From Akkermansia muciniphila (lineage in GTDB: Bacteria; Verrucomicrobiota; Verrucomicrobiia; Verrucomicrobiales; Akkermansiaceae): DNA of 32,353 bases. Positions within the stretch are counted from its first letter, which is position 1, and each line of letters starts with the position of its first letter. Where the stretch lies: the NCBI GenBank assembly GCA_945901795.1, contig CAMDLP010000035.1, forward strand, positions 1-32,353. Direction: 5' to 3'. Positions 1 to 32,353 of this stretch are shown in pieces. The position numbers were made by a program, and so were the translations under genes. The notes beneath the pieces are model-generated. The model made no database searches. It was not told the DNA's origin and saw only the letters and a list, made by a program, of their open reading frames with translations.

Positions 1-41
1 GGTCCCACACCACCCTGCGTACGGCTCCGTACAGGGCGGTT
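1..41 (-). ncRNA. Group II intron 3' hairpin (domain V-like), partial
   Basis: Read on the minus strand just after the maturase stop codon, this stretch folds as an outer stem CCGCCCTG/CAGGGTGG enclosing an inner TACGG-AG-CCGTA hairpin, followed by GTGTGGGA. A hairpin of this style directly after the maturase stop is typical of the 3' end of bacterial group II introns (domain V/VI). The window edge cuts it, so the intron-exon junction cannot be seen. The assignment rests on position next to the maturase fragment and on the stem pattern. Confidence 0.55.
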
Positions 42-45
42 CCAA

Positions 46-381
46 TCAGACTCGGGCATCAGGCCCGTAGTGAAGTTTGATCCAGATGGCTCTCAGATCG
101 GGAACTCCTTGTTCCTCCAACCAACGGTTGTTGAGCGCGAATCGCACAATTTCATTCTGACTCATCCGCCAGTAGCCTTTGCGGCTCCGCGTCGCCATGT
201 GCACTGTTTCGGGATCTGCTCCCAATGCCAACAGGTGACGGCGGCGCGTGCGCGGCTGCTTCCACTGCTTCCAATAATACAACCTCACCCGCGGCCTGAC
301 CCATACCGACAGCGCCAGCACCTCCTTGTAGGTGGAGCTGAGCTTGTAGTAGTTGAGCCAACCGCGAGTGTATAAATTCAG
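46..381 (-). pseudogene. Group II intron reverse transcriptase/maturase, C-terminal fragment
   Basis: The open frame runs from after an in-frame TGA (382-384) to the TGA at 46-48. It starts in the middle of a conserved segment (YTRGWLNYYKLSS) that leads into the group II intron maturase-specific domain. Visible hallmarks are RLYYWKQWKQPRTRRRHL, SRKGYWRMS and a terminal WLEEQGVPDLRAIW-type segment. A full maturase has about 400-500 residues with an upstream reverse transcriptase domain; only about 110 residues remain, so the gene is 5'-truncated and not functional as RT. Upstream sequence on the minus strand (above 384) shows no RT motifs. The retained 3' RNA hairpin next to it fits a decayed intron. 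Confidence 0.8.
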
Positions 382-429
382 TCATGGCTTTGCCGGTCGT
401 CCCCAGGGCGATCAAGCTAGGGATTTTTG

Positions 430-539
430 AACCGCGAATGGACGCCAATCGACGCGAATGAAGATGATTTTTGAATGAAACTTCTGATTCTAAGAATTAA
501 GTTCTGAAAATTCGCGTCGATTGGCGTCCATTCGCGGTT
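430..539. repeat. 30-bp perfect inverted repeat with 50-nt loop
   Basis: Arm 430-459 (begins AACCGCGAATGGACGCC) is the exact reverse complement of arm 510-539 (ends GGCGTCCATTCGCGGTT). The 50-nt A/T-rich loop between has no ORF. Each arm is built from repeated GCGAAT/GGACGC-like words. It lies between the intron remnant and the next gene. It could be a small non-autonomous mobile repeat or a bidirectional terminator-like hairpin. A loosely similar word pattern (CACGGATGAACTCGGATGGAC) occurs at 15606-15626. Confidence 0.85.
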
Positions 540-610
540 AAATTCACATCGAGTTATTGTGGCTTCTCCCTAGCTTGATCGGCGTGCGGTTATTACCCGA
601 GTCTGGAAAC

Positions 611-639
611 TTGACAAAAAGCTCGAATCCATTTCGCCT
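611..639 (+). promoter_or_regulatory. Possible sigma70-type promoter for the membrane protein/radical SAM cassette
   Basis: A perfect TTGACA at 611-616 is followed after 17 bp by TCGCCT at 634-639, a weak -10. The predicted start lies around 646, upstream of the ATG at 658. The -35 is strong and the -10 poor, so this is tentative. Confidence 0.3.
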
Positions 640-657
640 CACTGCCAGCTTTTCACC

Positions 658-993
658 ATGAGCGAACCACAGGAAATCCCCCCGCCGCTGCCGCTGGCCG
701 TCATTCCGAGAACGCCTCTGTGGATCGCGTTTTCCGTCCCGCCGGTTGCGATTCTCGCTGGCAATCTCATCGCCAGTTTCTATCGGACTCCAAACGACTA
801 CGGCACCTCCTTCCTGTGGGTTCCCATCGTCGTCTTTTTCCTCATCATCGCTTGCCTGCCCTTGTTCCATCGGGCGATCGGAAGTCGTTACCGCGGGCGC
901 TCCCTGGTGTTTCTCGACTGTGGCTATTTCCTCGGCCAGGTCATCGTTTGCCTCTCGCTGTGGGTGGGCTCCTGCATGCTTTTTTTCAGTTGA
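658..993 (+). CDS. Small hypothetical membrane protein, first gene of a radical SAM cassette
   Basis: A 111-residue protein with a proline-rich N-terminus (about residues 1-20) and three hydrophobic stretches, at about 22-40, 52-69 and 90-110, suggesting an inner-membrane protein with three transmembrane helices. No family is recognised and no catalytic motif is evident. The stop codon (991-993) is 3 nt before the ATG of the radical SAM gene, so the two are almost certainly cotranscribed. No clear Shine-Dalgarno site precedes the ATG. A role in anchoring or assisting the next two gene products is inference from context only. Confidence 0.7.
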   Translation: MSEPQEIPPPLPLAVIPRTPLWIAFSVPPVAILAGNLIASFYRTPNDYGTSFLWVPIVVFFLIIACLPLFHRAIGSRYRGRSLVFLDCGYFLGQVIVCLSLWVGSCMLFFS

Positions 994-996
994 CCC

Positions 997-2349
997 ATGC
1001 CATTCCCTATCCTCAAGGAATCCCTGAAACAGACCACCTCGCGCTGCCCGACCTGTCAGGCCGCGGTGCCAGCGGAGGTTTGGAAAACCACGGGCACCCC
1101 GGCGAAGGTCTATCTGACACGGACCTGCGCCGAACACGGCGAGGCCACCGCCTGCATCGCCAGCGACGCGCGGTTCTACTGGCTGGCCAAGGGCGATCCG
1201 TCGAACGCCTGCGGCGCCGGCTGCGCGTGTTCCGCGGACCCGGCCGGAGTGACCGGCACGCTCGGCCGCAATGCCGGGGCGACGGTGCCGGAAGTGGAGG
1301 TGCTTTCCACCTGCCTCGCGCTGATCGAAATCGTCGATTCATGCAATCTCGCCTGTCCGACGTGCTTCGCGGATTCCCCGGTCGGCGCGGCGGGCGACCG
1401 CTTGAAGTCGCACTCGCTGGAATCGCTGCAAAGCCGCATCCGCGGCGTGATCGAGCGCAAGGGCAAGATCGAGCTGCTCCAACTCTCCGGCGGCGAACCT
1501 ACCCTGCATCCACAGTTTTTCGAGCTGGTCGATTGGATCCACGCCGAGCCGGGAATCGACTACTGCCTGGTGAACACCAACGGCGTGCGGATCGCGAAGG
1601 AAGACGGCTTTCTGGCAGAACTCGGCAAACGCGCGCGGCGCGGGAATTTCCAGCTCTACCTGCAATTCGACGGCCCGCAGGAAGCCGGCCAACACGAGCT
1701 GCGCGGCGGCGATTTCCGCGAGATGAAACGGGCCGCGATGGACCGCTGCGAGCGCGAGGAAATCCCGTTCACGCTGGCCATGACGGTGATGCGGGAAAAC
1801 CTGCCACACTTGTGGGACACCATCCTGACCGGCCTCGAATACACCGCCTGCCGCGGCGTCTCCTTCCAGCCGATGTTCCTCACCGGCCGCACGTCTGCTA
1901 CCGGAACCGAGCGACTTAACACCGCCGACATCATCCTCGGCGCGGTCGGGCAGGCCGCCGGCAAGCTCCGCTTCGAGGACTTCACGCCCCTGCCCTGCGG
2001 CGATCCGAACTGCGCGACGATCGGTTATCTGTTACGCACACCGCTCGGCGTGCGCAGCATTTCCGAGTTCATCGACTTCGCCAGCGTGCAAGGCTTCCTG
2101 CGCGACAAGGTCCGCTACGATCTATCCGACCTCATCCAGTGTGGCTGCGAGAACACCGAACTGGGAGAAATCCTGCATCGCTTCGAGATGAAGGAAAAGG
2201 ACGCCTTCCGCTTGTTCATCAAGCCGTTCATGGATGCCTGGACCTGGGACCAGGACCGCATCGACCGCTGCTGCACCCACGTCATCCGTCCGGACGGGAT
2301 GCTGGATTCGTTTTGCAGGTACTATGCGGCGGGAGGTGGGAGATCTTGA
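997..2349 (+). CDS. Radical SAM enzyme of the Tes/MJ0619-like class (possible lipid or pterin modification)
   Basis: 450 residues. The N-terminal zinc-ribbon-like region has C17-x2-C20, C44 and H47 (RTCAEHG), then a cysteine cluster C72/C76/C78. The radical SAM core has CNLACPTC (C116, C120, C123) to bind the [4Fe-4S] cluster and SAM, and SGGEP (164-168). The C-terminal part has C334/C339, C382/C384, RCCTHVIRPDG (C425, C426) and SFC (C440), suggesting auxiliary iron-sulfur clusters. This layout, including the CC-h-pdG-FC ending, is known from the family of archaeal tetraether synthase Tes and methanopterin methyltransferase MJ0619. It overlaps the Lgt-like gene by 4 nt (TTGA). The Lgt-like neighbour makes a membrane-lipid substrate attractive, but that is inference. 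A peptide- or cofactor-modifying role is also possible. Confidence 0.85.
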   Translation: MPFPILKESLKQTTSRCPTCQAAVPAEVWKTTGTPAKVYLTRTCAEHGEATACIASDARFYWLAKGDPSNACGAGCACSADPAGVTGTLGRNAGATVPEVEVLSTCLALIEIVDSCNLACPTCFADSPVGAAGDRLKSHSLESLQSRIRGVIERKGKIELLQLSGGEPTLHPQFFELVDWIHAEPGIDYCLVNTNGVRIAKEDGFLAELGKRARRGNFQLYLQFDGPQEAGQHELRGGDFREMKRAAMDRCEREEIPFTLAMTVMRENLPHLWDTILTGLEYTACRGVSFQPMFLTGRTSATGTERLNTADIILGAVGQAAGKLRFEDFTPLPCGDPNCATIGYLLRTPLGVRSISEFIDFASVQGFLRDKVRYDLSDLIQCGCENTELGEILHRFEMKEKDAFRLFIKPFMDAWTWDQDRIDRCCTHVIRPDGMLDSFCRYYAAGGGRS

Positions 2350-3020
2350 ACACACCCACCGGCTCGCCGATCTACGCAACGATGCTCCTCCTCGGCATCG
2401 CGTGGGGCGCAGTATATTGGTTCCGCGAGTCGAAGAAAGATGGCCGGGTCGCGTTGATTTACGCGGCGGGTCTGGCGGGAGCCTTCGCCGGGGCGAAACT
2501 GGCGTTTTTGTTCGCGGAAGGCTGGCTGCATTTCCACGATCCGAACCGTTGGGTCGTTTGGCTTTCCGGCAAGTCGATCATGGGCGCGCTGCCCGGTGGC
2601 TGGCTCGGCGTGGAGATCGCAAAGAAGACACTCGGCTACCGCGAAAGCACGGGCGACCGGTTCGCGATGCTGCTGCCGGTGCCACTGATTCTCGGGCGGA
2701 TCGGCTGCCTGAGCGCCGGGTGCTGCGGCGGGATAGTGTGCGCGTTCGGGCGCTGGCCGTCGGTGCAGGTGGAAATCGGCTTCCAGGTGGTGGCGATGAT
2801 TGCCCTGTGCCGGATGCGGCGGAAGCATTGGCAACCGGGCCAGCATTTCCACCTCTATCTCATCGGCTACGGCTTGTTCCGCTTCGGGCATGAATTCCTG
2901 CGCGCGACGCCGAAGCCATTCCTCGGCTTGTCAGGCTATCAGCTCCTCGGGCTGCTAACGGCGATCGCTGCCATGCTGGCGTATCGGAAACGACGGATCA
3001 AAGAAGACGGCTCTGATTAG
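2346..3020 (+). CDS. Lgt-like membrane protein (prolipoprotein diacylglyceryl transferase-related)
   Basis: 224 residues if started at the TTG at 2346. A GGAGG at 2332-2336, 9 nt upstream, supports this start; an ATG at 2382 is the alternative. Several transmembrane helices are evident. The motif GRIGCLSAGCCGG matches the place of the Lgt signature GRxGNFxN, keeping the arginine but replacing the asparagine with cysteine. The later YGLFRFGHEFLR matches the YGxxRFxxEFxR segment of Lgt. The protein is therefore an Lgt-superfamily paralogue and probably not the housekeeping Lgt, whose asparagine is conserved. Translational coupling with the radical SAM gene suggests the two act on the same membrane lipid or lipoprotein; this is inference. 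Confidence 0.8.
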   Translation: MNTPTGSPIYATMLLLGIAWGAVYWFRESKKDGRVALIYAAGLAGAFAGAKLAFLFAEGWLHFHDPNRWVVWLSGKSIMGALPGGWLGVEIAKKTLGYRESTGDRFAMLLPVPLILGRIGCLSAGCCGGIVCAFGRWPSVQVEIGFQVVAMIALCRMRRKHWQPGQHFHLYLIGYGLFRFGHEFLRATPKPFLGLSGYQLLGLLTAIAAMLAYRKRRIKEDGSD

Positions 3021-3165
3021 AAAATATTTGTCAGGATTGATGAGGGATCAGCAAGAGCAAACCCCGAAGATCACCCGCTCGTGAACGATCGGGTTGATGC
3101 CTTCACTAAAAACATGAAAACCGGTCACCTTCCGCAAATTTATAAAAAACCACCGAAATAAGCGC

Positions 3166-3196
3166 TTGACGCAGCCAAAATATTAAAATTTATTAA
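3166..3196 (+). promoter_or_regulatory. Possible promoter for the EF-hand gene
   Basis: TTGACG at 3166-3171 precedes the A/T-rich run 3181-3197. Candidate -10 hexamers are TTTATT (3189-3194, 17-bp spacer) and TATTAA (3191-3196, 19-bp spacer, 6 nt before the ATG). No Shine-Dalgarno site lies between it and the ATG at 3203, so a leaderless or near-leaderless transcript is possible. Confidence 0.4.
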
Positions 3197-3202
3197 GTAG
3201 CT

Positions 3203-3787
3203 ATGAAACAACACCCTTATCGTAAACTTATTATTACCGCAGCCCTGGGGATCAGCGCCATCACCGCCACTGCAGTCGCTGCTCCAAAGCCACCGAAAAT
3301 CAAGATTCCAAAGCATGAAAGCGAATTCGCGAAAGCGGATGCCGACAAGAGCGGCAGCCTCAATATCTTCGAATTCGCCAAAACCCAAGGCCCCGGCACC
3401 CCATTGGTCGAGGTCCGCAAGCGGTTCCTACCCATCGACGTTTCCGGAGCCTTTGAGGTCGTGATCGATCCCGTCACCAACCTACCTGCGGTGGACCCGG
3501 TCACGGGAGAACCCGTCGTCGGCGCATCCATCCCGGACGGATTCATCACCCTGAATGAGTTGAACGCCTATCGCGCCCTCAAGACCAAGATAAAGTCCAA
3601 GCTCTCGAAATTCGAGCTCGCGGACTTCAATGGCGACGGCTTTCTGGACCCGATTGAGTTTGGTTACCTCGTCTCGCCCCGCGTGAAAATCGACAACGTC
3701 CTCCGGAATTTCGACAAACGCGACACCGACGATAACGATTTACTCAGTGAGGAAGAGTTCGACTCGGATCTCACCACCCAAGCGTGA
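3203..3787 (+). CDS. Secreted EF-hand calcium-binding protein
   Basis: 194 residues. Residues 1-27 form a signal peptide (basic start, hydrophobic core, ATAVAA cleavage region), so the mature protein is periplasmic or exported. Canonical EF-hand loops are at 46-57 (DADKSGSLNIFE), 141-152 (DFNGDGFLDPIE) and 174-185 (DTDDNDLLSEEE). A fourth loop seems split: D79-V-S81-G82 resembles its first half and D112-G-F-I-T-L-N-E119 its second half, with about 29 residues inserted between. The binding partner is unknown; such proteins are common in planctomycete and verrucomicrobial secretomes. It is a single-gene unit, convergent with the ribosomal protein operon. Confidence 0.85.
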   Translation: MKQHPYRKLIITAALGISAITATAVAAPKPPKIKIPKHESEFAKADADKSGSLNIFEFAKTQGPGTPLVEVRKRFLPIDVSGAFEVVIDPVTNLPAVDPVTGEPVVGASIPDGFITLNELNAYRALKTKIKSKLSKFELADFNGDGFLDPIEFGYLVSPRVKIDNVLRNFDKRDTDDNDLLSEEEFDSDLTTQA

Positions 3788-3793
3788 TCCCAT

Positions 3794-3810
3794 GAGCGCG
3801 GGCGCTCTTT
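3794..3810 (+). terminator. Short hairpin after the EF-hand gene
   Basis: GAGCG-CGGG-CGCTC followed by TTTC lies 6 nt after the stop codon. The 5-bp GC-rich stem and short T run make a weak intrinsic terminator candidate. Confidence 0.35.
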
Positions 3811-3955
3811 CAACTTGTTCAAAATCGGAATGGTTGATTGGGCGCTCAGCCTTTCTATGATCATTCTGAAAACCCGGTTAACTTCCGGAAGCAGCGGCAA
3901 CTCGCCGCCTTCATGGCAAACAAAGCTGCCGGTTTTTCAAAATAAGGATCCACAC

Positions 3956-3991
3956 AAAAAAGCGCCCAGACTTTCGTCAGGGCGCTTTTAT
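3956..3991 (-). terminator. Intrinsic terminator of the rpsM-rpsK-rpsD operon
   Basis: On the minus strand AAAAGCGCCC (3989-3980) pairs with GGGCGCTTTT (3967-3958), and the loop contains a further GAC/GTC pairing. The stem is followed by a T run ending at 3956. On the plus strand the same hairpin is followed by only TTTTA, so it may act in both directions between convergent genes. It lies about 30 nt after the rpsD stop codon, showing that rpoA does not follow in this operon. Confidence 0.85.
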
Positions 3992-4017
3992 TAATAACCA
4001 AACCGGCGGATGCCGGA

Positions 4018-4629
4018 TTAGCGGGAGTAAAGTTCGACGATGAGCTGCTCGTTGACGAGCGGGTCGATGTCTTCGCGGTCCGGAATGCGGGAAACCGTGG
4101 CTTCGAGCTTGTCCTTGTCCACCGTGAGCCAGTCCTTGATAGACATGGCCTGCGTGAGGTCGGTCATGCGGTTCACGAGTTGTTGCGAGGAAGGACGGGC
4201 ACCGACTTTGATCACGTCGCCCGGCTTCACTTGGAAGCTGGCGATGTCAACGGTGCGGCCATTCACAAGGATGTGACCGTGATTGACAGCTTGACGCGCA
4301 GCCTGGCGGCTGTTGCCGAAGCCAGCGCGGTAAACCACGTTGTCGAGACGGCATTCCAGAAGTTGGAGAAGGATCACACCGGTGATGCCACGGCGGCGGG
4401 AAGCCTCTTCGTAGTAACCGCGGAATTGCTTTTCGAGCACACCGTATTGGAAACGAAGCTTCTGCTTTTCGCCGAGGGCGACGGAGTATTCACTCTTCTT
4501 CTTACGACCGGCACGGACGCCGTGCTGGCCGGGTGGGAAGTTGCGGCGTTCAAATGCCTTGGATGGGCCAAAGAGGGAGACACCGAAGCGGCGGCTGATC
4601 TTTGCGCGTGGACCTGTATAACGTGCCAT
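4018..4629 (-). CDS. rpsD: 30S ribosomal protein S4
   Basis: 203 residues, the usual length. The N-terminus MARYTGPRAKISRRFG and the FPPGQHG segment are typical of bacterial S4. The S4 RNA-binding domain is visible around residues 92-155 (LECRLDNVVYRAGFG, then INHG-like HILVNG). No N-terminal cysteine zinc knuckle is present, so this is the zinc-free form. S4 starts 30S assembly by binding 16S rRNA, and in many bacteria it represses its own operon. It is the last gene of the three-gene operon, 24 nt after rpsK, and is followed directly by a terminator. Confidence 0.97.
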   Translation of the reverse strand: MARYTGPRAKISRRFGVSLFGPSKAFERRNFPPGQHGVRAGRKKKSEYSVALGEKQKLRFQYGVLEKQFRGYYEEASRRRGITGVILLQLLECRLDNVVYRAGFGNSRQAARQAVNHGHILVNGRTVDIASFQVKPGDVIKVGARPSSQQLVNRMTDLTQAMSIKDWLTVDKDKLEATVSRIPDREDIDPLVNEQLIVELYSR

Positions 4630-4653
4630 ATAAGAATTTCTAAAAAGGTTGGA

Positions 4654-5208
4654 TTAGACGCGGCGGGCCTTTTTAGGGCGGCAACCGTTGTGAGGGATTG
4701 GAGTCACGTCGCGAATCGAAAGAATTTCCAGACCGAGACCTTGGACAGCACGCACGGCGGATTCGCGGCCGGAGCCTGGACCCTTCACACGGACATCCAC
4801 TTCCTTGAGACCGTGTCCCATCGCTTGGCGGCAGGCATCTTGCGAAACCACCTGAGCGGCGTAGGCCGTGCTCTTGCGGGAACCCTTGAAGCCCATCTTG
4901 CCGGCGCTCGACCAACCAATGGCATTGCCACTTGGATCCGTCACGCTGACGAGGGTGTTGTTGAAAGTGGCAGTCACGTGAACAATGCCGCGGGTGATAT
5001 TCTTCGAGCCTTTGGCCTTGTGAATCTTGATCTCTTCCTCGCCTCCGCCGATTTCGGCGAAGATGTCGCGCTTGGCGTCCTTTTTCGGTGCCTCTCCAAT
5101 TGGAGTGGAGGCGGCCGCTTCAGGAGCAGGAGTGGTGGCGGGTACTGGAGCTGCTACGGGCTCAACCGCCGGAATTTCGGCGGAATTTTGGTTGGTTTCT
5201 TCAGACAT
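4654..5208 (-). CDS. rpsK: 30S ribosomal protein S11 with N-terminal extension
   Basis: 184 residues against about 128 in E. coli. The core begins near residue 62 ([20 protein letters not shown]) and continues through [20 protein letters not shown] to the basic C-terminus [11 protein letters not shown], all typical of S11. The extra 60 N-terminal residues are rich in Ala, Pro and Glu (residues 1-38) followed by a [18 protein letters not shown] linker, so they are probably disordered and acidic. The start at 5208 is the only plausible ATG that keeps the extension open, and it sits 12 nt after rpsM. The role of the extension is unknown; a translation start near residue 55 would give a standard-length protein but lacks an ATG. 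Confidence 0.95.
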
Positions 5209-5220
5209 GATTACAAAAAA

Positions 5221-5589
5221 TTACTTCTTAACGCCGACCGTCTTCTTCTTGCCCTTGCGGGTGCGGGCGTTGGTGCGGGTGCGTTGGCCACGGACCGGCA
5301 ATCCACGCTTGTGACGGATGCCACGATAGCAGTTGATGGAGGTCAGACGCTTGAGCTGGGATTGGCGCTCACGGCGAAGGTCGCCTTCGACGATGATCGA
5401 CTCGGACGTGATCACCTGGGCGATGCGGACCAATTGATCCTCGCTGAGTTGTCCGGTGCGGATGTTGGGGTCGACTCCTGCGTGCTCGAGGATCTTGGCC
5501 GCCGTAGGGCGACCGATGCCAAACATGTAGGGCAGAGAAGCTTCGATGCGCTTCTCATTGGGAATTTCAATGCCTAGGATACGTGCCAT
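5221..5589 (-). CDS. rpsM: 30S ribosomal protein S13
   Basis: 122 residues, normal length. It starts [16 protein letters not shown], carries the helix-two-turn-helix segment and ends in the basic tail typical of S13 ([21 protein letters not shown]), which contacts the 30S head and P-site tRNA. First gene of the operon. Upstream on the minus strand is a leader of about 60 nt and a recognisable promoter. No rpmJ or secY is present upstream, so the usual alpha operon is reduced to S13-S11-S4 here. Confidence 0.97.
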
Positions 5590-5656
5590 GATGTGCGTGA
5601 TTTCGCGTGACCACGTGAGAACGTCCAGACTACTCTGGCGGCTCCGCGGGGCGGGT

Positions 5657-5684
5657 GATTTAGCAGACCGCCGGGGGCTGGCAA
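5657..5684 (-). promoter_or_regulatory. Promoter of the rpsM operon
   Basis: On the minus strand TTGCCA (5684-5679) and TAAATC (5662-5657) are separated by 16 bp. The predicted transcription start near 5650 leaves a leader of about 60 nt before the rpsM ATG at 5589. No clear Shine-Dalgarno site is visible in the leader. Confidence 0.55.
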
Positions 5685-5796
5685 GCGGGAAATGGAAAAT
5701 TTCTCGGTTTTACTCCAAAGCGGCGTGGCGGCGATCACCGGTCGCCGCGAGATCCTTTCTGGACAAAGCCAAGGCAGCTCTTAGTTTTCACGCACT

Positions 5797-5802
5797 TACA
5801 TT
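5797..5802 (+). promoter_or_regulatory. -10-like element directly upstream of the MoxR gene
   Basis: TACATT lies exactly 6 nt before the ATG at 5809, the same placement seen at several other genes in this window. A matching -35 is not clear. If real, the mRNA would begin at or next to the start codon. Confidence 0.4.
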
Positions 5803-5808
5803 GCACCC

Positions 5809-6831
5809 ATGGAATTCCCAAACGACTTGAGCACTCAACTTCCCCCCGACGACGTCGCCGCCATCGATGAACTCGGAAAAACCTACCAAGCCTTCCGCGC
5901 CGAACTCGGAAAAGCCATCGTCGGCCAGGAGCTGGTCATCGAACAACTCGCCATCTGCCTGTTCGCCCGCGGCCACGCGCTGCTGATGGGTGTCCCCGGT
6001 CTCGCCAAAACCCTGCTGGTTTCCTCGGTCGCACAGACTTTCGACCTTTCGTTCAACCGCATCCAGTTCACGCCCGACCTGATGCCCGCCGATATCACCG
6101 GCACCGACATCATCCAAGAATCCGGCGTCGGCGGCCGTCGCGAGTTCCAGTTCATCAAGGGCCCGGTCTTCGCCAACATCGTGCTCGCCGACGAAATCAA
6201 CCGCGCCCCGGCGAAAACCCAGTCCGCGATGCTCGAGGCGATGCAGGAAAACAAGGTCACCGTCCTCGGCAACACCTACACGCTGCAGCCGCCGTTTTTC
6301 GTCCTCGCGACCCAGAACCCGATCGAGCAGGAAGGCACCTATCCGCTGCCGGAAGCCCAGCTCGACCGCTTCATGTTCCTCATCGAGGTCGGCTATCCGT
6401 CCGCCGGCGAGGAGAAGGAAATCGCCCGCGCCACTACCGGCAGCGCGCGCCAAGCACTCAGCCACCTGCTGGACGGGGAAAAAGTCATCGCCTACCAGCA
6501 ACTCGTCCGCCGCGTCCCGGTCCCAGAACATTTATATGACTACGCGGTGAAAATCGTCCGCAAAACCCGCCCCGGCGAACCCGAGTCGCCGCAATGGATC
6601 AAGGACACCGTCGGCTGGGGTGCCGGCCCGCGCGCCGTGCAATACCTCATCCTCGGCGCGAAATCCCGCGCCGCCCTCCGCGGTGCCTACATGGCGTCGC
6701 TTGAAGACCTCGAAGCCATTGCCTCGTCGGTCCTCACCCACCGCGTCATCACGAATTTCTCCGCCGAGTCGCAAGGCATGACCTCCAAGAAAATCGTCGA
6801 GCGGCTCATCAGGGAGATGAGAGAAGATTGA
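5809..6831 (+). CDS. MoxR-family AAA+ ATPase
   Basis: 340 residues. Walker A is GVPGLAKT (61-68), Walker B VLADE (125-129) followed by INRAPAKTQSAMLEAM, sensor 1 ATQNP (167-171) and the AQLDRF segment (183-188). The C-terminal lid domain follows. These are hallmarks of MoxR, an AAA+ chaperone that partners with von Willebrand factor A (vWA) proteins in maturation or stress-response complexes at the membrane. It heads a series with DUF58 and two vWA membrane proteins, the classic arrangement. The stop codon overlaps the left arm of an inverted repeat (6831-6860), so the intergenic space to the DUF58 gene has been expanded to 239 bp by an inserted element. Confidence 0.95.
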   Translation: MEFPNDLSTQLPPDDVAAIDELGKTYQAFRAELGKAIVGQELVIEQLAICLFARGHALLMGVPGLAKTLLVSSVAQTFDLSFNRIQFTPDLMPADITGTDIIQESGVGGRREFQFIKGPVFANIVLADEINRAPAKTQSAMLEAMQENKVTVLGNTYTLQPPFFVLATQNPIEQEGTYPLPEAQLDRFMFLIEVGYPSAGEEKEIARATTGSARQALSHLLDGEKVIAYQQLVRRVPVPEHLYDYAVKIVRKTRPGEPESPQWIKDTVGWGAGPRAVQYLILGAKSRAALRGAYMASLEDLEAIASSVLTHRVITNFSAESQGMTSKKIVERLIREMRED

Positions 6832-6860
6832 GATTCAAGAGACCAGATTCAAGATTCAAG
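6831..6860 (+). repeat. Left arm of imperfect 30-bp inverted repeat
   Basis: The arm contains repeated AGATTCAAG words and is complementary to 7036-7065 at 25 of 30 positions by direct comparison. The two arms bracket the short four-helix-bundle-like ORF at 6886-7047. Confidence 0.7.
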
Positions 6861-6885
6861 ATTCAAGAAAGACTAAGAGTTTCCT

Positions 6886-7047
6886 ATGGACCATAATTTC
6901 GAAAATCTGGAAGTATGTCGCGAGTTAGAAATCGAACCATTCACCAACACCGACGCCATGATCGGAGAAACGCGTGAAATTTCCCGGATGCTCAGCGGTT
7001 TCATCGGTCACCTGAAGCCACCGTCTTCGCTCTCTATTGATTCTTGA
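6886..7047 (+). pseudogene. Internally deleted four-helix-bundle (23S rRNA IVS-type) protein remnant
   Basis: A 53-residue open frame starting MDHNFENLEV and ending with an EISRMLSGFIGHLK segment. These resemble the N-terminal (FENLEVW) and C-terminal (EI-ML-LI-LK) ends of the four-helix-bundle family of about 110-130 residues found in 23S rRNA intervening sequences and as scattered genomic ORFs. The middle, including the usual QLRRAAxSIxxNIAEG core, is missing, so the fold cannot form. It sits between two inverted-repeat arms within the MoxR-DUF58 intergenic region. The family assignment is from short end motifs only. Confidence 0.55.
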
Positions 7048-7065
7048 TTCTGGCCTCTTGATTCT
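7036..7065 (-). repeat. Right arm of imperfect 30-bp inverted repeat
   Basis: Reverse complement matches the left arm at 6831-6860 in 25 of 30 positions. It overlaps the end of the small ORF and stops 5 nt before the GTG start of the DUF58 gene. Confidence 0.7.
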
Positions 7066-7070
7066 AAATC

Positions 7071-7961
7071 GTGCACGATTTCCTCGACAACACCCTGCTA
7101 TCGCGCCTCGGCTCGTTGCCCATCGAGTCGCGCGCGCCGATGCTCGGAAATGTCGCGGGCAAGCACCGTTCGCCCCACCGCGGTTCGTCCGTCGAATTCG
7201 CCGAATACCGGAAATACGTGCCCGGTGACGACACCCGCCGCCTCGATTGGAAGGCCTTCGCCCGCTCGGACCGATTCTACATCAAGGAATTCGAAGCCGA
7301 CACCAACCTCCGAGCCTACTTCGTGGTCGATGCCTCCGGCTCGATGAATTTCAGCGGCGGCGGCGAGTCGAAAATCCAAGTCGCCCGCCGCATCGCCGCG
7401 TCGCTCGCCTATCTGCTCGTCAACCAAGGCGACGCCGCCGGGCTCTCGATCTGCACCGACAAGCTCCACCTCGAAGTCCCGCCCAGCCGCCGCGCCGCCC
7501 ACCTCGAACGCTTCTTCTCCACCCTCGGAAAAGTCCAGCCATCCGGCGAAACCGGCCTCATCCAGGCCCTCCACACCATCGCCGAGAAAATCGGCCAGCG
7601 CGCTTTCGTCGTCATCCTATCCGACCTTTTCACCGACACCGCGGCCCTCGGCGACGCCCTCCAGCACCTTCGCTACCGCAAGCACGACATCTCCGTCTTC
7701 CACCTGATGGACCCGCTGGAACTCGGCTTCGAGTTCGACCGCCCGCACCGCTTTGTCGATCTCGAAGACGGCACCTCCATCGTTGCCGAGCCCAACCTCA
7801 TCGCCGACGAATACAAGTCCGCCCTCCGCGATTTCCTCACCGCCGTCCGCGCCAAGTGCCACGACGCCTCCGCCGACTATCAGCTCGTCACCACCGACAC
7901 CCCGCTGGAGCCGTTGCTCCGCGAGTTCCTCACCGCGCGGCTTCCTAAATCAAAACACTAA
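7071..7961 (+). CDS. DUF58 domain protein with vWA-like fold
   Basis: 296 residues, starting at GTG 7071. The segment YRKYVPGDDTRRLDW (46-60) followed by FARSDRFYIKEFEAD is the DUF58 signature. VVDASGSM (85-92) provides a MIDAS-like DxSxS metal site. No transmembrane segment is present, so it is cytosolic. DUF58 proteins act with MoxR ATPases; the exact biochemical role is not settled. An ATG-start alternative downstream would remove conserved residues, so the GTG is preferred. The inserted element directly upstream may have altered its translation coupling with MoxR. Confidence 0.92.
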   Translation: MHDFLDNTLLSRLGSLPIESRAPMLGNVAGKHRSPHRGSSVEFAEYRKYVPGDDTRRLDWKAFARSDRFYIKEFEADTNLRAYFVVDASGSMNFSGGGESKIQVARRIAASLAYLLVNQGDAAGLSICTDKLHLEVPPSRRAAHLERFFSTLGKVQPSGETGLIQALHTIAEKIGQRAFVVILSDLFTDTAALGDALQHLRYRKHDISVFHLMDPLELGFEFDRPHRFVDLEDGTSIVAEPNLIADEYKSALRDFLTAVRAKCHDASADYQLVTTDTPLEPLLREFLTARLPKSKH

Positions 7962-8007
7962 CCTTGCCATTTCATCCGTTTCGTCCATTTTAGATCAAAT
8001 TGAAGTC

Positions 8008-8277
8008 ATGAAAACCGTCACCGCCAACACCGCGAAGCAACAGCTCGGCCAAGTCCTCGACAGCGCCCGCACCGGTCCCGTTTCCATCACCAAACACGGT
8101 CGCCCGGCCTTCGTCCTCACCTCCAAAGAGGACTATGATTCCTTGGTGGAGCTGAAATTCGAGCACTTGAAACGCGAAGTTCAGACAGGTTTTGATGCGT
8201 TGGACCGGGGAGAGTTTTCCGATAAAACCTTCGAGCAAATCGCCGCGGAAGTCATGTCGGAATTCAAACAAAGCTGA
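8008..8277 (+). CDS. Phd/YefM-family antitoxin
   Basis: 89 residues starting MKTVTANTAKQQLGQVLDSA, then GPVSITKHGRPAFVLTSKEDYDSL. This is the classic Phd/YefM N-terminal DNA-binding fold (ITKHGRPxxVL). The C-terminal part (residues 50-89) is helical and likely wraps and neutralises the toxin. It lies 4 nt upstream of the ParE-type toxin. Phd-type antitoxins normally repress their own operon. The pair sits between the DUF58 gene and the BatA-like gene and so interrupts that core gene set. Confidence 0.9.
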   Translation: MKTVTANTAKQQLGQVLDSARTGPVSITKHGRPAFVLTSKEDYDSLVELKFEHLKREVQTGFDALDRGEFSDKTFEQIAAEVMSEFKQS

Positions 8278-8281
8278 TTCC

Positions 8282-8596
8282 GTGGGCAGCTACCGGCTAT
8301 CGAAATTCGCAGAGCGGGACCTTGCTGAAACCCTTCGCTACACCATCAAAACTTGGGGAATGAAACAAGGAACCGCTTACTTTCAACTCCTTAGGGTCGC
8401 AAGAACCCGCATCGTGAACGACCCATTCCTCCCCGGCAGCAAAACCAGAGACGATCTAGCCAATGGGTGCCGTGCCTTCCGGGTCGCCAAGCACTTGATC
8501 TTTTATCGAGTGAGGGGGGACAGCGTTGAAATCGCCCGCATCCTTCACGAGTGCATGGACTTTTCCCGACACGTCGGCGAGGAAACCTTCCCGTAA
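8282..8596 (+). CDS. ParE/RelE-superfamily toxin
   Basis: 104 residues from the GTG at 8282, 4 nt after the antitoxin stop. RLSKFAERDLAETLRYTIKTWG is the ParE N-terminal helix pair, and the end has KHLIFYRV, IARILHECMDF and a final RH. ParE toxins poison gyrase; RelE relatives cleave ribosomal mRNA; sequence alone does not separate these here, but the TWG...DLANGCRAF...RILH-x2-MDF pattern is ParE-like. It is clearly related to the toxin at 20940-21248 although its antitoxin is of a different family. Confidence 0.88.
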   Translation: MGSYRLSKFAERDLAETLRYTIKTWGMKQGTAYFQLLRVARTRIVNDPFLPGSKTRDDLANGCRAFRVAKHLIFYRVRGDSVEIARILHECMDFSRHVGEETFP

Positions 8597-8641
8597 CCAC
8601 CATTTCTATGCCAATCCACCTAGCATCCTCTTCGCGGCACT

Positions 8642-8670
8642 TTGCGACCTCAGCGTCTTTGCGGTAAATC
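8642..8670 (+). promoter_or_regulatory. Possible promoter for the BatA-like gene
   Basis: TTGCGA (8642-8647) and TAAATC (8665-8670) are spaced by 17 bp; the ATG at 8680 is 9 nt after the -10. This gives the downstream genes a possible new promoter after the toxin-antitoxin insertion. The underlying TTTGCG...TTTGCGGTAAAT wording looks like part of a dispersed repeat. Confidence 0.4.
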
Positions 8671-8679
8671 CAATAACCC

Positions 8680-10659
8680 ATGCTTTTTCTCAATCCATTC
8701 CTGCTCTGGGGCCTGCTCGCCGCCGCCGTCCCCATCGCGATCCACCTTCTGAATCGTCGCCGCCACAAAACCATCCAGTGGGCGGCCATGCAGTTCCTGC
8801 TCAAGGCCACCCGCGAGTCCCGCGGGAAGAAGAAACTCCGCCACATCCTCATTCTAACGTGTCGCGCGCTCGCCGTCGCCGCGCTCGCCTTCGCCGCCGC
8901 GCGGCCCGTCGTTTCCGGCCTCATCGGCTGGGGCGGCGGTTCCATCGACACCGTCGTCCTCCTGCTAGACCGCTCCGCATCCATGGAGACCAAGCCCGGC
9001 GACGGCCTCGCCCCGCGCCGCCAGATCGTCATCGAAAAAGTCCGCGACGCCATGAAAACCTTGGGTGCCGCCCGCCTCGTCCTCATCGACAGCGCCAGCG
9101 GAAAACCCCAGGAAATCCCCTCGCCCGACGTCCTGCCCGAAATCGCCGCCACCGCGCCCACCGACAGCGCCGCCGACTTCTCCACCCTGCTCGCCCGCGC
9201 CGCAGAATTTCTAGCTAAAACCACCGGCCGCTCCGAGGTCTGGCTCGCCTCCGACCTCCAAACCTCCAACTGGCACCCCGAGGACGCGCGCTGGGCCGCC
9301 GCCCGTGCCAGCCTCGCAGCCCTGCCTCAAAAGCCCGCCGTCCGCGTCCTCTCCCTCACCGGCCCAGCCGCCCCTAACACCGCCATCCGCATCCTCGGCT
9401 CGCGCCGCTCCGGAGACGAAATGCTCTTCGATCTCGAAATCCTCCGCGCCGCCGATGCCCGCGGCACCACCACCCTCCCGCTCACCACCAATCTCAACGG
9501 CACCCGCACCACCGAGAACCTGACCCTCCCCGGCCAATCCCTCCGTTTTCAAAAGCGCGTCACCCTCCCCAGCGGCAGCGCCACCGGCTCCGGCTGGCTC
9601 TCCATCCCCGCCGATGGAAACTCCCGCGACAACTCCACCTTCTTCGCCTACGGCCCCGCCCGCCCGGTCAAATCCGTCGTCGTCGCCCCCGCCGGAGAAG
9701 CCGCCGACTACCTCGCGCTCGCCGCCGCGCCTCCGGGCTTCGGAAATCAAGCCACCCAGCGCGTCGATCCCGCCACCGCCGCCAGCCTCGCCACCGGAGA
9801 CCTCGCCGCCATCCTTTGGGCAGCCCCCCTTCCCACCGGCCCCGCCCAGGAAACGGTCTCCCGTTTCCTAACATCCGGCGGCCACGTCATCTTTCTCCCG
9901 CCCGCCACCTCCTCGGACGATTCATTTCTCGAACTGAAATGGTCGAACCCCACCGAAGCCCCCGCCGGAAAATTTTTCATCCTCAAGGACTGGAATCACA
10001 GCGACGGCCCGCTCCGCGACGCCAGCGACGGCACTCCCATCCCCGCAGAGCGGCTCAAGGCCATCCGTCGTCAAATCCCGTTAGGCGACGCCACCGCCCT
10101 CGCCCGCTGGGAAGACGGCGAGCCTTTCATCACCCGCCGCATCCTCGAGCAAGGCACCGCATGGTTCGTCGGCTCGCTGCCCGACTACACCTGGTCTAAC
10201 TTGGGCGACGCCGACGTCCTGCTCCCCACCGTCCAGCGAGTCATCGCCGCCGGGGCCGACCGCTTCGACGCCTCCTTCCTCACCACCGTCGGCAGCGACG
10301 CCGCCCAACCGCTCGCCGGCGAAACCCGCACCCGCCTCGACGACTACGGCTCTCAAGACGCCGCCAACGCCGCCTACGAATCCGGCATCTACCGCCTCGG
10401 CGAGCGCCTGCTAGCCGTCAACCGCCCGGCCCAGGAAGACAATCCCGAAATTCTATCCAGAGAACAACTGGACCAAGCCCTCGATGGCACCCGCTACACC
10501 CTACTCGACCAGGCCGGCCAAGCCGACGACCCCTCGCTCTCCCGCGACGTCTGGCGCGCCTTCCTCATCGCCGTGCTTTTCTTCCTCATTTCCGAAGCCA
10601 TCCTCTGCCTGCCCCAAAAGTCTCACCCGCAAGTCCTGCCGAAAAAAGCCACCGCTTAA
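8680..10659 (+). CDS. BatA-domain, vWA-containing membrane protein
   Basis: 659 residues. The N-terminus LFLNPFLLWGLLAAAVPIAIH with IQWAAMQFL is the BatA (aerotolerance) N-terminal domain: a transmembrane helix at about 5-25, a basic loop (KKKLRH), and a second helix around 58-80. A vWA domain follows with DRSASM (about 103-108) as MIDAS-type motif. The long central part is periplasmic and includes a GATase-like region. A C-terminal helix (about 628-648) returns to the membrane. Such proteins work with MoxR and DUF58 in envelope stress or protein maturation. The gene lies in series with them but is separated by a toxin-antitoxin pair. Confidence 0.9.
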   Translation: MLFLNPFLLWGLLAAAVPIAIHLLNRRRHKTIQWAAMQFLLKATRESRGKKKLRHILILTCRALAVAALAFAAARPVVSGLIGWGGGSIDTVVLLLDRSASMETKPGDGLAPRRQIVIEKVRDAMKTLGAARLVLIDSASGKPQEIPSPDVLPEIAATAPTDSAADFSTLLARAAEFLAKTTGRSEVWLASDLQTSNWHPEDARWAAARASLAALPQKPAVRVLSLTGPAAPNTAIRILGSRRSGDEMLFDLEILRAADARGTTTLPLTTNLNGTRTTENLTLPGQSLRFQKRVTLPSGSATGSGWLSIPADGNSRDNSTFFAYGPARPVKSVVVAPAGEAADYLALAAAPPGFGNQATQRVDPATAASLATGDLAAILWAAPLPTGPAQETVSRFLTSGGHVIFLPPATSSDDSFLELKWSNPTEAPAGKFFILKDWNHSDGPLRDASDGTPIPAERLKAIRRQIPLGDATALARWEDGEPFITRRILEQGTAWFVGSLPDYTWSNLGDADVLLPTVQRVIAAGADRFDASFLTTVGSDAAQPLAGETRTRLDDYGSQDAANAAYESGIYRLGERLLAVNRPAQEDNPEILSREQLDQALDGTRYTLLDQAGQADDPSLSRDVWRAFLIAVLFFLISEAILCLPQKSHPQVLPKKATA

Positions 10660-10679
10660 TTCCGTCGCCGAGACGCAAA

Positions 10680-10707
10680 TTGACAGCCCCCAGCAAGAGG
10701 GTAAAAT
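10680..10707 (+). promoter_or_regulatory. Promoter of the vapBC pair, predicted leaderless
   Basis: TTGACA (10680-10685), a 16-bp spacer and TAAAAT (10702-10707) form a near-consensus sigma70-type promoter. The -10 ends 7 nt before the ATG at 10714, so the predicted first transcribed base is about the A of ATG. No Shine-Dalgarno site fits between. Confidence 0.7.
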
Positions 10708-10713
10708 GCCATC

Positions 10714-10944
10714 ATGGTAAAAACACAGGTCCAAATTCCCGATGCGCTTTTTCGCGAAGCCAAGCGACTTGCCGCCGAAAATGAAATGAGCTTTGCCGAA
10801 GTGGTCCGCCGCGGCCTCGAAGAAATCATCCGCCATCACCCACCTGGGAGAATGAAAGCAGATACTTGGAGCCTGCCCCAACCATTTGACATGGGAGCCA
10901 CCCTCGCGCCCGAAGAACAATGGACCGCGCTCTGCCACGATTGA
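10714..10944 (+). CDS. Ribbon-helix-helix antitoxin (VapB-like)
   Basis: 76 residues. MVKTQVQIPDALFREAKRLA followed by SFAEVVRRGLEEII is a ribbon-helix-helix DNA-binding domain (beta strand residues 2-9, helices 10-22 and 26-42). The C-terminal tail (about 45-76, containing a DMGATLAPEEQW segment) would bind the PIN toxin. It is 14 nt upstream of the VapC gene. Together they form a type II toxin-antitoxin module, probably autoregulated at the strong promoter at 10680-10707. Confidence 0.88.
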   Translation: MVKTQVQIPDALFREAKRLAAENEMSFAEVVRRGLEEIIRHHPPGRMKADTWSLPQPFDMGATLAPEEQWTALCHD

Positions 10945-10958
10945 CCCACTGAAACCCC

Positions 10959-11390
10959 ATGCTGAGTTTCGACACCAACATCGCCGTTCACGCCGCCAAC
11001 CTAGGCTCCCCACTCCATGCGCGCGCCCGCGATTTCCTCCAATCTCTTGCAACGCGCCGGGACACCGCCGTTTGCGAACTGGTCTTGGTGGAACTCTATC
11101 TCAAACTGAGAAATGAAAAAATCTTCCCCCGCCCACTCACCGCCTCCCAAGCCGCAGCCATTTGCCAAGCCTATCGAAAGAACCAAGCGTGGACCCTCAT
11201 CGACTGCGCCCCCGTCATGGAAGAAGTCTGGCAACAAGCCGCCAGCGGGAATTTCGCATTTCGCCGCATCATCGATGTGCGCCTTGCACAGACCTTGCAA
11301 CACCACGGCGTAACCGAATTCGCCACCTCCAATGAAAAGGACTTTGCCAACCAAGGATTCCTCAAAGTCTGGAACCCGTTGCTGGCATGA
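10959..11390 (+). CDS. PIN-domain toxin (VapC-like ribonuclease)
   Basis: 143 residues. The acidic PIN residues are visible: D5 (SFDTNIAV), E45 (LVLVELY), D106 (RIIDVRLA) and the terminal TSNEKDF (N125, D128). VapC toxins are Mg-dependent endoribonucleases that cut tRNA or rRNA. It is paired with the ribbon-helix-helix antitoxin upstream. The module sits between the BatA-like gene and the large vWA gene, the second toxin-antitoxin pair interrupting this series. Confidence 0.92.
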   Translation: MLSFDTNIAVHAANLGSPLHARARDFLQSLATRRDTAVCELVLVELYLKLRNEKIFPRPLTASQAAAICQAYRKNQAWTLIDCAPVMEEVWQQAASGNFAFRRIIDVRLAQTLQHHGVTEFATSNEKDFANQGFLKVWNPLLA

Positions 11391-11432
11391 AGCCGGAATC
11401 CTCTTCCTTTCGAATTTAATACTTACGATTTA

Positions 11433-13646
11433 GTGCTCCACCTCTCCCCAACTCCCCTCACCCTCTGGATCGGCATCATCGCCTTGATCCTCGTCGGCGC
11501 GTTGTCCTTAATTTCATGGAAACGCAGCCCCCACCGCGGGCGCACCGCCGCGCTGGAATGCCTGCGTTTTCTATCCGCACTCACCGTCGTCCTCATGCTC
11601 TGGCAGCCCGAGTGGCTCACCACTATCCACCCCGACTCCAAGCCGCAAATCGCGATTCTCTGGGATGACTCCAAGTCGATGACCACCGTCGATGCCACGC
11701 TGCCGCCCGTTCTATCCGAAAAATCCGAAGTCGTCTCCCGCGCGGACTGGGTGAAAAAAGCCCTCGCCTCCGACCTCTGGAAACCCCTCGAAGCCAAGGG
11801 CGCAAACGAAATTACCGCATCTTCTTTCTCTTCCCCATCAACCCTCAACTCTCAACTATCAACTTCTTCCGGCACCGATCTGGAAGCCCCGCTCACCGAC
11901 CTCCTCGCCAAGCAAACCAACCTCCGCGCCGTCGTCATACTCAGCGATGGCGACTACAACCTCGGTCAGCCGCCCGTCGCCGCCGCCCAGAAACTCCGCC
12001 TCCGCGGCATCCCGCTGTTCCCCATCCCCGTCGGCAGCAAGGTCCGCCTGCCCGATCTCGATCTTCTATCAGTCACCGCACCCACCTACGGCATCGTCGG
12101 CGAGAACGTGCAGATTCCCTTCACCATCCGCTCCTCGCTCGACCGCCAGGTCCGCACCATCGTCCGCCTCCGCGACGAATCCGGCCGCGAGCGCACCAAG
12201 GATATCGTCATCCCGCCGCACGCCGAGACCTACGACTCCATCCTCTGGCGCTTGGAAAAGGAAGGCAGCTCCACCCTCGAACTCTCCATCCCCGTGGCCG
12301 ATGGCGAGCTCGTAGCGACTAACAATTCTCGCAAATTCACCATCGCCGGCCGACCGGAAAAAATCCGTGTCCTCGTCATCGAGACCCTGCCGCGCTGGGA
12401 ATACCGCTTCCTGCGCAACGCCCTCTCCCGCGATCCCGGCGTCGAGCTTTCCTGCCTGCTTTTCCACCCCACGCTCGGCCCCGGCGAGGGCAATGACTAC
12501 ATCAAGGAATTCCCCTCGAAAATCGAGGACCTCGCCAAATACGACGTCATCTTCCTCGGCGACGTCGGCGTCGGAGCCGACCAACTCACCAAGGAACAAT
12601 GCGAGCTCATCCGCGGCCTCGTGGAAAACCAAGCGTCCGGCCTCATCTTCATGCCCGGCTCCCAAGGCAATGAGTTTTCCCTGCTAGACACCGGGCTCTC
12701 CGACCTCATGCCCGTCATCCTCGATTATGAGAACCCGCGCGGCGTCGCGGAATCCGTTCCCTCCCCGCTCACCCTCACCACCGAGGGCCGCGCCTCGCTG
12801 CTTACCATGTTAGGAAACAACGAGGAGGAAAACCCGGAAATCTGGCGGCGCCTTCCCGGCTTCTACTGGCACGCCCCCGTCGTCAAGGCCAAGGGCGGCG
12901 CGGAAGTCCTCGCCGTCCACGGCAACCGCCGCGGGAAATACGGCCCCGTCCCGCTGCTCGTCACCAAGCCCGCCGGCAGCGGCAAGGTCCTCTTCATGGG
13001 CATCGACTCAGCCTGGCGCTGGCGGCGCGGCGTCGAGGATCTCTATCACTACCGGTTCTGGGGCCAAGTCGCCCGCTGGATGTCCTATCAGCGGAACATG
13101 GCCGCCGGCCAGCGCGTCCGCCTCTTCTTCAACCCCGAGCGCCCCGAGCCCGGCGCGTCCGTCACCCTCAACGCCAACGCCTTTGACCCTAACGGCGCGC
13201 CGCTCAAGGAAGGCACCGTCGCGGTGGACCTCACCGCGCCCGACGGCCGCACCCAGCGCATCGAGCTCCAGAAAAACGACACCGCCTGGGGAGCCTTCAG
13301 CGGCCGCTTCAAGGTCGATCTCCCCGGACCTTGGAAACTCCGCGCCACCGCCACCGGAGCCGAGGACAAGCCGCTGGAAGCCACCATCCTCGTCCAAGGC
13401 GTCGAGATCGAAAAAGTCGGCCAGCCCGCCCGCCCCGAAGTCCTCGAGGAAATGGCCAAGGTCTCGCGCGGCCGCGTCATCCAGCCCGCCCAGCTCGCCG
13501 ATCTGATCCAGGAAATCAACGCCCTCCCCGCGCCCCGCCCGCTGGAAAACCGCATCCCGCTGTGGTCCCACTGGGCCACCATCGCCGCGCTCGTCACGCT
13601 GCTAGGCGTCTTCTGGGTCGGCCGCAAGCTCAACGGAGCGTTCTAA
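11433..13646 (+). CDS. Large vWA/glutamine-amidotransferase-like membrane protein of the MoxR/BatA cluster
   Basis: 737 residues from GTG 11433. Two N-terminal transmembrane helices (about 8-28 and 40-60) are followed by a vWA-like domain with WDDSKSM (about 76-82) and VVILSDGDYN (about 166-175). Then come beta-rich Ig-like sequence, a class I glutamine-amidotransferase-like domain (VLVIETLPRWEYRFLR; LIFMPGSQG) without a recognisable catalytic triad, and a C-terminal helix (about 709-730) ending in GRKLNGAF. This architecture typically closes MoxR-DUF58-BatA clusters. Its TAA (13644-13646) overlaps the stop codon of the convergent HAD gene by 3 nt, so the two mRNAs have complementary 3' ends. 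Confidence 0.85.
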   Translation: MLHLSPTPLTLWIGIIALILVGALSLISWKRSPHRGRTAALECLRFLSALTVVLMLWQPEWLTTIHPDSKPQIAILWDDSKSMTTVDATLPPVLSEKSEVVSRADWVKKALASDLWKPLEAKGANEITASSFSSPSTLNSQLSTSSGTDLEAPLTDLLAKQTNLRAVVILSDGDYNLGQPPVAAAQKLRLRGIPLFPIPVGSKVRLPDLDLLSVTAPTYGIVGENVQIPFTIRSSLDRQVRTIVRLRDESGRERTKDIVIPPHAETYDSILWRLEKEGSSTLELSIPVADGELVATNNSRKFTIAGRPEKIRVLVIETLPRWEYRFLRNALSRDPGVELSCLLFHPTLGPGEGNDYIKEFPSKIEDLAKYDVIFLGDVGVGADQLTKEQCELIRGLVENQASGLIFMPGSQGNEFSLLDTGLSDLMPVILDYENPRGVAESVPSPLTLTTEGRASLLTMLGNNEEENPEIWRRLPGFYWHAPVVKAKGGAEVLAVHGNRRGKYGPVPLLVTKPAGSGKVLFMGIDSAWRWRRGVEDLYHYRFWGQVARWMSYQRNMAAGQRVRLFFNPERPEPGASVTLNANAFDPNGAPLKEGTVAVDLTAPDGRTQRIELQKNDTAWGAFSGRFKVDLPGPWKLRATATGAEDKPLEATILVQGVEIEKVGQPARPEVLEEMAKVSRGRVIQPAQLADLIQEINALPAPRPLENRIPLWSHWATIAALVTLLGVFWVGRKLNGAF

Positions 13647-14323
13647 TCAGAATGTGTTCCAGCTGTCTCAGCCGGATTCAGATTCAAGTCTAGCAACTCC
13701 TCCGGCGCATCGACCAGCTGATCTGCCCCGGCTGCCAGCAGCCGCTCGCGATCGTGAAAACCCCAGGTCACGGCGATCGCCCGCATGCCGGCGTTGCGCG
13801 CTGTCTCGATGTCCATCGTCGAGTCGCCGATGACGCTGCACTCCGCCGGACTCAAGCCGAGCGCGTCGGAGATTTCGAGGGCTCCGGCGGGATCCGGCTT
13901 GTGGGGAATGCCGGGGCGCTGGCCTAACACGACTGAGAAACGCACGCTCGGGAAGAGTCGTGAAACCATCGCAACCGTGAACGGATGTGGCTTGTTGGAA
14001 AGCACGGCGAGCGGATAGCCGCGGCTTTGCAGGGATTCCAACAGATCCGTGATTCCCGGATAAATGATCGTCCCGGTCTGCCAGGTCAGATCGTAGTGGG
14101 CTTTGAAATCCCGCTCGATGGTGTCGAGAAGCGCATCGTCCGCGTCCGCGGGTGAGCCGCGCCGGATCAGAATCTTCACGCCGTTGCCGATGAATCCCCT
14201 CACCACTTCCTGGGAGTGGACGGGCAGGCCGGACAATGCGAGCGCGTGATTCAATGAAGCCGCGATGCCCTGCAGGGAATCCACCAAGGTGCCGTCCAGA
14301 TCAAAAATCAAACCGTGTTTCAC
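13643..14323 (-). CDS. HAD-superfamily phosphatase, phosphoglycolate phosphatase-like
   Basis: 226 residues from GTG 14323; an upstream in-frame GTG at 14347 would add 8 residues. Motif I LIFDLDGTLVDS supplies the nucleophile and acid/base aspartates, motif II is VLSNKP, motif III HKPDP, and motif IV VIGDSTMDIETARNAGM. The cap after LVDS is the helical type seen in Gph and PGMB-like enzymes. Gph removes phosphate from 2-phosphoglycolate arising from DNA repair, but pyrophosphatase PpaX and others look similar, so the substrate is not fixed. It lies 39 nt after the small membrane protein gene, likely cotranscribed with it. Confidence 0.88.
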   Translation of the reverse strand: MKHGLIFDLDGTLVDSLQGIAASLNHALALSGLPVHSQEVVRGFIGNGVKILIRRGSPADADDALLDTIERDFKAHYDLTWQTGTIIYPGITDLLESLQSRGYPLAVLSNKPHPFTVAMVSRLFPSVRFSVVLGQRPGIPHKPDPAGALEISDALGLSPAECSVIGDSTMDIETARNAGMRAIAVTWGFHDRERLLAAGADQLVDAPEELLDLNLNPAETAGTHSD

Positions 14324-14362
14324 CCCGCGAAACTGGCGGAACCGCACGCGCTGGGGAAGCGC

Positions 14363-14752
14363 TTAAAACCCGATCAGGCTCACCAGCTCGTTGTCGCTGA
14401 AATCCTCCAGATGATCCACGGCGGCGATCAGGGTTTCCGCCTCCGCGATTTCCTGGATGACGACGGCTTGTGGAGAATCCTGCATCGCGGTTTGAATGCC
14501 CGGCTCAGGCGACGGCCCGACCCACGAGACTACCGCGAAGGCGACCGCGGCGGTGGCGGCCGCAAGGCCCGCTAACGGAGCAGGAGAAAACAGGCGGCTC
14601 CACCAAGGTTTGACCGCCACGGAAAGTCGCGCCGCGCGGACGGTGTCGTCGGCAAATCGCGCGCCCGCCGCTTTCGGCGGGGCCTGGTCGAGCAGCTTCC
14701 AAACGGCGTCGGATTCCCAAGAGTCGTCAGGAGGAAGTGAGTTGCGATTCAT
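14363..14752 (-). CDS. Hypothetical single-pass membrane protein (possible anti-sigma-like)
   Basis: 129 residues from the ATG at 14752. The N-terminal part is polar with WKLLDQAPPKAAGARFADDTVRAAR (shown in parts: WKLLDQAPP, RFADDTVRAAR), then one transmembrane helix at about residues 56-80, then an acidic C-terminal segment ending ELVSLIGF. Small proteins of this layout often follow ECF sigma factor genes in this phylum, with the WxLLDxAPP and FxxxTVRxAR words, but no sigma factor is next to it here. Function is unknown; the anti-sigma idea is a weak guess from layout. Confidence 0.65.
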   Translation of the reverse strand: MNRNSLPPDDSWESDAVWKLLDQAPPKAAGARFADDTVRAARLSVAVKPWWSRLFSPAPLAGLAAATAAVAFAVVSWVGPSPEPGIQTAMQDSPQAVVIQEIAEAETLIAAVDHLEDFSDNELVSLIGF

Positions 14753-14835
14753 CACGGTGCGAGGTTTTACGTTTGGGAAAACCCGCTGCCGATCCGAAAG
14801 TTGCGCGTCTCATCGCAAAAATGAAACTCGGCCCT

Positions 14836-15588
14836 TCACACCCCGCGTTTATCGCCCCACAGCCGGATGTGCAGCCGGTCGCAAAACCGGAAACCCCGGT
14901 CGCGGCAAATTTCCGCGAGCCAGCCCGCGTGCCGGTCCAGATCCGCCGAGGCGCGGCCTTCCGGCATTAACAGCACGCGTTGCCGCGGGATTGCACGTGC
15001 GGTGCAAAGCGCCTCGATTTCCTCCAGATCCGCCGGCCCGGCCACCACGAACTTGAACCACGCCTTGGGCGAACTCGCGAAAAATTCGAGCGCCTCCGCG
15101 TTGAGCCGCAGCGACTCCGGCATACCCGCGTTCGAGAGCTTCGGTGAGACGTTGAACTGATCCACCGCCTCGTGGAAAGCGGGCGACGGGATGCGCGTCG
15201 CGTTCGTCTCCACCTCGAACTGGTGCTCCGGCTGGCGCTCACGGATGTGGCCGATCATTTCCAGAAACCCATTTTCCTGCAACAACGGCTCGCCGCCGGT
15301 GATCACCGTGCGCGGGCAACCGAATTCCAGAACCCGCGCCGCCGCCGCCGCCGGACCGATCTCAAAAGTCACCTCCGCCTTGCGGAATTTCGCGTATCCC
15401 GGCACCGCGTCTTTTTCATGAGGCCACGGCGTACCCTCGAAATTCCACGTGTGATCCGTGTCGCACCAGACGCAGTGGAGATTGCAGCGCGACGCCCGGA
15501 TGAACACGGCGGGCGCGCCAACGCTCACACCTTCGCCTTGAATGGTGTGGAAAATTTCAGGGCCGTCGCCAAGTTTCGCAAGTTTCAT
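14836..15588 (-). CDS. queE: 7-carboxy-7-deazaguanine synthase (radical SAM)
   Basis: 250 residues. QueE converts carboxytetrahydropterin to 7-carboxy-7-deazaguanine in queuosine biosynthesis. The sequence shows FHTIQGEG (13-20), the radical SAM cysteines CNLHCVWC (C35, C39, C42) then DT and TW, and TGGEP (97-101). FEVETNAT and NVSPKLSN are also typical of QueE. A GGGGG stretch about 5 nt before the ATG serves as Shine-Dalgarno site, one of the few clear ones here. No other queuosine genes are nearby. It diverges from the cobalamin adenosyltransferase gene, with 67 bp between starts. Confidence 0.93.
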   Translation of the reverse strand: MKLAKLGDGPEIFHTIQGEGVSVGAPAVFIRASRCNLHCVWCDTDHTWNFEGTPWPHEKDAVPGYAKFRKAEVTFEIGPAAAAARVLEFGCPRTVITGGEPLLQENGFLEMIGHIRERQPEHQFEVETNATRIPSPAFHEAVDQFNVSPKLSNAGMPESLRLNAEALEFFASSPKAWFKFVVAGPADLEEIEALCTARAIPRQRVLLMPEGRASADLDRHAGWLAEICRDRGFRFCDRLHIRLWGDKRGV

Positions 15589-15621
15589 GGACGCCCCCTA
15601 GAAATCACGGATGAACTCGGA

Positions 15622-15649
15622 TGGACATGAATTTTTCCGCTGCTAGCCT
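15622..15649 (+). promoter_or_regulatory. Promoter of the PduO-type gene, predicted leaderless
   Basis: TGGACA (15622-15627), 16-bp spacer, TAGCCT (15644-15649); the ATG used (15656) starts 6 nt after the -10. The predicted transcript begins at or within 1-2 nt of the start codon. Confidence 0.5.
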
Positions 15650-15655
15650 CCATGC

Positions 15656-16186
15656 ATGAGCATTATTACAGGCCGCGGCGATTCAGGGGAAACGGATTTG
15701 ATGTTTTCCAAACGCATCGCCAAAACCTCGCTCCGCGTCGAAGCGCTCGGCTCCGTCGATGAACTGAACGCCGCCCTCGGCCTCGCCCGAGCCGCTGAGA
15801 GCCAAGCCGACATCGTCACCATCATCGACGGCATCCAGGCGCGGCTCGTCGGTCTGATGGGCCAGCTCGCCACGCTGCCGGAGGACGAACCGAAATATTT
15901 GGAGAAAAAATACGCCTATCTCAGCCCGGAGGATCTCGAATGGGTCACCACCACCGCTCACGAATACGAAAAGCGCGGCGTCCGCTTCACCAGCTGGGCC
16001 CGTCCCGGCGCGGAAGGCTCGCTGGCCCGCGCGGGCTTGGATTATTCCCGCGCCGTCGCCCGCCGCGCCGAGCGCGCCGTGCTCGTTTTACACGAGTCCG
16101 GCCAACCCGTGCCGGAAGTCGTCAGATTGTTTTTCAACCGTCTGTCCGATCTGCTTTGGATCCTCGCCCGGGTGGAGGATCAGTGA
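15656..16186 (+). CDS. ATP:cob(I)alamin adenosyltransferase, PduO type
   Basis: 176 residues. The start MSIITGRGDSGET matches the ATP-binding TKTGDxGxT element, followed by SLRVEALGSVDELNAALG. The C-terminal half has ARAGLDYSRAVARRAERAV and FFNRLSDLLWILAR, matching the conserved RRAER and LNRLSDxLF segments that bind ATP and cobalamin. The enzyme transfers the adenosyl group of ATP to cob(I)alamin to make coenzyme B12. No B12 enzyme or riboswitch is evident next to it. A small difference is the GRGD in place of KTGD at the ATP loop. Confidence 0.92.
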   Translation: MSIITGRGDSGETDLMFSKRIAKTSLRVEALGSVDELNAALGLARAAESQADIVTIIDGIQARLVGLMGQLATLPEDEPKYLEKKYAYLSPEDLEWVTTTAHEYEKRGVRFTSWARPGAEGSLARAGLDYSRAVARRAERAVLVLHESGQPVPEVVRLFFNRLSDLLWILARVEDQ

Positions 16187-16230
16187 TCGCGGCAATTGAT
16201 TCGTAGATTTCCAAAGATTTCAAAAAGGGA

Positions 16231-16259
16231 TTGCCAAGTCCGGATCGAGTTCCTAGCGT
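16231..16259 (+). promoter_or_regulatory. Promoter of tRNA-Ser
   Basis: TTGCCA (16231-16236), 17-bp spacer, TAGCGT (16254-16259). The predicted start near 16266 is 6 nt before the mature tRNA 5' end. The -35 equals the one of the rpsM promoter, and the -10 resembles that of the PduO gene. Confidence 0.6.
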
Positions 16260-16271
16260 CCCGCCCTCCAA

Positions 16272-16358
16272 GGGCAGGTGTCAGAGTGGTCGAATGAGCA
16301 CGCTTGGAAAGCGTGTGTGGCAGCAATGTCACCGAGGGTTCGAATCCCTCCCTGTCCG
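16272..16358 (+). tRNA. tRNA-Ser (anticodon GGA)
   Basis: The acceptor stem GGGCAGG pairs with CCTGTCC (one G-T pair) with G as discriminator base. The anticodon stem CACGC/GCGTG encloses loop TTGGAAA, giving anticodon GGA, which reads UCC and UCU. A long variable arm (GGCAGCAATGTCACC region) is typical of class II tRNA-Ser, and the T arm GAGGGTTCGAATCCCTC is intact. CCA is not encoded. Length 87 nt. Confidence 0.96.
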
Positions 16359-16377
16359 CATTCGTTCGTGCTTGGTT

Positions 16378-16849
16378 TTACAAGAGCTGCTTACCGACGC
16401 GCAGTCGGTCCTTTAGTTTGTTGTAGTCCACCTTTTGAACGGGAACCTTGTCCGTGATCGCGATACTTGCGGCAGCACCGGCACTTTGGCCGAGGATCAT
16501 GAAGACCGGCTCCATGCGGATGGAACCGTAGGCGACGTGCCACGAGGATAGGCAGACGGGCACCAGCAGGTTGGCGCATTCGGCTTCCTTGGGAACCTGT
16601 GGATCGTGGGTGAGAAAATACAGCAGGCCTTGCTGATAGGTGACGTGTTCCTCAAAGATCTTTTCACGCAGTTCGTAAAGTTGGCGCAGGGGCACCATCA
16701 GTCCTCGACGAGCGGGCGACAGCGTGGAGAAGGAGCCTGCCTCGTAGGTTCCATCCGGCCAGAGGTAATTGCCGCCGACGTAGTCGGAAGAGAAACATCG
16801 CCATGGCAAGGGTGGCTGCGGGTATCAGGGATTTTTTTTCATCAGGCAT
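16378..16849 (-). pseudogene. FAD-dependent oxidoreductase, remnant with internal deletions
   Basis: The main open frame (16378-16809) keeps [28 protein letters not shown] and then jumps to [38 protein letters not shown] and a [10 protein letters not shown] end. These belong to a large verrucomicrobial/planctomycete FAD-dependent oxidoreductase family of about 500-600 residues. The region between [10 protein letters not shown] and ECANLLVP, normally well over 100 residues with the WPHQLYVREARRM part, is deleted in frame. At 16849 another frame starts with a signal-peptide-like [19 protein letters not shown], then shifts into the main frame, so most of the N-terminal FAD-binding domain is gone as well. 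The remnant ends 20 nt after tRNA-Ser. Confidence 0.85.
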
Positions 16850-17191
16850 TTTTCATTGGCCTTGCTCATACGGGACGTTTGGCCCGATTTTTCGCGGATG
16901 AAGTGCGCCCGTTGGACACCTCTGGTTTCCAAATCCGTTGAGCTGTGGCCGATTTTGGGAGCAGTTGGCCGGGATTGAGCCCTCAATATGGTTTCGATCT
17001 CTTGATTTTCAGTTATTCTCAGGATGTTCCCCGAGCGCGACTGCCGAGCGGGATCCCAATTTAACCGACTCAAATCAAAGCGGTTCAAATGATTTCCGTG
17101 GGGAATATTTCACCTCCTCCCGATCCGTTCTCCTCCGAGAGGAACGCGGTAAATCCGATCAACTGCTGCAACTTTTCGACTGGATCTGTTC
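16850..17191. other. Intergenic region without recognisable gene
   Basis: 342 bp between the pseudogene and the GYF_2 gene. No protein with family features, no tRNA and no clear promoter was found on either strand. It probably contains decayed sequence. Confidence 0.5.
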
Positions 17192-18652
17192 ATGCCGATG
17201 CAAAAATCCAAACCCCGAGTGGTGACCGAGATGAAATCCGCCGCGCAATTATGGGCGGAGGAAGAGGCGCGGGTGGTAATCGCCAAAGATAAAGCGGCGG
17301 TAGAGGCACAAGCGGCAGCCGAGACGAAGGCGGATGAGGAAATTTGGAACGCCGCAGCCAAAGAACGGGCGAGAGCGAAGGCCGCGGCAGCCACCGAGGC
17401 CAGAGCCGCGGAAGAAGCCAGAATCGCCGCCACCGCGCGATTGGAAGCCAAGGCGAGAGCCCAGGATGCGGAGGAAGCGAGAATCGCGACGCTGGAAAAA
17501 GCGCGGGCGAATGCCGAAGAAGAGGCAAACGCCAAAGCCCGGCGCGAGGCCAAAGCCGCCGAAGAAGCCAGGCTCGCCGAAGTTGCAAAAAAAAGAGCTG
17601 AGGAAGACGCAAAGGCCATGGCCGAAATCGAGGCCATGGCTGCGGAGGAAGCCCGCGTGGTGGCGTCGGCAAAGATCAAGGCTGAGATCAAAGCCAGAGC
17701 GGCGGAAGAAGCCAGGATCGCTGCGGAGGCGAAATCAAAAGCCAGGCGGGAAACAAGGGCCAAGGCCGCAGAAAACGCCAAAGTTAGAATACTGGCAAGA
17801 GCCCATGCGGCGAAAAAGGCCGGGCCCACCGAGGCACCGCCAAAAGCCGGGGAAGACGCGAGTGCTCAAGCCGAGCCGGAAACCACTCAAGCGGAGTCCT
17901 TCAAAAAGCGGAAGCCCGGGAAAGTCTCCTCCCAAAACTGCTGGTTTTACACCTGCCAGGGAGAGCGCCTCGGCCCGGTGAACTTTGAGGAATTGAGGTC
18001 GATGGCTACTAACTCATCACTCGATCCGCGGCTGGACATGGTGTGGCGGCAGAGCATGGACGCTTGGAAACCCGCCGGACAGGTCGATGGATTGTTCGAA
18101 CGAAACAACGTGTCGGTGGAGTCCAAAGAAACGCTCGCGCCACCAACCGGCTCGATTTTTCCGCCGCGGAAAAGCTCGCGCAAACCGACGTCCAAAAACG
18201 CGAGTTGGCCGGGCGCGCGCCGCCGGAGTTTCCTCATCGTCACCCTGCTCCTCCCCTTGGCCTGGCATTACGCGCTGGCGGCGGCCGGTCCGTTTCTGGC
18301 CACGCAGTTCGGGCTGACTCTCATGGAAAAAATTCTTCCCTACGCGGCGTTCCTGCCACTGGTGGCGCTGATCCATTTCGGCCTGAAGCGACTGGTCAAC
18401 CTCGGCATGAGCCGCCTGTGGTGCCTGGCGGTTTTCTTACCGGTCATCAATCTTTGGTTAGGCTACCGCTGCTTCGCGTGCCCGCCGGGATACGCCTATC
18501 ACAAGAAACTCGACGGCAGCGGAATCGCCCTCGCAATTGTCTATTGGATCGTCATGTCGGCGGTCGTCTTGATCCTAGCCGCCTGCGTCGCCATGCTCTG
18601 CGGCGCGATCGACAGTCCCGTGCTCCTGAAACAACTCCGCCGTCTGATTTGA
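17192..18652 (+). CDS. Ala/Lys/Glu-rich coiled-coil protein with GYF_2 domain and C-terminal membrane segment
   Basis: 486 residues. Residues about 12-212 are a long run of AEEARIAA-, KARAxAE-like repeats, predicted to be a continuous charged helix or coiled coil. A GYF_2 (DUF4339) domain follows at about 251-302: WFYTCQGERLGPVNFEEL, then a DMVWRQSMDAWKPAG part; this domain binds proline-rich or other peptide ligands. The C-terminal third (about 345-475) has four hydrophobic helices, with a WLGYRCFACPPGYA stretch between the third and fourth. Membrane localisation with the coiled coil in the cytosol is likely. Upstream ATG at 17192 is used; ATG 17198 is possible. Function unknown; the gene is alone between a pseudogene and the helicase. 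Confidence 0.75.
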   Translation: MPMQKSKPRVVTEMKSAAQLWAEEEARVVIAKDKAAVEAQAAAETKADEEIWNAAAKERARAKAAAATEARAAEEARIAATARLEAKARAQDAEEARIATLEKARANAEEEANAKARREAKAAEEARLAEVAKKRAEEDAKAMAEIEAMAAEEARVVASAKIKAEIKARAAEEARIAAEAKSKARRETRAKAAENAKVRILARAHAAKKAGPTEAPPKAGEDASAQAEPETTQAESFKKRKPGKVSSQNCWFYTCQGERLGPVNFEELRSMATNSSLDPRLDMVWRQSMDAWKPAGQVDGLFERNNVSVESKETLAPPTGSIFPPRKSSRKPTSKNASWPGARRRSFLIVTLLLPLAWHYALAAAGPFLATQFGLTLMEKILPYAAFLPLVALIHFGLKRLVNLGMSRLWCLAVFLPVINLWLGYRCFACPPGYAYHKKLDGSGIALAIVYWIVMSAVVLILAACVAMLCGAIDSPVLLKQLRRLI

Positions 18653-18710
18653 GAAAGGACGGCTAAATCCGGACTCGCCAGGATTTTCCCGAGCCATCAC
18701 CCTCGCCCGG

Positions 18711-19853
18711 ATGTCTTTCACCTCGCTCGGCCTCTCTCCCGCTTTCCTGAAAACATTGGACGCGGAGGGCTATTCCGAGCCGACTCCCATCCAGAAAGAG
18801 GCGATCCCGGCGGTGATCGGGAAAAAGGACGTGCTCGGGATTGCCAAGACCGGCTCGGGGAAAACCGCCGGCTACGTGCTGCCGATTCTGCACAACCTGC
18901 AAACGGCCACGGTCTCGCAGCATCGCGAGCCCACCGTGCTCGTGCTGGTGCCGACGCGCGAACTGGCGGACCAGGTCCACGAGGTTTTCCAAACCTTCCT
19001 GCCCGCCCTCACCGAGCGGCTGACCTGCCTGGCGGTTTACGGAGGGGTTTCTATCAACCCGCAGATGCAAGCCATCGGTAAGGCGAACATCCTGATCGCG
19101 ACTCCGGGCAGGCTGTTGGAACTGGCCGGGAAAAACGCCGTGCGGCTTTCGTCCATCGCCACGCTGGTGCTCGACGAGGCGGACAAGATGCTCAACCTCG
19201 GCTTCAAGGAAGAGGTGGACCGCATCCTCGCCCTGCTCCCGCCCAAACGCCAGAACCTGTTATTCTCCGCCACGCTCGGCGATGACTTGAGCCGGGTCCA
19301 GCAGGTGGTTTTGAGAAATCCGCAGGTCATCAAGATCACCGATGAAGCGGACGAAATCGATTTGATCCACCAGCTCGCTTATCTGGTCTCCGAGGAAAAG
19401 AAGGGCCCCTTGCTCCGCTACCTGATCAAGCACGGGGATTTGAAACAAGTCCTCGTCTTCGCCTCCTCCACCATCAAGGCGGACGGCATCGTCAACAAAC
19501 TGCTCAAAAACAAGATCCACGCCGCCTCCGTTCACTCCAAACTCAGCCAGCAAACGCGGCGCGACACCTTGCGGCAATTCAAGGCCGGCGAACTGCGCGT
19601 CCTCGTCGCCACCGACCTGCTAGCCCGCGGCATCGACATCGAGTTCCTGCCCTGCGTGATCAATTACGAGCTTCCCCGCTCGCCCAAAGACTACATCCAC
19701 CGCATCGGCCGCACCGGCCGCGCGGAAAATCCCGGTGATGCGATCTCCCTGATCAGCCCCGAGGAAATGGACCATTTCCAACTGATCCAAAAGAAGATGG
19801 GGAAACGCGTGAAGACCCTCAGCGGCGATCAGCTCGACTTGCAGGGGTATTGA
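18711..19853 (+). CDS. DEAD-box ATP-dependent RNA helicase, RhlE-like
   Basis: 380 residues. Q motif (TPIQKEAIP), motif I AKTGSGKT, Ia PTRELA, GG, Ib TPGRL, motif II DEAD (VLDEADKML), motif III SATL, then helicase domain 2 with VFASS, ARGID and HRIGRTGR. There is only a very short C-terminal tail after domain 2 (GKRVKTLSGDQLDLQGY), so this is a compact core helicase. It would unwind RNA in ribosome biogenesis, decay or cold adaptation. The last 108 bp are repeated at 22872-22979, see that entry. Confidence 0.93.
   Translation: MSFTSLGLSPAFLKTLDAEGYSEPTPIQKEAIPAVIGKKDVLGIAKTGSGKTAGYVLPILHNLQTATVSQHREPTVLVLVPTRELADQVHEVFQTFLPALTERLTCLAVYGGVSINPQMQAIGKANILIATPGRLLELAGKNAVRLSSIATLVLDEADKMLNLGFKEEVDRILALLPPKRQNLLFSATLGDDLSRVQQVVLRNPQVIKITDEADEIDLIHQLAYLVSEEKKGPLLRYLIKHGDLKQVLVFASSTIKADGIVNKLLKNKIHAASVHSKLSQQTRRDTLRQFKAGELRVLVATDLLARGIDIEFLPCVINYELPRSPKDYIHRIGRTGRAENPGDAISLISPEEMDHFQLIQKKMGKRVKTLSGDQLDLQGY
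19746..19853 (+). repeat. Direct repeat, copy 1 (3' end of the rhlE-like gene)
   Basis: The last 108 bp of the helicase gene match 22872-22979 at an offset of exactly 3126 bp, with 9 mismatches by direct comparison. Similarity starts within the ISPEEMDHFQLIQ codons and ends at the TGA. Confidence 0.9.
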
Positions 19854-19885
19854 GTGAGTAAGGGAACTGGCCGGAGTCCAATTTG

Positions 19886-19966
19886 AGATTTCCACTTGCA
19901 GCGATTCTCATTTCTGTCTGGAAAGACAACCACGCCCACCAAGTCCAAATCACCGATTACCACTGA
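19886..19966 (+). pseudogene. HigB toxin remnant (C-terminal end only)
   Basis: The frame ending at TGA 19964-19966 reads ISVWKDNHAHQVQITDYH at its end, which matches the C-terminal VWxDGxAxxVxIxDYH ending of HigB/RelE-type toxins. Upstream in this frame similarity disappears by about 19900, close to the end of the helicase gene. The stop is 6 nt before the ATG of the HigA-like gene, the normal higBA spacing. So the toxin has lost its N-terminal three quarters and should be inactive. Confidence 0.7.
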
Positions 19967-19972
19967 ATCCTC

Positions 19973-20263
19973 ATGAAAACCATGCCTCTTCCCAACGCCT
20001 TTGCCGAGACACTTCGCGAGACTTTTGATGAGTGGCCCTCCACCCAGAAGGAGATCGCCAAGGCCACCGGCATCCTTGCCTCCCACCTCTCCGAAATGAA
20101 GTCCGGTCGCCGCCGTTGCACGCCGGAATACGACCTCCGCTTGTCCCGCTTCTTCGGCATGGAAGAGGGTTTCTGGATGCGGCTCCAGCGTCACTACGAA
20201 ATGCAGCGCGTCCGAATCGAACTCGGCCAGCGCATCGATATGGAAGTGCACCCGGCGGCTTGA
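19973..20263 (+). CDS. higA: HigA-family HTH antitoxin, orphan
   Basis: 96 residues. An XRE/HigA helix-turn-helix is visible at about 24-60 (TQKEIAKATGILASHLSEMKSG in parts: QKEIAKATG, HLSEMKSGRR) followed by RLSRFFGMEEGFWMRLQRHYE, which is the HigA-type FG-xxxFWxxLQ-xYE segment. It lies 6 nt after a truncated higB, so it is an antitoxin left without its toxin; it could still repress its own promoter or guard against related toxins. An alternative internal ATG at 19982 exists. The preceding higB remnant is too short to be toxic. Confidence 0.88.
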   Translation: MKTMPLPNAFAETLRETFDEWPSTQKEIAKATGILASHLSEMKSGRRRCTPEYDLRLSRFFGMEEGFWMRLQRHYEMQRVRIELGQRIDMEVHPAA

Positions 20264-20293
20264 AATTTCCCTATCAAAACGGCACCTCGCCCG

Positions 20294-20631
20294 CCAGCTC
20301 TTCCTGCTGCGCGGCGGCGATGGTGTCGATCACGGGGAGCACACGCGCCCTCGCGTGTGCCATGTCGCGCCCTCGCGGCAGGGTCGGCTCGCATGACAGC
20401 TCAGGCCGTCCTCGTGATTCGACGCATGATTTCAGCGGGGGCGCTGAAATCCACACGCGAGGGCGCGTGTGCTCCCCTTGGGGTATTGGATCAAGAGCCG
20501 CAGCCGGTCGCGTTCCTGATAGTAGGGACGCAGGGCACCGAACAAGCGCGAGCGCACCGAGTCCACCTTGGACTTCTCCACCCCGTAATCCAGCTCCAGA
20601 TCCGCGAGGCGGCTGCGGGCGGCCTCGATGA
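20294..20631. repeat. 338-bp direct repeat, copy 1
   Basis: Bases 20294-20631 recur at 21554-21891, offset exactly 1260 bp, with 4 differences found by reading the two copies side by side (positions 20424, 20438, 20499-20500 and 20519 regions). The near identity indicates a recent duplication or gene conversion. Confidence 0.92.
20334..20477. mobile_element. 144-bp MITE-like element with 26-bp perfect terminal inverted repeats, copy 1
   Basis: The left end 20334-20359 (GGGGAGCACACGCGCCCTCG...) is the exact reverse complement of the right end 20452-20477. Each end is itself a hairpin (CACACGCG-CCCT-CGCGTGTG), and an inner hairpin TTCAGCG-GGGG-CGCTGAA lies at about 20432-20449. There is no ORF for a transposase. 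It interrupts a coding sequence, so it arrived by insertion. It could be a MITE or a REP/BIME-type element mobilised in trans. Confidence 0.8.
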
Positions 20632-20719
20632 GTCGTTGGTAATGCTCAAGCCCCGGAGAGCGGAAAAACACCAGTCCGGCGTCCTCCCGAAAAGTGCGAG
20701 CCGCCGGATTTTTGTGCCC

Positions 20720-20748
20720 TTGAACTCAAGGGGAATCAGTCATAGGTT
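20720..20748 (+). promoter_or_regulatory. Promoter of the second toxin-antitoxin pair, predicted leaderless
   Basis: TTGAAC (20720-20725), 17-bp spacer, TAGGTT (20743-20748). The ATG at 20755 is 6 nt after the -10, so the transcript would start at the initiation codon. No Shine-Dalgarno site is present. Confidence 0.6.
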
Positions 20749-20754
20749 TCTGCC

Positions 20755-20943
20755 ATGTCCACCAAGGAACTCGCAATGGAATCCATTAAGGGACTTCCCG
20801 AAAACGCCTCTTGGAGGGAAATCGAGGCCCGCATCCGCCTCCTTGCCGAAGTCAACATGGGCTGCGAAGAACTCCAGCGGGGAGAAGGAACGACCGTCAC
20901 CGACGAAAGCGAATTTCTGAATCTTGCAAGAGGTAACCGATGA
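20755..20943 (+). CDS. Short antitoxin (addiction-module type), paralogue of 23206-23391
   Basis: 62 residues starting MSTKELAMESIKGLPENASW, then EIEARIRLLAEV. The layout is a short helical protein typical of ParD-like/addiction-module antitoxins. It is clearly related to the antitoxin at 23206 (MSTKELAMETIKDLP). Its TGA overlaps the ATG of the toxin gene (ATGA at 20940-20943), giving translational coupling. DNA binding cannot be seen directly. The C-terminal tail (about 40-62) is divergent between the paralogues, consistent with binding of different toxins. Confidence 0.8.
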   Translation: MSTKELAMESIKGLPENASWREIEARIRLLAEVNMGCEELQRGEGTTVTDESEFLNLARGNR

Positions 20944-21248
20944 GACTCGTCCTCTCGCCCTCGGCAATTCGAGATTTGCAGGAGATTTCCGACTACACGC
21001 TTCAGACTTGGGGTGCGGAACAGGAAGATCGCTATTTGAAAGGTCTTTGGGGGAAGCTCGCCGAAATCCAGTCCAACCCGGCTTCCTGTCGGCTGCGGGA
21101 GGACCTCGCAAAAGGCTGCCGCTCTGCCCGACACGAGAAGCACGTCATCTTCTTTTCTATCGAAGGGCAGACGCTTGAGATCATTCGGATCCTCCATGGC
21201 GCGATGGACTTCAACCGCCATCTGGAGGATGATGATCTGCCGGGCTGA
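20940..21248 (+). CDS. ParE-type toxin
   Basis: 102 residues. LSPSAIRDLQEISDYTLQTWG is the two-helix N-terminal hairpin of ParE, followed by LREDLAKGCRSARHEKHVIFF and IIRILHGAMDFNRHL. It resembles the toxin at 8282-8596 over its whole length (shared TWG, DLA-GCR, KH-IF, RILH, MDF and RH). ParE toxins act on DNA gyrase. It is paired by a 4-nt overlap with a short antitoxin that is unrelated to the Phd protein used by its paralogue. Confidence 0.9.
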   Translation: MRLVLSPSAIRDLQEISDYTLQTWGAEQEDRYLKGLWGKLAEIQSNPASCRLREDLAKGCRSARHEKHVIFFSIEGQTLEIIRILHGAMDFNRHLEDDDLPG

Positions 21249-21272
21249 TGATTTGTGTCTGTCGACTGTATT

Positions 21273-21368
21273 CTAAAACGCCACATACCCCGCCAGTTCC
21301 CGCGCCACCTGGCTGTGGCGTCTCGCCGCAGTCCGTCTCCGGAGCGTCTCGCTCCGAGTCTTCTTCTA
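21273..21368 (-). repeat. Extra copies of the ELAGEVPF-type gene tail
   Basis: Read on the minus strand, two short frames end RELAGYVAF with TAG at 21273-21275 and ELVGSAPL with TAG at 21366-21368. Both resemble the ELAGEVPF ends at 20274 and 21471. Between them is the small hairpin GGAGCG-TCT-CGCTCC (about 21338-21354). They look like decayed tails of tandem gene copies. Confidence 0.5.
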
Positions 21369-21407
21369 TAACGGCGCGCTGCCCACCAACTCGTCTTCTT
21401 CAAACGT

Positions 21408-21465
21408 AGTCCAGGACTTCAGTCCGTCTTCTCTTCCAAAGCCGTCCGGACTGAAGTCCTCGACT
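21408..21465. repeat. REP-like palindrome (19-bp arms)
   Basis: Arm 21408-21426 (AGTCCAGGACTTCAGTCCG) pairs with 21447-21465 (CGGACTGAAGTCCTCGACT) with one mismatch. A single related arm, CGGACTGAAGTCTTCGACT, occurs at 27594-27612. Confidence 0.75.
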
Positions 21466-21553
21466 GCATTTCAAAACGGCACTTCTCCTGCCAATTCCCG
21501 TGCTTCTTCCGCCACCCGCTCGGCCTCGGCCCGCAAGTTGGCGATCTCTTGTT

Positions 21554-21891
21554 CCAGCTCTTCCTGCTGCGCGGCGGCGATGGTGTCGATCACGGGGAGC
21601 ACACGCGCCCTCGCGTGTGCCATGTCGCGCCCTCGCGGCAGGGTCGGCTCGCATGACAGCTCAGGCCGTCCTCGTGATTCGACACATGATTTCAGCGAGG
21701 GCGCTGAAATCCACACGCGAGGGCGCGTGTGCTCCCCTTGGGGTATTGGATCAAGAGTCGCAGCCGGTCGCGTTCCTGGTAGTAGGGACGCAGGGCACCG
21801 AACAAGCGCGAGCGCACCGAGTCCACCTTGGACTTCTCCACCCCGTAATCCAGCTCCAGATCCGCGAGGCGGCTGCGGGCGGCCTCGATGA
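21554..21891. repeat. 338-bp direct repeat, copy 2
   Basis: Second copy of 20294-20631, 1260 bp downstream, same orientation, nearly identical. The ParE pair at 20755-21248 lies between the copies. Confidence 0.92.
21594..21737. mobile_element. 144-bp MITE-like element, copy 2
   Basis: Identical ends to copy 1 (26-bp perfect inverted repeats at 21594-21619 and 21712-21737). It occupies the same codon position inside the duplicated gene fragment, so the insertion came before the duplication. The inner hairpin has GAGG in place of GGGG. Confidence 0.8.
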
Positions 21892-21960
21892 TCGAACGCT
21901 TGAATCGAATACCGCTTACGACGCCGCTGTGCTCGACAATTCCGAGAGTGAAGGTGCGGC

Positions 21961-22350
21961 TCAAGAAGTAATAAGCGAGCGATTCTCCAAGTCCGATCGG
22001 CGGAAAGAAATCCGGAAATTCGAAAAAATCAATGTGAGTAGAGCCACTAGGATATTCGCGGGCTTCTTTACCGGCTTGGCCATCGCGACAGGTTGACGCT
22101 GCTTGAAGGAGTTCTGTTGAACCGGTTGGGTTTGTCGGGAGAGCAGCAAAAGCCTGTCATACTCCCTTCGCCCAACCGGAACTGAAAGGACGGCATAGGC
22201 CTCGTTGATGATCTGCATGGTCCGGCGCAATTCTGCGTTTCCGTCGTTCCTGTCAGGGTGGAACTTCATTGCGAGTGCTTTGTATGCAGCTCGAATCACC
22301 TCGTCAGGCGCAGTCTCCGCAACGTTCAGGTTATCGTAATGGGTCCGCAT
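21961..22350 (-). CDS. J-domain (DnaJ-like) protein with C-terminal membrane segment
   Basis: 129 residues. Residues 4-65 form a J domain: YDNLNVAETAPDEVIRAAYK, then LAMKFHPDRN with the HPD motif (about 32-34) that stimulates Hsp70 ATPase, and AYAVLSVPVGRREYD. A linker leads to one hydrophobic helix (about 98-112, ILVALLTLIFSNF), so it may tether an Hsp70 to the membrane. No G/F region, zinc finger or substrate-binding domain is present, making it a class III J protein. The last residues (NRSLITS) abut the truncated coiled-coil gene copy; the original C-terminus may have been replaced. Confidence 0.85.
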   Translation of the reverse strand: MRTHYDNLNVAETAPDEVIRAAYKALAMKFHPDRNDGNAELRRTMQIINEAYAVLSVPVGRREYDRLLLLSRQTQPVQQNSFKQRQPVAMAKPVKKPANILVALLTLIFSNFRISFRRSDLENRSLITS

Positions 22351-22356
22351 GTAATT

Positions 22357-22362
22357 TATGTA
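22357..22362 (-). promoter_or_regulatory. -10-like element directly upstream of the J-domain gene
   Basis: On the minus strand TACATA ends 7 nt before the ATG at 22350 (6-nt gap), the same placement as at other genes here. The -35 is not convincing. Confidence 0.4.
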
Positions 22363-22400
22363 GCCGTCGGCCTGGCAGAAAGGCCGAAGATATCAGTCTC

Positions 22401-22739
22401 GTGTGGAAGGAGCAAGCTCCTGAAGCCGTGTTTGCGGGAAAGCCCCTCGTTGATCTGGAAGCCGCCCTAGCGGGGTTGCAAGAGTCCAACAAGGATTTGA
22501 AGATCAGGGACCAAGCCCGCTCGGCCGCCGTGAAAACGCGCGACGACAAGCTGAAGTCCCTAGCCACACTGTTGCGCAACTTAGTAAAGGGCGTGCAAAG
22601 CCATCCGGAATACGGCGAGGACAGCCCGCTGTATCGCGCGATGGGCTTCGTGCCGTTCAGCGAGCGCCGCAGCGGCCTGACCCGGCGCGCCAAGGCGGGC
22701 AGCGGCCCGCCGGCTGGAAATGAAGAAGCCGCTGTCTGA
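22401..22739 (+). pseudogene. Hypothetical protein, probably 5'-truncated
   Basis: The frame carries LVWKEQAPEAVFAGKPLVDLEAAL, shown here only in part (FAGKPLVDLEAALAGL), then a helical segment, SHPEYGEDSPLYRAMGF and SERRSGLTRR. The DSPLYRAMGFxxxSERRSGLTR end resembles a small helical protein family seen in these bacteria, whose full members are longer at the N-terminus. Here the upstream part runs into the antisense of the J-domain gene, with only a GTG at 22401 as possible start and no promoter. A truncated remnant is more likely than an intact gene. Function unknown. Confidence 0.45.
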
Positions 22740-22871
22740 TTCACTCCTGGAAGAGAACAAAATCAGAACAGCGACTTGGGAACTCAAGCCATCGGCCCGC
22801 AAGGGTCGGTGGTTTGTTGTCTGGGGGAAGAAAGCACTATTTTGCGAAAATGCCAAGAAAAGGAATTTGTT

Positions 22872-22979
22872 TCACTCATCAGTCCCGTGGAGATGGATCA
22901 TTTCCAACTGATCCAGAAGAAGATGGGGAAACGCGTGAAGATCCTCAGCGGGGATCAGCTCGACTTGCAGGGGTATTGA
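22872..22979 (+). repeat. Direct repeat, copy 2 (rhlE 3'-end duplicate)
   Basis: Copy of the last 108 bp of the helicase gene (19746-19853), preserving the frame EMDHFQLIQKKMGKRVK to LDLQGY and the TGA, with 9 mismatches. Nothing upstream of 22872 resembles the helicase. The two copies bracket a 3.1-kb segment of accessory genes, as attachment sites do when an element inserts at the 3' end of a gene, but no integrase is visible. Confidence 0.88.
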
Positions 22980-23170
22980 ATCATTGGCGGCGAGCGGTCG
23001 GAAAACCACCTGTGAGACGCCTCTTGGATTTCAGCGTTTCAGCTTTTGACTGCGTCCAGGCGTTTTGCGGCTTTGCCGGTTTCGGCAGAGTTCGCTATCG
23101 CTCTCCCGTTCATGATTTCAACCTTTACCCTGCCGCGGCCCATCGACGGAAATTCCCGTTTTTTGCGGAC

Positions 23171-23199
23171 TTGAATCAGCATCCGGCATCACTTACTTT
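23171..23199 (+). promoter_or_regulatory. Promoter of the third toxin-antitoxin pair, predicted leaderless
   Basis: TTGAAT (23171-23176), 17-bp spacer, TACTTT (23194-23199), then 6 nt to the ATG at 23206. Spacing is the same as at the paralogous antitoxin (20720-20748) although the surrounding sequence has diverged. Confidence 0.6.
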
Positions 23200-23205
23200 C
23201 CTCTC

Positions 23206-23391
23206 ATGTCCACGAAAGAATTGGCGATGGAAACCATCAAGGATCTGCCCGACGGTGCCACTTGGCATGAAATCGAGGAACGCATTCACTTCCTTGCCGC
23301 CATCGAAAAAGCCCGCGAGGAAGTCCGGCGCGGAGAGGTTGTCCCCCACGAGGAAGTCCGCAACCTTTTGAGCGGATGGCTTTCCAAATAG
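23206..23391 (+). CDS. Short antitoxin (addiction-module type), paralogue of 20755-20943
   Basis: 61 residues: MSTKELAMETIKDLPDGATW, then EIEERIHFLAAIEKAREEV and a tail with EEVRNLLSGWL. It shares the first 35 residues strongly with the antitoxin at 20755; the tail differs. It overlaps the toxin gene by 16 nt (23376-23391). Short helical antitoxins of this kind neutralise RelE/ParE toxins through the C-terminal tail. Confidence 0.82.
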   Translation: MSTKELAMETIKDLPDGATWHEIEERIHFLAAIEKAREEVRRGEVVPHEEVRNLLSGWLSK

Positions 23392-23678
23392 TCTGGTCGG
23401 AAATCGCGCTCTCCGATCTGCAGGACCTCGTCCGCTACATCGCGCGGGATGACCGGCAGGTGGCGGGACGTTTCGGCGATTTGATCGTGTCCAAGGTCGA
23501 ATCCCTTCAAAGCTTCCCGAGGATTGGCCGAATCGTGCCGGAATATCGGGAGGAGTGCTTGCGGGAACTGATCGTTCCCCCTTATCGGATCGTTTTTGAA
23601 ATCGATGATGATGCCATGAAGCTCTCAATCCTGCGCATCTGGCACGCTGCGCGGGGGGATTTGGAACTACCTCCCTGA
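23376..23678 (+). CDS. RelE/ParE-superfamily toxin
   Basis: 100 residues. It starts FQIVWSEIALSDLQDLVRYIA, continues with ESLQSFPRIGRIVPEY and PYRIVFEIDDDAMKLSILRIWHAAR. The FPRxGRxVPEY, ELxVxPYRIVFE and RIWHAAR words place it in the RelE/ParE subfamily distinct from the MDF-type toxins at 8282 and 20940. Its target (gyrase or ribosome-bound mRNA) is not decided by sequence. Its antitoxin belongs to the same family as that of the different toxin at 20940. Confidence 0.9.
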   Translation: MAFQIVWSEIALSDLQDLVRYIARDDRQVAGRFGDLIVSKVESLQSFPRIGRIVPEYREECLRELIVPPYRIVFEIDDDAMKLSILRIWHAARGDLELPP

Positions 23679-23768
23679 GAGACCGCCGCACGCTAAAGCG
23701 CGAACTCCGGACAATATCCCGGTGGCACAAGCGGCAGGAGGTTTCAGCAATGAATATTGGCAAACGAT

Positions 23769-25046
23769 CTATTTCTTCCCGCGCTTGGCGGCTGGCTTTT
23801 TCGTGGCGCGCGCCTCGGGCTTGGCCACCTTCTTCGCATCCATCTCGCGCGTGCGTTTCCGCCAGTCGCGCTTGGCCGGCGCCTCGCCCGCTGCGGGAGC
23901 GGGGGTGGTGGCGTGGTAGTCGAAGCCTCGCAGGCGTTTCCGGTCGAGGCGCTGGCCGATGGTGAACTCGAGGATGCCTAGCAGGTTGAGGTCCGACTTG
24001 GGGACGAAGCTGATCGCCTCGCCCGCCGCCTCCGCCCGGCCAGTGCGGCCGATTCGATGGACGTAGTCCTCGGGGTTCACCGGGAAATCGAAGTTCACGA
24101 CCTGCGAGACGCCGTCGATGTCAATGCCGCGCGCGACGATGTCGGTGGCGACGAGGACCTGGACTTTCCCGTCCTTGAAATCTTGGAGCGCCTGGAGCCG
24201 TTGTTCCTGGGAGCGGCTGGAGTGCAGGCGGGCGACCTTCACGCCGGCGAGTTTGAGGAAATTCGTGAGCAGGTTCGCGCCGTCTTTCATCCGGACGAAG
24301 ACGAGGACGCGGGTGAACGTTGGCTGCCGGAGGAGCTCCAGCAGAAGCGCGTTTTTCAAATGCGCCGGCACCTCGTAAACGCACTGAGCCACGGTGTCCG
24401 CCGGGTTCGAGCGCTTGCCGATCTGCACCATCTTTGGCTGATAGAGAAACCGGTGCGCCAGCGACTCGATCTGTTTGGACAGGGTGGCGGAGAACATCAG
24501 GGTCTGCCGTCGCCTCGGCAAATGACCAACAATTTCCTCGATGTCCGGCAGAAATCCCATGTGCAGCATGCGGTCCGCTTCATCCAGCACCAGGATTTCC
24601 AACATGCTGAAATCCACTTTCTGGCGGCCGATTAGATCGATCAAACGTCCCGGCGTGGCGACGATCATGTCCACGCCCTTGTGCACGGATTTGATCTGCG
24701 CCTCCTCCTCCACGCCGCCGAAAATCGCGGCCACGCGGATGGGCAGGCCGTCGCCGTAAGCACGGATGTTTTCCATGATCTGCACGGCGAGCTCGCGGGT
24801 GGGAGCGAGGACGAGCGCCTTGGTGACACGCGACTGGCCCTGCCGATAGGACAGCGAAAGGCGGTGGAGCATCGGCAGCACGAAGGCCGCGGTCTTGCCG
24901 GTGCCGGTCTGGGCGATGGCGATCAGGTCATGCCCCTGCATCACCTTGGGGATGGCCGCCGCCTGCACCTGGGTCGGTCGGGTGTAACCTGCTTTTTGAA
25001 TCGCGCGGAGAATCTCTTTTCCAAGTCCGAAGTTGCTGAACGGCAT
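23769..25046 (-). CDS. DEAD-box ATP-dependent RNA helicase, RhlE-like, with basic tail
   Basis: 425 residues from the ATG at 25046 (MPFSNFGLGKEILRAIQKAG). Motifs: Q (TRPTQVQAAAIP), I AQTGTGKT, Ia PTRELA, Ib TPGRLIDL, II DEAD (VLDEADRML), III SATL, VFVRMK, ARGID and HRIGRTGR. After domain 2 a lysine/alanine-rich tail (ARATKKPAAKRGKK at the end) should bind RNA nonspecifically. The frame is open further upstream (ATG 25100 or beyond), but TATGAT at 25053-25058 on the minus strand lies 6 nt before 25046, and the start fits the family N-terminus. It faces the other helicase across the accessory zone. Confidence 0.93.
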   Translation of the reverse strand: MPFSNFGLGKEILRAIQKAGYTRPTQVQAAAIPKVMQGHDLIAIAQTGTGKTAAFVLPMLHRLSLSYRQGQSRVTKALVLAPTRELAVQIMENIRAYGDGLPIRVAAIFGGVEEEAQIKSVHKGVDMIVATPGRLIDLIGRQKVDFSMLEILVLDEADRMLHMGFLPDIEEIVGHLPRRRQTLMFSATLSKQIESLAHRFLYQPKMVQIGKRSNPADTVAQCVYEVPAHLKNALLLELLRQPTFTRVLVFVRMKDGANLLTNFLKLAGVKVARLHSSRSQEQRLQALQDFKDGKVQVLVATDIVARGIDIDGVSQVVNFDFPVNPEDYVHRIGRTGRAEAAGEAISFVPKSDLNLLGILEFTIGQRLDRKRLRGFDYHATTPAPAAGEAPAKRDWRKRTREMDAKKVAKPEARATKKPAAKRGKK

Positions 25047-25052
25047 GCGCCG

Positions 25053-25058
25053 ATCATA
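25053..25058 (-). promoter_or_regulatory. -10 element of the second helicase gene, predicted leaderless
   Basis: TATGAT on the minus strand, one mismatch from consensus, with a 6-nt gap to the ATG at 25046. The -35 region is GC-rich and weak. It decides the start codon chosen for this gene. Confidence 0.5.
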
Positions 25059-25086
25059 GGCCGCCCGCGCCGCCGCTGACACGGAA

Positions 25087-25287
25087 TTAAATTCAGACAT
25101 CCTGATCCGGCTCTCGAGACTCTCGGAGATTTGATGATCCAATCGGAAAATGATTTGGCACACACACGCACAAGCCATCCACAATGAATGTCGCGGCCGC
25201 GACATTCATTGTGGCGCGTTGTCACATCGGCTGCGTGTTTCACTTGCTGAACGCGCCAAATCACTTTCCGTCCGGATCAGGATTCTG
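25087..25287. repeat. Nested inverted repeats with a 36-bp perfect palindrome at the centre
   Basis: Bases 25179-25214 are a perfect palindrome (half-site CCACAATGAATGTCGCGG). Further out CGGAAAATGATTTGGC (25144-25159) pairs with GCCAAATCACTTTCCG (25256-25271) with one mismatch, and ATCCTGATCCGG (25099-25110) pairs with CCGGATCAGGAT (25274-25285). The three nested levels share an axis near 25197-25208. There is no ORF of its own. It lies between divergent starts of the helicase and the sugar mutase. Confidence 0.85.
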
Positions 25288-25322
25288 AAATTCCAACTCA
25301 CTCGCTGGCAATTCTCCCTCGC

Positions 25323-25351
25323 TTGATCGCCGTGGGGGAATCCGCTACCAC
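25323..25351 (+). promoter_or_regulatory. Possible promoter of the phospho-sugar mutase gene
   Basis: TTGATC (25323-25328), 17-bp spacer, TACCAC (25346-25351), 9 nt before the ATG at 25361. A predicted leader of only about 2-3 nt. Confidence 0.4.
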
Positions 25352-25360
25352 GGGATTGCC

Positions 25361-27316
25361 ATGATCCGGATTTCTCCTACGATCCCGCTCGAAATGAGCG
25401 CTATCCATGAAACCCTCTCCGCCGCAGTCGCCAATGGCAGCCTGCTGGAATCCGCCAAATCGAATATCACCGCCCTTCTCGACGGCACGACGAGCGCGAT
25501 CGCGCCGCTGGCGGTGCTGGAATTGGTGGACGCCGGAGCCTGGGAAGAACTCAACGACCGCTTTTTCAAGACCCTCGCATTCGGCACCGGCGGCCTGCGC
25601 GGACGGACGATCGGCCGCGTCGTGACGAAGGCGGAGCAAGGCGCCGGCGGACCGAACGGCCGCCCCGAGCATCCGTGCGTCGGCACCGCCACGATGAATT
25701 TCTACAACCTCAGCCGTGCCGTGCGCGGACTCATCACCTACGCGAAGCAATTCGCCGGCCCGGACCGCAAGCCGGTGCTCGTCTTCGCCCACGACACCCG
25801 CCACTTCTCGCGCGACTTCGCGGAATTCTGCGCCAAGACCTGCTCGGATCTCGGCTGCGACGCCTATCTGTTCGAAGGCGCGCGCTCGACTCCGCAGCTC
25901 TCCTTCGCCGTGCGTGAACTCCGCGCCGACGGCGGCGTGGTCCTCACCGCCAGCCACAACCCGGCGCACGACAACGGCTTCAAAGCCTACTTCAACGACG
26001 GCGCGCAGATCGTCGATGCCCACGCCGACGCCATCGTCCGGGAGGTGAACGCCATCACCAGCGAGCGTTACGAAATCCTGCCCGAATCGGAGCGCGGCAC
26101 GATCACCATCCTCGGCGCGGAAATGGACGCCCGCTACGTTTCCCTCCTCAAAACCCTACTGCTCAAGCCATCACTGCTAGAAGGAGCTTCCACCAAGATC
26201 GTCTTCACCAACCTACACGGCACCGGCGGTCACATCAACGTGCCGATGCTCCGCGAGTTCGGCTTCGAGGTCCTCACCGTCCCCGAGCAGGACGTGCAGG
26301 ACGGCCGATTCCCGACCGTCGACTCCCCCAATCCCGAAAATGGCCCGGCGCTGAAAATGGCCATCGACCTCGCCGAGCAATCCGGCGCGGAAATCGTCAT
26401 CGGCACCGATCCCGACGCCGACCGCATGGGCGTGGCGGTCCGCGACGCCGCCGGGAAAATGGTTTTGCTAACGGGAAATCAGATCGGCTCGCTGATGGCC
26501 TGGTATCGCCTGAAAACCTGCTTCGAACTCGGCTGGCTCACCAACGCCAACCGCAACCGCGCGGTGCTCATCAAGACCTACGTCACCACCGAGCTCCAGC
26601 ACGCCATCGCCGACGGATTCGGCGTCGGCATCGTGGACACGCTCACCGGCTTCAAATACATCGCCGGAAAACTCCGCAAATACGAGGAAGCCATCCCCGC
26701 CGACAAGAAGGGCTCCTACCGCTCGCTCAGCCAGGCCCAGACCCGCGCGCTGCGGCTCGAATACTCGCGCTTCTTCGTCTTCGGCGGCGAGGAAAGCTAC
26801 GGCTACCTCGGCTCCGACGCCGTCCGCGACAAGGACGCGAATGGCGCCGCGCTGATGTTCGCGGAAGTCGCCGCCTACGCGAAATCCGTCGGCAAGACGC
26901 TGCCTGAGCTGATGGACGACGTTTACACCGAATACGGCTTCTATCTGGAAATCGGCAAGTCGCTGGTCATGGAAGGCGCGGACGGCGCGGCCAAGATCGC
27001 GGCGCTCGCCGCTTCCTACGCCGAGAACCCGCCGACCGAGGTCGATGGCTCCGCCGTCCTGCGCGTCCGCGATTTCGCCAAGCAGGATCTCTTCGACCAG
27101 GAAGGCGACCTGCTGCCGAAGGAGAAAATGCTCTTCGTCGATCTCGAAGACGGCCGCTCCTTCGCCGTCCGCCCGTCCGGCACCGAGCCGAAGATCAAGT
27201 TCTACCTGTTCGGGAAAAAGGCTCCCGGCGGGGATCTATCCGCCGCCAAGGAGTCGGTGAAATCCGGCCTCGCCAGCCTCTGGTCCTGGATCGAAGCCGA
27301 CGCCGCGAAGCGGTGA
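25361..27316 (+). CDS. Phosphoglucomutase/phosphomannomutase (alpha-D-phosphohexomutase)
   Basis: 651 residues. Catalytic loop TASHNP at 196-201 with phosphoserine S198, metal loop DPDADR at 350-355, sugar-binding loop GGEES at 475-479 and phosphate-binding RPSGTEPK at 604-611: all four hallmark sites are present in order. The N-terminal FGTGGLRG is also typical. The enzyme interconverts hexose 1- and 6-phosphates for glycogen or cell-envelope sugar synthesis. It is somewhat longer than the usual 550-600 residues of the PgcA-like group, with extra sequence around residues 55-120. ATG 25394 is an alternative start; the promoter spacing favours 25361. Confidence 0.93.
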   Translation: MIRISPTIPLEMSAIHETLSAAVANGSLLESAKSNITALLDGTTSAIAPLAVLELVDAGAWEELNDRFFKTLAFGTGGLRGRTIGRVVTKAEQGAGGPNGRPEHPCVGTATMNFYNLSRAVRGLITYAKQFAGPDRKPVLVFAHDTRHFSRDFAEFCAKTCSDLGCDAYLFEGARSTPQLSFAVRELRADGGVVLTASHNPAHDNGFKAYFNDGAQIVDAHADAIVREVNAITSERYEILPESERGTITILGAEMDARYVSLLKTLLLKPSLLEGASTKIVFTNLHGTGGHINVPMLREFGFEVLTVPEQDVQDGRFPTVDSPNPENGPALKMAIDLAEQSGAEIVIGTDPDADRMGVAVRDAAGKMVLLTGNQIGSLMAWYRLKTCFELGWLTNANRNRAVLIKTYVTTELQHAIADGFGVGIVDTLTGFKYIAGKLRKYEEAIPADKKGSYRSLSQAQTRALRLEYSRFFVFGGEESYGYLGSDAVRDKDANGAALMFAEVAAYAKSVGKTLPELMDDVYTEYGFYLEIGKSLVMEGADGAAKIAALAASYAENPPTEVDGSAVLRVRDFAKQDLFDQEGDLLPKEKMLFVDLEDGRSFAVRPSGTEPKIKFYLFGKKAPGGDLSAAKESVKSGLASLWSWIEADAAKR

Positions 27317-27665
27317 TGCCGCCCACGCTCACCTCGCGTCGCGGGGATTTCGCCGCCACCGATTCATCTCTTCGATTTTATACTCGCCGGACTGCGGCAA
27401 GCTCTGCTGCCGCCTTGGGGGGATTGAGCTCTGCTCCATGCGGTGCGGAGCTCTTCGTGCACCGAGCAGACGCTCCGCACCGCATCCGGCAGAGCCGGAG
27501 CTACCGAGGGCGCGAGCAGAGCATCACGCACTCCGGACGGCGGCAAAAAACCGCGCAAAGAAATCATCGTTATTCCTAAATCCTCAAAAGCAGCGGACTG
27601 AAGTCTTCGACTACTTTGAGATTTCGCGGTTGCGTGCGCGGCGTGAGCGGTGATTCTGCGGCGCG
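27317..27665. repeat. Intergenic region with REP-like palindromes
   Basis: 349 bp without a gene. ATGCGGTGCGGAGC (27438-27451) is the exact reverse complement of 27472-27485, a 14-bp stem with 20-nt loop. Flanking words AGCTCTGCT and AGCAGAGC, and GCCGGAGCTACCGAGGGC, suggest further imperfect arms. CGGACTGAAGTCTTCGACT at 27594-27612 matches one arm of the palindrome at 21447-21465 with one difference. The region looks like a cluster of dispersed palindromic repeats. Confidence 0.75.
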
Positions 27666-28700
27666 ATGTTGAAACCCCGGCTGAAGAGCGATGCGTTGAA
27701 GGGCCGGAAGGCTTTCCGGGAGACGCTGGCGGGGTGGTTTTCGGAGAACGGCCGGGACTATCCGTGGCGGCGGACGCGCGAGCCGTATGCGATTTTGATT
27801 TCCGAGGTGATGCTCCAACAGACGCAGATCGCGACGGTGCTGGGGCGGGGGTTTTACACGCGATTCCTGGAGAGGTTCCCGGACGTGGAGTCGCTGGCGG
27901 GAGCGGAGGACGAGCGCATGCTGAAGGCGTGGGAGGGGCTGGGATATTATCGGCGTGTTAGGATGTTGCGGGAAACGGCGCGGGCGGTGATCGCGGAGCA
28001 TGGCGGGGAATTCCCGGTGGAGCTGGAGGCGTTGATGAAACTGCCGGGGGTGGGTCGCTACACGGCGGGGGCGCTGCGGGCGTTCGCGCATGATCTGCCG
28101 TCGGCGGTAGTGGATGGCAACGTGGCGCGGGTGCTCTCGCGGGTGATGGATTTTTCCGCGCCGGTGGACGACACGGCGGGCCAGAAACAAATGTGGGAAT
28201 GGGCGGAGGCGCTGGCGGACCCGCAACGGCCGCGGATTTACAACTCGGCGCTGATGGAGCTGGGGCAGAAAATTTGTCGGCCGGGCGTGCCGGATTGTTT
28301 GAGTTGCCCGGTGGCGGGATTTTGCAAGACGCGCGAGCCGGAGTCGCTGCCGGTGAAGCGGCAGAAAACCGTGATCACCGCCGTGGACGAGCACGCGCTG
28401 TGGTTGCGAGACGGGAAGGGGCGCTTGCTGTTGCACCGCGAGGGCGGAAAGCGGCGCGAGGGTTTGTGGAAACTGCCGACGCGCGAGGCCGCGGAAATTT
28501 CATCGCTGCCGCTGCTCGACGAGCATCGCTACACGATCACCCGCTACCGGGTGACGCTGCGGGTGCACGACGGAGCGGGGCTGAGGAAAAATTTCAAGCC
28601 GGCGGCGGATGAAATCTGGCAGGACGCGGAGGCGGTGCTGGCGCTGGCGATGCCCTCGCCGTTCCGCCGGGCGATCGGGCGGTTGTTAGCCGAAATTTGA
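27666..28700 (+). CDS. mutY: A/G-specific adenine DNA glycosylase
   Basis: 344 residues. MutY removes adenine mispaired with 8-oxoguanine. Catalytic E47 lies in EVMLQQTQ, the helix-hairpin-helix is LPGVGRYTAGAL, and D150 lies in VVDGNVARV. The [4Fe-4S] cysteines are C204, C211, C214 and C220 (C-x6-C-x2-C-x5-C). The C-terminal NUDIX-like domain for 8-oxoG recognition is present (about 235-344, GLWKLPTREA). Codon choice favours G-ending codons (CTG, GTG, GCG, GGG), unlike the C-ending preference of the mutase just upstream. Confidence 0.95.
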   Translation: MLKPRLKSDALKGRKAFRETLAGWFSENGRDYPWRRTREPYAILISEVMLQQTQIATVLGRGFYTRFLERFPDVESLAGAEDERMLKAWEGLGYYRRVRMLRETARAVIAEHGGEFPVELEALMKLPGVGRYTAGALRAFAHDLPSAVVDGNVARVLSRVMDFSAPVDDTAGQKQMWEWAEALADPQRPRIYNSALMELGQKICRPGVPDCLSCPVAGFCKTREPESLPVKRQKTVITAVDEHALWLRDGKGRLLLHREGGKRREGLWKLPTREAAEISSLPLLDEHRYTITRYRVTLRVHDGAGLRKNFKPAADEIWQDAEAVLALAMPSPFRRAIGRLLAEI

Positions 28701-28745
28701 AAACGAGTGTGACGTATGGGACAAAGTGTGTTCTTATCGGTCCCG

Positions 28746-29528
28746 ATGGAAAAGTTTGTTCAGTGGTTCGGGCTGTTGCTGGCGGGTGGGTTGATGCAGT
28801 CGTGCGCGGTTTCCCCGCCCCCGCCCCCGGACACGGTCGCTCCGGGCCGGATGACGCGGCAGATCGTGGCGGAGCGGGTGAGCGCGGTGGTGGTGACGGA
28901 CCGCGCCAATCTCGACCGCTGGGTGAGCCGGAATTTCGCGACCTCCCAAGCGCCGGGCGATGCGGATGGTGGCTCGGCGGCACCGATCGCGGCGGACGGC
29001 TATTTCCTAACGGCGGACCACGTACTCTCGGGAGTGGACGGGAAAAACGTGTTTCTCATTTACGGCCAAGGCGGCCGCCTAGTGCCCAAAAAAGCGCGGG
29101 TGGTATGGCGCTCCGAGGCGGCCGATCTGGCGCTGCTGCACATCCCGGTGAAGACGCCTTATTTCTATCAATGGACGCCGCCGGAGCGCTGGCTGCCTAC
29201 CGGAAACCTGGTGATCCACGGCGGGATTTCGACGGGTTTCAAATCCGGCGAGGGCAAGCTCGGGACCGCGCTCGCGCCGGAGAGCACGTTCACCCGCAAC
29301 CGGACATTCAAGATCGATATCCCGCTGCAGCCCGGTGACAGCGGCGGGCCGGTGGTGGATGCGCACGGGCGTCTGGTGGGCATCAATTCCGCCGTCGAAT
29401 TCCTAGTGCCGATGGAGACGGCGTTTTTCATCGATTCCGAGGGCAACCGGCCGAACACCCGCTTCATCAATTCGCTGATGGAAAAGGATCGCGCCCGAAA
29501 TCCCAAGCGGAATCCCGGCGTAGAGTGA
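28746..29528 (+). CDS. Trypsin-like serine protease, predicted lipoprotein
   Basis: 260 residues from the ATG at 28746; an ATG at 28716 is in frame, but starting at 28746 places a proper lipoprotein signal (MEKFVQWFGLLLAGGLMQSC) at the N-terminus. Catalytic triad: H92 (TADHVL), D127 (AADLALL) and S199 (PGDSGGPV), as in the S1C/DegP-like chymotrypsin fold. No PDZ domain follows. It is therefore a periplasmic, membrane-anchored protease. It lies 45 nt after mutY and 6 nt before the next lipoprotein gene. Confidence 0.87.
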   Translation: MEKFVQWFGLLLAGGLMQSCAVSPPPPPDTVAPGRMTRQIVAERVSAVVVTDRANLDRWVSRNFATSQAPGDADGGSAAPIAADGYFLTADHVLSGVDGKNVFLIYGQGGRLVPKKARVVWRSEAADLALLHIPVKTPYFYQWTPPERWLPTGNLVIHGGISTGFKSGEGKLGTALAPESTFTRNRTFKIDIPLQPGDSGGPVVDAHGRLVGINSAVEFLVPMETAFFIDSEGNRPNTRFINSLMEKDRARNPKRNPGVE

Positions 29529-29534
29529 ACCGCG

Positions 29535-29978
29535 ATGGAACGATCTGAAAAAATGCGGGCGCGGTATGTCCTGGTTTTGGCGCTCGCCGGATGGCTGGCG
29601 ACTTCCTGCGGGCCGGTCGCGGATGGCTGGCGGGCGGGCGGCATGGCGGCGGCGGCGAAGGACCAGATCATGCTGGTGAGGCGGGAGCCGCCGTCGTTCG
29701 GGTTCCAGCGGCTGGAAATGGAGGCGCGTATCTATCCGGATCTGGGGACTTTCGTGGCGAAACGGGGGTTGCCGGATTTCCTGGCGGAGACGGGGAACCG
29801 CGAGCGCAGTTATTTCATCCTCTACTATCTGAAATCCCGCCACGCGTATGCCTGCCGGACCCGTCCGGGAGGCGGGCACGCGATTGAGTTCGCCGGCCCG
29901 TATCCGATCACCGACGGGGAGTTTCGCTTGCTCGACGGATTCCGGCGCGACCCGAGCCGGCAGCCTGGAAATTTTTGA
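29535..29978 (+). CDS. Small hypothetical lipoprotein
   Basis: 147 residues. The signal region MRARYVLVLALAGWLATSC ends in a lipobox (LATSC), so the mature protein starts at the cysteine (residue 25). The rest is a compact soluble domain with ARIYPDLGTFVAKRGLPDFL, YFILYYLKSRHAYACR and a GPYPITDGEFRLLDGF end; no family is recognised. It begins 6 nt after the protease stop and its TGA overlaps the ATG of the TonB-dependent receptor by one base, so the three genes are probably one transcript. A role linked to the receptor or protease is possible but not shown. Confidence 0.8.
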   Translation: MERSEKMRARYVLVLALAGWLATSCGPVADGWRAGGMAAAAKDQIMLVRREPPSFGFQRLEMEARIYPDLGTFVAKRGLPDFLAETGNRERSYFILYYLKSRHAYACRTRPGGGHAIEFAGPYPITDGEFRLLDGFRRDPSRQPGNF

Positions 29979-32122
29979 TGAAAAAAAATCGCGATTTCAC
30001 CCGTTTATCCTCCATCCACATGCTGCACAAAACTGCGATTTTCATCTTCTCTGGCGCTTCCCCCTTGTTCGCCCAAAACTTTTTGGACCCCGTTTTCGTG
30101 ACCGCCACGCGCTCGGACCGGACTGCAAGCGCCGCGCCCTACACAACCGGCTATCTGGATTCGAATTTCCTGCGCGAGCACTCGACGCGGACCATCCCCG
30201 ACGCCATGCAATACATCCCCGGCGTGCTCGTCCAAAAAACCGCGCACGGCCACGGCTCGCCGTTCATCCGCGGATTCACCGGGCGGCAGAATTTGCTGCT
30301 CGTCGATGGCGTGCGCGTCAACAACTCCACCTTCCGCGGCGGGCCGGTCCAATACTGGAACACGGTCGATCCGCTCGCCATCGACCACATCGAGGTGATC
30401 AAGAGCCAGGGCTCCGTGCTCTACGGCTCGGATGCGGTCGGCGGCACGGTCAACACCTTCACCAAATCCTCCGGATTCCGCGACGAAGTCGCCGGTCAGG
30501 CATACGTCGGCGGCTCGGCGTATTATGAATACCGCGCCAATGGCGAAGGCAGCCACATCGGCCGGCTGGAAAGCGAGACCGGCGTCGGCGGGAAATTCGG
30601 GATCTTGCTCGGCCTTTCCGCCAAGGATTTCGGCGACATCGAGGACTCCGCCGTCGGCCGCATGCACAACACCGGCTACCCCGAGCAGAATTACGATTTG
30701 CGCTTCGACTGGGCGGTTTCTCCCGAATCGACGATCACTTTCGCGACCCATTACGTGAACCAGGACGACATTTCACGCTGGCACCGCACTCTGGACAATC
30801 CGGGGTGGACCGACGGCAGCCACGTCGCGGCTCCCGGAAAATGGACGGAAAACACCTACGATCAGGAATGCTCGATGACCTATCTCCGCTACGCCGGGGA
30901 AAATCCGCAGGCAAACGCCCCGGTCAAACGCTGGAGCGCCACGCTTTCCTTCCAGACGACCGATGATTCCGAGTTTCAAGACCGCTTCCCGGACAGCCCC
31001 GTCACGAATTCCAAAGTGCTCCGCGGCTCCTCTATTCACGTCGAAACCACCGGCATCGATTTGGTTCTGGAATCTCCCGTCGGGCCGGGGTCGCTGGTGT
31101 ACGGTTTTGACTTCTATCATGACGATGTCGATTCCTCCGGCTACACATCCAACGCCCTCGGTGGTCCTCGCACCGAGTCGTTGCCGGTCGCCGACGATTC
31201 CGAGTACGATCTCTTCGGGGTTTACAGCCAATATGTTTTTAAACCGACCGATCGATTTGAACTGACTGCCGGTGCCCGCTACACCTACGCCGAGGCGTCC
31301 CTCGGTCGCTTCGCAGGCGGCGGCGACGAGAGCCGCGATTGGGACGACACCGTCGGCTCGCTGCGCGGGATTTATTCCCTGAGCCACGGCTGGAGCGTTT
31401 ACGGCGGCATTTCGCAGGCATTCCGGGCACCGAATCTCGACGATCTCACCGGGAATCTGTCGGCGAAATCCGGCGCTCCGGTCATCGGCGACCCGGACGT
31501 CAACCCGGAGAAATACATCACCTACGAACTGGGGGCCCGGCAGCAAACGGAAGCCACCTCGCTCAATCTCGCCGTGTTCTACACTGCGGCGGACGAGCTG
31601 ATCGTCTCTTCGTTCACCGACCCAACCCTCAAGACCTCCATCGCCAGCAACGCGGGCGACGGCTACGTTTACGGCGTCGAGCTGGAAGGCGCCTGGCGGT
31701 TTCACCCACAGTGGACGTTGTCCGGATTTGCCGCGTGGCAGAAGGGTGAGACCGAGTCCTCGACCTTCGTCGGCGGACCGGTGGAGGAGAAACCGAATAC
31801 CCGCCAGCTGCCGCTTTCCGGCTCCGTCGCGTTGCGTTGGGACGATGCCTCCGGGAAATTCTGGGTCGAAGGCCGGATTCTCGCGGCCAATCACGAAGAC
31901 CGGATTTCCGACGTCGATCAAGCCGCCGACAACCAGCGGATTCCCACCGGCGGCACCCCCGGTTACGTTGTCGCCTCGTTGCGCGCCGGTTGGCATGCCC
32001 GTGAAAACCTCGATCTCACCTGCGGCATCGAGAACCTGACCGATGAATCCTACCGCACCCACGGCTCCGGCCAGAACGAAGCCGGCCTGAGCGGAATCTT
32101 CGGGGTGAAGGTGGGTTGGTAA
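29978..32122 (+). CDS. TonB-dependent outer-membrane receptor
   Basis: 714 residues from ATG 29978. A signal peptide with the hydrophobic core TAIFIFSGASPLFA (cleavage near residue 33) is followed by a plug domain (PDAMQYIPGVLVQK, PFIRGFTGRQNLLLVDGVRV, IEVIKSQGSVLYGSDAVGGTV in parts) and a beta-barrel whose last strand ends GVKVGW. FVTATRSD near the mature N-terminus is the usual start of the plug region. The substrate is unknown; the SPFIRGFTG and RQNLLLVDGVRVN wording is shared by many siderophore, haem and B12 receptors. ATG 30020 is an alternative start that gives a shorter signal peptide. No TonB or ABC transporter gene is nearby. Confidence 0.92.
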   Translation: MKKNRDFTRLSSIHMLHKTAIFIFSGASPLFAQNFLDPVFVTATRSDRTASAAPYTTGYLDSNFLREHSTRTIPDAMQYIPGVLVQKTAHGHGSPFIRGFTGRQNLLLVDGVRVNNSTFRGGPVQYWNTVDPLAIDHIEVIKSQGSVLYGSDAVGGTVNTFTKSSGFRDEVAGQAYVGGSAYYEYRANGEGSHIGRLESETGVGGKFGILLGLSAKDFGDIEDSAVGRMHNTGYPEQNYDLRFDWAVSPESTITFATHYVNQDDISRWHRTLDNPGWTDGSHVAAPGKWTENTYDQECSMTYLRYAGENPQANAPVKRWSATLSFQTTDDSEFQDRFPDSPVTNSKVLRGSSIHVETTGIDLVLESPVGPGSLVYGFDFYHDDVDSSGYTSNALGGPRTESLPVADDSEYDLFGVYSQYVFKPTDRFELTAGARYTYAEASLGRFAGGGDESRDWDDTVGSLRGIYSLSHGWSVYGGISQAFRAPNLDDLTGNLSAKSGAPVIGDPDVNPEKYITYELGARQQTEATSLNLAVFYTAADELIVSSFTDPTLKTSIASNAGDGYVYGVELEGAWRFHPQWTLSGFAAWQKGETESSTFVGGPVEEKPNTRQLPLSGSVALRWDDASGKFWVEGRILAANHEDRISDVDQAADNQRIPTGGTPGYVVASLRAGWHARENLDLTCGIENLTDESYRTHGSGQNEAGLSGIFGVKVGW

Positions 32123-32257
32123 GCGGGATCCCTCCAAAGTTCCTCCTTGCTTCGGGTTTTGGCAGGGATACGTTTTTGCCGATCTCTCCGGTTCACGCCG
32201 GCGGGTTCATACAAACCGGGGCGATTGCCCCAATCATAAAAACAAAGACATAAAACC

Positions 32258-32353
32258 ATGAAAACTAACTATAAAACGCGTCGTGGCTTCACTCTGGTGG
32301 AGCTCCTCGTCGTCATCGTCATCATCGCGGCACTCGCCGGCCTCACCGCTCCC
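32258..32353 (+). CDS. Type IV pilin/pseudopilin-like protein, N-terminal part (runs off the window)
   Basis: 32 codons before the window edge: a short basic leader MKTNYKTRRG followed by FTLVELLVVIVIIAALAGL. This is the class III signal: prepilin peptidase PilD cuts after the glycine, the new N-terminal Phe is methylated, and Glu at +5 is present. Such proteins form type II secretion pseudopili or type IV pili, or are among the many GspG-like prepilins and DUF1559-type proteins of Verrucomicrobia and Planctomycetes. The rest of the gene is needed to decide. Confidence 0.85.
   Translation, partial: MKTNYKTRRGFTLVELLVVIVIIAALAGLTAP

Follow-up and report, generated by a model that had tools for sequence, protein, structure and literature searches.

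The 32,353-nt window analysed here, a contig of Akkermansia muciniphila, carries a tight cassette of three genes that code for a cysteine-tail microprotein, a Tes-like radical SAM enzyme and a second Lgt-type protein (Table 1), and the linkage between the radical SAM gene and the Lgt-like gene is real and old. We propose, with a probability of roughly 40%, that the three products form a lipid-on-protein system in which the Lgt paralog lipidates the microprotein cysteine and the Tes-like enzyme modifies the lipid tails. The proposal is based on gene order, co-inheritance, predicted folds, an invariant cysteine and charge-based topology.

Table 1. Coordinates of the cassette genes and of two codons discussed in the text.
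Feature	Position	Strand	Basis
Small membrane protein (cysteine-tail microprotein)	658..993	+	ORF, 111 aa
Codon of Cys106 (microprotein)	973..975	+	sole invariant column, 64-member alignment
Tes-like radical SAM enzyme	997..2349	+	ORF, 450 aa
Lgt-like protein, second Lgt-type protein	2346..3020	+	frame from TTG 2346, 224 aa
Codon of Lys76 (Lgt-like protein)	2571..2573	+	alignment of paired Lgt-like proteins

Conservation of the radical SAM and Lgt-like gene pair

The ORF coordinates agree with the compact three-gene arrangement described in the initial annotation, with 3 nt separating the microprotein and radical SAM frames and the Lgt-like frame overlapping the end of the radical SAM gene by 4 nt. 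Since the genome contains one close copy and one weak match (5e-5), and since orthologs, 56-96% identical, lie with the same partner genes in most cases, the cassette is not a chance arrangement. Among 80 related loci kept from the genome scan, 71 have the Lgt-like gene, which in 70 of them is located downstream on the same strand. A close radical SAM gene was found in 7 of 387 Verrucomicrobiota genomes, and exactly the same 7 contain a close Lgt-like gene, the two being unlinked in two of them (G367 and G409); of 21 other genomes that carry a close enzyme, 20 also have the Lgt-like gene. The pairing is conserved, and a lack of conserved linkage, set beforehand as a refuting result, did not occur. 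Older pairs were found in 5 further Verrucomicrobiota genomes and in Mycobacterium branderi, M. avium, Nonomuraea and Persicobacter, so that with these Actinomycetota and Bacteroidota records the pair extends over at least three phyla. The loci scanned include the named isolates Haloferula luteola, Luteolibacter marinus, Roseibacillus persicicus and Chthoniobacter flavus, and text searches of one open-access library showed no paper describing the pairing.

Tandem Tes-like enzymes of four genomes (G005, G054, G055 and G057) were rejected as cassette members: they fall on a separate tree branch (rows L052, L053 and L055), and none of these four genomes, which have only the tandem relatives, showed an Lgt-like match at 1e-10. 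Some older cassettes contain an ICMT/PEMT-type methyltransferase gene, which separates the pair in L187 and L189 (by profile) and L188 (by eye) and follows the Lgt-like gene in L191 (by profile). Judged by crude gene calls, ORF clusters other than those of the enzyme, the Lgt-like gene (with its antisense frame) and small TM proteins recurred in at most 6 of the 81 loci.

A Tes-like radical SAM enzyme

Structure comparison supported the Tes-like fold suggested initially, as the predicted model of the enzyme matched 7tom with a Z score of 37.6 (rmsd 2.8, 391 residues aligned), versus 18.3 for a peptide maturase, the next match that is not GDGT-MAS. MJ0619 had been listed as a relative separate from Tes, a distinction that does not hold, as MJ0619 is itself, according to PMC9433317, the tetraether synthase GDGT-MAS. 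Besides the fold, the window clade shares with this protein (PDB 7TOL, 7TOM) a rubredoxin-like site, C17/C20/C44/H47 in the window enzyme, the CX3CX2C motif (C116/C120/C123), and counterparts of Tes C455/C456/C470 (C425/C426/C440). All cysteines listed in the initial annotation are at their positions, and in an alignment of 16 sequences, the window enzyme included, C17, C20, C44, C72, C78, C382, C384, C425, C426 and C440 were invariant, as were the previously unlisted C116/C120/C123 and C334/C339. C76 was not among the invariant columns, and C72/C76/C78 should not be equated with the N-terminal cluster motif of Tes. That cluster is described as C73/C77/C80 plus a histidine (PMC9433317), and the CPxxCGxCxxH motif is absent from the window clade and from the actinobacterial clade too.

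Further differences from Tes are the extra cysteines C334/C339/C382/C384, which have no counterpart in the compared Tes stretches, a separate branch and the partner genes. Moreover, Met439 and Tyr459, reported to be completely conserved in 1000 archaeal Tes homologs (PMC9433317), correspond to K409 and V429 of the window enzyme; of 15 paired enzymes, none keeps Tyr459 and 14 lack Met439. With both residues replaced and the curated Tes model NF045702 of NCBIfam scoring 155.1 bits, below its cut-off of 450, the window enzyme is, as judged from its sequence, not Tes, and membership in Tes as first worded is not supported. In a tree of 22 family members, on which L191, Tes and a haloarchaeal row form long branches and which contained no peptide maturases, the paired enzymes make up one branch (86/87) beside but apart from Tes. 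Four older paired enzymes (L188, L189, L190 and Persicobacter) have lost two of the three aligned C-terminal cysteines. Given these losses, the replaced Met439 and Tyr459 and the missing N-terminal cluster motif in two clades, the chemistry may differ between enzyme branches.

The best-scoring named model was NF045646 (TrsS, a (seleno)protein radical SAM family) with 205 bits, but neither the enzyme nor 10 of its relatives (at most 352.5 bits) reached its cut-off of 490. The N-terminal domain is a zinc ribbon, PF23545, named after HMPTM, which we take to be a pterin methyltransferase. This name and the higher score of TrsS over Tes (205 vs 155 bits) would fit an enzyme acting on a soluble metabolite or cofactor, for example by pterin-type methylation, with the linkage serving membrane delivery of that compound; as the enzyme is accompanied in three phyla by a membrane protein of Lgt fold and a TM microprotein, we consider this very improbable. 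Selenocysteine was rejected, as the in-frame stops reported for G367 and G409 are the natural ends. L079 has one true in-frame TAA, which was left unchanged.

A microprotein with a single invariant cysteine

The small membrane protein noted initially is present, and its near-terminal cysteine had been overlooked. It has three predicted TM helices, a proline-rich N-terminus and the ending VWVGSCMLFFS, which places Cys106 five residues before the C-terminus. Its 64 aligned members gave only scattered weak matches and no Pfam or NCBIfam family. In this alignment, 9 rows of which had been added because a Cys-tail ending was noticed and two of which (L070 and L084) are probably wrong ORFs retained in the counts, mean column identity is 8% and one cysteine forms the only invariant column. 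The cysteine lies 4-13 residues from the C-terminus in 62 of 64 members, and the segment from -36 to -19 relative to it carries net positive charge in 59 and negative charge in none, placing it at the end of a helix predicted, from charge alone, to run in-to-out.

Among control small membrane ORFs, it was not rare to find some cysteine close to the last helix (15/29 and 5/14). [GAST]C at the last helix occurred in 5 of the 29 controls, and at the last-helix end in 0 of 14 controls versus 51 of 55 in the cassette set. L085, L099, L108, L112 and L118 have upstream ORFs that end in the same way, but these lay outside the size or TM limits of the survey with the 29 controls and were not counted in it. 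Because these first control sets were small, reading frames were scanned with a Cys-tail pattern, written after the microproteins had been seen, which was found in 107 of 1094 cassette sense frames versus 2 of 1885 antisense and 11 of 4389 flank frames. The strict pattern was present in 69 of 81 loci, with at least two copies in 29, and missing in 12. ORFs with the same ending exist in L086, L114 and L115 and miss the strict pattern. In G367 and G409 no microprotein lies close to the enzyme gene or to the Lgt-like gene, and L188 showed none; in L191 the small-protein cysteines follow TM1 at its end and are not C-terminal.

Small, fast-evolving and often multi-copy proteins next to a radical SAM gene have the usual look of precursor and maturase, and the microprotein could accordingly be a RiPP-like precursor that the enzyme modifies, for instance at or near the cysteine before insertion, with the Lgt-like protein lipidating or anchoring it and the short tail as the product. 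We regard this as quite unlikely: the cysteine is predicted to be periplasmic and the enzyme is presumably cytosolic, the tail sequence is unconserved, and the nearest solved relative of the enzyme is a lipid enzyme, with peptide maturases far behind (Z 37.6 vs 18.3). Nor was a fixed protease or exporter seen among the ORF clusters of the 81 loci, in which non-cassette clusters from the crude gene calls recur in at most 6.

A lipobox has the consensus [LVI][ASTVI][GAS]C, follows an N-terminal signal peptide and is cleaved before the cysteine. The microprotein has a helix with a positive start and a cysteine at its end, which would suit an Lgt substrate if the helix runs in-to-out as predicted from charge. 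It differs from a lipobox protein in that its cysteine is C-terminal, not behind a cleaved N-terminal signal peptide, and departs from the consensus: position -3 is most often F, and position -1 is not always G, A or S, being often non-lipobox outside the window clade (SAGIC, VGVC, SAGYC). Of all features found, this cysteine points most clearly to a possible substrate of the Lgt-like protein.

The Lgt paralog and a putative lipid-on-protein route

The Lgt relationship was borne out by the PF01790 profile (64.5 bits, cut-off 24.9) and by the predicted model, which matched 5azb with a Z score of 13.0 (rmsd 4.9, 211 residues) and the next structure with 6.0; the NCBIfam lgt cut-offs were missed (NF000778, 48.2 vs 334; TIGR00544, 33.2 vs 118.9). 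In line with this fold, R118/Y175/R179/E183 are kept as the equivalents of E. coli Lgt (PDB 5AZB) R143/Y235/R239/E243, R118 in 62 of 62 close paired proteins and R179 in 61 with one gap, and a K replaces the R143 equivalent in one (L191) of 14 paired rows. The active site of E. coli Lgt presumably faces the periplasm, and R143 and R239 are described as lining its phosphatidylglycerol site (PMC4728403). Unlike Lgt, the paired proteins have [KR][ST] in the H103 region (GK[ST] in window-type proteins), with L, T, M, V or I and never H, Y, W or F at the H103 position in 62 of 62 close members. Lys76 is K in the same 62, and all 14 paired rows, drawn from three phyla, have K or R there, compared with L, L and M in three housekeeping Lgts. 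Since H103, which is essential in E. coli Lgt, is replaced throughout, the Lgt-like protein may transfer nothing.

The paired Lgt-like proteins group in a single clade (99/96), in which L191 has a long branch, distinct from housekeeping Lgt, which is present beside the paralog in the 9 cassette genomes checked. The cysteines of the window protein are C121/C126/C127, with a cysteine at the N146 position that the initial annotation had taken as a special clue; this lost its weight, as housekeeping Lgts of the phylum also have Cys there. The cysteines were likewise rejected as a diagnostic sign, because 6 of 8 genomes without a cassette have no PF01790 protein other than one of the GCC/FYGG type; these genomes were drafts picked as the best Lgt-like matches without the enzyme. 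A second Lgt homolog of M. smegmatis, MSMEG_5408, is described with Y26H and N146C (PMC13251419), both also found in three actinobacterial cassette rows; to assign it to a cassette would be a guess. An 'lgt' annotation can conceal a second, different protein.

The loss of H103, the predicted Tes-like fold (Z 37.6) and the brGDGT-type lipid synthesis proposed as a putative role of bacterial Tes homologs (PMC8941075, PMC11868695) would all suit a cassette that makes a free membrane lipid, such as a tail-coupled or mid-chain modified phospholipid, in which the Lgt-like protein would only bind phosphatidylglycerol or pass it on, while the microprotein would serve as a subunit for assembly or docking and its cysteine would stabilise the complex. 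We consider this somewhat unlikely, as it leaves unexplained both why a protein free of other constraint keeps one invariant cysteine, at its predicted periplasmic end, and the repeated duplication of the microprotein, and Tes Met439/Tyr459 are not retained.

In the lipid-on-protein system that we prefer, the Lgt-like paralog would take diacylglyceryl from phosphatidylglycerol and form a thioether with the microprotein's one conserved cysteine, which, at the predicted periplasmic end of the C-terminal TM helix and preceded by positive cytoplasmic residues, would be placed like a lipobox cysteine after a signal-peptide helix. Phospholipid tails are what Tes acts on, and density in its crystals was read as bacterial phosphatidic acid (PMC9433317). 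The presumably cytosolic Tes-like enzyme would reach lipid tails from the inner leaflet and change an unactivated carbon, by coupling, alkylation or sulfur insertion, on the donor phospholipid or on the microprotein-bound diacylglyceryl. This would yield a short membrane protein that carries lipid near its C-terminus, the lipid tails being modified.

A bolder version, which we hold to be unlikely, is a new class of protein lipidation in which the Lgt paralog puts diacylglycerol on a C-terminal TM cysteine and the tails, whether attached or still on the donor, are then acted on by the Tes-like enzyme. The enzyme might even couple a protein-bound chain of the outer leaflet with a chain of the inner leaflet, in which case the protein would be covalently pinned through the bilayer. 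As far as PMC8941075 and PMC11868695 address it, the role of bacterial Tes homologs is an open question, and the partner set of a one-cysteine microprotein and an Lgt paralog that keeps the phosphatidylglycerol site points to a substrate for one branch of the wider Tes family. If true, the proposal would add a C-terminal lipidation route beside the N-terminal lipobox route and provide a small system for heterologous work.

Conserved pairing of the enzyme and the Lgt-like gene

The cassette proposed in the initial annotation is real: its three frames are co-directional, with 3 nt between the small membrane protein (microprotein) and the radical SAM enzyme and a 4-nt overlap between the enzyme and the Lgt-like gene. 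A single close copy of the enzyme is encoded in the window's genome. PF01790 is found there in two proteins: the cassette's own (E = 1e-17; 64.5 bits, cut-off 24.9) and another, encoded elsewhere, that scores highly (E = 1e-62). Each of eight other cassette genomes tested likewise contained exactly two PF01790 proteins. An inverted repeat lies directly upstream of the cassette, and the minus-strand ORF presumably resembles the C-terminal portion of a group II intron maturase. Elsewhere in the window, a ParE-type toxin gene separates DUF58 and BatA-type genes, with a MoxR-type AAA gene ahead of this stretch and a PIN-domain gene beyond it. Older Verrucomicrobiota cassettes (L187, L188, L189, L191) also carry an ICMT/PEMT-type methyltransferase gene (Table).

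Table. Positions of the cassette genes and other features in the window and in fetched loci (L-numbers).
Record	Feature	Position	Strand	Detail
Window	Microprotein	658-993	+	111 aa frame
Window	Radical SAM enzyme	997-2349	+	450 aa frame; N-terminal zinc ribbon PF23545
Window	Lgt-like protein	2346-3020	+	224 aa frame, TTG start; PF01790 (LGT)
Window	ORF	46-321	-	no Pfam match
Window	Inverted repeat	427-459 / 510-542		33 nt, 97% complementary, 50 nt apart
Window	MoxR-type AAA gene	5809-6831
Window	DUF58 / ParE-type / BatA-type stretch	7071-10659
Window	ParE-type toxin gene	8192-8596
Window	PIN-domain gene	10959-11390
L187	ICMT/PEMT-type membrane methyltransferase	8090-8746		between enzyme and Lgt-like gene; profile
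L188	ICMT/PEMT-type membrane methyltransferase	8644-9399		between enzyme and Lgt-like gene; by eye
L189	ICMT/PEMT-type membrane methyltransferase	8853-9455		between enzyme and Lgt-like gene; profile
L191	ICMT/PEMT-type membrane methyltransferase	7022-8011		after Lgt-like gene; profile
L053	Tandem Tes-like enzymes	6086-8934

For the adjacency survey, the best 80 of 189 enzyme relatives from a contig scan were kept; their record titles named Verrucomicrobiota groups, one just 'bacterium', and several titled Akkermansia muciniphila were taken as loose MAG labels. An Lgt-like gene was present inside the fetched stretch in 71 of these best 80 loci, downstream on the same strand in 70 and on the other strand in one (L081). 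Nine loci lacked it, several owing to a contig end. Whole-genome searches covered eight of them: in six (L058, L062, L078, L092, L131, L132; E 2e-91 or better) a different contig carried a close Lgt-like gene, in L089 the only match was distant (6e-18), and in L118 a contig-end fragment (1e-12) accompanied a distant match (4e-19). Among 99 genomes, mostly of the same genus and order and including the window's own, 26 had an enzyme match at 1e-20; in 22 of them it was close, and in the other four it came solely from more distant enzymes arranged as a tandem pair. The Lgt-like gene was found in 20 of the 21 other close-enzyme genomes (as fragments in G011 and G034), was not found in G023, whose contig is as long as that of the ninth locus lacking the gene (L061), and had no match in the four genomes with just the tandem enzymes (G005, G054, G055, G057). 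A phylum-wide sample of 387 genomes included seven with a close enzyme (E below 1e-220), and these seven and no others had a close counterpart of the Lgt-like protein (E below 1e-86, against 4.6e-37 for the next best); among them were G367, with the genes on different contigs, and G409, where 333 kb of a single contig separate them. At 1e-20, 17 of the 387 had any match to the enzyme, and 12 of these 17 had a paired Lgt-like gene: the seven close ones and five in which the genes are neighbours (G148, G256, G399, G446 and G188). No Lgt-like gene adjoined the enzyme in G434, G121, G195, G369 and G422. The pairing is deeply conserved. No description of it was found in the open-access literature searched, a set outside which most subscription papers lie.

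Outside Verrucomicrobiota, enzyme matches in a plasmid collection came from 10 records, of which six (H1–H5, H8) were examined, the remaining four being haloarchaeal. The Lgt-like gene lay beside the enzyme in four of the six (Mycobacterium branderi, M. avium pS2b, Persicobacter psychrovividus and Nonomuraea gerenzanensis, the last record being 11.85 Mb long and hence hardly a plasmid); no Lgt was annotated within 6 kb of the enzyme in Mycolicibacterium vanbaalenii and Halorarius halobius, where a methyltransferase gene adjoins it. On a tree of 22 enzymes, moderately supported, with long branches for L191, Tes and the haloarchaeal row and with peptide maturases left out, the 15 paired enzymes formed one side of a branch (support 86/87; recovered in 90% of 200 bootstrap trees and 0 of 500 shuffles), opposite Tes and the haloarchaeal, M. 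vanbaalenii and tandem enzymes. On a tree of 30 Lgts, the 14 paired ones likewise formed one side of a branch (99/96). The tandem Tes-like enzymes (L053, L054, L055, L192) form a separate branch and possibly represent another lipid system; near them in L053, L054 and L192 are ORFs resembling, by eye, ketoacyl synthase, SDR or hotdog genes.

Comparison with Tes and Lgt

The closest solved relative of the window enzyme is GDGT-MAS (Tes; E = 3.4e-30), and its predicted model (pLDDT 83.9) matched 7TOM with Z 37.6 over 391 residues (top entry other than GDGT-MAS: Z 18.3). According to the available part of PMC9433317, GDGT-MAS is MJ0619 and contains, besides the radical SAM cluster, a rubredoxin-like site formed by C9/C12/C33/H36 and two further clusters, one bound by C73/C77/C80 and a His, the other C-terminal and including a labile Met439, a residue that, like Tyr459, is stated to be completely conserved across 1000 archaeal homologs. 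In an alignment that reproduces the published numbering, the rubredoxin-like ligands and CX3CX2C of Tes are conserved in the window enzyme; it also has three cysteines that align with C455/C456/C470 of Tes and are presumably C-terminal cluster ligands. The window enzyme therefore has a Tes-like scaffold, yet is not classed as Tes, because K409 replaces Met439 and V429 replaces Tyr459, CPxxCGxCxxH is absent, and it scores below both curated cut-offs, with 155 bits against 450 for Tes and 205 against 490 for TrsS. Four older paired enzymes have lost two of the three aligned cysteines. The Roseibacillus ishigakijimensis copy (L079, near 6114) has one in-frame TAA directly before its CGC motif.

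The Lgt-like model (pLDDT 95.2) matched E. coli Lgt (5AZB) with Z 13.0 (rmsd 4.9, 211 residues; next match Z 6.0). In 62 close paired sequences, R143 and Y235 have retained equivalents in all, and R239 and E243 in 61 (the remaining sequence is gapped there), whereas the H103 position was L, T, M, V or I and the N146 position Cys in every one. Position 76 was Lys in all 62, versus L, L and M in three housekeeping Lgts, and K or R in 14 paired rows spanning three phyla. The cysteine in place of N146, which the initial annotation had singled out, is not special: the GCC motif occurs in the sole PF01790 Lgts of six of eight cassette-free genomes, and N146C is reported in distant Lgts in the part of PMC13251419 available. 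The same source describes Y26H and N146C in MSMEG_5408, the second Lgt homolog of M. smegmatis, the same changes as in actinobacterial cassette Lgt-like proteins. The active site of E. coli Lgt presumably faces the periplasm; phosphatidylglycerol occupies a site lined by R143 and R239, and the H103GGL motif is the proposed binding place of the acceptor peptide (PMC4728403, available part). Judged by these assignments, the Lgt-like protein retains the donor side and alters the acceptor side.

The microprotein cysteine and a proposed lipid role

The microprotein is the least conserved part of the cassette, yet the most telling. That of the window matched no Pfam or NCBIfam family (one weak NCBIfam row at 0.033), and matches of its relatives to known families were weak and scattered, each in at most two of 64 members. 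By simple hydropathy, an upstream ORF of 60-220 aa with 2-4 TM helices was present in 55 of 76 loci (75 of the 80 and the window), and 53 of these 55 had [GAST]C at the last helix. A stricter [GAST]C rule held for 51 of 55 versus 0 of 14 control ORFs; any cysteine there was less telling (54/55 versus 15/29 controls, and 53/55 versus 5/14 in a second control set). Over the C-terminal 75 residues, median pairwise identity was 16%, with the Cys column at 96% and the next at 73%. The 55 ORFs were aligned with nine microproteins from older cassettes of Verrucomicrobiota, Actinomycetota and Bacteroidota that were chosen for showing the cysteine ending; over the 64 rows, mean column identity was 8% and Cys106 was the sole invariant column. 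Beyond it, 62 of the 64 have a tail of 4-13 residues; the other two are probably wrong ORFs. The 18 residues ahead of the cysteine form a hydrophobic stretch (the lowest mean being 1.46); the net charge of the preceding 18 is positive in 59 of 64 microproteins and never negative. Among 45 three-TM microproteins, K/R residues were more numerous in the TM2-TM3 than in the TM1-TM2 loop in 40, and less numerous in one. The positive-inside rule thus predicts that the last helix runs in-to-out, with the cysteine at the periplasmic end. A pattern written after the proteins had been seen matched, among all open frames of at least 50 residues, 107 of 1094 cassette sense frames, 2 of 1885 cassette antisense frames and 11 of 4389 in the flanks; it was present at least once in 69 of 81 loci and two to four times in 29. 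The older cassettes L187, L189 and L190 share the cysteine ending, no ORF with such an ending was seen in L188, and in L191 the small protein carries its GxC motifs where TM1 ends.

Since the Lgt-like protein retains its donor side and has an altered acceptor side, and the single cysteine of its companion is positioned as Lgt requires, the microprotein would be its acceptor, although this cysteine lies at the opposite end of the protein from that of Lgt substrates. The radical SAM enzyme would work on the lipid side, as Tes uses phospholipid tails and some density in its crystal was interpreted as bacterial phosphatidic acid (PMC9433317, available part). Plain tail coupling in the manner of Tes is uncertain, because residues of Tes are replaced and the four older enzymes lack two of the three aligned C-terminal cysteines. 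A lipid role of the cassette, as initially suggested, is plausible, and its key component is the microprotein cysteine.
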